This document shows, piece by piece, positions 1-64,000 of a stretch of DNA of 64,000 nt (its first letter is position 1; each line of letters starts with the position of its first letter). The position numbers were made by a program, and so were the translations under genes. Origin of the DNA: Pusillimonas sp. TS35 (GTDB taxonomy: Bacteria > Pseudomonadota > Gammaproteobacteria > Burkholderiales > Burkholderiaceae_B); NCBI RefSeq assembly GCF_009857885.1, contig NZ_WWER01000004.1:248001-312000 (forward strand), written 5' to 3'. The notes beneath the pieces are model-generated. The model searched no databases. It saw only the letters and a program-made list of their open reading frames with translations, and was not told the DNA's origin.

Positions 1-1
1 G

Positions 2-670
2 ACGCTCTACAAAAACCTTCGCTTCGATATCCAGAAGGATTTCGACCCGGTTGCGTTGGCTGTGAAAGTGCCCAATGTGCTGGTGGTCAACCCCAAGGTA
101 CCCGCCAAATCGGTCAAGGAACTGGTCGATTACGCCAAGGCCAATCCAGGCAAGATGAACTTTGCATCTTCGGGTAGCGGCACGTCCATCCACATGGCGG
201 GTGAACTGTTCAAGCAACTGGCCGGGGTCGATGTGGTGCATATCCCCTACAAGGGCAGTTCGCCCGCCGTTACCGATCTGCTCGGTGGCCAGGTGGACTT
301 TATGTTCGACAACATGCCCTCGGCATGGCCGCACGTCGAAGCGGGCAAGCTGCGCGCGCTGGCTGTGACCACCGCCGAGCGTTCGGAAACGGCGCCCAAT
401 CTGCCCACGATGAAAGAGTCGGGCTTCCCAACGTTTGATGTGTCGTCGTGGTTCGGTGTGCTCGCGCCTGCCGGCACGCCCAAGGACATCGTCGAGAAGC
501 TCAACGTTGCGATCCGCGAAGCGCTGAAGAAACCCGAGGTCAAGAAGCAGCTCGCCCAGTTGGGTGCGGTGCCCGCCGACACGACGCCCGAGCAGTTCGG
601 TGCCTTCATCAAGTCCGAGGTGGAAACCTGGGGTAAGGTGGTGAAGACTTCGGGCGCGACGGTGGACTAA
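2..670 (+). CDS. Bug-family (TctC) solute-binding protein, 5' end outside window
   Basis: The reading frame is open from base 2, so the start and signal peptide lie before the window; only about 222 C-terminal residues are visible. The sequence shows the Bug/TctC periplasmic receptor pattern: a conserved run ending NFASSGSGTSIHMAGELFK, then HIPYKGSSPAVTDLLGGQVDFMFD and a C-terminal APAGTPKDIVEKLN stretch. Such receptors bind carboxylates for tripartite tricarboxylate transporters or act in sensing; the ligand cannot be read from the sequence. No transporter membrane genes are next to it here. A strong hairpin follows the stop codon. Confidence 0.93.
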   Translation, partial: TLYKNLRFDIQKDFDPVALAVKVPNVLVVNPKVPAKSVKELVDYAKANPGKMNFASSGSGTSIHMAGELFKQLAGVDVVHIPYKGSSPAVTDLLGGQVDFMFDNMPSAWPHVEAGKLRALAVTTAERSETAPNLPTMKESGFPTFDVSSWFGVLAPAGTPKDIVEKLNVAIREALKKPEVKKQLAQLGAVPADTTPEQFGAFIKSEVETWGKVVKTSGATVD

Positions 671-720
671 TCACGCGCATGACGGCGCCCCGCAAGGCGC
701 CAGCGCCCTGCGCAATTGAC

Positions 721-758
721 AAACCCCAGGGGGCGGCGGTGTCCGGCCCCTGGGGTTT
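721..758. terminator. Hairpin terminator between Bug gene and trmJ
   Basis: A perfect 12-bp inverted repeat, AAACCCCAGGGG and CCCCTGGGGTTT, with a 14-base loop lies between two convergent genes. On the + strand it is followed by GGTGTTTTCG, a modest T-tract. It probably ends the Bug gene transcript and may also work from the other side. Confidence 0.7.
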
Positions 759-783
759 GGTGTTTTCGCGCAACGGTTTGATT

Positions 784-1602
784 CTACTTGTCGCGTACTT
801 TCTGCGCGGTTTTGATCATGGCTGAGCACAGCCCGCGCATCATATCCACCTCATCTTGTGTCAGCGCGTTGCGGCTGAACATATGCCGCATGCGAGGCAT
901 GAGCTTCTTGGGATGCAGGGGATCGAGAAAGCCCACTTCGGTGATGGCTTGTTCCCAGTGCGTGAGCAAGGCCTGCACTTTTTCGTTGGGCGCCAGTTGG
1001 CTGCCCGCATCAGGCCGTCCCTCCGTCGTGGGCATGAGCGGCAGGCCGGCCGTGATGGCCAGGGCGTAGCGCAGCTCCCATGCGGCAAGCTGCAAGGCCT
1101 GGGACACGTTCAGGGAGCTATAGGCCGGATTGGCCGGGATATGGCAAATGCGCTGGCACATGGCGATGTCTTCGTTGGTAAGCCCCGAACGTTCGGTGCC
1201 CAGCACAACCGCGACACGGTTCAGCGGCAGCGCCAGATGTTCGCGGCTGGCTTCGGCGGCTACACGGATGTCGCAGGCTGGCGGCCCGATGACACGCGCG
1301 CGGGCTGTCATGGCAAACGCCAGCGTCACCCCCTCCAGCGCGTGTCGCAGATCCGGAAAGATCTGTACCGCGGCCAGAACGTCTGTGGCGCCGCTAGCCA
1401 GTGATTGCGCCTCGGGCTGGCTGAGTACATCGGCAAACCGTGGCGCCACCAGGCAAAGATCGTGGAACCCCATGGTTTTGATGGCTCGCGCAGCCGCACC
1501 CACGTTGCCGGGGTGGCTGGGCTGAACCATGATGAAGCGTACGCGATTGAACAGCGCTGCCGGGCTGGCGGCGCCTGAATCAGAGGGATGTGCCGGAGTC
1601 AT
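784..1602 (-). CDS. trmJ: tRNA (cytidine/uridine-2'-O-)-methyltransferase TrmJ
   Basis: A 272-aa SPOUT-class RNA methyltransferase. The three knot motifs are present: NVGAAARA at residues 33-40, GTERSGLTNED at about 135-145, and PANPAYSSLNVSQA at about 157-170, which form the S-adenosylmethionine-binding trefoil knot. TrmJ methylates the 2'-hydroxyl of nucleotide 32 in several tRNAs. The C-terminal ~80 residues match the helical extension typical of TrmJ. No clear Shine-Dalgarno precedes the ATG, so the start is chosen by family length. It is divergent from suhB, with a 94-bp shared upstream region. Confidence 0.93.
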   Translation of the reverse strand: MTPAHPSDSGAASPAALFNRVRFIMVQPSHPGNVGAAARAIKTMGFHDLCLVAPRFADVLSQPEAQSLASGATDVLAAVQIFPDLRHALEGVTLAFAMTARARVIGPPACDIRVAAEASREHLALPLNRVAVVLGTERSGLTNEDIAMCQRICHIPANPAYSSLNVSQALQLAAWELRYALAITAGLPLMPTTEGRPDAGSQLAPNEKVQALLTHWEQAITEVGFLDPLHPKKLMPRMRHMFSRNALTQDEVDMMRGLCSAMIKTAQKVRDK

Positions 1603-1696
1603 TTAAAATAGCTGGTTTGAAGTGCCGCGTGCGCGGTAATGGTTTGCGCGGCACTATGATTTCTGCAGTTTCTGCACGTTAACAATACGGAATTCT

Positions 1697-2488
1697 ATGC
1701 ACCCGATGCTCAATACCGCCATCAAGGCGGCACGCCGCGCCGGCGCCATCATCAATCGCGCCAGCCTGGACCTCGAACGCCTGCAGGTGGCGCGCAAAGG
1801 GCCCAAAGATTATGTCACGGAAGTCGATCACGCCGCAGAGGCGGCCATTATCGACGTGCTGCGCACTGCCTATCCCGATCACGGCTTCCTGGGCGAAGAG
1901 TCCGGCACCCACCCGGCGGCAGGCCAGAAAGACGGCGTCACGCCAGAAAACCAGTGGATTATCGATCCCCTGGACGGCACGACCAACTTCATTCACGGCA
2001 TGCCTATCTACGCCATTTCAATTGCGCTGGCCCAGCGCGGGCAGATTACACAGGCCGTGGTCTACGATCCATCTCGCAACGAACTGTTCACTGCCAGCCG
2101 GGGTGGTGGCGCATTTCTGAACGACCGCCGCGTCCGGGTGTCGGGCCAATTGCGTTACCACGATGCGCTGTTGGGCGCCCACTTGCCGCGCTCGGCTTCC
2201 GGCAGCCAGGGCAGCCGCTTCGAAAAAATGCTGGCAGAATGCGCCGCCGCCCGGCGCCTGGGTTCCACTGTGCTCGATATGGCCTATGTGGCAGCGGGGC
2301 GCCTTGATGGTTTCTGCGGTTTCAATCTCAAGCCCTGGGACATGGCTGCAGGCGGCCTGCTGGTGCTCGAGGCCGGTGGCCTGACCGCCGATTTCTCGGG
2401 CGAACAAGGGTGGATGCAGAGCGGAAGCATTGTGGCGTCCACACCCAAGATATTCCCGCAGATGTTGGCCTATCTGCAGCAGCCCTGA
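1697..2488 (+). CDS. suhB: Inositol-1-monophosphatase family protein SuhB
   Basis: A 263-aa protein of the lithium-sensitive phosphatase fold. Metal-binding motifs are visible: GEES at 66-69, DPLDGTTNF at 90-98 and WDMAAGG at 214-220. Family members hydrolyse inositol monophosphates with magnesium; the bacterial SuhB also associates with RNA polymerase antitermination complexes and rRNA maturation. Length and motif spacing are normal. It stands divergent from trmJ. The next gene is about 200 bp away, so it may be its own transcript. Confidence 0.93.
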   Translation: MHPMLNTAIKAARRAGAIINRASLDLERLQVARKGPKDYVTEVDHAAEAAIIDVLRTAYPDHGFLGEESGTHPAAGQKDGVTPENQWIIDPLDGTTNFIHGMPIYAISIALAQRGQITQAVVYDPSRNELFTASRGGGAFLNDRRVRVSGQLRYHDALLGAHLPRSASGSQGSRFEKMLAECAAARRLGSTVLDMAYVAAGRLDGFCGFNLKPWDMAAGGLLVLEAGGLTADFSGEQGWMQSGSIVASTPKIFPQMLAYLQQP

Positions 2489-2684
2489 TGCAGACGTGCG
2501 GCGATACGGGCTTGGGCGGTGCTTGTTTCGCGCCCTGTGTCCGAATGCGCTGCCTTGATGCGCCACCGCCATACGGCGGGCAGGTAAGTTGCGGCACTGA
2601 CCCTGTCGGCGCCTATGCCGGTCCGGCGGCGTCAAGGCGTCATGGATGGCCGCCTGCCGCGGCTTTTCAGATGAGGATTGCCTG

Positions 2685-4256
2685 ATGGAGTGGATGCTGG
2701 AGGCGTCGGGCTGGTTGGGCCTGCTGACGCTGATTATTCTCGAGATCGTACTCGGGATCGATAACCTCATCTTCATCGCAATACTCGTCGACAAGCTACC
2801 ACCGGCTCAGCGTGATCGCGCCCGCATCACCGGCCTGCTGCTGGCCTTGCTGATGCGGCTTGTGCTGCTGTCGGTCATGTCATGGCTCATCAAGCTCACT
2901 GCGCCGTTCTTCGCTGTTGGGCCGCTGCAGTTCTCAGGGCGTGACCTGATCCTCATTTTCGGCGGCCTGTTCCTGTTGCTCAAGGGTACGCTGGAAATCC
3001 ACGAGCGTGTAGAAGGCAAGCCCGCGCGCGCTTCTGGCGCGCACGTGCATGCGGGCTTCTGGGTCATTGTCACGCAAATCGTCATCCTTGATGCGGTGTT
3101 TTCGCTCGATGCTGTGGTAACGGCCGTGGGGATGGTGGATCATCTCAGCATCATGATGCTGGCGGTCATCATCGCCATTGGCCTCATGGTGGTTGCGTCC
3201 AAGCCGCTCACGCAGTTCGTCAATCACCACCCTACGGTCGTCATGCTGTGCCTGGGCTTTCTGCTGACCATTGGGTTTTCGTTGCTCGCTGAGGGCTTTG
3301 GCTTCCCGGTGCCCAAAGGCTACTTGTACGCGGCCATTACTTTTTCGGTTGTTATCGAGATATTCAATCAATTGATGCGACGTAATATGCGGCGCATCGA
3401 CGCCAGGCGTCCGCTGCGCGAACGCACGGCTCAGGGCGTGCTGCGCATGCTGGGTATGGACAGAGGGCATGACGCCGCCAGGGCCACTGCGGGCGGTGCT
3501 CCGAGCAAGATGTTCCAGGACGAAGAACGCTACATGGTCAGCGGCGTGCTGACGCTCGCCGAACGGTCTATTCATTCCATCATGACGCCACGCAATGACA
3601 TTTCCTGGATCGACCTGAATGATCCACCCGACGTGCAGCGTGCCCAGATTGCGCAGTCACCGCACAGCTTCTTTCCGGTCTGCCGGGGTACGCTGGACGA
3701 GGTGATGGGCGTGGGCAGGGCCAAGGAGATGATTGCCGACCTGATTCGGCAAGGTTCTTTGCGGCTCAGCCGCCTGCGCGAGCCAGTCATTGTGCACGAA
3801 TCAATTGGCGTGCTGCGGCTGATGGACACCCTTAAGCGTTCGCGGGGGCAGTTGGTGTTGGTGGCTGACGAATTCGGCGCCATCCAAGGCGTGGTCACGC
3901 CCATCGACGTTTTCGAGGCCATTGCCGGAGAATTTCCCGACGAAGACGAAACGCCCGACATCACCCCTGAGGGCGAAGATAGCTGGCAGGCCGATGGCGC
4001 CGCCGACTTGCACCACCTCGAGCTGCTGCTGAATACTGATGGCCTGGTTGACGAGCACGCAGACTATGCAACACTTGCGGGTTACCTGCTCGATCGCTTC
4101 GGCCACCTGCCAACAGAGGGAGAAAGTTGCGAAATGAAGCATCAGGAAGTCGTGTTCCGGTTTACAGTGGTGCGGCTCGATGGGCGCCGGATCGCAACCG
4201 TGCGCATCGAACGCCTGCCTATCAAGGCGGCGCACTCCGACAACAACAATCTGTGA
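2685..4256 (+). CDS. TerC-family membrane protein with CBS and CorC/HlyC domains
   Basis: A longer frame opens at 2646, but ATG 2685 begins a natural membrane protein start ([12 protein letters not shown]), giving 523 aa. Residues about 1-245 are a TerC-type multi-spanning domain with the acidic motif [16 protein letters not shown] pair (about 290-410) follows, then a C-terminal CorC/HlyC transporter-associated domain to the end. This architecture matches the YegH/YoaE group of inner-membrane proteins, thought to handle metal ions; the substrate is not established. uppP starts 11 bp after its stop, so the two are probably co-transcribed. Confidence 0.9.
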
Positions 4257-4266
4257 AGCAGCATCT

Positions 4267-5142
4267 ATGACCGATTCAGTATGGTTCATGCTCAAGGCAA
4301 CACTCCTGGGGCTGATCGAAGGTTTTACCGAGTTCATTCCAGTATCCAGTACCGCACACCTGCTCCTCCTGGGAGACTGGATCGATTTCTCATCCGGCAG
4401 CGACAAGGTTTTCGAGGTGGTCATTCAGTTCGGGTCCATACTTGCCGTCATCTGGATTTTTCGCATGCGGCTGTGGCAGCTCATCGCAGGCACCTTGCGG
4501 GGCGAGCGCAGCGAAATCATGTTCATGCGCAATCTCCTCATTGCCTTTCTGCCCGCTGCGGTGGTGGGGGCGCTCGCCATCAAATACATTAAAGCCCTGT
4601 TCCACAACCCCGGGGTGTTCGTGGTAACGCTGGTGGTAGGGGGCATCATCATGCTGTGGGTCGAGCGAAAGCCCCAGTACGCCAAACATACGGCCGACAC
4701 CTTTGGCCACGACGCCTCCCATGACAGCATGTCGGCAACGCGGGTCACGGCGCGTACGCTAGAGGAAATCAACTGGAAGCAGGCGCTGGTAGTTGGCTTC
4801 GCGCAGTGCTTGGCCATGGTGCCGGGCACGTCACGTTCGGGCGCTACCATCATCAGCGGCATGATTGCTGGCATCCAGCGCAAGACAGCCACTGAATTCT
4901 CGTTCTTCCTGGCAATGCCCACCATGCTGGCTGCAACGGTCTACGATCTGTATCGCAATGCAGGTGCGCTCACCGAGGCGCAAACCACCGCTATCGTGGT
5001 CGGCTTTATTGCGGCATTCTTGAGCGCACTCGTAGTCGTGCGGGCGGTCCTCAAGTTTGTATCGCGGCATACGTACCGGCCATTCGCCTGGTATCGCATC
5101 GGGTTGGGGGTTGTCGTGGCCATCTGGCTGTTAGCCCGCTGA
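4267..5142 (+). CDS. uppP: Undecaprenyl-diphosphatase UppP/BacA
   Basis: A 291-aa integral membrane phosphatase that recycles undecaprenyl pyrophosphate to the monophosphate carrier for peptidoglycan and other envelope polymers. Both catalytic signatures are present: EGFTEFIPVSSTAH at residues 18-31 and PGTSRSGAT at about 185. ATG 4267 was preferred over an upstream in-frame start at 4180 because the latter lies inside the preceding gene and adds a non-membrane leader. It lies 11 bp downstream of the TerC-family gene and converges with lpxH. Confidence 0.95.
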   Translation: MTDSVWFMLKATLLGLIEGFTEFIPVSSTAHLLLLGDWIDFSSGSDKVFEVVIQFGSILAVIWIFRMRLWQLIAGTLRGERSEIMFMRNLLIAFLPAAVVGALAIKYIKALFHNPGVFVVTLVVGGIIMLWVERKPQYAKHTADTFGHDASHDSMSATRVTARTLEEINWKQALVVGFAQCLAMVPGTSRSGATIISGMIAGIQRKTATEFSFFLAMPTMLAATVYDLYRNAGALTEAQTTAIVVGFIAAFLSALVVVRAVLKFVSRHTYRPFAWYRIGLGVVVAIWLLAR

Positions 5143-5190
5143 TCGGGGCGCCAGGCTCGCACAGGTGGGCGGGTGCTCACCGCCCCTGCA

Positions 5191-5216
5191 GGGCCAACAG
5201 GCCCGTGTTTTCTTTA
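5191..5216 (+). terminator. Rho-independent terminator after uppP
   Basis: GGGCC-AACA-GGCCC followed by GTGTTTTCTTT fits a short intrinsic terminator about 50 bp after the uppP stop. It touches the 3' end of the convergent lpxH gene. A second GC-rich inverted repeat lies just before it at about 5163-5188. Confidence 0.6.
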
Positions 5217-5996
5217 CTTCTTGAGTGTGTGCAGCACGGGGCCATGCCGGTCTATGGCCAGCCAGCCGCCGCGCCCTGGGTGGTCGTGGTCGAAGTCCCA
5301 GTCTGGCAGCACGATGCGGGTGCAGGCCCCGGCAGGCATCTGCACAGCGTGTACCGCAGGCCTATGGGTATGCCCGTGCACCATAATGCGCGCACCGCTG
5401 TCCGTGAAAGCTTTTTTGATCGCCTCGGGCGCCACGTCCATGATGTCGCGAGGCTTGTAGCGGTTGGATGCCTGGCTGCGCCGGCGGGCCCAATCGGCAA
5501 TGCGCCGTCGCGTGGGCAGCCCCAGTGATAGAAACACGCGCTGTACTCCGGGGTGGCGCACCACGCGCCGAAAGCGCTGGTAGCCCGGGTCGCCGGTGCA
5601 GTATTCGTCGCCGTGCGACAGTAGGATAAAGCCAGCGTCGGTGTTGAGCATGACGGGTTCGGGCAGCAGCTGTGCGCCGAGCGCCCGTGCCAAGCCGAGG
5701 CCCATCAGAAAATCGCGGTTGCCGCGCCCCAGCCACAGCGGGATGCGCGATGCCGTGTGACGCAGATGCCCTAGGGCATCTGCCAGCCAGGCCGGTGGCT
5801 CGCGCAGGGCATAGTCGTCGCCTATCCAGGCGTCGAAAATGTCGCCGCACAAAACCAGCGCATCGGCGCGCGTGGCGGCGTCATCCAGAAAACGATAGAA
5901 CGCCTGGGCGGTGGCGGGCACCGCGGGGCCGAGATGAATATCCGAGGCAACCCAGACGGTGCCCGCCAGCGCCAGACGCGCAATGGGGGCGGGCAA
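5214..5996 (-). CDS. lpxH: UDP-2,3-diacylglucosamine diphosphatase LpxH
   Basis: A 260-aa calcineurin-like metallophosphoesterase that cleaves UDP-2,3-diacylglucosamine to lipid X and UMP in lipid A biosynthesis. The metal-binding series is complete: DIHL at 19-22, GDIFD at 51-55, GNRD at 92-95, a SHGDE segment and a late GHTH. It lies 2 bp after the cyclophilin gene on the same strand, an arrangement (ppi-lpxH) common in proteobacteria, so co-transcription is likely. Confidence 0.95.
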   Translation of the reverse strand: MPAPIARLALAGTVWVASDIHLGPAVPATAQAFYRFLDDAATRADALVLCGDIFDAWIGDDYALREPPAWLADALGHLRHTASRIPLWLGRGNRDFLMGLGLARALGAQLLPEPVMLNTDAGFILLSHGDEYCTGDPGYQRFRRVVRHPGVQRVFLSLGLPTRRRIADWARRRSQASNRYKPRDIMDVAPEAIKKAFTDSGARIMVHGHTHRPAVHAVQMPAGACTRIVLPDWDFDHDHPGRGGWLAIDRHGPVLHTLKK

Positions 5997-5998
5997 GC

Positions 5999-6652
5999 TT
6001 ATTCGACGACTGTCGCCTTCTCGATCACCACGTCTGTCACCGGAACGTCTTGATGAAAGCCCTTGCTGCCGGTTTGCACGCCCTTGATCTTATCGACCAC
6101 CTCGGTGCCTTCGACAACTTTGCCGAACACGGCGTAGCCCCAGCCGTTAGGCGTGGGGGCGGTGAAATTGAGAAAGTCGTTGTCGGCCACGTTGATGAAG
6201 AACTGCGCGGTGGCCGAGTGCGGATCGGCCGTACGGGCCATGGCCAGCGTGTAGCGTTCGTTCTTCAGGCCGTTGTTGGCTTCGTTCTCGATGGGGGCGT
6301 GTGTTGGCTTTTGCTTCATGCCTGCTTCGAAGCCACCACCCTGGATCATGAAGTTATTGATGATCCGGTGAAAAATGGTGCCATCGTAGAAGCCTTCCTT
6401 GACATAAGTAAGAAAGCTTTCGACGGTTTTGGGCGCCTTTTCTGCGTTCAGTTCAATCAGGATATCGCCCTGGCTGGTTTGCAGGCTGACGCGGGGAGAT
6501 GTGCTCATAGAGGTACCTTGGTTGGATGAGGTTGGCGCGGCCTGCCCGGCCCCGCTGAAGAACAGCGCCGGCAGCGCCGCGCAAACAACGATGCTCAGAA
6601 CGGCCGCCGGCCGGGCGAGCATGCGGGTGGAGTGTACTAGGAAAGTATTCAA
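5999..6652 (-). CDS. Cyclophilin-type peptidyl-prolyl cis-trans isomerase, probably exported
   Basis: The cyclophilin domain (about residue 50 to the end, with [13 protein letters not shown] and the core [11 protein letters not shown]) catalyses proline isomerisation. The frame starts at TTG 6652, which overlaps the upstream TPR gene's stop (TTGA), or at ATG 6622, which yields a clean hydrophobic leader ending GAGQAA. A third start at about 6508 would give a cytoplasmic PpiB-like form without leader. I favour an exported protein of 207-217 aa, but two forms are possible. It is translationally coupled to the TPR gene and followed by lpxH. Confidence 0.88.
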
Positions 6653-7395
6653 CGCTTGATGATCCTTGTGGTTTCCTCTGCCCGTGCGGCGGCATCGCTG
6701 ACACCCAGGCGTGCGGCATGCTCGAATTCGCGACGCGCCAGCATAAGATCGACATCGCCCAGGTTGGCTCGCGCCGTGGCATAGTTGGGATCGGCCGCCA
6801 ATGCCATGTTCAAGGCCTCGCGCGCCATGTCGAGCTTGCCTTGCTTGACGTACTCCGACGCGAGGTTGTTCCAGGGTTCGGGCAGCTCAGGGTATGTGGT
6901 TGTCATGTGACGGTAGACATCGATCGCTTCATTGTGCCGCTCCAGCCCCGCCAACGCGCGGCCATGCAGGAACATAAGCTGTACATCAGTGCCGATGCCG
7001 CCCTGGTCGGCCAATTGTGTTTCACGTTTTTCGATGATGCCGAGCGCCTGCTGGTAGTCGCCCTGGTCGATCAGCGCCTGAATGCGGTCGGTGATCTGGG
7101 AGGGTGTCAGGGGAATGCTTGTGTCAACCTTTGGGGTGGCCGCCTCGAGCAGGCGAGCCAATGCTTTCCATCCTTTCTGAGGCTCCGGCTGATCGTCGAA
7201 CAGCGGGCCGGTAGCATGCCGTACCGGCAAAGCAATGGTGTCGCCACTGAAAACAGGGTTGGCTGGACCCACCCCGATGGTCGCGTTAAGATCGACATGT
7301 GGTGTCAGCGCGGCCATTTGGGCCTGGCTGGCGCCAGACGCCACAGCCCCTGCTGCCAGGGCAATTGTCAATACATAAGGTGAAATTCGAGCCAC
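6649..7395 (-). CDS. Exported tetratricopeptide-repeat protein
   Basis: A 248-aa protein with a GTG start preceded by AAGG, an N-terminal hydrophobic leader ending near residue 25 (SGASQAQM), and at least two TPR-like helix pairs ([19 protein letters not shown] and [18 protein letters not shown] regions). TPRs mediate protein-protein contacts; the partner is unknown. Its stop overlaps the first codon of the cyclophilin gene, so the two are coupled and may work together in the periplasm. It is divergent from cysS. Confidence 0.8.
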
Positions 7396-7548
7396 GGGTG
7401 GTGCGCCTTCTGTAAGTACTGTAAGGGCTTGCTATACTAATCGACCGCCATTTTAGCCTTGCCTGCTGTCTCGAATCGAGTTTACAGCATGCGGTTCTAT
7501 TGTTGACCAGGGCGCCGGGCTCCGACTGATATTCGTTTTTGATCGCAC

Positions 7549-9006
7549 ATGCTGCACATTTATAACACCCTTTCTCGTACCAAAGAGCCATTCAAAACCG
7601 TTGAAGCGGGCAAGGTGCGCATGTATGTGTGTGGCATGACAGTCTACGATTTCTGTCATCTCGGCCATGCGCGTATGCTGGTCAGCTTCGATGTCGTGCA
7701 GCGTTGGCTGCGGGCCAGCGGCTACGATGTCCGCTATGTGCGCAACATCACCGACATCGACGATAAAATCATCCGCAAGGCGGTGCAGACGGGCCAGCGC
7801 ATGAGCCAAGTCACTACCTTCTACATTGATGCCATGCACGCCGACGAGCGCGCGTTGGGCGTGCAGACGCCCGACTACGAACCTCGCGCCACCGAGCACG
7901 TTGGCGATATGCTCGGCATCATCAGCTTGCTCGAGCAAAACGGCCTGGCTTACCGCTCCGACGACGGTGACGTCAACTACGCCGTGCGCCACTTCGAGGG
8001 CTACGGCAAGCTGTCCGGCCGTTCGCTCGACGACCTGCGCGCTGGCGAGCGTGTGGCCGTGTCCGCGGGCAAGCACGATCCGCTCGATTTCGTGCTCTGG
8101 AAAACCGCCAAAGAAGAAGAGCCACCCGAGTCCAAATGGGAGTCCCCGTACGGCCTGGGCCGGCCGGGCTGGCACATTGAATGCTCGGCCATGAGCAAGG
8201 CATTGCTTGGCTTGCCGCTCGATATCCATGGCGGCGGCCCCGATCTCAAATTCCCGCATCACGAAAACGAAATCGCGCAAACCGAAGGCGCATTCGGCGG
8301 TACTTTGGCGTCGGTGTGGATGCATTGCGGCCCATTGATGGTGGATGCCGACAAGATGTCCAAATCGTTGGGTAATTTCCGCACCATCCGCGCCACCATC
8401 GCGGCAGATGCCAAATTGCCCGACAGCAGCGCCAACTATCGCGCCAATCCGCGCGAGGCCGAAATGCTGCGCTTCTTCATTGTGCGCAATCATTACCGCA
8501 GCCCGCAAAATTACGCGCCCGACAACCTGCTTGATGCGCAGAACGCACTTGACCGGCTGTATCAGGCATTGCACAACGTGCCGCCTGAGTCTGTCGAGAT
8601 CAATTGGGACCATCCACATCCGCAGGCCTTCCGCGCCGCCATGGATGACGACTTCAACACATCGGGCGCGGTCGCCGTGCTGTTCGAGTTGGCCAGCGAG
8701 GCCAATCGCACCCAATCAGCGCACGCCAGCGGCCTGATGCGCGCGCTGGGCGGCCTGCTCGGTCTGCTGCAGATGGATCCGGCGCAGTATCTGCGCTCGC
8801 CCAGTCGTTATCTGCAGCGCGCCGGTGGCGCAACGGTGGGCGAGGCGCTGGCCGACGAGGCCATCGACGCGCTCATCGATGAGCGGGCGGCGGCCAAGAA
8901 GGCCCGCGATTTCGCCCGTGCCGACGAAATCCGTGCGTCGCTGCATAAGCAGGGCATCGAACTCGAAGACAAGCCGGGTGGCCTCACCCAGTGGCGTCGC
9001 GCGTAA
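7549..9006 (+). CDS. cysS: Cysteine-tRNA ligase
   Basis: A 485-aa class I aminoacyl-tRNA synthetase charging tRNA-Cys. The HIGH motif appears as HLGH at 37-40 and KMSKS at 269-273. The zinc-binding residues that select cysteine are visible as C28, C212, H237 and E241. The C-terminal DALR/anticodon region is full length. It begins a rightward run with the glycosylase gene 12 bp after its stop, then accA and tilS. Confidence 0.97.
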
Positions 9007-9018
9007 CGGGGCGGTTTC

Positions 9019-9666
9019 ATGTCAGACAGTATCGTGCCCGATAACGTCAAGCCCCTATTTTGGGACGAAGCCTCCGCTCATTTGATGGGCCGCGACCGCA
9101 TCCTTAAAAAGCTCATCCCGCAGCATCGCACCGAATGGCTCGCTGCGCCCGGCACGCCTTTCGTCACGCTGGCCCGCGCCATCGTTGGCCAGCAGATTTC
9201 CGTGAGCGCCGCCAATACACAATGGGCGCGCTTCATCCAGGCATGCGGGCGCACGCCTACGCCGCGCACCGTCATCCGAGTCGCCGAGGCCGGTATCCGC
9301 GAGCTTGGCCTGTCCAAGCGCAAGGCCGAATACATTCTCGATCTCGCGCTGCATTTCGCTGATAAAAAGGTCAAGCCGTCCGCGTGGCAGGGCATGGACG
9401 ACGAAGCCGTCATTGCCGAACTGTGCGCGATTCGCGGCATCGGCCGTTGGACGGCTGAAATGTTTCTAATCTTCAACCTGCAGCGGCCAGATGTCCTTCC
9501 CCTGGACGACCTGTCTCTGCTCAAGGCAATTTCGCTACACTATTTCAGTGGCGAACCCGTGTCGCGCTTCGAAGCGCGGGAAGTTGCCCAGGCTTGGGCG
9601 CCGTGGCGTACAGTCGCCACTTGGTATCTCTGGCGCAGCCTCGACCTTGCCTGCGTACGCTACTGA
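9019..9666 (+). CDS. DNA-3-methyladenine glycosylase, AlkA/HhH-GPD family
   Basis: A 215-aa base-excision repair glycosylase. The helix-hairpin-helix GPD motif reads [14 protein letters not shown] and is followed by the aspartate region LPLDDLSL, where AlkA has its catalytic aspartate. There is no iron-sulfur cluster tail, so an alkyl-base glycosylase is more likely than EndoIII/MutY. It is shorter than E. coli AlkA and lacks that protein's N-terminal domain, which is normal for this subfamily. It lies 12 bp after cysS and 35 bp before accA. Confidence 0.9.
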
Positions 9667-9701
9667 CAACGCATTGCCTCATTCGGGATAACATAGCTCC
9701 T

Positions 9702-10664
9702 ATGCGTAATACCTACCTGGAATTCGAGCAGCCGCTGGCCGAGCTCGAGAACAAGATTGAAGAGTTGCGTTTCGTGCAAACCGACTCTGCCGTCGATATC
9801 TCAGAAGAGGTCAGCCGGCTGCAACAGAAAAACCAGGCATTGGCCAAGAGCATCTATGCCAAGCTCACGCCTTGGCAAACGGCCCTGGTCGCGCGGCATC
9901 CGCAGCGGCCTTACACGCTCGATTACCTGCGCGAGCTTTTCACCGATTTTCACGAGTTGCACGGCGACCGCATGTATGCCGACGACCAGTCCATCATTGG
10001 CGGCCTGGCGCGTTTCAACGGCATACCCTGCATGGTCATCGGCCACCAGAAAGGCCGCGACACCAAAGAGCGCGCCATGCGTAACTTCGGCATGCCTCGC
10101 CCCGAAGGCTATCGCAAGGCGCTGCGCCTCATGCGTCTGGCCGAAAAATTCAAGCTGCCCATCTTTACCTTCGTCGACACCCCGGGCGCGTATCCCGGCA
10201 TCGGTGCCGAGGAACGCGGGCAATCAGAAGCCATCGGCCATAATCTGTACGCCATGGCCGAGCTCAAGGTGCCCATTATTGTTACCGTGATCGGCGAAGG
10301 TGGGTCTGGCGGTGCGTTGGCCATCGCCGTGGGCGACGTTGTCATGATGCTGCAATATGCCACTTACGCGGTAATTTCACCCGAAGGCTGCGCCTCCATT
10401 CTCTGGCGCAGCGCCGATAAGGCCTCGGTAGCCGCCGAGGCGCTCGCCATCACGGCGCCGCGCCTCAAAGAACTCGGCCTGATCGATCGCATCGTCAACG
10501 AGCCTGTCGGCGGCGCGCACCGCGACCCAGCCATGATGGCTCGCCAGCTCGGCCGGGCCTTGTCCGATTCGCTGCGCCAGGTGCAAGGCTTGTCCACCGA
10601 ACAACTTCTTCAGCAGCGCCTGGCCCGCCTGATGTCTTACGGTCGCTTCCAAGAAGCCGGCTAA
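9702..10664 (+). CDS. accA: Acetyl-CoA carboxylase carboxyltransferase subunit alpha
   Basis: A 320-aa subunit that, with AccD, transfers the carboxyl group from biotin to acetyl-CoA, giving malonyl-CoA for fatty acid synthesis. The frame can be extended to 9594, but ATG 9702 matches the conserved start ([16 protein letters not shown]). The N-terminal coiled segment precedes the crotonase-like core with [15 protein letters not shown] and [11 protein letters not shown]. tilS follows after only 6 bp. Confidence 0.97.
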
Positions 10665-10670
10665 ACAGCC

Positions 10671-11717
10671 ATGCCTGACGCGGCGTTCTGGCAAACGCCC
10701 GCTAGCGGGCCACTGCTGCGGGCCATTGCGAGCGCGCTGGACGGGCTTGCGCAGGGCAGCGCAGTGAATGCGTCCATTGCCGTCGCGCTCAGCGGCGGGG
10801 CCGATTCCGCCATGCTGGCCGCGCACGCTGCGCGCGTTGCGCGCCAGCGTGGCTTGGCCTTGCATTGCCTGCATGTGCATCACGGCCTGCAAGCCAGCGC
10901 CGACGACTGGCAGGAACACGCCCATACGCTGGCGCGCTTGCTTGGTCTGTCATGCCACACCTGTTATGTGCGTATCGAGGCGGCCGCAAGCCGCAGCGAC
11001 GGCATCGAATCCGCCGCGCGCGATGCCCGCTATGCTGCGCTGGCTGGCTTGGCACATGCCCTGGGCATACAGCATGTTCTGCTGGCGCATCACCTCGACG
11101 ACCAAGCCGAAACCGTGCTACTGCGCCTGCTGCGCGGGGCAGGGCCTACGGGCTTGGCCGCCATGGCGCCGCTTACCGTACGAGACGGCATTACCTACGC
11201 GCGCCCGTGGCTGGACATCCGCCGCGACCTCATTCTGGCCCAGGCGGGCGCCTTTGCCCGGCACACGGGCTGGAAGCCAGTGCAGGATCCCACCAATGTC
11301 GACGAGCACTACACCCGCGCTGCTGTGCGCGAACGGTTGGCCCCAGCGCTCAATGATCGCTGGCCGGGCTGGCAGGGCGCTCTGGCCCGCCATGCGCGCC
11401 AGAGCGCCGAATTGCGGGACATCCTCGATGAGGTAGCGGCGCAGGATTTCGCGACACTGGCGCCGTCCGCCGACGGTACTGATTTTTCGCTGGCGGCTTG
11501 GCGGCTGTTGTCGGCGCCGCGCCAGGCGCTGGTCTTGCGCCACTGGCTGGCAGGCCTGGGCCTGCGGATGCCCACCGACGCGCGCCTGCGCGATCTCATG
11601 CGCCAGCTCAGGCAGTTGCATGCCTTGGGGCATGATCGGCAGATGCAGGTCAAACACGGCGACTACCTGATCGTGTGTAAGCGGGGAAGGGTGGGTGTGG
11701 AGCGCGCGGTCTATTGA
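10671..11717 (+). CDS. tilS: tRNA(Ile)-lysidine synthase
   Basis: A 348-aa N-type ATP pyrophosphatase that attaches lysine to C34 of the CAU-anticodon tRNA-Ile, letting it read AUA. The PP-loop SGGADS is at residues 41-46 and the downstream HHLDDQAETVLLRLLRG motif is intact. The central helical region (residues about 200-300) is present; the C-terminal domain is short compared with E. coli TilS. It is probably co-transcribed with accA. Confidence 0.95.
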   Translation: MPDAAFWQTPASGPLLRAIASALDGLAQGSAVNASIAVALSGGADSAMLAAHAARVARQRGLALHCLHVHHGLQASADDWQEHAHTLARLLGLSCHTCYVRIEAAASRSDGIESAARDARYAALAGLAHALGIQHVLLAHHLDDQAETVLLRLLRGAGPTGLAAMAPLTVRDGITYARPWLDIRRDLILAQAGAFARHTGWKPVQDPTNVDEHYTRAAVRERLAPALNDRWPGWQGALARHARQSAELRDILDEVAAQDFATLAPSADGTDFSLAAWRLLSAPRQALVLRHWLAGLGLRMPTDARLRDLMRQLRQLHALGHDRQMQVKHGDYLIVCKRGRVGVERAVY

Positions 11718-11967
11718 TCTGTTTGGCTGGCGCGGCGTGCGCATGCCGGTGGTGGCCATGTCCCGCGTTCCTTGCGCACCGGGCCTTGCTGATTTCGCCG
11801 GCGCATGCTGCGGCTGGCAAGCTTGGCCCGCCGTACCGCACTGCGCCGACAGCGCCTGCGAAAAACGCTAAAATAGCCCGTTTGCCTATCTGCGTCGGGG
11901 TAAAGCCGGCACGTTCAGCGCGGATCCAGGCTTTTCACTGATGTCATCCATTAACGCAGAGTAAAAG

Positions 11968-13236
11968 ATGTCCCTGATCGTTCACAAATACGGCGGCACT
12001 TCGATGGGATCCATCGAGCGCATCCAGAATGTCGCCCGCCGCGTCGCCAAGTGGCAGGCAGCCGGGCACCAGGTTATCGTGGTGCCGTCCGCCATGTCAG
12101 GCGAAACCAACCGCCTGCTGGGCCTAGCCAAAGAAATCACGCCCCAGCCCGATACCCGCGAGCTCGATATGCTGGCAGCCACGGGTGAACAGGCCAGCAG
12201 TTCCCTCTTGGCCATGGCGCTGCTGTCGCAGGGTGTGCCCGCGCGCAGCTATGCTGGCTGGCAGGTGCCGGTGCGCACCGATTCCTCGTACACCAAGGCC
12301 CGCATCGAATCGATCGACGACTCCCGCATCCGCGCCGATCTTGACGCCGGCCGCGTGGTCATCGTCACCGGCTTTCAAGGCGTGGACGCAGAAAACAACA
12401 TCACCACGCTGGGGCGCGGCGGCTCCGATACCTCCGCAGTGGCCGTAGCCGCCGCGCTGGGCGCCGACGAATGCCTCATCTTCACCGATGTCGACGGCGT
12501 CTACACCACCGATCCGCGCGTCGTGCCCGAAGCACGCCGGCTCAATGTCGTCTCCTTCGAGGAAATGCTGGAAATGGCCTCGCTGGGCTCCAAGGTGCTG
12601 CAGATACGCTCGGTCGAATTCGCCGGCAAATACCGCGTGCCTGTGCGTGTGCTCTCATCCCTGACCGACCCCATGATTCCGCTCGAAGAAGAAATGTCTT
12701 CGGGCACACTGATTACTTTCGAGGAAGATAAGAAAATGGAAGCTGCCGTTGTTTCGGGCATCGCCTTCAGCCGCGACGAAGCCAAGCTTACCTTGCTGGC
12801 CGTACCCGACAAGCCGGGCGTCGCATTCGCCATCCTGGGCCCCGTCGCCGCTGCCAACATCGATATCGACACCATCGTCCAGAACCAGTCTGTGCAAGGC
12901 ACGACTGACTTCTCCTTCACCGTCAATCGCAACGATTTTGCGCGCACGCTCGATCTGCTCAAGAACCAGATCGCGCCCGCCGTCGGTGCCGCCGAAGTCG
13001 TTCCCGACGACAAGGTCTGCAAGGTGTCCATCGTCGGTATTGGCATGCGCAGCCACGTCGGCGTCGCCAGCCTGATGTTCCGTACGCTGGCCGAAGAAGG
13101 CATCAACATCCAGATGATCAGCACCAGCGAAATCAAAACCTCGGTCATCATCAACGACAAGTATATGGAACTTGCCGTGCGCGCCTTGCACAAGGCCTTT
13201 GGCCTCGACCAGGACACGCCCACCGTCAAGCTTTGA
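11968..13236 (+). CDS. lysC: Aspartate kinase
   Basis: A 422-aa aspartokinase, the first step to lysine, threonine and methionine and to diaminopimelate. The N-terminal amino acid kinase domain carries KYGGTS at 7-12, TGFQG and the [10 protein letters not shown] motif; two ACT domains (about 263-335 and 343-415) provide feedback control. An internal ATG at 12736 begins the ACT part, as in Bacillus/Corynebacterium beta subunits, but I see no clear ribosome site to support a separate product. A 9-bp GC-rich inverted repeat with no T-run (13247-13276) follows. Confidence 0.96.
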
Positions 13237-13390
13237 TCGTTACATAGGCCGGCACCGTGCCCCACATGTGCCGGCCGTCCGCATGATCGCTGCGGCGCGT
13301 GTCCAATCCACACCAAGCCGCACACGCAAGCCTGGCCCGCGTTCCATGCAGAATGCCAAAATATCATGCTAGAATACCGGACTTGAATTC

Positions 13391-13483
13391 GGAGACATGG
13401 CCGAGAGGTTGAAGGTACTCCCCTGCTAAGGGAGCATACGGCTTATACCCGTATCGAGGGTTCGAATCCCTCTGTCTCCGCCA
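13391..13483 (+). tRNA. tRNA-Ser (anticodon GCT)
   Basis: The sequence folds as a class II tRNA with a long variable arm. The 7-bp acceptor stem GGAGACA pairs with TGTCTCC, the anticodon stem CTCCC/GGGAG closes the loop CTGCTAA with anticodon GCT at 13425-13427, and a T-arm GAGGGTTCGAATCCCTC is present. The discriminator is G and CCA is encoded. It is the attachment point of the integrase remnant just downstream. Confidence 0.97.
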
Positions 13484-13516
13484 ATTCATTTTCCACAACA
13501 ATGGATCACAACACAG

Positions 13517-13550
13517 AAACCCGCATGTTTAAACGCATTGCGGGTTTTTT
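13517..13550 (+). terminator. Rho-independent terminator of tRNA-Ser
   Basis: AAACCCGCA and TGCGGGTTT form a 9-bp stem with a 13-base loop, ending in a six-T run. It lies 34 bp after the tRNA and fits a classical intrinsic terminator. Confidence 0.85.
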
Positions 13551-13648
13551 ATTATCTATGGCCGTATACGACAGTGTATGGACATACAGCGTTAGCGGGG
13601 GGGTATATTGGGGGGTATCTGCTAAATCTTCAGTTTGGATACCCAAAA

Positions 13649-14434
13649 ATGGCCTTATCCGATACCACCATTCGACAGAAAGCCCGCCCCCAGGCCCGTT
13701 GCGTTCAAGCTGGCCGATAGCGGCGGGCTGTTCCTTTATGTGACACCGGCGGGTTCCAGGCTATGGCGTTGGAAGTATCGCCACAGTGGCAAAGAGCGCT
13801 TAATGAGTTTTGGCGCTTACCCTGATGTATCACTCGCCCAGGCGCGTGAGTTGCATAGACAGGGCAGGGCCGTCCTAGCTACGGGCATCGACCCAATGGC
13901 TGAACGCAAGGCGGAAAAGCAGACTGATACCGTGACCTTTAAAGCGGTAGCCGAAAAATGGCATCAGCACTGGAAACCCGGCAAGACGCCCAAACATGCC
14001 AAGGACGTTTGGCGCCGCTTGGAACTGGATATTATATTGCCGACATTGGGCAGGGTGCCGGCTGGCGATCTGACGGCGGCCCAGGTTCGCGACTGCGTGA
14101 AGGCTATCGAGGCGCGGGGCGCGCTGGACATCGCCAAGCGCCAGCTACAGAAGTGCAGCCAAATCATGCGTTATGCGGTGGCCCACGACTTGGCCGAGCG
14201 CAACCCGGTGGCCGATATTCAGCCATCTGACATTTTGCCCGCACGTAAGAAGCGCAACTATGCGCGCCTGGATGCCAAAGATTTGCCGCAGTTGTTGCGG
14301 GACATGGACGGTTATGTGGGCGGTGAGCATACCCGGCTGGCCCCTTCAACTGATGGCGCTCACTTTCGTGCGCACCGGCGAATTGATCGGTGCCAAGTGG
14401 GGCGAATTTGATGCGCTGGAAGCCGCACGTTGAC
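13649..14434 (+). pseudogene. Broken P4-type tyrosine integrase
   Basis: An integrase of the P4/tRNA-targeting type. The start MALSDTTIRQ lies in one frame, but the following core (FKLADSGGLFLYVTPAGSR onward) is in another, consistent with loss of two bases near 13680. A second break near 14340, in a CCCC run, moves the sequence LQLMALTFVRTGELIGAKW (including the catalytic Arg of RTGEL) to a third frame. The frame then stops at about 14434, far short of the H-x-x-R and catalytic Tyr regions, so at least 150 C-terminal residues are missing. It cannot be functional. It sits 165 bp after tRNA-Ser, the expected site. Confidence 0.9.
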
Positions 14435-14930
14435 GGAGCGGGCAAGGGGTACCCCCTGAACCATCTACATCCATTTCGCTATACGTTGGCCGTTAACCAC
14501 AGCGCGGGGCCGGTCGAGGTTGAAATACGCGTGGCGTTCGCCATGCAATGCTTTACCCGTGCCCGTGCTGATGGTGATGATGACAGCCATCTGTACCGCG
14601 ATGCCCGTGAAATCCGCAGCTTTTGCCCTGATCGATATGCCTTGTCCTGGCAGTTACCTGATATCGCCCGTACCTTGACTGAAAGGCGGTGCAGTTTTGC
14701 CAAGGCTGATAACTATGTGACCATCGATATGCAAGCGGTAGACGGGGTGACCGCCCAGTACGGCGTCTTTTTCAACGTCATGCGCAAGGATGGCAATGCT
14801 GTGCTGTTGACCATCCAGAGTGCCTACCAACTGGGGGCCGGCAAACAGGTGCCTGGGCGCGGGTCGGTTAGATTTGCTCGTTTGGTGGAATTAACCCTTG
14901 CCGGGATCAAGCCACGGGTGCCGCGTTACC
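14435..14930 (+). pseudogene. Truncated phage/island hypothetical protein
   Basis: An open frame runs through without a usable start: the first recognisable residues (GKGYPLNHLHPFRY) follow the broken integrase directly and the only upstream ATG (14390) lies inside integrase sequence. The segment to about KPRVPRY resembles an uncharacterised protein family that I associate with prophages and integrative islands; no function is known to me. The 5' end was lost in the same deletion that cut the integrase, and the 3' end runs into the ISL3 remnant without its own stop. It is probably dead. Confidence 0.6.
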
Positions 14931-15463
14931 ATCACGATGACGCGCACGTGCTCCTTGCCCGGCAATCGCTTCAAATAGCTGCGCAGGCTCGCTTCTGAGC
15001 GCCCCGGCACCACATCGAACACCTTGTGGTGCTTCAAATCGACCAACGTGGTGGCGTAGCCCTTCTTGCGGCTAAAGAAGTGCTCATCGATACCCAGCAC
15101 CTGTGGGCAGGCTCGGCCAGAGAGCTCCGAGACCCGTTGCTTGATAAAGGACTGGTACCAGCGCTCGACGGTGGCGCTACCGATCCGGTGCGTGCGCGTC
15201 AGTTGGCGTTGGCTCACGCCCCCATCGTGGGCCTCGAAGACCTCCAGGCGATACGCCTCGGTGGCGCGGCGCCGGGGCCGGATGCCCGCAAAACGGTGGC
15301 GAAAATAGCGATTGCAGTCGGTGCAGTGATACTTGGGTACGGCCAGGTGCAGCACCATCAGTTGATTGCCCTGGCGAGTGTGCTTGAGCGTACGCGGGTG
15401 CGTCGCTTTAATCCGTACCGCCTCTTGCTGGCAATGGATGCACGTGTTTCTTTGCAAAAACAA
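14925..15463 (-). pseudogene. ISL3-family transposase fragment
   Basis: About 180 N-terminal residues of an ISL3-type transposase: a zinc-ribbon start (CIHC ... YHCTDCNRYF), a helix-turn-helix region and the first part of the DDE domain (QVLGIDEHFFSRKKGYATTLVDL). Full family members are about 400 aa. After RVIVM the frame changes to unrelated sequence (VTRHPWLDP) shared with the left neighbour, so the C-terminal half with the other catalytic acids is gone. I could not identify terminal inverted repeats, so the remnant's outer limits are uncertain. Confidence 0.85.
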
Positions 15464-15505
15464 GTTTAATGAATGTCGCTGTCCCCCTTTAACGATGAAG
15501 AGCCC

Positions 15506-15718
15506 CTAGTCATCATGCCACCGCCGCTGATGGCGCCATGGCCAGCCGCGGTGGTGATGCCACCCCCAATCGTGGTATGGCCGGTACGGCTCAACATACC
15601 AATCATCGTACGGTTCGATATACACGCCGCCATAGTAGTGATGGCGGTAATAGCCATCGTCATAGACGACACAGCCGCCCAGCGTCAGCAACAGTGCGGC
15701 GATTGCCAGGATCTTCAT
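15506..15718 (-). CDS. Small Tyr/His/Trp-rich lipoprotein
   Basis: A 70-aa protein starting at ATG 15718, preceded by GGAG six bases upstream. A hydrophobic signal ends in the lipobox LGGC at about residues 13-16, so it should be a lipid-anchored envelope protein. The mature part is unusually rich in Y, H, W and D (VYDDGYYRHHYYGG, HDWGWHHHRGWPW). Small proteins of this composition are common in Burkholderiales and have no known role; the many histidines could bind metal, but that is a guess. Confidence 0.7.
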   Translation of the reverse strand: MKILAIAALLLTLGGCVVYDDGYYRHHYYGGVYIEPYDDWYVEPYRPYHDWGWHHHRGWPWRHQRRWHDD

Positions 15719-15841
15719 TGATATCTCCGGGGTGTTCATCTGGTCTGGCGCAATTCGGCACCTGATCGCTGGAGCACCTGCCCGGGCAGGTCAGGGGGCA
15801 GGCTTATACACGGCGGGCCTGTGTTCCTGCATCGACCGCCT

Positions 15842-16024
15842 TCAGGGGCGGCGCGCGCCCTGGCCGCGATTGCGCTGGCTCAGTTGATCCTGGCTGGAGC
15901 CGATCTGGCTGGTGTGACCGTCCTTCTTGCTGCGGTTCTGCTGGTCACCGTGGCTTTTTTGCTCTTCGCGGCGAGTATCGTCGTTTTGTGCCTGTTCGCG
16001 TTGCGGGGTTTTTGAAGCGTTCAT
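15842..16024 (-). CDS. Small hydrophilic hypothetical protein
   Basis: A 60-aa ORF with a strong ribosome site: AGGAG six bases before ATG 16024. The product is nearly free of hydrophobic residues and rich in Q, R, S, D and K (REEQKSHGDQQNRSKKDG), suggesting a disordered or nucleic-acid-associated protein. I do not recognise a family. The opposite strand has an equally long hydrophobic frame, which I regard as its shadow because it lacks a good ribosome site. Confidence 0.55.
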   Translation of the reverse strand: MNASKTPQREQAQNDDTRREEQKSHGDQQNRSKKDGHTSQIGSSQDQLSQRNRGQGARRP

Positions 16025-16160
16025 GATGGACTCCTTGTGACGCTGGGCCGCCCAGTGTCAGCAAGTGATGTGCCTGGTGTCTCCCGAAACTCGCATGCGG
16101 CGCGCCAGGACGTCGCCCGAAACACGCTAGAATGATCGGCTCACATGAATTCCAAGACGC

Positions 16161-17543
16161 ATGCGCCGCTTCGACTACATTGAGCTCGCCGTCATGCTCG
16201 CGACCGTCGTGCAATGGGTGGTCCTGGCAACGATCACCGGTATCATCGTCGGCACGGGCACGAGCCTGTTCCTGCACGCACTTTTCTTTGCCTCTGGAAA
16301 AACCGCAGGCGTTACACCATGGCTAACAATGATTTTGTTGCCGCTGGGCGGTCTGTGCAATGGGCTATTGCTGCATTATGGTTATCTTCGCCTTAATACA
16401 ACCGGCCTCAAAGACTCTGTCATTGCATCCGTGCACAGCCAAGGCGGCCATATGCCGTTCAGAACCCTGCCGATCAAACCATTGGCCGCCATCATCACCC
16501 TGGCCTCGGGCGGTTCAGCGGGCAAGGAAGGCCCATGTTCACATATCGGCGGTACCCTGGCCTCGGGATTGGGCCGGGTACTGGATGTGAACTCGGAAGT
16601 ACAAAAGCGTCTGGTGGCCTGCGGTGTTAGCGCCGGTTTTGCCAGCGTATTCGGGACACCGATCGCGGGCGCTATATATGGCGTAGAGGTGCTGGCAATC
16701 GGTCGAATTCGGCACGATTTTCTGTTTCCGGCCATCATCGCGGGGGTCGCATCTTTCGAGATCAGCAAAATGTGGGGAATCCCGTACGAACACTACGATC
16801 TTGGGTTGTTACCTACGTTCTCCGAGATAGTTTTTCTCAAGACGATCATTATCGGCATCCTTTGCGGTGTGGCGGCGTGGATTTTCGTCGACCTGGTGGG
16901 GGTCAGTCGCTCGGGCTTCACGGCGCTGCGTAATCGTTTCAATATCTGGCCGCCGCTCATGCCTTTGCTGGGCGGGCTGCTGCTTGCGCTGCTTACCCTG
17001 TTGGTGTCTACCGACTACCTTGGTTTGAGTCTGCCCATGATGGACAATGCGTTGCGTGGCCAGCCCTCCCCGTATTTCGGGTTTTTCTGGAAGGCGCTGC
17101 TGGTGGCGATAACATTGGGCTCCGGTTTCTATGGCGGTATCGTCACGCCCCAATTCGTCATCGGGGCAATGGTCGGGAGTGCGTTCGCGCCGTTGTTGGG
17201 GATCACCCCCGCGCTGGGGGCGGCGGTCGGGTTGGTGTCCGTGGTTGCGGCGGCGTCCAATACGCCCGTCGCTGCTATCCTGATGGGGGTAGAGCTGTTT
17301 GGCGGGGTGGCGGGCACCGTCTATGTGGCGGGGGCGAGCATTGCGGCTTACTTGGTCATCGGGCATCGCAGTGTTTATCCAGACCAGATTCTCGCGTATT
17401 CGAAATCGTCCTGGATGTATGTGCCGCCCGACCTGCCGATTGGCACCGAAAAAGCACGGCTGTCTTATGGTTTGCTCAGGTCGCTTAGCCGATACCGCGT
17501 GGGGCATTGGATCAGGCAGCACAAAAAAAATCGAAAACCGTAA
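16161..17543 (+). CDS. ClC-family chloride channel/antiporter
   Basis: A 460-aa integral membrane protein of the ClC family, with roughly ten hydrophobic segments. The anion-path motif GKEGP is at residues 121-125, preceded by ASGGSA, and a second selectivity stretch GSGFYGGIVTP lies near 315. The glutamate in GKEGP is the gating residue of this family. The first motif seen in E. coli ClcA (GSGIP) is not conserved, as in many bacterial homologues lacking the CBS tail. Channel or exchanger activity cannot be told from sequence. It may share a transcript with the CitE-like gene 29 bp later. Confidence 0.92.
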   Translation: MRRFDYIELAVMLATVVQWVVLATITGIIVGTGTSLFLHALFFASGKTAGVTPWLTMILLPLGGLCNGLLLHYGYLRLNTTGLKDSVIASVHSQGGHMPFRTLPIKPLAAIITLASGGSAGKEGPCSHIGGTLASGLGRVLDVNSEVQKRLVACGVSAGFASVFGTPIAGAIYGVEVLAIGRIRHDFLFPAIIAGVASFEISKMWGIPYEHYDLGLLPTFSEIVFLKTIIIGILCGVAAWIFVDLVGVSRSGFTALRNRFNIWPPLMPLLGGLLLALLTLLVSTDYLGLSLPMMDNALRGQPSPYFGFFWKALLVAITLGSGFYGGIVTPQFVIGAMVGSAFAPLLGITPALGAAVGLVSVVAAASNTPVAAILMGVELFGGVAGTVYVAGASIAAYLVIGHRSVYPDQILAYSKSSWMYVPPDLPIGTEKARLSYGLLRSLSRYRVGHWIRQHKKNRKP

Positions 17544-17572
17544 CTTATGTCGACATAGACGAGGAAGTAATC

Positions 17573-18469
17573 ATGGCTGATATCAATCTCTGGCGTTCGT
17601 TGCTATTCGTGCCGGCGTCCAGCGACCGTTTCATTGAAAGCGCAATGCGGCGCAGTGCCGACGTTCTGCAGCTCGATCTCGAAGACAGTGTAGCGCCACA
17701 GGACAAGGAAATGGCGCGCCGCAAAGTGGCCGAGGTGGCGCCGCGCTTTGTGCAGGCGGGTTTCGATGTGGTGGTGCGCATCAATCGGCCGTGGCGCATG
17801 GCGCTTACCGATATCGAGCACTCGGTGTGTGCGTCGGTGGCCGCATTAACGCTGCCCAAGGTGCCTGATGCCTCGTATATCCGCTATATCGGCGAGGTGC
17901 TGGACGAGGTCGAGGCCGAGAAAGGGTTGCCCATTGGCCACACCCGCCTGATCGCAATGGTTGAAGATCCGCAGGGCCTGGAAAACATGCGCGATATCGC
18001 CCGCGCACCAAGGATGTGCGGCCTGATTGTTGGCGCGGAAGACCTTGCCGCCACGATGCGCATGGCGGTCAGCGATGATTCACTCTACATCCCCAATGCG
18101 TTGGCTGTGGCGGCCTGCCGCGGTGCGGGTATCGTGCCTATTGGTTTCGTTGGCTCGGTGGCCGATTTCAATGACGAAGGCGTGTTTCGCGACAAGATCC
18201 GGCGCGCCCGCGGTCTGGGTTTTGATGCGGCGTTCTGTATCCATCCCAAGCAGGTCGAGATCGTCAATGAGGAGTTCTCGCCGCGCATCGAAGCAGTGGA
18301 AGAGGCACGTGCATTGGTGGTCGAATTCGAAGCCCAGAAGGCCGCCGGCAGGGCGGCCTGCACTTTCAAGGGGCGGATGGTGGATATGCCCGTCGTGATC
18401 CAGGCGAAGCAGCTGATCGAACGCTACGACGCCTTTGCCGCCCGCGCGGCCCGCAGGTCAGCGGCGTAG
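17573..18469 (+). CDS. HpcH/HpaI aldolase / CitE-like lyase
   Basis: A 298-aa TIM-barrel acyl-CoA lyase relative. ATG 17573 was chosen over an upstream in-frame start because GAGGAAG precedes it. Residues matching the CitE/malyl-CoA lyase family include DLEDSV, VRINRPW and the metal-binding E/D in MVEDPQGL and GAEDLAATM. The family cleaves or forms citramalyl-, malyl- or similar CoA esters. It is not next to the other citrate lyase subunits, so a free-standing CitE-like lyase is more likely than true citrate lyase. Confidence 0.88.
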   Translation: MADINLWRSLLFVPASSDRFIESAMRRSADVLQLDLEDSVAPQDKEMARRKVAEVAPRFVQAGFDVVVRINRPWRMALTDIEHSVCASVAALTLPKVPDASYIRYIGEVLDEVEAEKGLPIGHTRLIAMVEDPQGLENMRDIARAPRMCGLIVGAEDLAATMRMAVSDDSLYIPNALAVAACRGAGIVPIGFVGSVADFNDEGVFRDKIRRARGLGFDAAFCIHPKQVEIVNEEFSPRIEAVEEARALVVEFEAQKAAGRAACTFKGRMVDMPVVIQAKQLIERYDAFAARAARRSAA

Positions 18470-18615
18470 CGGGCGCGGGGTAGGGGGCTGCTGCGTCTTG
18501 CGGCTGCATAGCGCGGCGTCGTCGGTTGGTGTTCGCGACGCCGCTCGCCTGTTTCCAGAGAGGCTGGCCAACCAGGGGCGGCGAGCAGCGTTGCAGGTGA
18601 AGGGCTGCTGTCTCG

Positions 18616-19230
18616 TCAAAGATCAGTTTTGCACGACCTGTACTGTGCGCCAAAGCGCTCGGCGCGGGCCTGCACTTGCCCGGCCACGCGCTTGAGCCAG
18701 GCCTTGCGGTCGTAGCTGCGGGTGCGAAACCCCGTCCAACCTTCGTGGTAGTTCAGGTACTGGTTGTACGCGTCCCACTTCGAGGTGCCATTCAGCCGCT
18801 GGGCTTTGTTCATATACCAGCCCATGAAGTCCAGGGCGTCGCCGAAGTTATCGCGACTGGCCAGCCAACTGCCCGCTTCCTGCTTGTAGTCGCTCCAGGT
18901 TTCATCTTTGGCTTGCGCATACCCATAAGCGGAACTGACTCGACCCCAAGGGATAAACCCCAGCAGATAGCGGCGCGGTGGCATCGCGTCATGGCGAAAG
19001 CTGGATTCCTGGTAAACCACGGCCAGCGCGACCTGTGGCGGCACCCCCCATTTGCGTTGCGTTGCCAACGCTGCATCGTGCCAGTCGGGTTTCTCGCGAA
19101 AAATCGCACAGATATTTTCGGGATTCTGGGGCGGTGTTGTGGCGCAGCCAGCGGCTAACGCCACCAATGACAGCAGCGCGAGGCGCGCGGGCCGGGCAAG
19201 TGGAGAGGGGTTGGTTCTTATTGATAGCAT
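18616..19230 (-). CDS. Lytic transglycosylase-type lipoprotein (SLT domain)
   Basis: A 204-aa protein. ATG 19230 starts a lipoprotein signal ending LAAGC at about residue 29; a GTG start 18 codons upstream has no advantage. The mature protein resembles SLT-domain lytic transglycosylases: the catalytic Glu lies in YQESSFRH, followed by SSAYGYAQA and a later YNQYLNYHEGW. Such enzymes cleave peptidoglycan to anhydromuropeptides from the outer membrane. The short length and motif order match a small EmtA-like group. Confidence 0.82.
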   Translation of the reverse strand: MLSIRTNPSPLARPARLALLSLVALAAGCATTPPQNPENICAIFREKPDWHDAALATQRKWGVPPQVALAVVYQESSFRHDAMPPRRYLLGFIPWGRVSSAYGYAQAKDETWSDYKQEAGSWLASRDNFGDALDFMGWYMNKAQRLNGTSKWDAYNQYLNYHEGWTGFRTRSYDRKAWLKRVAGQVQARAERFGAQYRSCKTDL

Positions 19231-19413
19231 CGTGGAGGTTCGGCCGGCAGGCAAAAGGGCATTGCTGCCGTGAATGTCAGGCACCGAAATATCTCGTTAC
19301 CCTAACACAACCTTGCAGGCGCCTTCAATCGCAGGGCGCCGGCATGGCATGCATGCTGGAGCATATGTTGCGCGCACGCCATTACCTATAATGCTGTTTT
19401 CCCTCCATCGACG

Positions 19414-20397
19414 ATGTCTGTGCCATTGCAGAATACCCAGTCTCCTCTACACCCTGCCGAAGCCGTGCATGCCGAGCTCGTCGCCGTGCTGGTTGCCGTC
19501 AGCCAGGGGCAGCCCCGCGTGCTGGTTCGTGGCAACAGCCACGCCTTGCCGGCCGGCCCGCTTGAATCATCGCATCGATCATTGCAGGCTGGGCTCAGGG
19601 CCTGGGTCGAGGCGCAAACGCACCATCCGCTCGGCTATATCGAGCAGTTGTATACCTTTGCCGATCGCGACCGCGCCAACCGCGAAGGGCAGCGTGTGAT
19701 TTCTGTCAGCTATCTGGGTCTTACCTGCGAACGCGATCCCGCCACCCTGGCCGGCGATGCAGAACTGGACACCGGCAACTGGCAGGATTGGTATCGTTAT
19801 TTTCCCTGGGAAGACTGGCGCGGCGGCACGCCGGGCATGGTCACCCATCAGATCCGGCCGGCTTTGCTTGGCTGGAGCGAGGCGCCTGACGATGCCGCCG
19901 CACGTCGTCAGCGCCGTCAGCGTGTCGTCGACACCTTTGGCCGCGAGGATGATGACTGGAACGAAGAACTCGTGCTGCAGCGCTACGAGCTATTATTCGA
20001 GGCCGGGTTGGTGCCCGAGGCGCGTCAGCGCCTGGAAGCAGGCGTTCAGGGGCTGCCGCAGCCTATCCCGGGGGACGTCATGCTGCATGACCACCGTCGT
20101 ATTCTTGCCACTGCCATGGCGCGCCTGCGCGCCAAGATCCGTTATCGGCCTGTGGTGTTCGAACTGATGGCGCCCGAGTTCACGCTGCTGCAACTGCAGC
20201 AAACCTTCGAGGCTGTGGCGGGCCGCAGCCTGCACAAGCAGAATTTTCGGCGTTTCATCGAGCAGCAGGCGCTGGTCGAGGAAACCGGCGCCATGGCGCG
20301 CGGTACGGCGGGCCGGCCGGCCAAGCTGTTCCAGTTTCGTGGCGACGTCATGCGCGAGCGTGCAATCGCTGGCAGTAAGTTGCCGCTGGCGCGCTGA
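19414..20397 (+). CDS. NUDIX-related transcriptional regulator of NAD synthesis (NrtR/NadQ type)
   Basis: A 327-aa protein with an N-terminal NUDIX-like domain lacking a recognisable catalytic GX5EX7REUXEEXGU box, and a C-terminal winged-helix half (FELMAPEFTLLQLQQTFEA ... NFRRFIEQQALVEETG, then GRPAKLFQF). This layout matches NrtR-type regulators and the COG4111/NadQ group described for NAD biosynthesis control in alpha- and betaproteobacteria. The next gene is nadC, and an exact inverted repeat lies in the gap. I infer that it senses an NAD-related metabolite and represses nadC. Confidence 0.8.
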   Translation: MSVPLQNTQSPLHPAEAVHAELVAVLVAVSQGQPRVLVRGNSHALPAGPLESSHRSLQAGLRAWVEAQTHHPLGYIEQLYTFADRDRANREGQRVISVSYLGLTCERDPATLAGDAELDTGNWQDWYRYFPWEDWRGGTPGMVTHQIRPALLGWSEAPDDAAARRQRRQRVVDTFGREDDDWNEELVLQRYELLFEAGLVPEARQRLEAGVQGLPQPIPGDVMLHDHRRILATAMARLRAKIRYRPVVFELMAPEFTLLQLQQTFEAVAGRSLHKQNFRRFIEQQALVEETGAMARGTAGRPAKLFQFRGDVMRERAIAGSKLPLAR

Positions 20398-20557
20398 TCT
20401 TGCGTTAGCGCTATCGTCATTCCGCTGGGTGGAGCGCACGGCTCATAACTCACGTACTCCGCCTCTATTCCGGCCTCTGAGCGTTTGGAACCCAGTGATA
20501 CGGGTTCGGTTCGCTCTTGACCGTGCATGAAATGCAACATCCACGCTTGACGATCAA

Positions 20558-20578
20558 TTATGCTCACTGCTAGCATAA
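20558..20578. promoter_or_regulatory. Candidate operator upstream of nadC (site 1)
   Basis: A perfect inverted repeat, TTATGCT and AGCATAA separated by seven bases, lies between the NUDIX-type regulator and nadC. The half-site TTATGCTCA recurs in reverse as TGAGCATAA at site 2, 93 bp downstream. Binding by the neighbouring regulator is inferred. Confidence 0.6.
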
Positions 20579-20650
20579 GTAATCAGCCAGCCTAGGCTGG
20601 TGATGCTGTAGGGCAGGATGCGTCATTCTGCTCGTTTTTATTTTCCAGTT

Positions 20651-20671
20651 AATACTCAAAATGAGCATAAT
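20651..20671. promoter_or_regulatory. Candidate operator at nadC start (site 2)
   Basis: The sequence around the first nadC codon reads AATACTCA-AAA-TGAGCATAA. The right half is the reverse complement of the site 1 half-site TTATGCTCA and the left half matches it imperfectly. It overlaps ATG 20661, so either the operator covers the start or translation begins further on. Confidence 0.45.
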
Positions 20672-21560
20672 TGATCTCGACACCTCTTTGAGCACCGGCC
20701 AACAGGTGGTCGTGCCGCCATTGCCCGCTGTCATGCTTGAGCCGCTGGTGCGTGATGCCCTACGCGAAGACCTGGGCCGGGCAGGCGACCTGACCTCGGA
20801 CGCAATCGTGCCTGCGCATGTCTGCGTTCGCCTAAAGCTTGCCGCGCGCCAGCATGGTGTGCTTGCAGGCCTGGACCTGGCGCGCATTGCGTTCCGTACC
20901 ATGGACCCCGATGTGGTGATTTCCGCCCTGCGCGAAGACGGCGCGCGCCTGTTGCCCGGCGACGATATTGCTATCATTGAGGGCAATGCCAGGGCCATGC
21001 TGGGCGCCGAACGTACAGCGTTGAACCTGTTGTGCCATCTCAGCGGCATCGCCACGGCAACCGCGTCTATTGCAGACGCTATCCGCCCGTACGGTACCCG
21101 TGTGAGTTGCACGCGCAAGACGGCGCCTGGCCTGCGCGCAGTGCAGAAGTATGCCGTCCGCGTGGGTGGTGGCAGCAACCACCGCTTCGGGCTGGACGAT
21201 GCCGTCCTGATCAAGGACAACCATATCGCGGTGGCGGGGGGCGTGGCTGAAGCTGTGCGGCGCGCGCGCGCTTATGTTGGCCATATGGTGCGCATCCAGG
21301 TTGAAGTGGACACGCTCGAACAGCTCGACGAGGCGCTGGCGTTGAATGTCGAGGCTGTTCTTCTGGACAACATGGAGCCCGATATGTTGCGCGAGGCGGT
21401 CCGCCGGGTGGATGGCCGTGCAATCACTGAAGCATCGGGGCGAATCACTGCTGAAACCGCCCCCGCCGTGGCCGCCACGGGCGTCAACCTGATTGCTGTG
21501 GGTTGGATCACCCACAGTGCGCCGGTGCTTGATATCGGCCTGGATGCCGAGTATGCCTGA
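20661..21560 (+). CDS. nadC: Nicotinate-nucleotide pyrophosphorylase (carboxylating)
   Basis: A 299-aa quinolinate phosphoribosyltransferase, which makes nicotinate mononucleotide from quinolinate and PRPP. Typical segments are RTALNLLCHLSGIATAT, CTRKTAPGLR and GGGSNHRFGLDD with the substrate-binding Arg, Lys and His. ATG 20661 has no ribosome site and overlaps a candidate operator; ATG 20733 (MLEPLVRDALREDLG) would give 275 aa, close to the usual length, and may be the true start. The stop overlaps the start of the following Bug receptor gene by 8 bp. Confidence 0.94.
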   Translation: MSIIDLDTSLSTGQQVVVPPLPAVMLEPLVRDALREDLGRAGDLTSDAIVPAHVCVRLKLAARQHGVLAGLDLARIAFRTMDPDVVISALREDGARLLPGDDIAIIEGNARAMLGAERTALNLLCHLSGIATATASIADAIRPYGTRVSCTRKTAPGLRAVQKYAVRVGGGSNHRFGLDDAVLIKDNHIAVAGGVAEAVRRARAYVGHMVRIQVEVDTLEQLDEALALNVEAVLLDNMEPDMLREAVRRVDGRAITEASGRITAETAPAVAATGVNLIAVGWITHSAPVLDIGLDAEYA

Positions 21561-22599
21561 GGTGAAACGTACCCCGTCGCGTCCGCGCAAAGCCTTGCGA
21601 GTCGTGAGCGTGGCCCTGGGTGCGGGCGCGCTGGCGCTTGCAGCGATGGTGGGCGCCGTGCAGTCGCGCGGCCAAGTCGTCGGTGCCGGGGCACACGATG
21701 TATTTCCAGATCGGCCTATTACCTTGGTCGTGACATTTCCGCCCGGCGGAGGTACCGACACGCTGGCGCGCCGCCTGGGCCAGCGGCTGGAGTCTGTCCT
21801 GGGCCAGCCGGTGATTGTCGAAAACCGCGCTGGCGCCAGCGGCAATATCGGCGCCAATTGGGTTGCCCGTGCCCGCCCGGATGGTTATACCCTGCTGGTC
21901 GTCAATAGTTCCTACGCGATCAATCCGGGTGTCTTCCGCGAGTTGGGTTTCGATCCGGTGCATGACCTGCGCGGCGTCATCAATGTGGCCTATGTGCCTT
22001 CTGTATTGGTGACCAAGCCCAACGCACATTGGTCCGACCTGGGCAATGCGCTCGAAGATCGCGGTGATCTGGAGCGACCCGCGCCATCCTTTGCCAGTTG
22101 CGGCAATGGCACGCCTCAGCACCTTGCAGGCGAAATGTTGATGGAACGTGCGCAGGCCGCTTGGCTGCATGTGCCCTACAAAGGTTGTGGCCCCGCACTG
22201 GCGGCCGTTACCGCAGGCAATGTCGATTTTGCGATCATTACCGCGTCAAGCGCGATCCCGCTTATCAATGCGGGGACGCTGCGGCCGTTGGCGGTAACCT
22301 CGCCGGCGCGATCCACACTGCTGCCGCGGGTGCCCACGGTTGCCGAGGCTGGGTATCCTGGTTACGCGTTGGACCAGTGGCACGGTTTGCTGGCGCCCGC
22401 TGCAACACCCGATGCAGTCATTGAGCGTTTGAATCAGGCAGTGGCTGACGTGATGCGTGACCCAGGCATGGTCGCTGGGCTCCGGGCGGTCGGCTATGCC
22501 ACCACGACAACCAGCGCTGCGGCATTCCAGGAAATCATCGAGGGCGACATCACGCGTTTTGCCGCCTTGACGAAGAAAATGGGCTTGCGGGTAGACTAG
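21553..22599 (+). CDS. Bug-family (TctC) solute-binding protein
   Basis: A 348-aa periplasmic receptor. ATG 21553 overlaps the end of nadC; the leader has basic residues then a hydrophobic stretch (residues about 16-36). The family core is clear: FPPGGGTDTLARRLGQRLE, VENRAGASGNIGANWVA and the C-terminal APAATPDAVIERLNQA. The ligand is unknown, probably a carboxylate. Overlap with nadC suggests read-through or co-transcription, which hints at a pyridine carboxylate such as nicotinate or quinolinate, but nothing in the sequence proves it. Confidence 0.9.
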   Translation: MPEVKRTPSRPRKALRVVSVALGAGALALAAMVGAVQSRGQVVGAGAHDVFPDRPITLVVTFPPGGGTDTLARRLGQRLESVLGQPVIVENRAGASGNIGANWVARARPDGYTLLVVNSSYAINPGVFRELGFDPVHDLRGVINVAYVPSVLVTKPNAHWSDLGNALEDRGDLERPAPSFASCGNGTPQHLAGEMLMERAQAAWLHVPYKGCGPALAAVTAGNVDFAIITASSAIPLINAGTLRPLAVTSPARSTLLPRVPTVAEAGYPGYALDQWHGLLAPAATPDAVIERLNQAVADVMRDPGMVAGLRAVGYATTTTSAAAFQEIIEGDITRFAALTKKMGLRVD

Positions 22600-22632
22600 C
22601 GACTGGTGCAATCATAACCAGGAGACGCCCGC

Positions 22633-23223
22633 ATGATCACTGTATACGCCATCAACGGGGTGATACCCGTGGTGGATCCCTCTGCGTTCGTCCATCCCAC
22701 CGCAGTGCTGATCGGCGACGTCATCATCGGGCCGGGGGTGTACGTGGGCCCTGCCGCCTGCCTGCGCGGGGATTTCGGGCGCATCGTGATGAACGCTGGC
22801 TCTAATGTGCAGGATTGCTGTGTGATTCACGGCGTATCCGAAAACGACACCATCATCGAAGAAGATGGCCATATTGGCCATGGTGCGGTGTTGCATGGCT
22901 GTCGCATCGGCCGCAATGCGATGGTGGGCATGAATGCTGTGGTGATGGATCAGGCCGACGTGGGCGAGGAAAGCATCGTGGGTGCCATGGCTTTCGTCAA
23001 AGCTGGCATGGTGATCCCTGCGCGCAGCCTGGTGATGGGTGCGCCTGCGAAAGTGGTGCGCCAGCTCGATGACGCCGCTGTGGCGCGCAAATCAATGGGT
23101 ACGCAGCAATACAAAGACCTGGCGGTGCGGTCGCTGGCCACCATGCAGGCTACAGCGCCGCTGCCGGCACCCGAATCCGGGCGCCCGCATATCGCGCAGG
23201 TACTGAAGGGTGGTGCCGGCTAA
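22633..23223 (+). CDS. Hexapeptide-repeat protein, gamma-carbonic-anhydrase/PaaY-like
   Basis: A 196-aa left-handed beta-helix protein with tandem hexapeptide repeats (VLIGDVIIGPGVYVGPAACLRGDFG and later AVLHGCRIGRNAMVGMNAVVM). The metal ligands of the gamma-carbonic anhydrase fold are seen as H in VIHGVSEN and two H in GHIGHGA. The closest match I recognise is PaaY/CaiE, thioesterase-like or carbonic-anhydrase-like proteins beside CoA pathways. There are no phenylacetate genes here, so the role is open. AGGAG lies 10 bases before the start, and the 3' end overlaps convergent lldD by 4 bp. Confidence 0.85.
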   Translation: MITVYAINGVIPVVDPSAFVHPTAVLIGDVIIGPGVYVGPAACLRGDFGRIVMNAGSNVQDCCVIHGVSENDTIIEEDGHIGHGAVLHGCRIGRNAMVGMNAVVMDQADVGEESIVGAMAFVKAGMVIPARSLVMGAPAKVVRQLDDAAVARKSMGTQQYKDLAVRSLATMQATAPLPAPESGRPHIAQVLKGGAG

Positions 23224-24380
23224 TCGAAGATATCGCCATTGACCAGGATAGACCGGTCAACCTTGCGGATGTCGGTGTGCCCGCAAAATGCCATGGACAC
23301 ATCCAATTCGTTCGCCAGCATCTGCAGGCAGCGCTGCACACCCGGCTGCCCCATGGCGCCGAGTGAATACAAGAACGCGCGCCCGATCATCGTGCCGCGC
23401 GCGCCCAGCGCGACGGCCCGCAGAATATCTTGCCCAGACCGGATGCCGCCGTCCACGAACACCTCGATATCCTTGCCTGCGGCCTGAACTACAGCCGGCA
23501 GGGCGGAGATGGACGATGGTGCGCCGTCGAGCTGGCGGCCGCCATGGTTGGAGACAACCAGCGCATCTGCACCGCACTGGGCGGCAATGCGCGCGTCGGC
23601 GGCATCCATTACGCCTTTCAGGATTAGCTTGCCGCCCCAGCGTTTCTTGATCCATTCGATATCGTTCCAGCTCAGTGTTGGGTCGAACTGGCTGGCGGTC
23701 CAGGCCGACAGCGAGCCGACGTCGGACACCCCCTTGGCGTGGCCAATGATGTTGCCGAAGCCGCGGCGTTGTGTGCCCAGCATGTCGATGCACCAGCGCG
23801 GCTTGGTAAGCAGGTTCAGCAGATTGGCCAATGTGGGCTTGGGCGGCGTCGATAAACCGTTCTTGATGTCTTTGTGGCGCTGGCCCATGACTTGCAGATC
23901 GAGCGTGAGCACCAGCGCCGAGCAGGCGGCGGCGCGCGCGCGGTCGATAAGGCGGCCGATGAAATCGCGGTCGCGCATTACATAGAGCTGGAACCAGAAC
24001 GGCCGCGACGTATGCGCAGCCACGTCTTCGATCGAGCAGATGCTCATCGTGGAAAGTGTGAAGGGGATGCCGAAGGCCTCGGCCGCCTTGGCTCCTAGAA
24101 TCTCGCCGTCCGCGTGCTGCATGCCTGTCAGGCCGGTGGGAGCGATCGCCACTGGCATGGCAACATCTTCGCCTATCATCGACGTGCGCAGATTGCGCGA
24201 TTCAATATTCACGGCCACACGCTGTCGGAACTTCAATCGCTCCAGGTCGGTTTCGTTGGCGCGATATGTGGATTCCGTCCATGAGCCCGAGTCCGCGTAA
24301 TCGTAGAACATGCGTGGTACACGTCGCATGGCCAGGCGGCGGAAGTCTTCGACACAAGTCATCTGGGCGGGGGTGGGCAA
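23220..24380 (-). CDS. lldD: FMN-dependent alpha-hydroxy-acid dehydrogenase, L-lactate dehydrogenase-like
   Basis: A 386-aa FMN enzyme of the LldD/glycolate-oxidase family that oxidises L-2-hydroxy acids, most often L-lactate to pyruvate with electrons passed to quinones. The active-site histidine and arginine are in SNHGGRQLDG, and the flavin-binding lysine in KLILKGVM. I prefer the TTG start at 24380 because AGGAG lies six bases upstream; ATG 24362 is the alternative. It is monocistronic, and an IS200/IS605 element is inserted about 170 bp upstream of its start. Confidence 0.88.
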   Translation of the reverse strand: MPTPAQMTCVEDFRRLAMRRVPRMFYDYADSGSWTESTYRANETDLERLKFRQRVAVNIESRNLRTSMIGEDVAMPVAIAPTGLTGMQHADGEILGAKAAEAFGIPFTLSTMSICSIEDVAAHTSRPFWFQLYVMRDRDFIGRLIDRARAAACSALVLTLDLQVMGQRHKDIKNGLSTPPKPTLANLLNLLTKPRWCIDMLGTQRRGFGNIIGHAKGVSDVGSLSAWTASQFDPTLSWNDIEWIKKRWGGKLILKGVMDAADARIAAQCGADALVVSNHGGRQLDGAPSSISALPAVVQAAGKDIEVFVDGGIRSGQDILRAVALGARGTMIGRAFLYSLGAMGQPGVQRCLQMLANELDVSMAFCGHTDIRKVDRSILVNGDIFD

Positions 24381-24622
24381 GGCGGGCTCCTGGGGCGAGA
24401 TTGTTGGACCATGTGCACACGGCAGGGCGGCACAACCTGGCGCGCAGGACGTGCGGCCCCTGCCGGGCTACATTATCGCCGGCTCGGGCGGTCCGGGGCG
24501 TATTATTTTTTGTGGCCTTATTTTATGTGGCTTGTGGTGATCCGCCTTGATCAGGTGCGCGGCAAACCTCCCCCTTCAGGGCGGGGAAGGATAGCGCGGA
24601 CGGCGAGCCGTCCTTTGGGTGG

Positions 24623-25039
24623 TCAGTGCGGCGTCCGCTGCTGTTCGATGTACTGGCGGATGACGTCGATGGGCGCACCGCCACAGCTACCGGCAAAATA
24701 GGACGGCGACCATAACGCGCCGCCCCACAGCTTCTGGCGAATGCTGGGGTGGTTTTTCTTGCGGATCATTCGGCTGGATACGCCCTTCAAGCTGTTGACC
24801 AGCGCCGAAACAGAAATCTTGGGAGGGTAGTTCACCAGCAGGTGAACATGGTCATCCTCGCCATCGAACTCAGATAGCTGCGACTCGAAGTCGGCGCAGA
24901 CGCTGGCGAAGATGCTGCGCAGGTCGTCCAGTATCTCTTTGGTGAAGACGTCGCGCCGATACTTGGTCACAAAGACCAAGTGAACGTGCATCAGGAAAAC
25001 GCAGTGTCTACCCTGGCGAATATCGTTGTCGTTGTTCAT
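24623..25039 (-). CDS. tnpA: IS200/IS605 TnpA, Y1 HUH transposase
   Basis: A 138-aa single-strand DNA transposase. A longer frame reaches 25849, but only the part after ATG 25039 (MNNDNDIRQG) is TnpA; upstream it is the shadow of tnpB. The HUH motif is DDHVHLLV at 62-69 and the catalytic tyrosine is Y130 in IRQYIEQQ. The YRRDVF segment near residue 30 is typical. The length is normal and no break is seen. It is divergent from tnpB, with only 15 bp between their starts. Confidence 0.95.
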   Translation of the reverse strand: MNNDNDIRQGRHCVFLMHVHLVFVTKYRRDVFTKEILDDLRSIFASVCADFESQLSEFDGEDDHVHLLVNYPPKISVSALVNSLKGVSSRMIRKKNHPSIRQKLWGGALWSPSYFAGSCGGAPIDVIRQYIEQQRTPH

Positions 25040-25054
25040 AGACCAAACTATACT

Positions 25055-26308
25055 ATGCCCATGCAACGCCTCCAAGCCTTCAAATACGAACTTCGGCCAG
25101 ATGGCCAGCAAACACGCCAGATGGCGCGTTTCGCGGGTTCCTGCCGGTTCGTTTACAACAAGGCGCTGGCGATGCAACAAGCCAACCATGAAGCGGGCGG
25201 CAAGTTCATCGGCTACGTGGCGATGGCCAAGGAACTGACCGCCTGGCGCAACGGCAGCGAAACGCCGTGGCTCAAGGATGCGCCCGTGCATCCGCTGCAA
25301 CATGCGCTCAAGGACTTGGAGCGGGCCTACAAGAATTTCTTCGCCAAGCGAGCGGCATTCCCGCGCTTCAAGAAGAAGGGCCAGCGGGATCGCTTCCGCT
25401 ACCCCGACGCCAAGCAGATCAAGCTCGATCAGGTCAACAGCCGCATCTTCCTGCCCAAGCTGGGCTGGCTGCGCTACCGCAACAGCCGTGATGTGCTGGG
25501 TACTGTCAGGAATGCCACTGTCAGCCAATCGGGTGGCAAGTGGTTCGTGAGCATCCAGACCGAGCGCCAAGTCGCGCAGCCCATGGCGCAGTCCAGCAGT
25601 GCTATCGGCATCGACATGGGCATTGCCCGCTTTGCCACGCTGAGCGACGGCAGCTATCTGGCGCCGCTGTCCAGCTTCAAGAAGCACGAAGCCCGTCTGC
25701 GCCGTGCGCAGCAGGCGATGAGCCGCAAGACCAAATTCAGCAGCAACTGGAAGAAGGCGAAAGCTAAAGTACAACGCATCCATACCCGCATCGGCAACTG
25801 CCGCCGCGACTACCTGCACAAGGCCACGACCACGATCAGCCAAAACCACGCGATGGTGTGTATCGAGGACTTGCAGGTGCGCAACATGAGCAAATCAGCG
25901 GCAGGCAGCGCCAAGAAGCCGGGTAAAAACGTGAAGGCCAAATCCGGCCTGAACAAAGCCATCCTCGATCAAGGCTGGTTCGAGTTCCGCAGGCAGCTTG
26001 AGTACAAGCTGGCGTGGGCGGGCGGTTGGCTCATTGCCGTGCCGCCGCACAACACCAGCCGGACATGCCCAGCCTGCGGCCATGTCCACGCGGACAACCG
26101 CAAGACGCAGGCGCGGTTTGCGTGCGTGCGGTGCGGCTACGAGGAAAACGCCGATGTGGTCGGCGCGATAAATATTCTGGCGCGGGGACACCGCGTTGCA
26201 GCCTGTGGAGAGGACGTCAGCCGTGCAAGGCCCGCAAGGGCCAAGCGTGCAGCCTCTGCGAAGCAGGAACCCACCGAAGCGACGCACAGCAGCCTTGCGC
26301 CGCTGTGA
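25055..26308 (+). CDS. tnpB: IS605 TnpB, RNA-guided nuclease
   Basis: A 417-aa TnpB protein. The RuvC catalytic acids are intact: D187 in GIDMGIARF, E271 in CIEDLQVRNM and D367 in ENADVVGAINIL. A four-cysteine zinc finger (C338, C341, C357, C360) separates the last two. An N-terminal HTH OrfB domain is present. TnpB proteins cut DNA next to a transposon-adjacent motif, guided by a right-end RNA. ATG 25055 and 25061 are both possible starts. The last ~40 residues are basic and low-complexity, encoded by the segment that would double as guide-RNA scaffold. No frameshifts are seen. Confidence 0.95.
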   Translation: MPMQRLQAFKYELRPDGQQTRQMARFAGSCRFVYNKALAMQQANHEAGGKFIGYVAMAKELTAWRNGSETPWLKDAPVHPLQHALKDLERAYKNFFAKRAAFPRFKKKGQRDRFRYPDAKQIKLDQVNSRIFLPKLGWLRYRNSRDVLGTVRNATVSQSGGKWFVSIQTERQVAQPMAQSSSAIGIDMGIARFATLSDGSYLAPLSSFKKHEARLRRAQQAMSRKTKFSSNWKKAKAKVQRIHTRIGNCRRDYLHKATTTISQNHAMVCIEDLQVRNMSKSAAGSAKKPGKNVKAKSGLNKAILDQGWFEFRRQLEYKLAWAGGWLIAVPPHNTSRTCPACGHVHADNRKTQARFACVRCGYEENADVVGAINILARGHRVAACGEDVSRARPARAKRAASAKQEPTEATHSSLAPL

Positions 26309-26365
26309 GCGCCGTAGGAATCCCCTTTCTTTAGGGGGGAGGATGTCAACGTCGTCTGCTTATAC
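26180..26365 (+). ncRNA. Probable TnpB guide RNA (omega RNA) overlapping the IS right end
   Basis: In characterised IS605 elements the guide RNA is made from the tnpB 3' end and right end, with its guide copied from flanking DNA. Here the tnpB tail and the following 40 bp have several GC-rich pairing segments (for example GCCCGCAAGGGC near 26228-26240) and end in the right-end hairpin. The guide would begin at about 26350 with CGTCGTCTGC. The boundaries are inferred from family knowledge; no promoter is claimed. Confidence 0.4.
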
Positions 26366-26372
26366 GCATGCC

Positions 26373-27110
26373 TCAGGGCTGCAGCGGTTCGAACAAGTTT
26401 GTCTGTATCTGGCGCAGATGGGTGCGCAACAGTCCGCATGCTTTGGCCGCGTCCCGGTCTTGAAGGGCCGCCACAATTGCGCGGTGCTGCGCTTCGTATT
26501 CGGCCCGGCGTTCCGGCGTAAGGGACAAGCGCTTAAGCCTGCCCCATTCGCCTTGTTCGCGCACTTGGTTGCCCAACTCCAGGATCTGCAGAAAGAAGTG
26601 ATTGTGGGTGGCCTGGGCAAAGGTTTTGTGCAGTTCGCCATCCCAGTATTCAAAAGCTTCGATCGTGGTGGCGGCCTCCGCATTTTCCAGGCACAACCTC
26701 ATACGGTTGAAATCCGCCGCTGTCGCATGACGCGCAATCAGGGCGGGCATCAGAGGTTCGATCAACAGACGCGCTTCCATCAGCTCTGCCGGGCTGGTGC
26801 TTACCCCGCCCTCTGCAGCGGCGGAATCGGCCGCTGCCATGGCGGCAAATGTACCGCTGCCGACCACCTGTCTTATCCAGCCTCGCTGGCGGAACTCTGC
26901 CAGCACGCGCCGTACAGAGCCGCGCGACGTGCCGAACTGTTCGCTCAGAATGCGCTCGGCGGGCAGCTTGACGCCTGGTCCAATGCGGCCTGATCGCATT
27001 TCGTCGAGCAAATAGGCCGCCAGCGCCTGCGCGCCGGGCGCACGCACCGATGGCAAAGGTTGGGAGGTGGGAAAACGAGGAGTATCCATATTTGCAAGGC
27101 GTCGTGACAT
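26373..27110 (-). CDS. GntR-family regulator, FCD (FadR-type) domain
   Basis: A 245-aa regulator. The N-terminal winged helix reads LPAERILSEQFGTSRGSVRRVL (HTH about residues 45-75) and the C-terminal all-helical FCD ligand domain begins near residue 105. FCD members usually sense organic acids. A second start, ATG 27089, would remove seven residues; neither has a strong ribosome site. It is divergent from the fumarylacetoacetase-fold hydrolase gene, and the shared gap has three TACCA-nn-TGGTA-like palindromes, so it probably controls that operon and itself. The IS element ends 24 bp past its stop. Confidence 0.9.
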   Translation of the reverse strand: MSRRLANMDTPRFPTSQPLPSVRAPGAQALAAYLLDEMRSGRIGPGVKLPAERILSEQFGTSRGSVRRVLAEFRQRGWIRQVVGSGTFAAMAAADSAAAEGGVSTSPAELMEARLLIEPLMPALIARHATAADFNRMRLCLENAEAATTIEAFEYWDGELHKTFAQATHNHFFLQILELGNQVREQGEWGRLKRLSLTPERRAEYEAQHRAIVAALQDRDAAKACGLLRTHLRQIQTNLFEPLQP

Positions 27111-27133
27111 GGGCCGTAGCGTATCCCAACCAG

Positions 27134-27145
27134 TACCAATTGGTC
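27134..27145. promoter_or_regulatory. Candidate GntR operator 1
   Basis: TACCAATTGGTC, a near-perfect palindrome about 25 bp upstream of the GntR gene start. It is the first of three related TACCA-nn-TGG elements in this divergent gap. Autoregulation is inferred. Confidence 0.55.
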
Positions 27146-27242
27146 AAAATATTTCAAAGCTGATGAAGACCGCCAAAATTCTGGAAGATGCTAAAAAACA
27201 GTATTGCTAGGGAAATATACCGCGCTTATACTCGGCCATATG

Positions 27243-27254
27243 TACCAACTGGAA
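27243..27254. promoter_or_regulatory. Candidate GntR operator 2
   Basis: TACCAACTGGAA, a partly degenerate copy of the same element. Its centre lies about 33 bp, or three helical turns, from the centre of operator 3. Confidence 0.45.
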
Positions 27255-27274
27255 GAGAAACGTTTGTAATAAAT

Positions 27275-27288
27275 ATACCAGTTGGTAT
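27275..27288. promoter_or_regulatory. Candidate GntR operator 3
   Basis: ATACCA-GT-TGGTAT, the best copy, with perfect 6-bp arms. FadR-type regulators often bind palindromes with TGGT/ACCA cores, which supports assignment to the divergent GntR protein. Confidence 0.6.
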
Positions 27289-27402
27289 TGTCCTGATCAT
27301 ATACGGCAATGTTTCTTGCTCAAGGGCCCCGGGCCTGATCAGTGCAGGTCCAATCAGTGCAGATCCATCGTCCAACCCTCCAGAAAGAAGCAGGTATATC
27401 GC

Positions 27403-28275
27403 ATGCGACTCGCCACCTACCTTTACCAGAAGCAACGTCACGTCGGCGTTGTGTCCGATGATGGCGCATCGGTTCAAGCCCTCGACGTTTCCGCTGATGT
27501 TGCCGAGCACGGTGTCCTCGGCCTAGTTGAACTTGCTGCGCAGGGCACCGTTATCCAAACAATTGCGCGCAGTGAGCGCATTGCACTCGCCGATGTCACC
27601 CTGATCGCACCCATTCCTCGCCCGCGTCGCAATATTTTCTGTGTCGGGCGTAACTACCATGCGCACGCCAAAGAGCTATCGGGGTCGGTGTTCAAGGCCA
27701 GTAATGCCGATCCCGCGGCTTGGCCTATCGTCTTCACCAAGGTGCCGGAGTGTGTGGTTGGCCCCGCTGACGATGTACGGCTGCCAGTCGGTATTTCCGA
27801 GCAGGTCGACTACGAGGCCGAGCTTGCCGTGGTGATTGGCCGGCAGGGCCGTGACATCCGCCGCGACGACGCCTTCGCCCACGTGTTCGGCTACACCATC
27901 GTCAACGATGTTACGGCGCGTGATGTGCAGATGCGCCACCAGCAATGGGACCTGGGTAAATCGTTCGACACGTTCTGCCCCATGGGGCCTTGGGTCGTGA
28001 CCGCCGATGCGCTCAATGCCACCGACACGCGCGTACGTTGCTGGGTTAATGGCGAGCCGCGCCAAGATGCCTATACCCGCGACTTTATTTTCGACATCCC
28101 AACGCTCATTGAAACCTGTTCGCGCGGCATCACGCTATACCCTGGCGACATCATCGCCACGGGTACACCGGCGGGCGTGGGTATGGGTTTCACCCCCCCG
28201 CAGTACCTCAAGCCTGGTGACCGGGTGCGTATCGACATCGACGGCGTGGGTAGCATCGAAAACCGATTCGTCTAG
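27403..28275 (+). CDS. Fumarylacetoacetate hydrolase-family protein
   Basis: A 290-aa protein. The frame opens at 27316, but ATG 27403 gives the conserved start MRLATYLYQ and follows AGAAGCAGG. The FAH core (about residues 70-285) has CVGRNYHAHAKEL, the metal-binding glutamates in DYEAELAVVIG, NDVTARDVQ and the late GTPAGVGMGF. Family members hydrolyse or isomerise 1,3-diketo acids, e.g. acylpyruvates or ring-cleavage products. With a GntR/FCD regulator upstream and a Bug receptor 65 bp downstream, it looks like a short carboxylate or aromatic catabolic operon; the substrate is unknown. Confidence 0.9.
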   Translation: MRLATYLYQKQRHVGVVSDDGASVQALDVSADVAEHGVLGLVELAAQGTVIQTIARSERIALADVTLIAPIPRPRRNIFCVGRNYHAHAKELSGSVFKASNADPAAWPIVFTKVPECVVGPADDVRLPVGISEQVDYEAELAVVIGRQGRDIRRDDAFAHVFGYTIVNDVTARDVQMRHQQWDLGKSFDTFCPMGPWVVTADALNATDTRVRCWVNGEPRQDAYTRDFIFDIPTLIETCSRGITLYPGDIIATGTPAGVGMGFTPPQYLKPGDRVRIDIDGVGSIENRFV

Positions 28276-28284
28276 TTATTTTTG

Positions 28285-28296
28285 TATGTATACATA
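28285..28296. promoter_or_regulatory. TATGTATACATA palindrome before Bug gene
   Basis: A perfect 12-bp AT-rich palindrome flanked by T and A runs, 9 bp after the hydrolase stop and 44 bp before the Bug receptor start. It could be a regulator site or a weak hairpin terminator; I cannot decide. Confidence 0.35.
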
Positions 28297-28340
28297 AAAA
28301 GTAGAAACGCACACACACAGCGATAAAGAGGAGACAACCC

Positions 28341-29312
28341 ATGCAATGCTCTGTGCGAAGTCAAGTTGTTGCCGCCTGTGCGGCCCTGCTGCTGTCAGGG
28401 GCCGCCACCGCCAAGTACCCTGAGCGGCCGATCACTATGATCGTGCCCTTTCCGCCAGGCGGCGTCACCGACACCGTAGCCCGGCCTGTCGCTGACGCGC
28501 TGGGCCGTGATCTGGGTCAACCGGTCGTCGTCGAAAACAAGGCAGGTGCCGGCGGCGCGATCGGAGCGGGCGAGGCGGCCAAAGCCAAGCCCGATGGCTA
28601 CACCATCATGCTGATGTTGTCTTCCATTTCCATACTGCCCGAAGCCGACAAAATCCTGGACCGCAAATCCGCCTATGACACCACCGACTTCGTGCCCATC
28701 GCCCGCATCACCGCCGACCCCACCGTGTTGGTCGTGCGCGCCGATGCTCCCTGGAAGACCGTGAAGGAATTCGTGGAGGCCGCTCGAAAGGAGCCGGGGA
28801 AGATCAACTATGGCAGTTCGGGCGTGTATGGCTCGATGCATGTGCCTATGGCCATGCTGGAGAAAAATGCCAAGGTGAAAATGACGCACGTGCCCTATAC
28901 CGGCGCCGGCCCCGCTGTCGCAGCTTTGCTGGGCGGGCAGGTTGCGGCCATTTCTACGGGGCCCTCCAGCATCCTGCAGCACATCAAAGCGGGCAAGGTA
29001 CGGGCGCTGGCTCATTGGGGTGACGAGCCGCTTTCAACCTTGCCTGATGTGCCTAGCCTGTCGCATGAAGGCTATGACGTGAAGTTTGTGCAATGGTCCG
29101 GTATTTTTGCGCCCGCTCGCACGCCGCCCGATGTTGTGAGCGCATTGCGCCAGAGCGCGGAGCGTGTGGCAAAGGATCCCCAGGTGCAGGCAAAAGTGTT
29201 GGGGGCAGGCAGCCCAGTGGCCTATATGGATGCCCCTGCGTTCAAGAAGTACTGGGATGCCGACGACGCGGTGCTGCGCCAAGCGGTGCGGGATATCGGC
29301 AAGGTGGAGTAG
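28341..29312 (+). CDS. Bug-family (TctC) solute-binding protein
   Basis: A 323-aa periplasmic receptor with GAGGAG 10 bases before the start and a signal peptide ending near residue 24 (SGAATA). Family segments include IVPFPPGGVTDTVARPVAD, VENKAGAGGAIGAGEAAK and a closing FAPARTPPDVVSALRQS. It follows the FAH-family hydrolase in the same direction and probably delivers or senses that pathway's carboxylate substrate. No tricarboxylate transporter membrane genes are nearby. Confidence 0.93.
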   Translation: MQCSVRSQVVAACAALLLSGAATAKYPERPITMIVPFPPGGVTDTVARPVADALGRDLGQPVVVENKAGAGGAIGAGEAAKAKPDGYTIMLMLSSISILPEADKILDRKSAYDTTDFVPIARITADPTVLVVRADAPWKTVKEFVEAARKEPGKINYGSSGVYGSMHVPMAMLEKNAKVKMTHVPYTGAGPAVAALLGGQVAAISTGPSSILQHIKAGKVRALAHWGDEPLSTLPDVPSLSHEGYDVKFVQWSGIFAPARTPPDVVSALRQSAERVAKDPQVQAKVLGAGSPVAYMDAPAFKKYWDADDAVLRQAVRDIGKVE

Positions 29313-29470
29313 GAGAACATGAGGCTGCGGTGATCGCTGCTGTCATTAACCGGGTTTGATGAGTGCCCAACCCTTTGATGCCGGAGACTTCAGATAGGGA
29401 CGTTTTTGCTATTGAAAATAGTGCGCTGTTTACCCACTTCAGGGATAATGCGGAAGCGCCCAAAAACCAG

Positions 29471-29502
29471 AAGGGGTTACGTGAAAAATCACGTAACCCC
29501 TT
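29471..29502 (-). terminator. Terminator of tRNA-Arg
   Basis: A perfect 14-bp inverted repeat (AAGGGGTTACGTGA and TCACGTAACCCCTT) with a four-base loop. Read on the minus strand it lies 8 bp after the tRNA and is followed by CTGGTTTTTGGG, a short T-tract. It could also stop transcripts from the Bug gene. Confidence 0.8.
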
Positions 29503-29510
29503 GATAATAC

Positions 29511-29587
29511 TGGCGCGGCTGGCAGGATTCGAACCCACGACCCCTTGGTTCGTAGCCAAGTACTCTATCCAACTGAGCTACAGCCGC
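29511..29587 (-). tRNA. tRNA-Arg (anticodon ACG)
   Basis: On the minus strand the acceptor stem GCGGCTG pairs with CAGCCGC, the D-arm reads GCTCAGTTGGATAGAGT, the anticodon stem CTTGG/CCAAG closes loop CTACGAA with anticodon ACG, and the T-loop is GGTTCGAATCC. The discriminator is G and CCA is encoded. A34 of this tRNA is normally deaminated to inosine. Confidence 0.97.
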
Positions 29588-29647
29588 TGCAAAAGAGGCG
29601 TAACTATAACACGGTTTTTTTGCTGTGTCATGTTCACCTCGAAAATT

Positions 29648-30430
29648 TTATTTTTTCGATATGAACGGATTGCCCTCGATATAGAACCGCAAAGGTTTCT
29701 CCGCCCACGAACCCGCGTAGTCTACACCAATTCTTGGTTTGGCGATAATTTGGCGGGCGGGATGGGGATACGGATCGTTGGCGATAAATAGATCGTCGCT
29801 CAGCAGATCTGCACCGTAGTGAGAACGGTCTATGCCTAGTGCCTTGCAAAGCCTGCCGGGCCCGCGTGTATTGGCATTGAGGTTGGCAACCGGCTCCAGG
29901 GCCCGCAGCAGCACCGCCGCACCGATGCCGTCGGGCTCGGTGACCACATTCATGCAATGGTGCATGCCGTAGATAAGGTAAACATAAATATGCCCGGGCG
30001 GGCCGAACATCGCGCGGGTGCGGGGGGTGAGCCCTTTGGATGTATGGGCGGCCAAGTCATGCGGCCCCAGATACGCCTCGACTTCCACGATCCTGCCGAT
30101 GCGAGCGATGCCCATCACCCGATGCACCAGCAGCTTGCCGAGCAGCTCGTGCGCTACCAAAACGGTGTCGCGGTCATAGAAAGCGCGAGGCAGGGGCATC
30201 AGCCCTTCCGCAGCCGGCTCAGCCAGCTGTGTGTCGCGGCTTGCCGGAGAGGGTGTTGCTTGCTTCGTGGAAAAGGCTGCAATCCGTCCTCGGCGGCGCG
30301 TCGCAGGGGGCTGGGTGACCGGATTCGCGTCCGTTTCGGGCCCAGTATTTTTGGGCCTGGCACCGCCTTTTTCTCCGTCTTTTGGCCTATTGCCTTCATC
30401 GGCAAAATGCGCGGAATTGATCGGTTTCAT
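29648..30430 (-). CDS. DNA-3-methyladenine glycosylase, AAG/MPG family
   Basis: A 260-aa protein. Residues about 76-260 are the MPG fold: AFYDRDTVLVAHELLGK, the catalytic region VEVEAYLGPHDLAAH, RTRAMFGPPGHIYVYLIYG and GPGRLCKALGI. It removes alkylated purines and hypoxanthine. The first ~75 residues are a polar, probably disordered extension (KDGEKGGARPKNTG) absent from shorter homologues; a later start such as the Met at residue 77 (MPLPRAFYD) could be the real one. Confidence 0.9.
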   Translation of the reverse strand: MKPINSAHFADEGNRPKDGEKGGARPKNTGPETDANPVTQPPATRRRGRIAAFSTKQATPSPASRDTQLAEPAAEGLMPLPRAFYDRDTVLVAHELLGKLLVHRVMGIARIGRIVEVEAYLGPHDLAAHTSKGLTPRTRAMFGPPGHIYVYLIYGMHHCMNVVTEPDGIGAAVLLRALEPVANLNANTRGPGRLCKALGIDRSHYGADLLSDDLFIANDPYPHPARQIIAKPRIGVDYAGSWAEKPLRFYIEGNPFISKK

Positions 30431-30637
30431 AAAGTAATGATTTTTTTAAGAAAAACACTGTAATAAAGATTGACGACAGCGAGCGTCGGCTATACCATCC
30501 CGCACAGGATTTTCAGGTTTGTTGATTAGTACAAATGCGGTGCCAGGCAGTGTTCTGTGTGCTTTTTTGCAACAATCTCTACCTTGACAGTCTTTACCAG
30601 GCGGGCGGGTTGCCCGCGCTATTTCAAGGATTGCAAC

Positions 30638-30847
30638 ATGCAAACAGAAACCGGCATTGTAAAATGGTTCAACAACGAAAAAGGCTATGGCTTCATCAAG
30701 CCTGATAACGGCGGCAAAGATCTGTTCGCCCATCATAGCGACATTCTCGGCTCGGGCTTCAAGTCCCTCGAAGAAAACCAGCGCGTTTCCTTCGTGTCGG
30801 CCGAAGGCCAAAAAGGCCCCCAGGCTAAGTCCATCCAGCCGCTCTAA
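30638..30847 (+). CDS. Cold-shock domain protein (CspA family)
   Basis: A 69-aa single cold-shock domain. RNP1 is KGYGFI and RNP2 LFAHHS, both intact, so it should bind single-stranded RNA or DNA. ATG 30638 has AAGGA eight bases upstream; a longer frame from 30557 is ignored. The GC-rich hairpin GCGGGCGGGTTGCCCGCGC just before the ribosome site could affect translation with temperature, but that is inference. An intrinsic terminator follows. Confidence 0.96.
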
Positions 30848-30865
30848 ACCGCGCACGATGACGGC

Positions 30866-30888
30866 GCCGCCTCGCCAGGCGGCGTTTT
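30866..30888 (+). terminator. Terminator of the cold-shock gene
   Basis: GCCGCCT-CGCC-AGGCGGC followed by GTTTTA, 19 bp after the stop codon: a compact rho-independent terminator. Confidence 0.85.
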
Positions 30889-31060
30889 AGTCCTGACTGC
30901 CCGTGCAACGCGCTGTCGACAATATGTCGGCCAGCGGGCGCGGGCAGTTTTCATTTGCGCGTCCGTCGCCGCCAGAGGTGCCCTGTCACCCGCGCGTGTG
31001 GCCGGCGGGCCTTTGCTTTTGTGAGCGCCAGCATGGTTGCGGCCGGCGTCGGCGTCAAGT

Positions 31061-32763
<1,703 letters not shown>

Positions 32764-32818
32764 GTTGGCGGGTGAACCTCCTTTTGAGTTGCATGCTAGG
32801 GAAACCACTAGCTGTGAT

Positions 32819-32830
32819 CTGTGATCACAG
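32819..32830. promoter_or_regulatory. Candidate GntR operator CTGTGATCACAG
   Basis: A perfect 12-bp palindrome in the divergent gap, preceded immediately by a further direct CTGTGATC copy (32812-32819). TGTGATCACA-like cores are also bound by CRP-type proteins, but the sequence lacks the usual 6-bp spacer, so the adjacent GntR/FCD protein is the likelier binder. Confidence 0.5.
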
Positions 32831-32950
32831 TTTAATAGTATAACGAGGATTCATCCCGAAGCAGCAACACGCTTCACGCGGCACACGCTGGGTGGAAACC
32901 CCGGCGCCGCGTACCCATAAATGTCGTGACACGCAGGAGGAGACAAACCA

Positions 32951-34210
32951 ATGAACAACCGCAATAACGATACGCCATCCGCGCGGCGGCGCATGCTGCT
33001 CCAGGGATCGGCGGCGCTTGCCGCCGGGCTGGCCATGCCTGGGCTCGTGCGCGCGCAGGGTTCTGGGCCAATCCGTATTGGCCACCTTACTCCACGCACC
33101 GGCTTCCTGGGCCCCATGGGCGAGTACGCGGTGCTGGGTGCTACGCTGGCCGTCGAAGAGGTGAACGCGGCAGGCGGTGCGCTGGGCCGCAAGTTTGAAC
33201 TGCTGTCCGAAGACAGTGTGAACCCGCAGACGGCATCCACGAAGGCGCAGCGCATGATAGAGCGCGACGGTGTGCATTCGCTGGTTGGCGAAATCAGTTC
33301 CGCCTCGGGGTTGGCGATTTCGCAGGTTGCCCAGCGCGGCAAAAAGCTTTTCATGCAGACGGGCTGCAATTCTGACGAACTGCGCGGCGCCAACTGCAGC
33401 CGTTATATGTTCCACCTGGAAGCCTGCAACACCATGTACGTGCGTACCGTGGGGCAGGCCTTGCTGCGCGACGGCATGGTCAAGGGCAAGCGGTGGATGG
33501 CGTTCACCGCCGATTACGCGTTCGGGCACGATCTGTTCAAGCGCACCAAGAAGTTCATGGACGATAACGGCGCGGTGTTTATTTCGAACGACAACCTGCC
33601 TACCGACGCCACAGAGTTCAGCGCTTCGCTGCTGAAGATCCGCCAGCAGAAGCCCGATTTGGTGGTCAGCAATCTGGCCGGCAACCAGACTACCAACTTT
33701 ACCAAACAGTACAACGAGTTTGGTATCGATGTGCCGTTCGCGGGCGCCGACATGAACATGACCAGCATCTGGGGCGCGGGCAAGGATGGCTTTAGCGGCG
33801 TCTGGCCCATTATCTGGACACACCAGTTGCAGGCGAAGTCGGCGCGGGATTTCGTGGCGCGTTTCCAGAAGCGCTTCGGTAAGCTGCCCGAGAACCAGGC
33901 CGTCAACGATTACTTGGCGATCAGGATGCTGGCGCAAGCCATGAACGACATCAAGTCCGATGACACTGAAAAGTTGATTGCGTATCTGGAAAGTGGCAAG
34001 AAATTCGATGTATTGCGGGAGCGCGAAGGGTATTTCCGGCCATGGGATCATCAACTGGTGTATGAGATGTACACCGTGCGCCCGGCCAAAGACCAGAAGG
34101 GCAAGGGCTCCAATGATTTCATGGAAACCAGTGCGCCGGTGCCGGGTGCGTCCGAGAACCTGGAAGTGCTGGCGCCAAGCCAGGAAGAGAACGCATGCAA
34201 GTTTGCATGA
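32951..34210 (+). CDS. Branched-chain-type ABC transporter substrate-binding protein, Tat signal
   Basis: A 419-aa periplasmic binding protein of the LivJ/LivK type. The N-terminus has a twin-arginine-type signal (RRRMLLQGSAALAAGLA) ending about residue 36. The core shows IRIGHLTPRTGFLGPMGEY, EDSVNPQTASTKAQRMIE and TADYAFGHDLFKR. Such proteins also serve amides, aromatic acids and other small acids. It is the first gene of the rightward operon (GGAGGAG 11 bases upstream), followed by LivH- and fused LivM/G/F-type genes. Confidence 0.93.
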   Translation: MNNRNNDTPSARRRMLLQGSAALAAGLAMPGLVRAQGSGPIRIGHLTPRTGFLGPMGEYAVLGATLAVEEVNAAGGALGRKFELLSEDSVNPQTASTKAQRMIERDGVHSLVGEISSASGLAISQVAQRGKKLFMQTGCNSDELRGANCSRYMFHLEACNTMYVRTVGQALLRDGMVKGKRWMAFTADYAFGHDLFKRTKKFMDDNGAVFISNDNLPTDATEFSASLLKIRQQKPDLVVSNLAGNQTTNFTKQYNEFGIDVPFAGADMNMTSIWGAGKDGFSGVWPIIWTHQLQAKSARDFVARFQKRFGKLPENQAVNDYLAIRMLAQAMNDIKSDDTEKLIAYLESGKKFDVLREREGYFRPWDHQLVYEMYTVRPAKDQKGKGSNDFMETSAPVPGASENLEVLAPSQEENACKFA

Positions 34211-34303
34211 CGCCCGCCTGCCGCGGTATGCGCCGCGGCGGGCGGCAGTACGCTGTGGCGCGCTGGCCGCGCCGGGCTCAACCCTCATGCCGGAGCAACA
34301 GTC

Positions 34304-35185
34304 TTGGCGACTGAATTGATCTTCATTGTCCAGCAGGTCGTCAACGGCCTGCTTCTGGGTTCGTACTATCTGCTGATTGCGCTGGGGCTGTCGATCATTT
34401 TCAGCCTGGGCGGCATCGTCAATCTGGCGCACGGTGCGTTCTACGCCATCGGCGCCTATCTCATCGTTTCGCTCAGCGAACACCTGGGCTATGGCGTGGC
34501 GTTCATTGCATCGCCGCTGGTGGTGGCTGCCATCGGGATGATGATCGAGCGGCTGTTCTTTCGCCGCTTCTACCGTGCCGATCCTACCCTAAGCCTATTG
34601 TTCACTTTTGCGCTCTCCATGGTGATCGAGCAGGCGCTGAGGATGATCTTCGGTTCGTCGCCCTTGCCGTTTTCGGTGCCCAAGTTTGCGCACGGGATGG
34701 TGGTGATGGGCAGCTTCTTTTATCCCACCTATCGCATCGGCATGCTTGTCGTTGCGTTGGCCGCTATCACCGGCACCTGGTACCTGCTGAACCGGACAGC
34801 ATTCGGCAAGATTGTCAAAGCCGGCATCAATGATCCGGATATGGTGCGAGCCTTGGGCATTTCCCTCAATCCCATTATGACCGCCGTGTGTGGGATAGGC
34901 ATAGGCTTGGCCGGCCTTGCCGGCGTGTTGCTGGCGCCGATTACCGGTGTACAGCCCGCCATGGGCCAGGAAATACTGACGGCGGCGTTTGTCGTGGTGG
35001 TCATCGGCGGGCTGGGCAGTTTCTGGGGTGTTGTGCTCGCTGCCGTACTTGTAGGGGTGATCCGTGGGCTGACTTCCTATTTCTATCCGCCCGCGTCCGA
35101 AGCGTCGCTCTATTTATTGATGCTCATCATTTTGATTATGCGCCCGCGCGGTTTGCTGGGTGAACGCATAGAGCGCCTGGAGTAA
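34304..35185 (+). CDS. LivH-type ABC permease
   Basis: A 293-aa inner-membrane permease with about eight hydrophobic segments and the family signatures GLSIIFSLGGIVNLAHGAFYAIGAY and GLAGLAGVLLAPI. It starts at TTG 34304 with GGAG eight bases upstream; no in-frame ATG fits. It pairs with the LivM part of the next protein to form the channel. The fused gene starts 5 bp after its stop. Confidence 0.93.
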   Translation: MATELIFIVQQVVNGLLLGSYYLLIALGLSIIFSLGGIVNLAHGAFYAIGAYLIVSLSEHLGYGVAFIASPLVVAAIGMMIERLFFRRFYRADPTLSLLFTFALSMVIEQALRMIFGSSPLPFSVPKFAHGMVVMGSFFYPTYRIGMLVVALAAITGTWYLLNRTAFGKIVKAGINDPDMVRALGISLNPIMTAVCGIGIGLAGLAGVLLAPITGVQPAMGQEILTAAFVVVVIGGLGSFWGVVLAAVLVGVIRGLTSYFYPPASEASLYLLMLIILIMRPRGLLGERIERLE

Positions 35186-35190
35186 TACAG

Positions 35191-37701
35191 ATGTTCAAAC
35201 AAGAACTAAGGGTACTCGCGCCTGTCGCCCTGGGCCTGGTTGTGCTGCCTGTCCTGCTGGGTTTGGGTGGCCTTACCTACAGCACCGCGGTTGAGTGCAT
35301 TGTGCTGGCCATTGCCGCGCTGGCCTTGAATATCCTGCTGGGCTATACCGGCCTGGTTTCCTTCGGGCATGGCGCGTGGTTCGGCATCGGCGCCTACGCG
35401 ATGGGTGTCCTGCAACTGCGCGTGTTTCCCGGCGGCACGCTGCTGCCATTGGTACTCGCGATTTTACTTGTCGCGGTAGTGTCGTTGGCGATTGGCCTAT
35501 TGATTCTGCGCAGGCGCGGTGTTTACTTTTCACTGCTCACGCTGGCATTCGGCGCCTTGTGCTTTGCCGTGGCCTATCGCTGGACGGCGCTGACCGGTGG
35601 CGAGAACGGATTGGGTGGTATTGAGCGCAATACTGTGCTGGGTGTAGACCTGAACGACTCACTGGCCTTCTACGTATTCGTCTCCGTCATCGCCTTTGCC
35701 GTGGTGGCTGCGCTGCTGCGTCTGACGCTGTCTCCCTTCGGGGCCGTGCTCACAGCCATTCGCGAAAACGAGTTGCGCACGCGCTTCATCGGTTTCAATG
35801 TTGATGCCTACAAACTGCTGGCATTCGTGGTCTCGGCATCCATCACCGGCCTGGCGGGCGCATTGTCGGTGCTCAGTCATCGCATCGCTTCGGCCGAGGC
35901 CATGTCGCTTGCGTTTTCCGGCGAGCTGCTGGCTATTGCACTGATCGGCGGCATGCGCAGTTTCTCGGGGCCGATCTGGGGGGCTTTGTTCTACATATTG
36001 TTCCGTGAATACTTGTCCATGTTCACGTCGGACTGGCTGCTGTATTTTGGCCTGGTGTTCATTTTCTTTATTCTGGTGACGCCATCAGGCCTGAATGGCC
36101 TGGCCCGAAGGCTGTACCGCATGATTGTGCCCGAGAAGCAGACGGGCGCGGCGATGGCCCAGCGCGTTACGGCCACAGACCCTTCGTTCTTCCCGTCGTT
36201 CCTGGCGGCGCAGCAGCCAGCCACGCTGCGTTGCGAGCAAGTGGGCAAGTCGTTCGGCGGTATCGCCGCTGTGCGGGACGTTAGTCTGAACGTACGGGGC
36301 AAAGGGGTGCACGCGCTGATCGGCCCTAATGGCGCGGGCAAGACATCACTGTTCAATCTGATATCCGGCATGTTCCCCGCCGATCGCGGCCACCTGAAGC
36401 TCGACGGTACGGTGCTCGACAAAAAGGGGCCCGATGAGATCTGCGCCAGCGGCTTGGCGCGCTCGTTCCAGATCACCAATCTTTTCAAGGGTCTCTCGGT
36501 ACGCGAGAACCTGTGCTTGTCGGTGCTCAGCCGCGATCCGCACCGCTTCTCCATCTGGAAACGTCTGGACGGCCTGACCGCTACGCAGTCGCAGACTGAC
36601 GAGTTGGTGAAGTATCTGGGGGTGCAGGGAATGGAGGGGGCCATTGCCGAAGATTTGTCATATGGCGGACAGCGTGTCGTGGACATGGGGCTGGCCTTGG
36701 GCGCCGCGCCCCGCATCCTGTTGCTGGACGAGCCGCTGGCGGGGCTGGCGGCGGCCGAGCGCGACCGCATCGGAACACTGATCCGGCGCCTGGGGGACCG
36801 CATTGGCGTGCTGCTGGTCGAGCATGACGTGGACCGCGTCTTTGCTATGGCCGACACGATCACGGTGATGAACCAAGGCAGCGTGCTGGTGGAGGGCGAT
36901 GCGCAAACCGTCCGCGCCGATGCCCGCGTACACGAGATCTATATCGGCTCGGGCAGCGAAGCACTGGCCGCCAGTGTTCCCGAAAGCCGTCATGGTGAAG
37001 CGGTAACGCTGGCGGTAAGCGGGCTCGATGCCTTCTATGGCAAAAGCCACATCCTGGCAGACATTTCCTTCAAGGCGCACCAAGGCGAGATCATCGCGGT
37101 ACTGGGCCGCAACGGGGCTGGCAAGTCCACGCTGCTCAAGAGTCTGCTGGGCCTGGCGCGCTTGGGGGCCGGCGAGATCGAGATCGGCGGCATGCGCACG
37201 CGCGCGCCTATCCCCGAGGCCATGGCCCGCCTGGGGATTGCCTTCGTGCCGCAGGGGCGGCGATTGTTTCCCGGCCTCACTGTGCGCGACAACCTGATGC
37301 TGGGCCGACTCAAGCGCCAAGGGCGAGGTGGCTGGAGCGACGAGGAAATCTTCCGGGTGTTCCCGCGCCTGGAGGAGCGTTACCACATTGATGCCACGCT
37401 GCTGTCGGGCGGCGAGCAGCAGATGGTGGCCATTGCGCGTGCGTTGGCCGGCCATGTCGAAGTGCTGCTGCTGGACGAGCCGTTCGAAGGCCTGTCGCCC
37501 GCCATGACCGAGGAGGTTTTCAATGCCATATTGCAGCTGAAGAACAGGCTCACCATCCTGATCGTCGATCACAACCTGGACTTGGCGTTGGCGCTCTCGG
37601 ACACTGCGTTGGTGCTGGATCGCGGCCGCATTACACATCACGGCGAAGCGCGGCCGCTGCTGGTTGATCTGGATTTCCGGCGGGAAAAATTATGGGTCTG
37701 A
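35191..37701 (+). CDS. Fused LivM permease - LivG ATPase - LivF ATPase
   Basis: An 836-aa three-part fusion with no internal stop. Residues about 1-312 are a LivM-type permease (LNILLGYTGLVSFGHGAWFG). After a linker (312-344) comes a LivG-type ATPase: Walker A GPNGAGKT at 378-385, signature LSYGGQ at 489-494, Walker B LLDEP at 511-515, H545. A second linker (about 586-603) leads to a LivF-type ATPase: GRNGAGKST at 639-647, LSGGEQ at 738-743, LLDEP at 760-764, H794. Both ATPases look active. With LivH and the binding protein upstream this is a complete importer. LivM-LivG fusions are familiar in betaproteobacteria; the triple form is less usual. Confidence 0.95.
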   Translation: MFKQELRVLAPVALGLVVLPVLLGLGGLTYSTAVECIVLAIAALALNILLGYTGLVSFGHGAWFGIGAYAMGVLQLRVFPGGTLLPLVLAILLVAVVSLAIGLLILRRRGVYFSLLTLAFGALCFAVAYRWTALTGGENGLGGIERNTVLGVDLNDSLAFYVFVSVIAFAVVAALLRLTLSPFGAVLTAIRENELRTRFIGFNVDAYKLLAFVVSASITGLAGALSVLSHRIASAEAMSLAFSGELLAIALIGGMRSFSGPIWGALFYILFREYLSMFTSDWLLYFGLVFIFFILVTPSGLNGLARRLYRMIVPEKQTGAAMAQRVTATDPSFFPSFLAAQQPATLRCEQVGKSFGGIAAVRDVSLNVRGKGVHALIGPNGAGKTSLFNLISGMFPADRGHLKLDGTVLDKKGPDEICASGLARSFQITNLFKGLSVRENLCLSVLSRDPHRFSIWKRLDGLTATQSQTDELVKYLGVQGMEGAIAEDLSYGGQRVVDMGLALGAAPRILLLDEPLAGLAAAERDRIGTLIRRLGDRIGVLLVEHDVDRVFAMADTITVMNQGSVLVEGDAQTVRADARVHEIYIGSGSEALAASVPESRHGEAVTLAVSGLDAFYGKSHILADISFKAHQGEIIAVLGRNGAGKSTLLKSLLGLARLGAGEIEIGGMRTRAPIPEAMARLGIAFVPQGRRLFPGLTVRDNLMLGRLKRQGRGGWSDEEIFRVFPRLEERYHIDATLLSGGEQQMVAIARALAGHVEVLLLDEPFEGLSPAMTEEVFNAILQLKNRLTILIVDHNLDLALALSDTALVLDRGRITHHGEARPLLVDLDFRREKLWV

Positions 37702-37807
37702 TCGAGGGGGCGGCTGCCGCCGTGAGTGTCGGCGTGAGCCGCGTACACGCCCTCGCGTAGGGGTATGCACATTCATCAATGCGTCACACTTTGCATAGAG
37801 GAACACA

Positions 37808-38590
37808 ATGTTTGAAAACATCAGTATGAAAGGCAGTAAGGTGCTCATCACAGCGGGTGCGAGCGGCCTGGGCCTGGAAATGGCGCGCGTATTCGTTGCC
37901 GAAGGCGCGCACGTGTTTGTTTGCGACGTGGACGAGGCAGCGCTGGCGGCGGTGCGCCAGGCGCTGCCGGGCGTTGCCACGCAAGTGGCCGATGTGTCCG
38001 ATGAGGACAGCGTGGCCGCCCTGTTCGCGCAAGTGGCGCAAACGCTAGGGGGGCTTGATGTGCTGATCAACAATGCCGGCATCGCGGGCCCCACGGGTTA
38101 TGTAGAAACATTGAGCCGCGCCGATTGGGACCGCACACTGGCGGTCAACATTACTGGGCAGTTTCTGTGTGCGCGGTTGGCGATCCCAATGCTCAAGGCG
38201 TCGGCCGCCGGTGTGATCATCAACCTTTCATCGGCGGCGGGGCATCTGGGCTTTGCGGGCCGGTCGGCGTATTCCGCATCCAAATGGGCTGTCGTCGGCT
38301 TTACCAAGACGCTCGCCATTGAGCTGGGCCGTCACGGCATACGCGTGAACGCCATTTTACCCGGCGCTGTCGAGGGGCCGCGCATCCGCGCCGTGATCGC
38401 TGCCAAGGCGCAAACGCTGGGCAAGCCGGTCGAGGAAGTTGCCGCGCAGTATGAAAATCAGGCCGCATTGGGCCGCATGGTAACTGCGCGTGACATCGCC
38501 AACATGGCGCTGTTTGCCGCCAGCCCTGCAGCGGGTAATGTGAGCGGCCAGGCGCTCGTGGTCGATGGCCACACACAGCAATTGGTCTGA
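37808..38590 (+). CDS. Short-chain dehydrogenase/reductase
   Basis: A 260-aa classical SDR. The cofactor motif is TAGASGLGL near residue 16, NNAGIAG follows, and the catalytic Ser and YSASK (Tyr-x-x-x-Lys) are present. D41 after the second strand (VFVCDVDE) favours NAD over NADP. It is the first enzyme gene after the transporter, 106 bp from the fused ABC gene, and probably oxidises a hydroxyl group of the imported compound. The substrate is unknown. Confidence 0.92.
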   Translation: MFENISMKGSKVLITAGASGLGLEMARVFVAEGAHVFVCDVDEAALAAVRQALPGVATQVADVSDEDSVAALFAQVAQTLGGLDVLINNAGIAGPTGYVETLSRADWDRTLAVNITGQFLCARLAIPMLKASAAGVIINLSSAAGHLGFAGRSAYSASKWAVVGFTKTLAIELGRHGIRVNAILPGAVEGPRIRAVIAAKAQTLGKPVEEVAAQYENQAALGRMVTARDIANMALFAASPAAGNVSGQALVVDGHTQQLV

Positions 38591-38669
38591 ATCGCATCAA
38601 CGAGGCGGCGCCACGGCCGGCCATATGACGGCGCGCCGGGCGCAGTCCAGCGACAACACGGGGGTTAAT

Positions 38670-39599
38670 ATGAAAGTGGCTGTAGTAGGGGCTGGGCTGA
38701 TCGGCCAGGCATGGGCGATTGTTTTCGCGCGCGGCGGCTGTGAGGTCAGTCTTTGGGATGGCGATGCGGCGGCGTTGGCGCGCGCACAGACGATGATTGC
38801 TGAACTGGCCGCAACCTTGCAACAGAAGGGTCTGCTGGATGATGCTGCGGCTGTTGCCGCGCGTATCACCTCGGCGCAAAGCTTGGAGCAGGCGCTGATG
38901 GGGGCGCGATATGTGCAGGAAAACTTGCCTGAGCGTGTTGACGTCAAACGTGACATTTTCGCGCGCATGGATGCGCTGGCCGGCCCGGATACCGTGCTGG
39001 CCAGCTCCACCTCCAGCATCGCGGCCTCGGTGTTCACTGAGGGCCTGGCGGGCCGCGCACGCTGCCTGGTTGCACATCCCGTCAACCCGCCGTATCTGGT
39101 GCCGGTGGTGGAACTGTGCGGTACGCCTTGGACCAGTGATGCAGCCATGGCTGCAGCCCGCACGCTCATGACAGAAGTCGGACAGAAACCGGTGACCATC
39201 AATAAAGAGCTGGAGGGTTTTGTGTTGAACCGCCTGCAGGGGGCTTTGTTGCGCGAAGCCTTCAGGCTGGTGGAGCAGGGCTATGTAAGTGCCGAGGACC
39301 TGGACGTTACAGTCAAGGACGGGCTGGGCCTGCGTTGGTCATTCATGGGCCCGTTCGAGACCATAGACCTGAATGCCCCCGACGGCATACGGGACTATTG
39401 CCTGCGCTATGGCGGTATGTACACATCCATTGCCCGACAACAGACAGATACCGCGGCCTGGCCCGAAGCCTTGCTGGACGAGCTCGAGGCGCAGCGGCGT
39501 GCGCTGCTGCCGCAAGACCAGTTGCTGCAGCGCCGCCTGTGGCGCGACGAACGGTTGATGGCGCTTATGCTGCACAAGCGCGAGCAGGACGAAACATAA
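38670..39599 (+). CDS. 3-hydroxyacyl-CoA dehydrogenase-family enzyme, carnitine/gulonate dehydrogenase-like
   Basis: A 309-aa NAD enzyme. ATG 38670 opens the Rossmann motif VGAGLIGQAWA; an upstream in-frame start at 38565 lies inside the SDR gene. The catalytic histidine is in VAHPVNPPYLVPVVEL, followed by the helical domain with FVLNRLQGALLREAFRLVEQG. GLRWSFMGPFETIDLNAPDGI is typical of the L-gulonate / L-carnitine 3-dehydrogenase branch, which acts on free hydroxy acids. The gene lies between the SDR and BKACE genes, so it likely makes the beta-keto acid that BKACE cleaves. The thioesterase tail seen in some carnitine dehydrogenases is absent. Confidence 0.88.
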   Translation: MKVAVVGAGLIGQAWAIVFARGGCEVSLWDGDAAALARAQTMIAELAATLQQKGLLDDAAAVAARITSAQSLEQALMGARYVQENLPERVDVKRDIFARMDALAGPDTVLASSTSSIAASVFTEGLAGRARCLVAHPVNPPYLVPVVELCGTPWTSDAAMAAARTLMTEVGQKPVTINKELEGFVLNRLQGALLREAFRLVEQGYVSAEDLDVTVKDGLGLRWSFMGPFETIDLNAPDGIRDYCLRYGGMYTSIARQQTDTAAWPEALLDELEAQRRALLPQDQLLQRRLWRDERLMALMLHKREQDET

Positions 39600-39748
39600 T
39601 TACGCATGCCACAGGCGGCGGCGCTTTACATACGCGATACAACGCGATACGCAAGCAAACAATGCCGTGCTGCAGGCATGCCGGTCATAAGGCAAGCATA
39701 TACGCGAGCACGGTTTCAACACAGCATAGAGGAGCATCGTAGATCATC

Positions 39749-40681
39749 ATGGCCAGCAAAAAGAAAGTCATCATTACTTGCGCCGTTACCGGCGCCATTC
39801 ATACGCCCAGCATGTCGCCGCACCTGCCGGTGACGGCAGACGAAATCGCCGATGCGGCCATTGCGGCAGCGCAGGCCGGTGCGGCCATCCTGCACCTGCA
39901 TGCACGCGACCCCAAGGACGGCCGGCCGACGCAGGACCCGGAGTACTTCCGGCCTTTCCTCAAGAAGATCAAGGCGGCCACCAATGCCGTCATCAACATT
40001 ACCACTGGTGGCAGCCCCCACATGACGGTCGAAGAACGCATGCGTCCGGCCATGACATTCAAGCCCGAAGTGGCCTCGCTCAATATGGGCTCGATGAACT
40101 TCGGTCTGTTTCCCATGCTAGACCGCTTCAAGACCTTCGAGCATGAATGGGAGCGCCAGCATCTGGAGAACAGCCGCGACCTTATCTTCAAGAATACCTA
40201 CAAAGATATTGAAACGATTCTGCGCAAGGGCAGCGAGAACGGTACGCGCTTCGAGTTCGAGTGCTACGACATCAGCCACTTGTACAACCTGGCGCACTTC
40301 ATGGATCGTGGCCTGGTGCAAAGCCCGCCTTTCATTCAATCGGTATTCGGCATCCTGGGCGGCATTGGCCCCAACCCCGAAGACCTGATGCATATGCGCC
40401 GGACAGCCGACCGGCTGTTTGGCGACAATTACCAGTGGTCCATACTTGGGGCGGGGCGCAACCAGATACCTCTGGCCACCATGGGGGCGGCCATGGGTTC
40501 CAACGTCCGCGTCGGCCTTGAAGATTCGCTATGGATAGGCCCGGGGCAGCTCGCATCGTCCAATGCCGAACAGGTCAGTCGCATACGCACCATTCTCGAA
40601 GCCCTGAACCTTGAGGTTGCATCGCCTGACGACGCGCGCGCCATGCTCAAGCTCAAGGGCGGCAACCACGTTGATTTCTGA
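39749..40681 (+). CDS. Beta-keto acid cleavage enzyme (BKACE, DUF849)
   Basis: A 310-aa TIM-barrel enzyme of the family that condenses a beta-keto acid with acetyl-CoA, giving acetoacetate and a new acyl-CoA. The opening VIITCAVTGA, the zinc ligands in HLHARDPKDGRPT, the NITTGG stretch and the late LGAGRNQIP and GLEDSLW segments are all typical. Known members act on 3-keto-5-aminohexanoate, dehydrocarnitine and other keto acids; specificity cannot be read here. It closes the enzyme run after the SDR and the 3-hydroxy acid dehydrogenase. Confidence 0.93.
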   Translation: MASKKKVIITCAVTGAIHTPSMSPHLPVTADEIADAAIAAAQAGAAILHLHARDPKDGRPTQDPEYFRPFLKKIKAATNAVINITTGGSPHMTVEERMRPAMTFKPEVASLNMGSMNFGLFPMLDRFKTFEHEWERQHLENSRDLIFKNTYKDIETILRKGSENGTRFEFECYDISHLYNLAHFMDRGLVQSPPFIQSVFGILGGIGPNPEDLMHMRRTADRLFGDNYQWSILGAGRNQIPLATMGAAMGSNVRVGLEDSLWIGPGQLASSNAEQVSRIRTILEALNLEVASPDDARAMLKLKGGNHVDF

Positions 40682-40729
40682 TCGCCGTGGCTTATGGCGG
40701 CATGACGGCGAGCAGGCAGCCGGCGTGCG

Positions 40730-41764
40730 CTAGCTGCTGTGCTGGCCCAGCCAGGCGGCGGCGCCCGTCAGCGCCGGCTGCTGGCTGCGGATCACATATA
40801 CAGGTATCGCGGCCACGTAATGGCGAAAACGGCCTTTGTCTTCAAAGCGAGCGCGAAATGGCGAGGCGGCGAAATAGCTGCCTAGTTTCTTGATGATTCC
40901 CCCGCCGATGTAAACCCCGCCTCGTGCGCCCAGCGTCACGGCAAGGTCGCTCGCAGCCGATCCCAGCATGGCGCAAAAGGTGTCCAGAGCCTGGCGGCAG
41001 ATAGGGGCGCCGCCTGCAATGGCGTGCTCGCTGATCTGGCTAGGGGTGTACGGTTGGCGCACCGCGCCGTGGTCCTCGCACAGGCATTCATAAATGAAGC
41101 GCAGGCCGGACCCGGATATTAGGCGTTCCTGCGAGACATGTCCGCCAAAGCGCTCGACAGCGTGGCGCCAGATCATCTCCTCGGTGTCATCAGCCGGTGC
41201 AAAGCGAGCATGGCCGCCTTCAGTCGCCAACGGCAGCCAGTTGCCGCGCGGCATAGGGATCAGGGCCGAAACGCCTAGGCCAGTGCCCGGGCCCAGCAGG
41301 CCCAAAGGCGCACCGCGCGCACCGGGGCCACCGCCGACCTGCTCTAGCTCATCGGCAGGCAGATACGGCAAAGCCATCGCAAGCGCCGCGAAATCATTGA
41401 GTACATGCAATTGGGCCAGCCCGAGCGCCATACGCATCTGTTCGATCGAAAAGGCCCAGGGGCCGTTGGTCATTTTGACGTGATCGTCCAGGACCGGATT
41501 GGCAATGCCGATGGCTGCGCGCTGGACGCTGGGATTGCCCGCATCCGACAGGTATTGCCGAATGGCCGCCTCCAGCGTTGGATGCGCTCGGCTTTCCATT
41601 ACCTGCACGGCATGGATGTCATTGACGCCCGTGCATAGCGCGAAGCGCGCATGGGTACCGCCAATGTCGGCAATCAGTTGGAGCGGACCGGTCCGTCCGG
41701 TGGGACGGGCCGCGTTTTGGGTAGCTGCACCGGTCGGAGCCGGGTCATGGGTGCCAGTAGACAT
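40730..41764 (-). CDS. glk: Glucokinase
   Basis: A 344-aa ATP-dependent glucokinase of the bacterial Glk type. ATG 41764 is chosen because GGAG lies nine bases upstream; a further in-frame start at 41839 lies within pgl. The phosphate-binding start is LIADIGGTHARFAL; NDFAALAMALP, GPGTGLGVS, the zinc-free EGGHARFAP and GGVYIGGGI segments follow. About 30 polar residues precede the core. The gene overlaps the end of pgl by 20 bp and is probably co-transcribed with zwf and pgl. Confidence 0.94.
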   Translation of the reverse strand: MSTGTHDPAPTGAATQNAARPTGRTGPLQLIADIGGTHARFALCTGVNDIHAVQVMESRAHPTLEAAIRQYLSDAGNPSVQRAAIGIANPVLDDHVKMTNGPWAFSIEQMRMALGLAQLHVLNDFAALAMALPYLPADELEQVGGGPGARGAPLGLLGPGTGLGVSALIPMPRGNWLPLATEGGHARFAPADDTEEMIWRHAVERFGGHVSQERLISGSGLRFIYECLCEDHGAVRQPYTPSQISEHAIAGGAPICRQALDTFCAMLGSAASDLAVTLGARGGVYIGGGIIKKLGSYFAASPFRARFEDKGRFRHYVAAIPVYVIRSQQPALTGAAAWLGQHSS

Positions 41765-42449
41765 CGATGGGAACTCCTGTATGCGCAACGACATAGCTGA
41801 CCGGCAGCGCCGGGTCGGGGGCGCGCTGCGCGCGTTCAAGCACGGCGCGCTTGTGACTGCCCGAAATCAGCAGCACAATGCGCCCGGCGGACAGGATCGC
41901 GGCCAGTGTCATGCTGATCCGGTCATGGGGGGCGGCAGGTGGTGTTACCCGTAGATAACGGCAAGGATTTGCCGGGTTCAGCCCGGCCCGCAGCTGCGCC
42001 GCGCCCGGAAACAACGAAGCGGTGTGCCCGTCCTCGCCCATGCCCAGCATGACCACGGATAGCGGGCTGTCGAGCTGGTTGGCATGGGCAACGCAGGCAT
42101 CGATGTCCGCGGGGTTGGATACCAACCCCGTGAAACGGGCGTAGGCGGCGTGACCGCGCAACAAATATGAGCGTGCCAGCCGTTCATTGCTGTCGGGGTG
42201 GGTGGGCGGTACGAAGCGGTCGTCCACCAGTGTGATCTGCACGGCGTGCCAAGGCAGCGGAGTTTGGGACAGTTCGTCAAATGCGCCAACCGGAGACCGC
42301 CCGCCCGAGACAGCCAGCCCGGCGCGGCCCCTGGCGGAAATGGCACTCGTCAGGGTATCGGCAACCATGCCGGCCAAGGCTCGGGCGCAGTCCGATTGTG
42401 TATCGAACTCATGCCAGATAATCTGCGGGGAAGGCGAGGCGCCGGTCAT
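41745..42449 (-). CDS. pgl: 6-phosphogluconolactonase
   Basis: A 234-aa DevB/Pgl-type hydrolase that opens 6-phosphogluconolactone. It shows LAVSGGRSPVGAFDEL, LVDDRFVPP and the GMGEDGHTASLFPG active-site segment. AGGAG nine bases upstream sits over the zwf stop region, so translation follows zwf closely (11-bp gap). It sits between zwf and glk in one leftward operon, giving glucose to 6-phosphogluconate in three steps. Confidence 0.95.
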   Translation of the reverse strand: MTGASPSPQIIWHEFDTQSDCARALAGMVADTLTSAISARGRAGLAVSGGRSPVGAFDELSQTPLPWHAVQITLVDDRFVPPTHPDSNERLARSYLLRGHAAYARFTGLVSNPADIDACVAHANQLDSPLSVVMLGMGEDGHTASLFPGAAQLRAGLNPANPCRYLRVTPPAAPHDRISMTLAAILSAGRIVLLISGSHKRAVLERAQRAPDPALPVSYVVAHTGVPIDVYWHP

Positions 42450-42460
42450 CGTCGGTCTCC

Positions 42461-43921
42461 TTACATTTCTTCATGCCATACCGCGCCGGCGCGTGAGAGC
42501 AGGCCGCCGCTGGCGGCGGGGCCCCAACTGCCTGCTGTATACATTTTGGGCGTGATGACATGCCGGCCCCAGCATGCCAGTATCGGCTCCACCCAGCTCC
42601 AGGCCTGGGCCTGCTCGTCGCGGCGCATGAACAGTGCCAACCGGCCGTGGATGACATCAAGCAGCAGGCGCTCATATGCGTCGGTGCGGCGGGCCTGGAA
42701 CATGGTGCTGAAATCAAGGTTGAGATACGTGGACTGCAGGTCCATGGCCTCGCCGGGGCGCTTGGCCAGGAAGTACAGCCGTACACTCTCGCGCGGCTGC
42801 AGCCGGATAACCAGCCGATTGGCGGAGGCCACGCCGTAGGGCATAGAAAACAAGGCGTGCGGTACTTTGCGGAAATTGATGACGATCTCCGCCACGCGTT
42901 CCTGCATCCGCTTGCCAGTGCGCAAGAAGAACGGCACGCCCGACCAGCGCCAACTGGACACTTCCGCCTGCAGTGCCACAAAGGTTTCGGTGGTGCTGCC
43001 AGGATCGACGTCGGGTTCTTCTCGATAGCCGGGCACAGGTTTGCCACTGATCGCGCCACTGCGGTATTGCCCGCGCACGGTGTAGGTCAGCACATCTTCT
43101 GTGGTGAAGGGCTTGAGCGACTTGAGCACTTTGAGCTTTTCATCGCGCACGGCGTCTTCGGTCAGGCTTGAAGGCGGCTCCATCGCCACCATGCACAGGA
43201 GTTGCAGCAAATGGCTTTGCAGCATGTCGCGCAGCGCCCCGGTGCGTTCATAAAACTGGCCGCGCTGTTCCACGCCCAGTTCTTCCGCAATGGTGATCTG
43301 AATATTGTCTATCCACTCCCGCCGCCATAGCGGCTCAAACAGCGTATTGCCGAAGCGTATGGCCAGCAGGTTTTGCACCGATTCCTTGCCCAGGTAATGG
43401 TCGATGCGGTAAATCTGACGCTCATCGAAGCACCGGCCTACGGCGTCATTGATGGCGTTGGATGACTCCAGATCGTGCCCCAGCGGCTTTTCGAGCACCA
43501 CGCGAGCGTCGGCGTGGTTCAGCCCGGCGTGCGCCAGATGCTGGCAGATGGGGATGAACAGATGCGGCGCCGTGGCAAGGTACGATACCAGCACGCGTCC
43601 CGAGGCTGCGCCCACTGCTTGAGCCAATCCGGCATAATCGGCGGCATTGGCGGCATCGACCACTAGAAACTGTACGCGTTCTATAAATGCCGCCCACACG
43701 GCCGGGTCGTAGCTGTCGCCCAGGCGAGGCGCAACCCGCTCTTGCAGCATGGCCAGATAACCCTCTCGCTCCAGCCGCGTGCGGCCCAGCGCGAAGATGC
43801 GGCCATCCGGATGCAGCGCGCCTGATAAGTGCGCGTGGTAGAGCGACGGGATCAGCTTGCGCAAGGCTAGATCACCCGTACCGCCGAAAAACACGATGTC
43901 GAACGCAGGTGTCGTTGCCAT
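42461..43921 (-). CDS. zwf: Glucose-6-phosphate dehydrogenase
   Basis: A 486-aa enzyme. ATG 43921 follows AAGGAA and begins just before the coenzyme motif FGGTGDLALRK; a longer frame to 44014 lacks support. The substrate-binding and catalytic stretch RIDHYLGKE is intact. The product goes to Pgl, encoded next. The operon stands divergent from the LacI-family regulator, and the 181-bp gap has no PtxS-type palindrome that I can see. Confidence 0.96.
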   Translation of the reverse strand: MATTPAFDIVFFGGTGDLALRKLIPSLYHAHLSGALHPDGRIFALGRTRLEREGYLAMLQERVAPRLGDSYDPAVWAAFIERVQFLVVDAANAADYAGLAQAVGAASGRVLVSYLATAPHLFIPICQHLAHAGLNHADARVVLEKPLGHDLESSNAINDAVGRCFDERQIYRIDHYLGKESVQNLLAIRFGNTLFEPLWRREWIDNIQITIAEELGVEQRGQFYERTGALRDMLQSHLLQLLCMVAMEPPSSLTEDAVRDEKLKVLKSLKPFTTEDVLTYTVRGQYRSGAISGKPVPGYREEPDVDPGSTTETFVALQAEVSSWRWSGVPFFLRTGKRMQERVAEIVINFRKVPHALFSMPYGVASANRLVIRLQPRESVRLYFLAKRPGEAMDLQSTYLNLDFSTMFQARRTDAYERLLLDVIHGRLALFMRRDEQAQAWSWVEPILACWGRHVITPKMYTAGSWGPAASGGLLSRAGAVWHEEM

Positions 43922-44102
43922 GGTTTCCTTGCCTGCACAGGGTGTGGGGCGCTGCCGTGCGTACCCACTTGCCTCGATTGTAGTGAGGGTGCCATGCAAA
44001 AGTACAGGCGGCACGCCGCTGCAAACACCGTGCCCGTTACAATTACTGTCATCACGGCCATTCGGGCCGCCCGCGCATCAGCACATACAACATACAAAAG
44101 CC

Positions 44103-45134
44103 ATGAACAAAACGACCAGCCGCTACACCATTGCCGATGTGGCGCGTTATGCGGGCGTATCGAAGGCGACCGTGTCGCGGTTCCTGAACCATCGCGATAC
44201 CTTGCTGTCGGCAGAGATCGCCCGCCGCGTCGAGGCGGCGATCGAAGAGCTCGGTTACGTGCCCAGCCCGATGGCGCAGGCACTCAAACGCGGCCGCTCC
44301 CGGCTGATCGGTCTGGTGGTGGCTGACATCGCCAATCCATACTCGGTCGCGGTGCTGCGCGGCGCCGAACTCGCTTGTCGGCAGGCCGGCTACCTGGTCA
44401 TGCTGTTCAACCTGGGCAACGAAAGCGAGCGCGAGAGCGCTGGGCTGCGTGCGCTGTCGTCCTACAAGGTCGAGGGCTTTATTCTCAATACGATGGGGCA
44501 TGACACGGGCTCATTGCTAGAGGCTGCCACCCACGGCCGGCCAGTGGTACTGGTCGATCGCATGCATCCGGGCCTGAATGTTGACTTCATCTCGCTCGAT
44601 AACGCGCAGGCGGTCGGCGAAGGCGTGCGGCATCTGCGAGAGTCGGGCTACCACGATCTGTTGCTGGTTACCGAACCTTTGGGTGCGGTCAGTTCCCGCC
44701 TGGAGCGCTCGCAGGTATTTGAAACACTGGTGCACGAGCAAGCCGATGTGCTGCGCGGATCACGCTACGAAAGCCCGGATGATGACGATCCAGGTCTGGT
44801 GGCCGCGCTGCGCGCGCTGCGGCGCCGCGCGGGCAAGAATCGCATGCCAGCGGTCCTGGCCGCCAATGTGGTCATCACGTTGCGCGTCATTGCTGCGATT
44901 GAAAAACTTGGCTGGCGGCTGGGTGCGCAGGTAGGCTTGGTCGGCATAGACGACGCCCGATGGGCACCCTATATCGGGCCCGGCATTACAACCATCGCAC
45001 AGCCTACCGATCGCATCGGCGAACGTGCGGCTGAATGCTTGCTGCAACGCATAGGCGGCCTGTCGGGCCCCGCGCGAGCAATACGATTGCCAGGTACGCT
45101 GATGGTACGCGGCTCGACTACCCGGCAAAAATAA
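44103..45134 (+). CDS. ptxS: LacI-family regulator, PtxS-like (2-ketogluconate regulator)
   Basis: A 343-aa LacI/GalR repressor. ATG 44103 is used; the frame upstream to 43857 is a shadow of zwf. The HTH is TIADVARYAGVSKATVSRFLN at about residues 9-28, with the hinge helix SPMAQALKRGRSRLIGLVV. The periplasmic-binding-like domain runs to the end. Assignment to PtxS rests on context: a perfect TGAAACCGGTTTCA palindrome 31 bp after its stop, identical to the operator reported for Pseudomonas PtxS, and a downstream operon with kinase and reductase genes like those of the kgu system. Confidence 0.78.
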   Translation: MNKTTSRYTIADVARYAGVSKATVSRFLNHRDTLLSAEIARRVEAAIEELGYVPSPMAQALKRGRSRLIGLVVADIANPYSVAVLRGAELACRQAGYLVMLFNLGNESERESAGLRALSSYKVEGFILNTMGHDTGSLLEAATHGRPVVLVDRMHPGLNVDFISLDNAQAVGEGVRHLRESGYHDLLLVTEPLGAVSSRLERSQVFETLVHEQADVLRGSRYESPDDDDPGLVAALRALRRRAGKNRMPAVLAANVVITLRVIAAIEKLGWRLGAQVGLVGIDDARWAPYIGPGITTIAQPTDRIGERAAECLLQRIGGLSGPARAIRLPGTLMVRGSTTRQK

Positions 45135-45165
45135 ATGCTAGAATTTTTGCTTTATTATCTAAACC

Positions 45166-45179
45166 TGAAACCGGTTTCA
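45166..45179. promoter_or_regulatory. PtxS-type operator TGAAACCGGTTTCA
   Basis: A perfect 14-bp palindrome between the LacI-family gene and the ABC transporter operon. It equals the sequence published as the PtxS recognition site. A TATTAT hexamer just upstream (about 45153-45158) could be a -10 element, so a bound repressor would block transcription start. Binding itself is inferred. Confidence 0.85.
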
Positions 45180-45256
45180 AAGGCGCAAGCGACCGATACA
45201 AGGTATTCTTGATTCACGCGCGGCGCTTGTGCCGATTCAGCCGGATACCAGCAAAC

Positions 45257-45928
45257 GTGAACTACGACTTTCAGTTTGGCCCCGTCTTCGACGCCTGGCC
45301 GCTGCTGCTCCATGGCACCTGGATGACCATCCAGCTTTCATTCCTTGCCATGGCGCTGGGGCTGCTTGTGGCTGTGGGGTGCGCATGGGGCAAGACTTCC
45401 GGCCCCGGGCCGCTGCGCTGGCTGATCAACGTCTATATCGAGATCATCCGCAATACGCCGTTTCTGGTCCAGCTTTTCTTTTTCTTTTTCGCTCTTCCGG
45501 CTGTGGGTGTGCGCTGGTCGCCCTATATGGCGGCGCTGGTGGCCATGGTTTTCAACCTTGGCGCCTACGCCACAGAGATCGTGCGCGCCGGCATTGAGTC
45601 CATACCCAAAGGGCAGATTGAGGCCGGTCTGGCGCTTAACCTGTCACGCGTCGAGATTTTCCGTTTTGTGATTCTCAAGCCGGCGCTGCGGGCCATCTAC
45701 CCGGCGCTTACCAGCCAGTTCATCCTGCTCATGCTGGCGTCTAGCGTCGTATCCGTCATTTCGGCCGATGATCTCACTTCGGTAGCCGCCAATCTGCAGT
45801 CCCAGACATTCCGCAGCTTTGAGATCTACATCGTCGTCACAGGCATCTACCTGGCGCTGACACTGGCGTTTTCCTACATGTTCCGCCTTGTGTTCCAGCG
45901 CACCCTCAACTACCCGGACCGTCGATAA
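45257..45928 (+). CDS. Polar-amino-acid-type ABC permease 1
   Basis: A 223-aa HisM/GlnP-family permease. GTG 45257 (VNYDFQFGPVFDAWPLLLHG) is chosen; the open frame extends back over the operator to 45035, but that part has no membrane protein character. The EAA-type loop (EAGLALNLSRVEIFRFVILKPALR) that contacts the ATPase is present. It is the first gene behind the PtxS-type operator. By context it moves a sugar acid such as 2-ketogluconate, although the family usually carries amino acids. Confidence 0.85.
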   Translation: MNYDFQFGPVFDAWPLLLHGTWMTIQLSFLAMALGLLVAVGCAWGKTSGPGPLRWLINVYIEIIRNTPFLVQLFFFFFALPAVGVRWSPYMAALVAMVFNLGAYATEIVRAGIESIPKGQIEAGLALNLSRVEIFRFVILKPALRAIYPALTSQFILLMLASSVVSVISADDLTSVAANLQSQTFRSFEIYIVVTGIYLALTLAFSYMFRLVFQRTLNYPDRR

Positions 45929-46581
45929 TGCGCACCTTTGGTTATACCGACTTCTGGTTCATTCTCGAAGCGGCCCAGTGGACCGTCCTGCTTTCGGTCA
46001 TCGCCTTCATCGGCGGCGGCATTGTCGGCCTGCTCGTTGCGCTGGGGCGCACAGCTGAAAACCGTGCGGCGCTGGCCCTGTCCACGGGTTTTATCCAGAT
46101 ATTCCGCGGGACGCCGCTGCTGCTTCAGTTGTTTCTGGTGTTTTTTGGTGCACCGGTGCTGGGTTTTGAAATCAACCCGTGGGTGGCGGCGGCGGTTGCG
46201 CTCACGCTCAACAGCGGGTCCTTCTTGGGCGAAATATGGCGTGGCTGCATACAGGCCATACCGCGCGGGCAATGGGAAGCCGCCGATGCGCTGGGGCTGT
46301 CATACCGCGACAAAATGCGTGACGTAGTGCTGCCGCAGGCGCTCAAGATCGCTGTGCCGCCCACAGTGGGCTATATGGTGCAGATCGTCAAGGGCACGTC
46401 GCTTGCCGCCATCATTGGCTTTACCGAATTGACGCGCGCTGGGCAAATCATCAATAACGCCACCTTCCAGCCCATGCTAGTGTTCACGGTAGTAGCTGCA
46501 ATCTATTTTGTGCTGTGCTGGCCGCTGTCCCTTTATGCCGGCCATCTCGAGCGCCGGTTGGCGGTGTCCCGCGCGCGCTGA
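45928..46581 (+). CDS. Polar-amino-acid-type ABC permease 2
   Basis: A 217-aa partner permease of the same family, with five hydrophobic segments and the coupling loop EAADALGLSYRDKMRDVVLPQALK. Its ATG overlaps the preceding stop by one base (TAATG), so the two subunits are translationally coupled and likely form a heterodimer. Confidence 0.92.
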   Translation: MRTFGYTDFWFILEAAQWTVLLSVIAFIGGGIVGLLVALGRTAENRAALALSTGFIQIFRGTPLLLQLFLVFFGAPVLGFEINPWVAAAVALTLNSGSFLGEIWRGCIQAIPRGQWEAADALGLSYRDKMRDVVLPQALKIAVPPTVGYMVQIVKGTSLAAIIGFTELTRAGQIINNATFQPMLVFTVVAAIYFVLCWPLSLYAGHLERRLAVSRAR

Positions 46582-46646
46582 GGCTTTTGCTCCGGGATAC
46601 GCCAATGGCGTGTTCCGGTTTTTCATGTCTACGGAGACAACAGACT

Positions 46647-47450
46647 ATGTTTTCAACACTGAAAATCCGAAATTTTGTTGCCGGGTCGCTGCTCATGAGC
46701 GCTGCGCTGGCCATTGGCGCGTCCCCTGTCGCTGCCGAAACCCTGGACACGGTCAAAGAAAAGGGTGTGCTTACCATCGGCATGCTGGTCGATTTTCCGC
46801 CGTACGGCATCCTCAATGGTGAAAACAAGCCTGATGGGTATGATGCGGACGTGGCGCGCACCTTGGCCAAAGATTTGGGCGTCAAGCTCAACATTGTCCC
46901 CGTGACTGGCCCCAACCGCATCCCTTTCCTGCTTACCGGCAAAGTGGATATGCTGATTGCCTCGCTGGCCATCACGCCCGAGCGCGCCAAACAAGTGCAA
47001 TTTTCCCATCCGTATTCCGCAGCGCAGATCGTGATGTTCGGCCCCAAGGACACCAAGATTGTCAAGCCTGAGGATCTCTCGGGCCTGCGTATTGGCGTGG
47101 CCCGCGCGAGCACGCAAGATATCACCGTGACAGAGATCGCTCCCAAGGATGCCAACATCCGCCGCTTCGACGATGACGCATCGGCCATGCAGGCGCTGCT
47201 GGCAGGCCAAGTCGATGCAATCGGCTGCTCCACTACCGTCGCCGCGCAGATCGCCAAGCGCGCGCCCGACCGCTTCGAGAATAAGTTTGTGCTGCGCCAG
47301 CAAGAAATGGCAGTTGCATTGCGTCCCAATGAGCCCAACACGCTTAAGGCGGTTAACGAGCTGGTCGACAAGAACATCCAGGATGGCACCCTCAACAAGC
47401 TATACGAAAAATGGCTGGGTACGCCGCTGCCGGACCTGAAGAAGTCGTAA
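46647..47450 (+). CDS. Periplasmic binding protein of the ABC importer (SBP_bac_3)
   Basis: A 267-aa family 3 solute-binding protein. GGAG lies 10 bases before ATG 46647, and a signal peptide ends at about residue 30 (SPVAA). The mature protein shows GVLTIGMLVDFPPYG, the GYDADVARTLAKDLG lobe and IRRFDDDASAMQALLAGQVDA. Members usually bind amino acids through a conserved Arg and Asp; the ligand here is inferred from the operator to be 2-ketogluconate or a related acid. The operon order is permease, permease, binding protein, ATPase. Confidence 0.92.
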   Translation: MFSTLKIRNFVAGSLLMSAALAIGASPVAAETLDTVKEKGVLTIGMLVDFPPYGILNGENKPDGYDADVARTLAKDLGVKLNIVPVTGPNRIPFLLTGKVDMLIASLAITPERAKQVQFSHPYSAAQIVMFGPKDTKIVKPEDLSGLRIGVARASTQDITVTEIAPKDANIRRFDDDASAMQALLAGQVDAIGCSTTVAAQIAKRAPDRFENKFVLRQQEMAVALRPNEPNTLKAVNELVDKNIQDGTLNKLYEKWLGTPLPDLKKS

Positions 47451-47469
47451 TGCCCAGGCTGGAACACGT

Positions 47470-48240
47470 ATGACCGACACACAAACAGCCCAGCCCGGCG
47501 CCGGTGATCCGATCATCGGCATCAAGGGCCTGAACAAATGGTATGACCAATTCCATGTCCTGACCGACATCGATCTGAGCGTGGGGGCCGGCGAGCGCAT
47601 TGTCATTTGCGGGCCGTCGGGTTCAGGCAAGTCGACGCTGATACGCTGCATCAACGGCCTGGAGCGCGTCCAGCAGGGCAGCATTGTCGTAAATGGTATC
47701 GATCTTACGGCCAATACTCGCAATATCGATGCAGTGCGGCAAGAAGTCGGCATGGTGTTCCAGCAGTTCAATCTGTTTCCGCACATGACGGTGTTGCAGA
47801 ATTGCATGCTGGCGCCCATGCGTTCGCGGGGTGTATCAAAAGCCGATGCGGAGGCCATGGCGATGAGATACCTCACCCGCGTGCGCATTGGCGACCAGGC
47901 ACTGAAGTATCCCAGCCAGCTCTCGGGCGGGCAGCAGCAGCGCGTGGCCATCGCACGTGCGCTGTGCATGACGCCCAAGATCATGCTGTTCGACGAGCCC
48001 ACGTCGGCGCTCGATCCGGAAATGGTCAAGGAAGTGTTAGATACCATGATAGGCTTGGCCGACGACGGCATGACGATGCTGTGTGTGACGCATGAAATGG
48101 GTTTTGCGCGCAGCGTTGCAGATCGCGTTATCTTCATGGCCGATGGCAAGATCGTCGAGCAGGCGCCGCCGGACCGTTTCTTCGGTGATCCGCAGCACGA
48201 GAAAACCCGCAACTTCCTTGGCCAGATCCTGAATCATTAA
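47470..48240 (+). CDS. ABC importer ATP-binding protein (GlnQ/HisP type)
   Basis: A 256-aa ATPase: Walker A GPSGSGKST near residue 48, Q-loop FQQFNLFPHMTV, signature LSGGQQQRVAIARAL, Walker B IMLFDEPTSALDPE and the H-loop VTHEMGFAR. All motifs are intact. It completes the polar-amino-acid-type importer and is followed after 26 bp by the sugar kinase gene. Confidence 0.95.
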   Translation: MTDTQTAQPGAGDPIIGIKGLNKWYDQFHVLTDIDLSVGAGERIVICGPSGSGKSTLIRCINGLERVQQGSIVVNGIDLTANTRNIDAVRQEVGMVFQQFNLFPHMTVLQNCMLAPMRSRGVSKADAEAMAMRYLTRVRIGDQALKYPSQLSGGQQQRVAIARALCMTPKIMLFDEPTSALDPEMVKEVLDTMIGLADDGMTMLCVTHEMGFARSVADRVIFMADGKIVEQAPPDRFFGDPQHEKTRNFLGQILNH

Positions 48241-48266
48241 TCTTCCTTACTCATTCCACGCACGCA

Positions 48267-49211
48267 ATGAATAACGCAATTGATGTGGTCACCTTCGGCG
48301 AAGCGATGATGCTGCTGGTGGCGGACCGGCCCGGCCCAATCGAAGATGCACAGATGTTCCACAAGCGCACGGCGGGCGCAGAAACCAATGTGGCCATCGG
48401 CCTGTCCCGTCTGGGCTTGCGCGTGGGGTGGGCCAGCCGGTTGGGTAATGATTCCATGGCTCGCTATTTGTTGACCGCCATGCGTGGTGAAGGCATAGAC
48501 TGCACGCACGTCGTCTGCGACGCGTCGCAGCGCACGGGTTTCCTGTTCAAAGGGCGCGTTATCGATGGCAGCGACCCTCCGATTGAATATCACCGCAAAG
48601 GTTCGGCCGCCAGCACCATGCAGCCTGGTGATATCGATGCGGGCTGGCTGTGCGCGGCCCGCCATTTGCATGCCACAGGTGTTTTTGCCGCCGTGGCGCC
48701 CAATTGTTATGAAACCTCTCGCCGCAGCATGGCGCTAATGCGCGAAGCTGGCAAAACCATTTCGTTCGATCCTAATCTGCGCCCTACGCTCTGGGCTTCC
48801 GAAGCGGCGATGCGGGCGGGCATCAATGCCCTGGCAGGCATGGCCGATTGGATATTTCCGGGTCTTGCAGAAGGCCGGCTGCTTACTGGGCTCGATACAC
48901 CAGAGGACATCGCACGCTTCTACAGAGCGCAGGGCTCGAGCTTGGTTGTCATCAAGCTGGGCGCCGAAGGTGCGTACTATGACAATGGTGATGAGCAGGG
49001 CTACGTACCTGGCGTTCCCGTCGAGCACGTCGTCGATACCGTGGGCGCGGGCGACGGCTTTGCCGCCGGCGTCATCAGCGCGCTGCTCGAGGGCCAGCCG
49101 TTGCGCAGGGCCGTTGCGCGTGGTGCGTGGATAGGTGCGCGTGCGGTCCAGGTGCTTGGCGATACCGAAGGCCTGCCTACGCGCCAGGAGCTCGACGCGG
49201 CCGGCTGGTAA
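48267..49211 (+). CDS. PfkB-family sugar-acid kinase (KdgK/KguK-like)
   Basis: A 314-aa ribokinase-fold kinase. The start VVTFGEAMMLLVAD and the GAETNVAIGLSRLGL segment are typical of 2-keto-3-deoxygluconate and 2-ketogluconate kinases; the anion hole and catalytic base lie in DTVGAGDGFAAGV. In the known kgu pathway KguK phosphorylates 2-ketogluconate, which KguD then reduces to 6-phosphogluconate. The reductase-like gene follows 73 bp later. KDG as substrate is the main alternative, given eda nearby. Confidence 0.88.
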   Translation: MNNAIDVVTFGEAMMLLVADRPGPIEDAQMFHKRTAGAETNVAIGLSRLGLRVGWASRLGNDSMARYLLTAMRGEGIDCTHVVCDASQRTGFLFKGRVIDGSDPPIEYHRKGSAASTMQPGDIDAGWLCAARHLHATGVFAAVAPNCYETSRRSMALMREAGKTISFDPNLRPTLWASEAAMRAGINALAGMADWIFPGLAEGRLLTGLDTPEDIARFYRAQGSSLVVIKLGAEGAYYDNGDEQGYVPGVPVEHVVDTVGAGDGFAAGVISALLEGQPLRRAVARGAWIGARAVQVLGDTEGLPTRQELDAAGW

Positions 49212-49284
49212 ACGGCACGCCGGTCCGACACAATCCCACGCCGGTGGCTGTGCCGCCCGCCGGCCTTTCTTGAAAAGGTTTGCC

Positions 49285-50253
49285 ATGGAACGCAAGCAGG
49301 TATTGGTGTACAGGGCATTGCCGCCAGCGCAGCTCGCACGCTTACAGGCTGTCGCTGACGTCATCCAGGCGGATCCTCGCGATCCTGCGCAGCTTGGCGC
49401 GTTTCACGATGCGCTGGCGACCGCGGACGGCCTGATCGGTTCAAGCTACCGGATCGACGACATACTGCTTGATCGCGCGCCAAAGCTGAAAGCCATCTCC
49501 ACGATATCGGTCGGTGTCGACCAGTTCCCGCTCGAATCGCTCGCCCGACGCGGCATCACCTTGTGCCATACCCCGGGCGTGCTCACCGAAACTGTGGCCG
49601 ACCTGCTGTTTGCAATGATACTGGGCACCAGCCGGCGTATCGTCGAACTAGGCCGTTATGTGCAGCAGGGCCGCTGGAAGAAAAACCTCGGTGATGACAT
49701 GTTTGGCTGGGATGTCTATGGCAAGACGGTGGGTATCCTGGGATATGGGCGCATCGGTCAGGCGCTTGCGCGCCGCGCTGCGCTGGGCTTCGACATGCCC
49801 GTTCTCTATCATTCGCGTCGTCTGGTCGACAGCGGCCTGCCCGACGGCAGGGCGCGCGCGGCCGGCTTCGAAGAGGTTCTGCGCGAATCCGATTTTGTGG
49901 TCGTGCTGTTGCCGCTCACCGATCAGACACGCGGCCTGATCGGTGCGAAAGAGTTGGCGCTGATGAAGCCCGAGGCCATCCTGATCAATGGCGCCCGCGG
50001 CCCTATCGTGGACGAAGATGCATTGCTGGATGCGCTGGACCGCGACCGCTTGCGCGGCGCAGGCCTGGATGTGTTTAATGTTGAGCCTTTGCCGCTGGAT
50101 TCGCCGCTACGCGATCACCCCAAAGTGATGGCGCTGCCGCACGCCGGTTCGGCCACGCACGAAACGCGTGCCGCCATGGCACGCATGGCGGTCGACAACC
50201 TGCTGCTGGCGCTGGAAGGCAAACCGCCTCTGGCGGCTTATCCCTTGGCGTAA
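49285..50253 (+). CDS. D-2-hydroxyacid dehydrogenase, 2-ketogluconate reductase-like
   Basis: A 322-aa NAD(P) enzyme. AAAAGG lies just upstream of ATG 49285. The nucleotide motif is LGYGRIGQALARRA; catalytic residues lie in NGARGPIVDED (Arg), the AGLDVFNVEPLP stretch (Glu) and LPHAGSATHETR (His). It resembles the GhrB/TkrA/KguD group, which reduces 2-keto sugar acids or their phosphates. As last gene of the PtxS-type operon it likely converts 2-keto-6-phosphogluconate to 6-phosphogluconate. It overlaps the convergent glycosyltransferase gene by 16 bp. Confidence 0.9.
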   Translation: MERKQVLVYRALPPAQLARLQAVADVIQADPRDPAQLGAFHDALATADGLIGSSYRIDDILLDRAPKLKAISTISVGVDQFPLESLARRGITLCHTPGVLTETVADLLFAMILGTSRRIVELGRYVQQGRWKKNLGDDMFGWDVYGKTVGILGYGRIGQALARRAALGFDMPVLYHSRRLVDSGLPDGRARAAGFEEVLRESDFVVVLLPLTDQTRGLIGAKELALMKPEAILINGARGPIVDEDALLDALDRDRLRGAGLDVFNVEPLPLDSPLRDHPKVMALPHAGSATHETRAAMARMAVDNLLLALEGKPPLAAYPLA

Positions 50254-51431
50254 CTCTGCCGCGCAGGCTGCGTCTCGTTGACCACCTCGTGATAGAGCGC
50301 CGCGTAGCGCGCGGCTGCCTGCGGCCAACTCATGTGACCCGCCAGGGCCAGGCCGGCCTTGGCCAGTTGCGTGTATAGGGTAGGGTCGGACAATAGCCTG
50401 TCGATCGCCGCGGCAATGTCTGCGGCATTGTCGGGGTCGTCCAAGACCAGCGCATCCTCGCCGTCTTGTATGAATTCCGCAAAGCCGCAATAGCGCTTGC
50501 CGCTCAAGATCACCGGCAGGCCATACGACATGGCTTCCAGCGGCACCATGCCGAAGGCATCCCCCGTAGTGGGAAACACGCAGAGATCCGCAGCCGCATA
50601 GAATGGCGCCACATCGCGCTGCGCGGGCCACACATGTACCCGATTGCCCATGCCGGCCTGTTCGGCCAGCGCACGGATGCGCGGCGCTACCTGCGGCTCG
50701 CCGCCAACCACGATCACACCCAGACTCGTAGTGGCCAAGGGCAGGGCGCGCAGCAGCGCGCCAAACCCCTTGCGCATGGGGTCATTGGCAATCAGGATGG
50801 CCAGCGGGCCATCGGCTGGCAAGTTCAACTGTTCGCGCGCCAACCGGCGCGCATCGTCGCGGGCACAAAGCACCGGCAACCGTACAGCGGGCGGGATGAT
50901 CTCGGGGGGCGTGGCATGCGGGTACGCCGTTTTGATTTGCGCCGCGATCAGCGGTGACACGGCCACCAGCCGATGGCCGGGTCGGTGCCGATAGCGGCCG
51001 GCTTCCATGGCCAGGTAAGCGAGCCACCTTGGGCTGGTCCATGTGCCCAGCCATCGGCGCCACCCGCACCGATGGTGAAGGCGCGCATACCGCACGGGCA
51101 TTACATGCACGCCATGCACATTGCCCAGCCAGCTATTTTCATGCGTATGCACCACATCAAAGTTGCGCGTAAGACGCCAGCATTTGAGTGTAAAGTGCAG
51201 CAAATTGAGCCATCGCGGCAGGCCTTGGATACGAGGCGCAACGGTGTGCGGCAGGTTCAGTGCGCTGGCCCATTGCTGGCAAAATACATGCACATCATGC
51301 GTGGTGGCAAGCTCGGTGAGCAGGTTTTCCGCATAGGCCTCGGCGCCGCCAAACCGGCTGCCAAAATTGCGGCTAATGAACGCAACCCTTGGCCGTTCAA
51401 CGTGTGTGGCCGGCGCCCCGTTTATCTTCAT
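50238..51431 (-). CDS. Glycosyltransferase family 4 protein
   Basis: A 397-aa GT-B fold transferase. The acceptor domain opens RPRVAFISRNFGSRFGGAEAYAENLLTEL, and the nucleotide-sugar domain has ILIANDPMRKG and the acidic motif FGMVPLEAMSYGLPVI, in which the Glu contacts the donor. It probably adds a sugar to lipopolysaccharide core or another surface glycan on the cytoplasmic side. The gene overlaps the deacetylase gene by 35 bp, and together with eda they form a leftward operon. Confidence 0.92.
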   Translation of the reverse strand: MKINGAPATHVERPRVAFISRNFGSRFGGAEAYAENLLTELATTHDVHVFCQQWASALNLPHTVAPRIQGLPRWLNLLHFTLKCWRLTRNFDVVHTHENSWLGNVHGVHVMPVRYARLHHRCGWRRWLGTWTSPRWLAYLAMEAGRYRHRPGHRLVAVSPLIAAQIKTAYPHATPPEIIPPAVRLPVLCARDDARRLAREQLNLPADGPLAILIANDPMRKGFGALLRALPLATTSLGVIVVGGEPQVAPRIRALAEQAGMGNRVHVWPAQRDVAPFYAAADLCVFPTTGDAFGMVPLEAMSYGLPVILSGKRYCGFAEFIQDGEDALVLDDPDNAADIAAAIDRLLSDPTLYTQLAKAGLALAGHMSWPQAAARYAALYHEVVNETQPARQSYAKG

Positions 51432-52149
51432 AGTTTGTTGTCAGTTTTTGTAGGAGCAGTAGGAAGCTGGTGGTGCGCAGCACGGGCACTCGAGGCAGCT
51501 CGAACAGGCTGGCACCTGGCTGTGCCCGGCCACGATCGGTGGTGGTAGCGCTGGTGTATCCGGCTTTGCGTACCAGATGCACATGGTTTGCGTCGTAATG
51601 GCCGTAGGGGTAGCAAAATGCTTCGCAGGGGGCGCCGGACAACGCCGCTAGCATGGTGCGGGATCGGCTGAGCTGCGTCACGGCTTCGTCGGGCGGAAGC
51701 GCGGGCAGATCGACGTGGTCAATTGTGTGTGAGCCCGCCTCATTGCCCGCCGCCACCCAGTCTCGCAGTTCCTGGGCGTCCATGAGCGGGGCGCTTGGTA
51801 CGCCTTCCGAGGCGTCCCAGAAGTTGTGGCCCCCAAGATGCCCCGCCACGAAATAGTTGGTGGCCGTAAAGCCGAGTGATTGCAGCACCGGCAAGGCATG
51901 ACGATGCACATTGCGAAAGCCATCGTCGAACGTCAGGCCAAACACCTTGCCTGTGCGCTCGCCCGCCAGGTAGGGGGCGAGATCGCGCATGGAGAGCCCA
52001 CGGTAGCCCAGTGCCTTGAGCCAGCGCATATGACGTGCGAAAGTACCCGGCGCGACCGACAGGCTGCGATACGGGGTGCCGCGCGGAGACGGCCGCGCGA
52101 TCTGGTGATACATCAGTATGGGGATAGGCCGTGGGCTGCTGACGGGCAT
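51397..52149 (-). CDS. Polysaccharide deacetylase (NodB/CE4 family)
   Basis: A 250-aa carbohydrate esterase 4 protein. The motifs are TFDDGF (catalytic Asp and metal-binding Asp), HTIDH (metal histidines) and a later FCYPYGHYD. No signal peptide is evident, so a cytoplasmic role on a glycan precursor is likely. It begins 15 bp after the eda stop and overlaps the glycosyltransferase gene, suggesting paired action on one surface glycan. Confidence 0.9.
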   Translation of the reverse strand: MPVSSPRPIPILMYHQIARPSPRGTPYRSLSVAPGTFARHMRWLKALGYRGLSMRDLAPYLAGERTGKVFGLTFDDGFRNVHRHALPVLQSLGFTATNYFVAGHLGGHNFWDASEGVPSAPLMDAQELRDWVAAGNEAGSHTIDHVDLPALPPDEAVTQLSRSRTMLAALSGAPCEAFCYPYGHYDANHVHLVRKAGYTSATTTDRGRAQPGASLFELPRVPVLRTTSFLLLLQKLTTNYEDKRGAGHTR

Positions 52150-52164
52150 GTACAGGTTGGGTGC

Positions 52165-52794
52165 TTATTGACGGGCCGATAGGGCGCAGGCCTGCCTGGC
52201 CAGGGCGGTGATGGTATCCCATTGGCGCCCGGTGACCGCGCTGTCGGGGATGATCCACGATCCGCCCACGCATTTCACATTGGGTAGCGCCATGTACTGG
52301 GCCGCGTTGACGGCGTTGATCCCGCCGGTGGGGCAGAAAGAAAGCTCGGGCAGGGGGCCATACAGTGCCTTGAGCAGGCCAATGCCGCCCACCGCCTCGG
52401 CAGGAAACAGCTTGAGTTCGGTAAAGCCGTGTTCAGCTGCGTACATGGCCTCGGAGGGTGTGGCCACCCCCGGCAGGAAGGGGATGTCGACCTGCGCAGC
52501 GGCGCGAGCGAGCTCGGGTGTCAGGCCAGGGCTGACACCGAACTTGGCGCCGGCACGCAGCGCGTCATCAAGCTGGCCCGGGCTGCGCACTGTGCCGACG
52601 CCCACCAGCGCATCAGGCACCGCATCGGCGATCATGCGGATGGCGTCCAACGCCGCATCCGAGCGCAGCGTAATTTCGAGACTGCGTATGCCGCCGGCCA
52701 CCAGCGCGCGTGCGAGGTCGACGGCAGAGTCGATCTCTTTGATGACGATGACTGGCATGACAGGGCTGTGCTGAAGCAATTCAAGGGCATTCAT
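52165..52794 (-). CDS. eda: KDPG/KHG aldolase
   Basis: A 209-aa class I aldolase that splits 2-keto-3-deoxy-6-phosphogluconate into pyruvate and glyceraldehyde-3-phosphate. ATG 52794 ([15 protein letters not shown]) is used; an upstream frame to 52929 is not conserved. The active-site Glu is in SLEITLRS and the Schiff-base Lys in [18 protein letters not shown] binds phosphate. It complements the sugar-acid genes 2-10 kb away. edd is not in the window. Confidence 0.94.
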
Positions 52795-53053
52795 GGTGCG
52801 GGCAATCCAAAAAGGCGGCGCTGGCGCGGTTGATTTGCGGGCCAGCCCGGGGGCAATAGTTGTGGAGAATTGTTCCCGGGCGTGCACTGTTCTATATTGT
52901 AAGCAGTAAACGTTCGCCGGGCGCGGCACGGGGCCGTGGAAAGGCCACTCGGAAACACGGTACGGCCTCGGTGGATATGGGCGCAGTGACGACGGATGCC
53001 GGCCGCGCAGCGCTCATCCGCGCGATCTTCGGCCCGTCGTTTCTGCGCTTTAT

Positions 53054-53974
53054 TCAGGGCAGATGCCGCAGTGTTCCCGATTTGCCCATGAGCAGCGGCG
53101 CGTTCAGCTGGACGGCACGCTTCAGGTAATCCCACAACGCCATCACGCGGGCACTCTGGCGCAAATCCTCATGGCAATACATCCAGAAGCTGCGCGACAC
53201 ATCGATATCGTCGGGCAACACCACCCGCAGCCTGTCGTCTTGTTCTGCCATAAAGCAGGGTAGGATGGCCAGCGACTGGCCCTGAAGCACCGCATGGTAC
53301 TGGGCGATCACGCTGGTGCTGCGAAAGGTGACGTGTGAATCGGGAATGATGTCGTCCAGATAGCGCAGCCGGTCGCTGAACATGAGTTCTTCCACATAGC
53401 CGATGAAAGCGTGATGCGCCAGATCGGCCTTGTTGCGTATTGGTGCCGATGCCGCCAGGTAATCCGCGCGACCATATAGCTTGAGGGCGTAATCGTGCAG
53501 TTTGGTGCATAAGTATGGGCCGCGTTGCGGGCGTTCGAGCGCAATGGCAATGTCCGCTTCGCGCTTGGACAGGCTGATGAAACGGGGCACCGGCAGGATA
53601 TCGAGCGTAATGGCGGGGTAGCGCTGCTGGAACGCGATCATCAATGGCGACAGCACATAACTGCCGAAGCCTTCGGTCGAACCAACGCGCAAATGGCCCG
53701 ACAAGGTTTCGGACTGCCCCGAAATCGCCTCGCGCGCGCTGAACAGCGTGCCTTCAATCTGCTCCGCATAGGCGAATAGACGAGAACCGTCTTCGGTGAG
53801 GGTAAAGCCCGTGACCTTGGACTTGCTGAAGAGGACGGTGTCCAACTCGCGTTCCAGTGCCTGGATGCGCCGCGACACCGTGGTGTGCCGAACGCCCAGC
53901 CGAGTGGCAGCCGCGCTGACGCGCTGCGTGCGCGCGACCTCAAGAAAGTAACGTAGTCCGTCCCAGTCCAGCAT
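53054..53974 (-). CDS. LysR-family transcriptional regulator
   Basis: A 306-aa regulator from ATG 53974 (MLDWDGLRYFLEVAR); an earlier in-frame start at 54004 adds ten non-conserved residues. The HTH covers about residues 16-36 (VSAAATRLGVRHTTVSRRIQ), followed by the two-lobed effector domain. The phrase LDWDGLRYF is typical of the group related to mmsA-type regulators. It is divergent from the binding protein and mmsA genes, with a 139-bp AT-rich gap, so it probably controls them. Confidence 0.9.
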   Translation of the reverse strand: MLDWDGLRYFLEVARTQRVSAAATRLGVRHTTVSRRIQALERELDTVLFSKSKVTGFTLTEDGSRLFAYAEQIEGTLFSAREAISGQSETLSGHLRVGSTEGFGSYVLSPLMIAFQQRYPAITLDILPVPRFISLSKREADIAIALERPQRGPYLCTKLHDYALKLYGRADYLAASAPIRNKADLAHHAFIGYVEELMFSDRLRYLDDIIPDSHVTFRSTSVIAQYHAVLQGQSLAILPCFMAEQDDRLRVVLPDDIDVSRSFWMYCHEDLRQSARVMALWDYLKRAVQLNAPLLMGKSGTLRHLP

Positions 53975-54113
53975 GATGTGCAAAAGTTGGCATTGAATGT
54001 GCAAATATTTTGGTAGAAATATGTTTTTTACACAACTACACTGGGTCGGCAGGGCGATGCTTTAGATGTTGTAGGTGGTTTTATACAGAACGAGAACTAC
54101 ATCGGAGACACCC

Positions 54114-55328
54114 ATGAAAAAAACCTTCACGTTGTCACTGCTCGCTGGCCTGTTGTCTACGGGCCTGGCGGCGCACGCGGCAGACAAGCCGCCGGTCAAA
54201 ATCGGCATTCTCACCGATATGTCCGGTACCTACGCCGCCATGGGAGGGCCTGGGTCGGTGGCGGCGGCGCGCCTGGCCATTGAAGACTGCCTCAAGGCTG
54301 ATTGCAAGGGCATGAAAATCGACCTTGTTTCGGCCGATAACCAAAACAAAGCCGACGTCGGCGCATCCAAGGCCCGCGAATGGTTCGATCGCGAAGGTGT
54401 CACCGCGGTGGCGGATCTCACCAACTCCGCTGTGGCGCTGGCAGTCCAGGGCATAGCCAAAGAAAAGGACAGGGTTGCGCTGTTTTCCGGTCCGGCCACA
54501 ACCGGCCTCACGAACGACAACTGCTCACCCGTAGGCTTTCACTGGATGTTCGACGTCTATTCACAGTCGGTAGGTGGGGTGAAAGCCATGTATGACAAGG
54601 GCGGCAAGTCCTGGTACTTCATTACCGTCGATTACGCCTTCGGCCATTCTCTCGAGAAAGGGGCCGCGGACATGGTCAAGAAGCTGGGCGGGACGGTAGT
54701 GGGCTCGGTGCGCCATCCGCTCAATGTGCCCGACTTTGCCTCTTACCTGCTGCAGGCACAGAGCTCCCGCGCCCAGGTTGTAGCCATGGCCAACAGCGGC
54801 GCAGATGTTGTCAATGCTATCAAGCAGGCACGCGAGTTCGGTATCGTTGCTGGCGGCCAGCGGCTTGCGTCGCTGCTGATTTTCTTGTCCGACCTGCGTG
54901 CGCTCGGTTTGCAGAACGCTCAGGGGCTGACGTACGTAGATGGCTTCTATTGGGATTTCGACGACAAAACTCGTGCATGGTCCGATCAATTTGCCAAGGC
55001 GTTCAATGGCCTAAAACCTACCATGACGCACGCGGGCGTGTATTCCAGCGTACTGCATTACCTGAAAGCGGTAGCCGCGTCGGGGTCGACGCAAGGCAGC
55101 GTCGTGGCGGAAAAAATGCGCGAGATCCCCATTGACGATCCGGTCATGCGCAATGCCTCGATCCGCCCAGACGGCCGCGTTATCCACGACATGTATCTAT
55201 ATGAAGTCAAGCGTCCCGAAGAGTCCAAGGGTGAATGGGACATCGCCAAACTCGTCGCCACCATCCCTGCTGCGGATGCTTTCCAGCCGCTCTCCGAATC
55301 CACGTGCCCGTTGGTCAAGAAGTCATGA
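54114..55328 (+). CDS. Branched-chain-type ABC substrate-binding protein, orphan
   Basis: A 404-aa LivK-type protein with GGAG seven bases upstream and a signal peptide ending SAAHA-like at about residue 22 (GLAAHAAD). The core reads VKIGILTDMSGTYAAMGG and TVDYAFGHSLEKGA. No permease or ATPase gene is nearby, so it must share another importer's membrane parts or act as a sensor. It precedes mmsA by 86 bp and faces a LysR gene, which suggests a ligand linked to valine- or short-chain-semialdehyde catabolism. Confidence 0.9.
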   Translation: MKKTFTLSLLAGLLSTGLAAHAADKPPVKIGILTDMSGTYAAMGGPGSVAAARLAIEDCLKADCKGMKIDLVSADNQNKADVGASKAREWFDREGVTAVADLTNSAVALAVQGIAKEKDRVALFSGPATTGLTNDNCSPVGFHWMFDVYSQSVGGVKAMYDKGGKSWYFITVDYAFGHSLEKGAADMVKKLGGTVVGSVRHPLNVPDFASYLLQAQSSRAQVVAMANSGADVVNAIKQAREFGIVAGGQRLASLLIFLSDLRALGLQNAQGLTYVDGFYWDFDDKTRAWSDQFAKAFNGLKPTMTHAGVYSSVLHYLKAVAASGSTQGSVVAEKMREIPIDDPVMRNASIRPDGRVIHDMYLYEVKRPEESKGEWDIAKLVATIPAADAFQPLSESTCPLVKKS

Positions 55329-55414
55329 CGCCAAGGCACGCGGTGTGGGGGCGGCGCCCCAATACCCGTTTTATTGCATAACCTGCATTACGTCAGGCCT
55401 ACCAGGAGACATCA

Positions 55415-56908
55415 ATGAGTGCAGTACCCCGTATCCCCTTGCTGATTGGCGGCAAGCTGGTGCAGTCCAAAACCACCGAATGGCGTGACGTCCTCAACCC
55501 GGCCACCCAGGAGGTTGTCGCCCAGGTGCCCTTTGCAACCAAGGAAGAGCTGGACATGGCCGTGGCCAATGCACGGGAAGCCTACCAGACCTGGCGCAAT
55601 ACCAGCCAGGCGACCCGTACCCGTGTGATGCTCAACCTGCAGAAGCTGGTGCGCGACAACGTCGGTGCGCTGGCCAAATCCATTTCCCTGGAGCACGGCA
55701 AAACCCTGCCCGATGCCGAGGGCGAAGTAGGGCGCGGCCTCGAAGTCATCGAGCATGCCTGCGCCATGGCTTCACTGCAGCTGGGCGAGTATGCCGAGAA
55801 TGCCGCCACAGGCATCGACGTCTACACCCTGATCCAGCCCCTGGGGGTGTGCGCCGGCATTACGGCGTTCAATTTCCCTATCATGCTGCCGTGCTTCATG
55901 TTCCCCATGGCCATTTCGGCAGGCAACACCTTTATCCTCAAGCCTTCTGAGCAAGATCCCAGCTCGTCGCTCATGTTGGCCCAGTTGGCGCTCGAAGCCG
56001 GCTTGCCGCCTGGCGTACTCAACGTTGTACATGGCGGCCCGGATATTGCAAACGCCATCTGTGAGCATCCCGACATCAAGGCTATTTCCTTCATTGGCTC
56101 CACGCATGTGGGCACGCAGATCTATCGCCGCGCCTCTGAGCACGGCAAGCGCTGCCAGGCCATGATGGGTGCCAAGAACCATTGCGTCATCTTGCCGGAT
56201 GCCGACCGCGAAGTGGCCCTCAATCAACTGGTGGGCGCGGCATTCGGCGCCGCCGGCCAGCGCTGTATGGCGATTTCCGTGGCTGTGATTGTTGGCGAGG
56301 CCAAAGAATGGCTGCCGGACTTCGTTGAGCGGGCCAAAAAGCTCAAGGTCAATATCGGTTCCGACCGCGAAGCCGACCTAGGTCCGCTGGTGTCGTCCGC
56401 TGCCCGCGCTCGCGTGGAGGGCCTCATCCAAAAGGGTCTGGACGAAGGCGCGGAGCTGCTGCTGGACGGCCGAAACATCCAGGTGAAAGGCTACGAAAAA
56501 GGCAATTTTGTCGGGCCGACCGTATTTAGTGGTGTCAAACCCGAGATGGCAATCTATCACCAAGAGGTATTCGGCCCTGTGCTGTGTGTGGTGTGTGTGG
56601 ATACGCTCGAAGAGGCGGTGGAATTTATCAACCAAAACCCCAACGGTAACGGCGTTTCCATCTTTACACAGGATGGCGGTGCTGCGCGTTACTTCCAGCA
56701 CAATATCGACGTGGGCCAGATCGGTATCAATATCCCCATTCCGGTACCGGTTGCCTGGTTCAGCTTTACCGGGTCCCGCGCGTCCAAGCTTGGCGATCTC
56801 GGCCCCAACGGTAAACAGGCAGTTATGTTCTGGACGCAAACCAAAACCGTCACTGCGCGTTGGTCCGCCCACGCGCAAGGGGTCAACACGACCATCTCAA
56901 TGAAGTAG
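55415..56908 (+). CDS. mmsA: CoA-acylating methylmalonate-semialdehyde dehydrogenase
   Basis: A 497-aa aldehyde dehydrogenase-fold enzyme converting (methyl)malonate semialdehyde, NAD and CoA to propionyl- or acetyl-CoA. The catalytic cysteine is C284 in GQRCMAIS; FNFPIMLPCFMFP and the SFIGST cofactor segment match MmsA rather than ordinary aldehyde dehydrogenases. AGGAG lies 8 bases before the ATG. mmsB and the rest of valine catabolism are absent here, so a semialdehyde from beta-alanine or inositol is also possible. Confidence 0.94.
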   Translation: MSAVPRIPLLIGGKLVQSKTTEWRDVLNPATQEVVAQVPFATKEELDMAVANAREAYQTWRNTSQATRTRVMLNLQKLVRDNVGALAKSISLEHGKTLPDAEGEVGRGLEVIEHACAMASLQLGEYAENAATGIDVYTLIQPLGVCAGITAFNFPIMLPCFMFPMAISAGNTFILKPSEQDPSSSLMLAQLALEAGLPPGVLNVVHGGPDIANAICEHPDIKAISFIGSTHVGTQIYRRASEHGKRCQAMMGAKNHCVILPDADREVALNQLVGAAFGAAGQRCMAISVAVIVGEAKEWLPDFVERAKKLKVNIGSDREADLGPLVSSAARARVEGLIQKGLDEGAELLLDGRNIQVKGYEKGNFVGPTVFSGVKPEMAIYHQEVFGPVLCVVCVDTLEEAVEFINQNPNGNGVSIFTQDGGAARYFQHNIDVGQIGINIPIPVPVAWFSFTGSRASKLGDLGPNGKQAVMFWTQTKTVTARWSAHAQGVNTTISMK

Positions 56909-57057
56909 CCGTATACAACCCGTCCGGTCTCCTTGAGGCGGCCGGACGGCCACGCGGCAGCCTTGATCTCTCTCTGCGGCCCCTCACACCCAACGGGTAC
57001 AACCAGCACGACAGCCTTCAGAGCCTCCAAGGCCCCCATAGCGCCCACGGCGCTCAA

Positions 57058-57219
57058 GTCTCCCTGGTCTCCCACGTCTCCCACGTCTCCCACGTCTCCT
57101 GCGTTTCCTACGTTTCCCACGTTTCCCACGTTTCCCACGTTTCCCACGTTTCCCACGTTTCCTACGTTTCCTACGTTTCCTACGTTTCCTACGTTTCCCA
57201 CGTCTCCTACGTTTTCTAC
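57058..57219. repeat. 9-bp tandem repeat, 18 copies (GTTTCCCAC type)
   Basis: Eighteen consecutive 9-bp units with consensus GTNTCCYAC: seven exact or near GTCTCCCAC-like units at the edges, and GTTTCCCAC and GTTTCCTAC blocks inside. Variation is limited to C/T changes and a few end-unit differences. The array lies in the 517-bp gap between mmsA and the cysB-like gene; I see no gene in the rest of that gap. As the unit is a multiple of three, frames stay open on both strands and produce artefact ORFs. No spacers occur, so this is not CRISPR. Confidence 0.95.
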
Positions 57220-57425
57220 CCGCCCCGCGGCCCTCATTGCTCTCACGGCTCCACTGGCCTCATGGTCGGAACAGGTTGCGCAGTCCAAATGCGGCGTGCC
57301 AACTAAACTAATAGCAAATAATTATATAAAACCATTTCTATATTCCATATAATGGCCTATCCCCTGGGCCACACAAACCATATATAAATGGGTAATAACG
57401 GGCCCTCTTTTACAGGCCTGTTTCC

Positions 57426-58400
57426 ATGAATCTCCAGCAGTTCCGGTTCGTCCGTGAAACTATCCGGCGCAACTTCAACCTCACCGAGGCTGCGCGCGCG
57501 CTTTATACCTCTCAGCCAGGGGTTTCCAAAGCCATCATCGAATTCGAAGATGAGCTGGGCATCAAGATTTTCGAGCGCCACGGCAAGCGTATCAAAGGCC
57601 TTACCAAGCCCGGACACGCGGTCGCACAGGTTATCGACCGCATCATGCGTGAAGTCGACAATCTCAAAAAAGTCAGCGACGAGTTCGCAAGACGAGACGA
57701 AGGCGGCCTCGTGATCGGTTGCACACACGCCCAGGCGCGATACATCTTGCCCCGTGTCATCCCCGAGTTCCGCAAGCAGTTTCCCAAGGTGCGGGTATCG
57801 CTGGCCGAGGGCAACCCGCCTCACCTGGCAAAGATGGTGCTGCACGAGCAGGCTGATGTCGCCATCGCCACCGAAACCCTGGCCAATACGCCGGGCCTGG
57901 CCGCGCTCCCGGTCTATTCGTGGGAGCATGTCATTGTGGTGCGGCCCGATCATCCGCTGGCCGAGCTTACTTCCACGCAAGCCCGCAATGTGACGCTGGA
58001 TCAGATTGCCGCATACCCCATCGTCACGTACGACCACGCCTTTTCGGGCCGCAATGCCATTGACCAGGCCTTCGCCGCCCATGATATCGAGCCCGATATC
58101 GTGCTCGAGGCGATCGACGCCGACGTGATCAAGACCTACGTGGATGTGGGCCTGGGCATAGGCATTATCGCCGGCATGGCCTATGATCCGCGCCGCGACA
58201 AGGGCCTGATCGGCCTTCCGGCGGGGCACCTTTTCGGTACACACACCACCCGCGTCGCTGTCAAGGCAGGTGTGTTCCTGCGCGACTACGTCTATGTCCT
58301 GCTCGAGATGCTTGCTCCTGAACTTACCCGGGAGGTTGTGCAAGAGGCCATCGATTCAGCGCAACGGACGGAGCCGGTGCTGGCATTAGTTGCCAAATAA
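57426..58400 (+). CDS. cysB: CysB-type LysR regulator
   Basis: A 324-aa LysR-family protein with the HTH ARALYTSQPGVSKAIIEFEDELGIKIF at about residues 23-50 and a conserved hinge GKRIKGLT. The start MNLQQFRFVRE, GCTHAQARYILP and the effector-site phrase TYDHAFSGR identify the CysB/Cbl branch, which senses O- or N-acetylserine and sulfate and activates sulfur assimilation. No cys structural genes are in the window, so CysB and Cbl cannot be told apart by context. Confidence 0.85.
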   Translation: MNLQQFRFVRETIRRNFNLTEAARALYTSQPGVSKAIIEFEDELGIKIFERHGKRIKGLTKPGHAVAQVIDRIMREVDNLKKVSDEFARRDEGGLVIGCTHAQARYILPRVIPEFRKQFPKVRVSLAEGNPPHLAKMVLHEQADVAIATETLANTPGLAALPVYSWEHVIVVRPDHPLAELTSTQARNVTLDQIAAYPIVTYDHAFSGRNAIDQAFAAHDIEPDIVLEAIDADVIKTYVDVGLGIGIIAGMAYDPRRDKGLIGLPAGHLFGTHTTRVAVKAGVFLRDYVYVLLEMLAPELTREVVQEAIDSAQRTEPVLALVAK

Positions 58401-58434
58401 GGTTGCGCTGATAAATTTTTACATTGCGGTTCTG

Positions 58435-58463
58435 TTGACAATGGAAATAGGAATGATTATCGT
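58435..58463 (+). promoter_or_regulatory. Promoter with overlapping Fur-box-like site
   Basis: TTGACA at 58435-58440 and TATCGT at 58458-58463 are separated by 17 bp, fitting a sigma-70 promoter for the DUF2325 gene. The segment AATGATTATCGTT (58452-58464) differs by one base from the AATGATNATCATT core of Fur boxes and covers the -10 element. Iron repression is inferred. Confidence 0.6.
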
Positions 58464-58493
58464 TACCGAACTTTCCTATTCCGGAGCCTTCTC

Positions 58494-58889
58494 ATGTCTC
58501 AACTTGTCAGCGCAGTGGTTGTCGGGGCCGATCGGCTAGGCAATATCCCAGAGCTACTCAGGGTACACAACATTGCCATCCGTCATCACATCAGTGGCCG
58601 CGATCCTTCACACCAGAAAAAAACCCTTCAGCTCCCCTCGGGTACAGAGCTGCTCATCCTGCTTACAGATTTTCTCGGCCACAACGTCATGAAAACCTTT
58701 CGCGCAGCGGCGCAGCGTGCAGGCATACGGGTGCTGGCGTGCCGCCGCTCGGTTTGCAGCATGAAGCAGGCGCTCAACCAGTGCGGTTACTGTGAAAGCT
58801 GCCAAGTTTCGGTCAATGCGCAAGTGTCCCGTATTCAAGCACAATCCGAAGCGCGCAAGGGGCAGCCCCGCGTGCGGCTGCGCAACTAG
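58494..58889 (+). CDS. DUF2325 protein, probably iron-regulated
   Basis: A 131-aa protein of the DUF2325 family, recognised from VVVGADRLGNIPELL, ISGRDPSHQKK and the LLTDFLGHNVMKTFRAAAQ stretch. The C-terminal part has a cysteine cluster CRRSVCS and CGYCESC that could bind metal. GGAG lies 8 bases before ATG 58494. The function is unknown to me; a Fur-like site over its promoter points to iron homeostasis. The end of the coding region (QPRVRLRN) is echoed by an imperfect copy 61 bp downstream. Confidence 0.85.
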   Translation: MSQLVSAVVVGADRLGNIPELLRVHNIAIRHHISGRDPSHQKKTLQLPSGTELLILLTDFLGHNVMKTFRAAAQRAGIRVLACRRSVCSMKQALNQCGYCESCQVSVNAQVSRIQAQSEARKGQPRVRLRN

Positions 58890-58947
58890 ATTAAGCGCGC
58901 CAGGTTCCTGGCCGCCGACGCGGCAGCCTCGCGTACGGTTACGCAAC
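58861..58947. repeat. Imperfect 26-bp direct repeat at DUF2325 3' end
   Basis: Copies at 58861-58886 and 58922-58947 match at 22 of 26 positions, with all four differences being transitions. The first copy encodes the last codons of the DUF2325 gene. It may be a small duplication, or a dispersed element of which these are two copies. Confidence 0.6.
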
Positions 58948-58978
58948 GGCCACAACAAAAATAAAACAGATCGGCAAA

Positions 58979-59012
58979 GCAAAAGGCGCCATCATTTGAT
59001 GGCGCCTTTTGC
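58979..59012. terminator. Bidirectional terminator between DUF2325 and NlpC/P60 genes
   Basis: A perfect 16-bp stem, GCAAAAGGCGCCATCA and TGATGGCGCCTTTTGC, with A-runs on one side and T-runs on the other, lies between two convergent genes. It fits an intrinsic terminator working in both directions. Confidence 0.9.
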
Positions 59013-59037
59013 TGCGTTTTTGCTGCGTGTTGAAGGC

Positions 59038-59946
59038 TTAACGCATCACTACTTTGGCGGTGGATTTGGCGGGTGTCTTCTTTGCTGTCGTCTTGGTTGT
59101 GGCCTTCTTGGCGGGCGATGGAGCTGGCTTGGACGTGGAAACCGCCTTCGCCTTGACTGTCGTCTTGGTGCGTGTCGTGGCCTTCTTGGGAGCCTTGGCT
59201 GCCGGCTTGCTGCTTGCCTTGGCCGTCGTCGTCTTGACAATGTCAGTGCCAGCGTCGGTAGTGCTGGCAGTGTCGATGGCGGTGTCTACCGCCAAAGTAT
59301 TGGATGCCGCGGCCAAGCGGCGTGCGCCGTTATAGCGCTTTGCCCAATAGGTAATGTCCATGTTTTCGACGCGTACCACGGCGCCTGAACGAGGAGCATG
59401 CACGAACTTGCGATTGCCTAGGTAGATGCCTACGTGCGAAAACCGATGGCCGCGCGTATTGAAAAACACCAGGTCGCCTCGCTTGAGCTCATCGTGCTCG
59501 ACCGCCTTGCCGGCGTGAGCGAGATCCCTAGAGCGCCGGGGCAGTTTCAGGCCTAGTGATTGTTCTGCCGCGTAGACCACCAGGCCGCTGCAGTCGAAAC
59601 CCGATTCGGGTTCGTCGCCGCCAAAACGGTACTTGGTGCCTATAAGGCTGAGCGCAGTGGCGACCATGGTGGGGCTGGAGGCCTGGGCGTGCGAAATGGG
59701 GTAGTCGCTGCGCTCGCGCGTGGCCAGGTATGAGCCCAGCGGATCGGACTGCGTACGGGAGAGGTAACTATTGCGAAGCTGACGATTGATCGAGCTGGCG
59801 GCGGAGGCGTCGGCGTGCTGGGCGGAGTTGTTTGCGGCGCACCCGGCAAGCGCGACAGAAGAAACGACCACCAGGATTTTGGCAAAACGCCACAGATTCA
59901 ATGGGATATTTGACGGAGATAGGCGGCTGAGCTGTTGTGGCGGCAT
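59038..59946 (-). CDS. NlpC/P60 endopeptidase lipoprotein with Lys/Ala/Thr-rich tail
   Basis: A 302-aa protein. A hydrophobic leader ends in lipobox VALAGC at 31-36, so it is lipid-anchored. The NlpC/P60 domain covers about 90-212, with catalytic C119 in FDCSGL, H171 in FSHVGIYLG and the third polar residue H183. These enzymes cut peptidoglycan stems between D-Glu and diaminopimelate. Residues 238-302 form a basic low-complexity tail (KAPKKATTRTKTTVKAK) like histone H1-type tails, not part of the usual fold; it could bind the wall or anionic polymers. Confidence 0.88.
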   Translation of the reverse strand: MPPQQLSRLSPSNIPLNLWRFAKILVVVSSVALAGCAANNSAQHADASAASSINRQLRNSYLSRTQSDPLGSYLATRERSDYPISHAQASSPTMVATALSLIGTKYRFGGDEPESGFDCSGLVVYAAEQSLGLKLPRRSRDLAHAGKAVEHDELKRGDLVFFNTRGHRFSHVGIYLGNRKFVHAPRSGAVVRVENMDITYWAKRYNGARRLAAASNTLAVDTAIDTASTTDAGTDIVKTTTAKASSKPAAKAPKKATTRTKTTVKAKAVSTSKPAPSPAKKATTKTTAKKTPAKSTAKVVMR

Positions 59947-60317
59947 GGTCTTGACGTTTCAGCTTGCGTAAAGCTGCCCTGTGGAGATGCCCGAAGTTGC
60001 CGTCAATTGACGATAACAATGAGCCATCAATGTGCAAAACCGTGCTATCTGGTCGAGCTTTACGCAAATTAAAATTTCGGAATTGGGCAAGTTTAACGAA
60101 ACGTCATGGGGGGGTAAAGGCTTTTTCTGGTTTTTTACATTTATGTCAATCTATCCAAATGTGGGATACGCAGTTTCGGAAATAGGTATTTTCCGTTATG
60201 ACCCAGCGCTTTACGTGGCGCGCGCGCCGGGCTAGCCTTATAAACCCGCGGCCACTCCGGCCTGGTCTCTGAGCGTTGGCGGTACCGCCAGCATCGTAAC
60301 AACTGATAGGATTCTGA
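59947..60317. other. Intergenic stretch without recognised gene
   Basis: This 371-bp gap between the divergent NlpC/P60 and GlcG-like genes is more AT-rich than its surroundings in the middle. Short frames of 67-73 codons exist on the + strand, but I see no ribosome site or family resemblance. It presumably holds the two promoters, which I could not place with confidence. Confidence 0.5.
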
Positions 60318-60725
60318 ATGAATACCAAACCCGTCTTGACCCTTACCGAGGTAAAAGCCATTCTCAATGCCGCCGAGAAGCACGCGGCAGCCAACAACTG
60401 GGCGGTAACCATCAGTGTTGTGGACGACGGCGGCCATTTATTGGGCATGGCACGCCTGGATGGCGCGGCACCCATCTCCGCCCAGATTTCGCCAGCCAAG
60501 GCCCGTACGGCCGCTCTTGGCTGTCGTGAATCAAAGGGTTATGAAGACGTCATCAATCAAGGCCGCATTGCTTTTCTGTCCGCACCTGGCCTGGACGGTA
60601 TGCTTGAAGGCGGGGTGCCGGTAGTTGCGCAAGGGCGTGTTATTGGCGCTGTGGGCGTATCTGGCGTCAAATCATCTGAAGACGTCGAGATCGCCAAGGC
60701 GGGTATCGCCGCACTTGGCCTATAG
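60318..60725 (+). CDS. GlcG/HbpS-family heme-binding-like protein
   Basis: A 135-aa single-domain protein of the GlcG/HbpS (DUF336) family, recognised from LTLTEVKAILNAAEKHA, VVDDGGHLLGMARLDGA and the close IGAVGVSG. Members are linked to glycolate operons, heme sensing or corrinoid and diol utilisation; no specific role can be fixed. AGGA lies about 7 bases before the start. It is followed by the MFS gene after 20 bp, so the two may be co-transcribed. Confidence 0.85.
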   Translation: MNTKPVLTLTEVKAILNAAEKHAAANNWAVTISVVDDGGHLLGMARLDGAAPISAQISPAKARTAALGCRESKGYEDVINQGRIAFLSAPGLDGMLEGGVPVVAQGRVIGAVGVSGVKSSEDVEIAKAGIAALGL

Positions 60726-60745
60726 CGCGTCCGGTTGCCGCACCT

Positions 60746-62053
60746 ATGTTTCGTAATGCGCTGAATCCCGGCGTCACACGTCGGGAAGCCTGGAGTTGGG
60801 CGATGTACGACTTCGCCAACTCGGGCTATACCACCGTCGTCCTGACCGCTGTATTCAGCGCCTATTTTGTTGGCGTAGTGGCCGAAGGCAAAGACTGGGG
60901 TACGCTGGCGTTCACCGCTGCGCTATCGCTCTCCTACCTGGCGGTCATGCTTACCATGCCCACGCTTGGCGCCCGGGCAGACGCCCGCGCCGGAAAGCGT
61001 CGGCTTCTCTACACCAGCACGGTAGGCTGTGTTCTCGCGACAGCGCTGCTCGCATTTACCGGTCCCGGCAACATCATGTGGGGCTTAGTGGTTATCGGGC
61101 TGTCCAATTATTGCTATTGCGTCGGAGAATCCGTCGTCGCAGCCTTTCTACCCGAGATCGCGCGTCCAGAGGCGCTGGGGCGGGTGTCGGGATGGGGCTG
61201 GAGTTTCGGCTATTGCGGCGGCATGCTCTCGCTGGGGGTATCGTTGGCGTTGGTCCTGCACGCCAGCAATGCAGGTCAACACGCCAGCCAGTATGTGCCG
61301 CACGTTATGCTGCTTACCGCATCGATCTTCGCAGTGGCGGCGCTGCCATCTTTTTTCTTCTTGCGCGAGCGCACGCCAGCGAGCCAGCAGGCCACCGAGC
61401 CGCTGTTGCGCCGCCTCGCTGCCGCGTGGCGTGATACGTCGCGCAATTTTCGTGATTTTCGCCTGCTGTTGTGCTGCATCTCCTGTTATCAGGCAGGTAT
61501 TTCCGTTGTTATCACGCTTTCCTCCGTCTACGCCACGCAGGCCATGGGGTTTTCGATGGCCCAGACCATGACGCTGGTGTTCACGGTCAATATCGCCGCA
61601 GCCCTGGGTGCGTTTCTGTTTGGCTATCTGCAAGACAAGATTGGCCACAAGACTGCGCTCTCGCTCACGTTGCTGGGCTGGATGGTGATGATTGTGCTGG
61701 CCTACGCGGCAGTGCGCCCACCGCTGTTCTGGGCGGCTGCCACGGTGGCGGGCTTGTGCATGGGTACTAGCCAGAGCGCAGGTCGGGCGATGGTAGGCGC
61801 CATGGCACCGGCGGGGCGTCTGGCCGAGTTCTATTCGCTGTGGACATTCGCGGTCCAGTTGGCGGCAGTGGTTGGGCCGCTTTGCTATGGCTTGGTTACC
61901 TGGCTTAGCGGCGGCAATCATCGGGCGGCGCTGCTGTCTACGGGGCTTTTCTTTGTAGGCGGGCTGCTGCTGTTGTGGCGTGTGGATTTCGCCCGTGGCG
62001 TCCGTGTGCGTGATGCCGCCGTGCGAGCTACTATCAACTCATCAATGGTGTGA
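60746..62053 (+). CDS. MFS transporter, UMF1/Atg22-like
   Basis: A 435-aa membrane protein with about 11-12 hydrophobic segments. The opening AWSWAMYDFANSGYTTVVLT, AFLPEIARPEALGRVSGWGWSFGY and the later MFS loop FGYLQDKIGHKTAL are typical of the UMF1 family, whose eukaryotic members (Atg22) export amino acids from vacuoles. The bacterial substrate is unknown. It is probably in one unit with the GlcG-like gene. Confidence 0.88.
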   Translation: MFRNALNPGVTRREAWSWAMYDFANSGYTTVVLTAVFSAYFVGVVAEGKDWGTLAFTAALSLSYLAVMLTMPTLGARADARAGKRRLLYTSTVGCVLATALLAFTGPGNIMWGLVVIGLSNYCYCVGESVVAAFLPEIARPEALGRVSGWGWSFGYCGGMLSLGVSLALVLHASNAGQHASQYVPHVMLLTASIFAVAALPSFFFLRERTPASQQATEPLLRRLAAAWRDTSRNFRDFRLLLCCISCYQAGISVVITLSSVYATQAMGFSMAQTMTLVFTVNIAAALGAFLFGYLQDKIGHKTALSLTLLGWMVMIVLAYAAVRPPLFWAAATVAGLCMGTSQSAGRAMVGAMAPAGRLAEFYSLWTFAVQLAAVVGPLCYGLVTWLSGGNHRAALLSTGLFFVGGLLLLWRVDFARGVRVRDAAVRATINSSMV

Positions 62054-62209
62054 GCCCATATTGCGACGCACGGGGGAGTGTCGATCACCAGATACCGTTC
62101 CGCCTGCTGTCAGTCTGACGTAAGGGTCGCGCGCTAGGGTGGGTCATAGCACAGTGCCGTTCTGCAAAATTCGTGCCGAAAAAATTAATTCAATACAGGA
62201 GCCAATCAA

Positions 62210-64000
62210 ATGTCTACGGAAATTGAATCCGTCCTCACCGAAAACCGCGTGTTTCCGCCGTTCCCAAACCTGGTCAAAGACGCGGCCATTTCCGGCATGG
62301 ACAATTATCTGGCCATGTGCGCGTCTGCTCAAGCGGATCCCGAAGCTTTCTGGGGAAAGCTTGCGCGCGAAAATCTGGTCTGGACCAAGCCCTTCAGGCA
62401 GGTGATTGACAGTAGCAATGCTCCTTTCTATCGCTGGTTCGGTGATGGCGAGCTGAATGTTTCCGCGAATTGCCTGGACCGTCATCTGGGCACGCCGGTG
62501 GCCAATAAAACCGCGCTCATCTTCGAGGCTGACGACGGCCAGGTTACCACCATCACATACAAAGACTTGTACGCGCGTGTGTGCGAGTTCGCCAACGGCA
62601 TCAAGGCCTTGGGGTATAAAACAGGCGATCGCGCCATTATCTACATGCCGATGTCGATCGAGGTCGTTGTGGCCATGCAGGCCTGCGCGCGGCTGGGCAT
62701 CATCCATTCTGTGGTGTTCGGCGGGTTTTCGTCCAAAAGCCTGCACGAGCGCGCGGTGGACGTTGGCGCTTCGCTGGTTATTACGGCCGACGCGCAGCGC
62801 CGCGGTGGCAAGGAAATTCCGCTTAAGAGCGCGGTGGACGAAGCGCTCGCAATGGGCGGTTGTGAGGCGGTGCGCAACGTCATCGTCTATCGACGCACCG
62901 GCGGCAATGTCGCCTGGCATGAAGGGCGCGACCGTTGGATGCATGAGGTAAGCGCCGGCCAGCCGCCGGAGTGCCCCGCGGTGCCGCTCAATGCCGAGCA
63001 CCCGCTGTTCATTCTGTATACCTCGGGCTCCACGGGTAAGCCAAAAGGCGTGCAGCATGCGTCGGGTGGCTTTTTGTTGTGGGCGCTGCTCACCATGCAA
63101 TGGACGTTCGACGCCAAAGATAGCGATGTGTTCTGGTGCACGGCCGACGTGGGCTGGGTTACCGGCCACACCTATGTTACCTACGGCCCGCTGGCGGCAG
63201 GGCTCACGCAAGTCGTGTTTGAGGGCGTGCCCACCTATCCCGATGTGGGGCGGTTCTGGGAAATGATCGAGCGCCACAAGGTCACGGTGTTCTACACTGC
63301 GCCCACTGCTATACGCTCTCTTACCAAGGCCGCCGAGGCCTCGCCAGCGTACCACCCGCGCGAGTACAACCTCACTTCGCTGCGCATCATCGGATCGGTG
63401 GGCGAACCCATCAATCCCGAGGCATGGATGTGGTATTACACCAATGTCGGCAAAGAGCGCTGCCCGGTGCTGGACACGTGGTGGCAGACCGAAACAGGCG
63501 CCCACATGATTACCCCGCTGCCGGGTGTTACCCCGCTCAAGCCGGGGTCCTGCACCTTGCCATTGCCCGGCATCGAGGCGGCCGTTGTGGATGAGGCCGG
63601 CGAAGACGTCGAGCAGGGTAAAGGGGGCTTTCTGGTCATGAAGCAGCCCTGGCCGGGCATGATCCGCACTATTTGGGGAGACCCCGAGCGCTTCAAGAAA
63701 AGCTATTTTCCGCCCGAGCTCAAGGGCTACTATCTCGCAGGCGATGGGGCTCAGCGCGACAGCGATGGCTACTTCTGGATCATGGGCCGGATCGACGACG
63801 TGTTGAATGTCTCGGGCCACCGTCTGGGCACAATGGAAGTCGAGTCGGCGCTGGTAGCACACCAGTTGGTAGCCGAGGCCGCCGTGGTTGGCCGGCCTGA
63901 CGACACGACGGGCGAGGCGGTGGTAGCCTTTGTGGTGCTTACCTGCACACTACCCGAGGGCGATGAGGCAGCGCGGATCGCGGCCGAATTGCGTAACTGG
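62210..64000 (+). CDS. acs: Acetyl-CoA synthetase, 3' end outside window
   Basis: An AMP-forming acetate-CoA ligase. ATG 62210 has AGGAG ten bases upstream. The frame is open to the window end (597 residues seen of about 650). The N-terminal acetyl-CoA synthetase leader ([15 protein letters not shown]), the adenylate motif [20 protein letters not shown] and the hinge [13 protein letters not shown] are visible; the C-terminal catalytic lysine lies beyond the window. Acetate or propionate are likely substrates. It is preceded by a 156-bp gap after the MFS gene. Confidence 0.96.

What the first reader, a model, noticed from the sequence alone, without database searches (positions are those of the whole stretch)
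44103..50253. PtxS-type operator controlling a 2-ketogluconate operon with an ABC importer instead of an MFS carrier
Seen: a LacI-family gene, then the perfect palindrome TGAAACCGGTTTCA at 45166-45179, then two HisM/GlnP-type permeases, a family 3 binding protein, a GlnQ-type ATPase, a PfkB kinase and a GhrB/KguD-like reductase, all on one strand. Known: PtxS in Pseudomonas binds this sequence and controls kgu genes for 2-ketogluconate uptake (by an MFS protein), phosphorylation and reduction. Inference: here a polar-amino-acid-type ABC importer does the uptake, which would be a new substrate class for that transporter family.
Basis: partly seen in the sequence, partly recalled or inferred. 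Interest (0 to 1): 0.8.

Follow-up and report, generated by a model that had tools for sequence, protein, structure and literature searches.

The report
Ketogluconate operon with ABC importer
A bacterium appears to take up the sugar acid 2-ketogluconate with an importer from a family best known for amino acids, in place of the usual single-protein carrier, and the same swap is seen in many related bacteria.

Summary
Window 44103-50253 is one + strand cluster: LacI-family regulator, exact TGAAACCGGTTTCA (45166-45179), two HisM/GlnP-type permeases, family 3 binding protein, GlnQ-type ATPase, PfkB kinase, GhrB/KguD-type reductase. The 14-mer occurs exactly once in the 4.1 Mb genome (0.007 expected). 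Comparison supports the reading. Of the 80 best named loci found through the kinase, 27 have a KguT-type MFS carrier beside it, 36 this ABC type, 4 a second ABC type, 13 none recognised, none two types; regulator, kguE, kinase and reductase mostly stay. All 20 Pseudomonas loci among them carry the same 14-mer. Published primers for the purified C. necator 2-ketogluconate kinase match a locus with the second ABC type. The binding protein keeps the carboxylate Arg but has Ser where amino-acid-binding relatives have Asp. Against: no binding, transport or growth data; four of 30 orthologous importers in the family lack the operator; this genus lacks edd and kguE, and two congeners lack the reductase too, so 2-keto-3-deoxygluconate remains possible. 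Verdict: new variant of a known kind.

The parts
44103..45134 (+). LacI-family regulator, PtxS-type
   Evidence: PF00356 + PF13377; 44-47% identical to the LacI beside kguE-kguK-kguT in 20 Pseudomonas loci; recognition helix SKA as in Pseudomonas
45166..45179 (.). PtxS-type operator TGAAACCGGTTTCA
   Evidence: exact match to the published PtxS site (PMC3402500, PMC5902321, passages); only exact copy in the genome; in 24 of 27 family loci it lies 25-188 bp before the start of the permease 1 match
45257..45928 (+). ABC permease 1, HisM/GlnP type (GTG start)
   Evidence: PF00528; HEQRo_perm_3TM 103 bits, cutoff 42.2
45928..46581 (+). ABC permease 2
   Evidence: PF00528; HEQRo_perm_3TM 97.5 bits, cutoff 42.2
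46647..47450 (+). Family 3 binding protein; proposed 2-ketoaldonate binder (Arg113 kept, Ser195 at the alpha-amino Asp position)
   Evidence: PF00497; motif comparison; AlphaFold2 model, mean pLDDT 86.5, closest to amino-acid-binding proteins
47470..48240 (+). ABC ATPase, GlnQ type
   Evidence: PF00005; GlnQ model 312.9 bits, below its 379 cutoff
48267..49211 (+). PfkB kinase, KguK type
   Evidence: PF00294; 67% identical to the kinase of L127, whose ends match the PCR primers of the purified C. necator H16 KguK
49282..50253 (+). D-2-hydroxyacid dehydrogenase, KguD/GhrB type
   Evidence: PF02826; GhrB model 357.4 bits, below its 492 cutoff; 50-54% to the reductase in 19 of 20 Pseudomonas kgu loci (L147 showed no hit)

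Best explanation
This is a PtxS-type 2-ketogluconate (kgu) operon in which a polar-amino-acid-type (PAAT) ABC importer replaces the MFS carrier KguT. Proposed working: without inducer the LacI-family repressor sits on 45166-45179, in the presumed promoter region of the importer operon; 2-ketogluconate releases it. The binding protein captures 2-ketogluconate (or a close 2-ketoaldonate) in the periplasm by its carboxylate, and the two permeases and the ATPase bring it in. The PfkB kinase phosphorylates it and the KguD-type reductase makes 6-phosphogluconate. In this genome, which has no edd above the family cutoff, that most likely drains through the short NAD-type 6-phosphogluconate dehydrogenase found elsewhere. 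Shown here: gene order, operator, its conservation, the transporter exchange, the motif differences. Inferred: promoter, effector, substrate, direction of transport, kinetics.
For: Exact operator once in the genome, upstream of the operon in 26 of 30 family genomes with the orthologous importer, and present in 4 of the other 121. Conserved order. The 80 best of 529 named relatives of the kinase: 36 ABC type 1, 4 ABC type 2, 27 MFS, 13 none recognised, 0 with two types near the kinase; the 20 Pseudomonas loci among them all have the 14-mer. Recognition helix and operator go together: exact 14-mer in 72 of 80 loci with SKA, 0 of 15 with SKT or GKT (at least four genomes counted twice). On a quick kinase tree the three transporter labels need 3 changes and type 2 sits in two separate places. 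The C. necator H16 kinase, kcat/Km 16,770 for 2-ketogluconate and 7,370 for KDG (PMC6651773), matches by its primers an operator-ABC-kguE-kguK-kguD locus. No KguT homologue at E<=1e-20 in the own genome. SBP: Arg113 in every row of the motif table, Ser195 in place of Asp. 6PGDH above cutoff in the own genome.
Against: No binding, transport or growth data. Four of 30 orthologous importers in the family lack the exact operator (G009, G049, G110, G134); in the stretches held for G009, G049 and G110 no LacI match was found, and G134 has only a 29% LacI and no kinase match. The genus lacks edd above cutoff and kguE, and G080 and G102 have no reductase at E<=1e-50. NCBIfam ranks a KDG/KDGal kinase model first for the kinase, though far below its cutoff (179.9 vs 400 bits). 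The binding protein's nearest solved structures bind amino acids, and other, non-kgu paralogues lack the Asp too. The C. necator genome of L127 has 19 MFS matches to KguT at E<=1e-20, the best 37% identical, so another carrier is not excluded there. No sigma-70-like promoter was found at 45000-45300. PF13618, a gluconate dehydrogenase subunit, was not found in the genome, so the cell may not make 2-ketogluconate itself.
Confidence: 0.76

Rival explanations
1. The importer and kinase serve mainly 2-keto-3-deoxygluconate (KDG) in this genus: KDG in, phosphorylated to KDPG, cut by Eda. The reductase is then a side or legacy function.
For: The five genus g1 genomes searched lack edd above cutoff and kguE; eda is kept beside the operon in the window and the four congener loci; G080 and G102 also lack the reductase. 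C. necator KguK phosphorylates KDG at about half the efficiency. A 68% identical kinase in a Rhodoferax MAG sits with a ManD-type mannonate dehydratase, which would feed KDG.
Against: The window keeps the reductase, which KDG would not need; the operator and helix are those of the 2-ketogluconate-responsive PtxS; kguE accompanies the importer in 28 and the reductase in 32 of 36 named type 1 loci; the genome has another exit for 6-phosphogluconate.
Confidence: 0.14
2. The importer is an ordinary amino-acid importer that merely neighbours the kgu enzymes; 2-ketogluconate enters by another carrier.
For: Subunit families and nearest solved structures are amino-acid type.
Against: The importer genes lie directly behind the operator in 24 of 27 family loci; no KguT homologue at E<=1e-20 in the own genome; MFS and ABC never stand together beside the kinase in the 80 named loci; the alpha-amino Asp is replaced in every type 1 protein of the motif table.
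Confidence: 0.07
3. The locus handles another sugar acid (for example 2-keto-gulonate, gluconate or a plant-derived aldonate).
For: C. necator KguK also acts weakly on 2-keto-gulonate. Sister importers sit beside genes like those of 3-deoxy-rhamnonate degradation.
Against: 2-keto-gulonate was about 60-fold poorer for KguK; the operator is identical to that of the Pseudomonas kgu loci.
Confidence: 0.03

Closest known systems
Pseudomonas ptxS-kguEKTD operon
   Same: Same 14-mer operator, PtxS-type repressor with the same SKA recognition helix, KguK- and KguD-type enzymes
   Different: MFS KguT replaced by a four-gene ABC importer; kguE absent in this genus; one exact operator, between lacI and the importer, where 19 of the 20 Pseudomonas loci have two, flanking the LacI gene
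Cupriavidus necator kguK locus (L127; strain A5-1)
   Same: Operator, LacI, PAAT-type ABC, kguE, kguK, kguD; kinase activity proven for strain H16 (PMC6651773)
   Different: A different PAAT lineage (SBP 38% identical, SBP gene first); a second, near-perfect operator copy
PAAT ABC importers (TC 3.A.1.3; number recalled)
   Same: Two HEQRo-type permeases, family 3 SBP, GlnQ-type ATPase
   Different: Catabolic sugar-acid context; Ser in place of the alpha-amino-binding Asp
KDG kinases (EC 2.7.1.45)
   Same: PfkB family; best NCBIfam score is a KDG kinase model
   Different: Score far below that model's cutoff; in one clade with the C. necator kinase

Membership tests
PtxS regulator | LacI-family protein encoded beside kgu genes | tested here: met
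PtxS regulator | Site 5'-TGAAACCGGTTTCA-3' in front of the kgu operon | tested here: met
   published site in PMC3402500 and PMC5902321, passages
PtxS regulator | DNA-reading residues of the recognition helix | tested here: met
   SKA in window and Pseudomonas; the 15 SKT/GKT loci lack the exact site
PtxS regulator | Released from DNA by 2-ketogluconate | not testable with these tools
   reported for Pseudomonas PtxS
kgu operon | 2-ketogluconate kinase KguK | tested here: met
   by sequence only: 67% to the C. necator kinase matched by the published primers, same starred clade; activity of the window protein not measured
kgu operon | KguD reductase | tested here: met
   by sequence only; missing in 5 of 27 family loci
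kgu operon | KguT MFS carrier | tested here: not met
   no match at E<=1e-20 in the own genome; place taken by ABC genes, hence filed as a variant
kgu operon | KguE | tested here: not met
   no match at E<=1e-8 in the own genome and 4 congeners; present in 22 of 27 family loci
PAAT ABC importer | HEQRo permease domain, SBP_bac_3, GlnQ-like ATPase | tested here: met
PAAT importer specific for amino acids | Pocket with Arg for the carboxylate and Asp for the alpha-amino group (roles recalled) | tested here: not met
   Arg113 kept, Asp replaced by Ser195
KDG kinase | Passes the NCBIfam equivalog cutoff | tested here: not met
   179.9 vs 400 bits

The most novel reading that the evidence does not exclude
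There is a sugar-acid branch of the polar-amino-acid ABC importers. Its binding proteins keep the carboxylate-gripping Arg but have lost the alpha-amino-gripping Asp, and at least two of its lineages independently replaced KguT in PtxS-controlled 2-ketogluconate operons, while sister lineages serve other aldonates (3-deoxy-rhamnonate/fuconate type, mannonate).
Probability: 0.5. Interest if true: 0.6.

Novelty: new variant of a known kind. Interest (0 to 1): 0.47.

Why it matters
It would give a likely substrate, and a readable pocket rule, to a set of importers of amino-acid-transporter type in Alcaligenaceae and Comamonadaceae (Variovorax, Acidovorax, Polaromonas and others). It would also explain how bacteria without KguT take up 2-ketogluconate, a sugar acid that other bacteria release when oxidising glucose. 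An ATP-driven route with a binding protein, in place of an MFS carrier, suggests scavenging of dilute 2-ketogluconate (inference).

Tried and rejected
Rejected: chance palindrome; neighbouring but unrelated amino-acid importer; spread of one single ABC cassette (type 1 and type 2 binding proteins form separate clades). In that SBP tree the program warned that long branches meet between the outgroup and type 2, and the outgroup I named wrongly held one type 1 row, so only the separation of the two types is used. The forks that put non-kgu paralogues beside type 1 have middling support (86/90 and 84/86).

Led nowhere: sigma-70 promoter scan; paper searches for a 2-ketogluconate ABC importer or a PtxS regulon survey. 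The class-wide kinase search found, besides the own genome, one of 369 at E<=1e-60. Thirteen of the 80 named loci show no recognised transporter: in some the kinase is at a contig end (L109, L135), in others it has other surroundings (L111, L120, L129, L130 looked at); L122 has the type 1 binding protein but no permease or ATPase match. For the four family genomes with the exact 14-mer but no orthologous importer (five sites), only hits to my query set were looked at.
Full report
Observation. The cluster is as described. On the + strand it holds lacI 44103-45134, TGAAACCGGTTTCA at 45166-45179, two permeases (GTG 45257-45928; 45928-46581), binding protein 46647-47450, ATPase 47470-48240, PfkB kinase 48267-49211 and reductase 49282-50253. 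The exact palindrome occurs once in the 4.1 Mb genome, plus one site with one mismatch on another contig, inside an alcohol-dehydrogenase-like reading frame (named by reading). From the window's base composition 0.007 exact copies would be expected. Upstream and divergent are genes read as zwf and pgl, and glk; downstream on the - strand is eda. The organism is in the same genus as Allopusillimonas soli: the contig of the congener G013 has the length of the named record behind L089.

Conservation of the operator. Of 151 genomes of the family, 30 carry the exact 14-mer (31 sites), against 3 for the reversed control. Thirty genomes carry an orthologue of the importer's binding protein at 63% identity or more. 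By positions, the site lies upstream of that operon in 26 of these 30; four of the other 121 genomes carry it elsewhere (five sites). Four orthologues lack it: G110, G009 and G049, where no LacI match was found in the stretches held, and G134, where LacI is 29% identical and the kinase was not found. In 24 of 27 family loci the site lies 25-188 bp before the permease 1 match. Published work gives this sequence as the PtxS site in front of ptxS, kgu and gad in Pseudomonas, with 2-ketogluconate as effector (PMC3402500 and PMC5902321, passages read). In P. plecoglossicida the kgu operon is kguE-kguK-kguT-kguD, and loss of KguT stopped 2-ketogluconate use (PMC11678583, passages).

Regulator and operator go together. 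Across loci with a LacI-family protein at least 36% identical to the window's, the exact site is present in 72 of 80 whose recognition helix reads SKA (window and Pseudomonas alike) and in 0 of 15 reading SKT or GKT. At least four genomes are in that set twice, as an unnamed and as a named locus (equal contig lengths). Five of the eight SKA loci without the exact site have a near variant TGAAANNNNTTTCA; the other three have none in the DNA held.

Transporter exchange. By matches within 7 kb of the kinase on its strand, 36 have this ABC type, 4 a second PAAT-type ABC set (Cupriavidus twice, Herbaspirillum, Janthinobacterium), 27 a KguT-type MFS carrier (20 Pseudomonas, 7 others) and 13 none recognised. 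None has two types. kguE is present in 28 of 36, 4 of 4 and 27 of 27; a KguD-type reductase in 32, 4 and 26; lacI in 30, 4 and 27; the exact operator in 28, 2 and 20. The 20 MFS loci with the operator are the 20 Pseudomonas loci. On a quick kinase tree of 104 rows the three transporter labels need 3 changes, the least possible being 2, and type 2 falls in two separate places. Type 1 and type 2 binding proteins are separate, well-supported clades; some non-kgu paralogues group with type 1 at middling support. The simplest reading is that MFS, ABC type 1 and ABC type 2 do the same job and have replaced one another.

Biochemical anchor. PMC6651773 (parts 1 and 2 of 4 of the text, and passages) reports the purified kinase of C. 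necator H16: kcat/Km 16,770 per M per s for 2-ketogluconate, 7,370 for KDG, 246 for 2-keto-gulonate. Its primers match both ends of the kinase in L127, from C. necator A5-1, with one and zero mismatches. That kinase lies in an operator-SBP-permeases-ATPase-kguE-kguK-kguD cluster. A word search of the paper's main text found neither 'ABC' nor 'transporter'. The window's kinase is 67% identical to the L127 kinase. The same genome has 19 other MFS matches to KguT, at most 37% identical, so a second carrier is not excluded there.

Binding protein. In the motif table of 88 extracted proteins plus the window (some genomes twice), Arg113, which aligns with the carboxylate-binding Arg of amino-acid SBPs, is kept in every row. 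At window Ser195 every type 1 protein has Ser and every type 2 protein Pro. Two distant paralogues in Variovorax, and the five solved ancestral or arginine-binding chains aligned, have Asp. That Arg and Asp bind the alpha-carboxylate and alpha-amino groups is recalled knowledge. The other non-kgu paralogues in the table lack the Asp too, so its loss marks a wider branch and is not proof of 2-ketogluconate. Among these, L062 and L063 lie beside an SDR and a relative of 2,4-didehydro-3-deoxy-L-rhamnonate hydrolase (439 and 436 bits, cutoff 500), and L066 beside an FGGY kinase and an HpcH/HpaI aldolase. This suggests that the branch as a whole handles sugar acids. AlphaFold2 gives a good model (mean pLDDT 86.5) whose closest solved structures are amino-acid-binding proteins and relatives.

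Pathway in this genome. No kguT match at E<=1e-20; no kguE match at E<=1e-8 in the own genome and four congeners. edd is not above cutoff in these five genomes, though it is in the three genomes of other genera tested. A short NAD-type 6-phosphogluconate dehydrogenase (405.8 bits, cutoff 297.2) lies beside a second zwf-like gene, so 6-phosphogluconate can be used. Two congeners (G080, G102) and three other genomes (G030, G033, G065) lack a reductase match at E<=1e-50. In G080 and G102 the set left is importer, kinase and eda, which would fit KDG better than 2-ketogluconate. This is the main reason for less than full confidence.

Novelty. Ten full-text searches listed no title or abstract beginning that assigns 2-ketogluconate to a polar-amino-acid-type ABC importer, and the passages or parts that I opened in six papers (PMC2842291, PMC3402500, PMC5902321, PMC6651773, PMC9007349, PMC11678583) do not either; the other listed papers were not opened. 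The library holds open-licence papers only. A prediction in a regulon database (RegPrecise comes to mind; recalled, not checked) cannot be excluded. I therefore rate it a new variant of a known kind.

Noticed in passing
G000 and congeners G013, G052, G080, G102 (genome-wide): No edd above the family cutoff, although glk, eda and zwf- and pgl-like genes lie around the operon in the window; the three genomes of other genera tested have edd.
   Followed up: partly
L177:410-2880 (own genome C11): Short NAD-type 6-phosphogluconate dehydrogenase next to a second zwf-like gene, apart from the one in the window.
   Followed up: partly
L111:2976-10773 (Rhodoferax MAG): GntR-like gene, two SBPs, a third PAAT-type ABC set, ManD-type mannonate dehydratase, a 68% identical kinase and an SDR: possible mannonate/KDG operon with a PAAT importer.
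   Followed up: partly
L062:3192-8750, L063:5512-10297, L066:7106-12435: Paralogous PAAT importers near the type 1 branch beside 3-deoxy-rhamnonate-hydrolase-like and SDR genes, or FGGY kinase and HpcH/HpaI aldolase genes.
   Followed up: partly
L165:6462-6475 and 6591-6604: Two exact copies of the 14-mer, 129 bp apart start to start, upstream of a LacI-family gene only 26% identical to the window's: the site may not be exclusive to PtxS-type proteins.
   Followed up: no
L127 and L125, 22 bp (start to start) upstream of the exact operator: Second, near-perfect operator copy (TGAAACCGGTTTCC) in Cupriavidus, so the site is tandem there.
   Followed up: no
L072:1979-9772 (G515): LacI, 53% identical kinase and KguD-like reductase followed by genes that read as a TRAP transporter and kduI/kduD (by reading, not by a family search): possibly a further transporter exchange.
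   Followed up: no
L068:7081-7094 (own genome C18:20080): One-mismatch operator copy inside an alcohol-dehydrogenase-like reading frame, next to SDR- and aldehyde-dehydrogenase-like genes; may be chance.
   Followed up: partly
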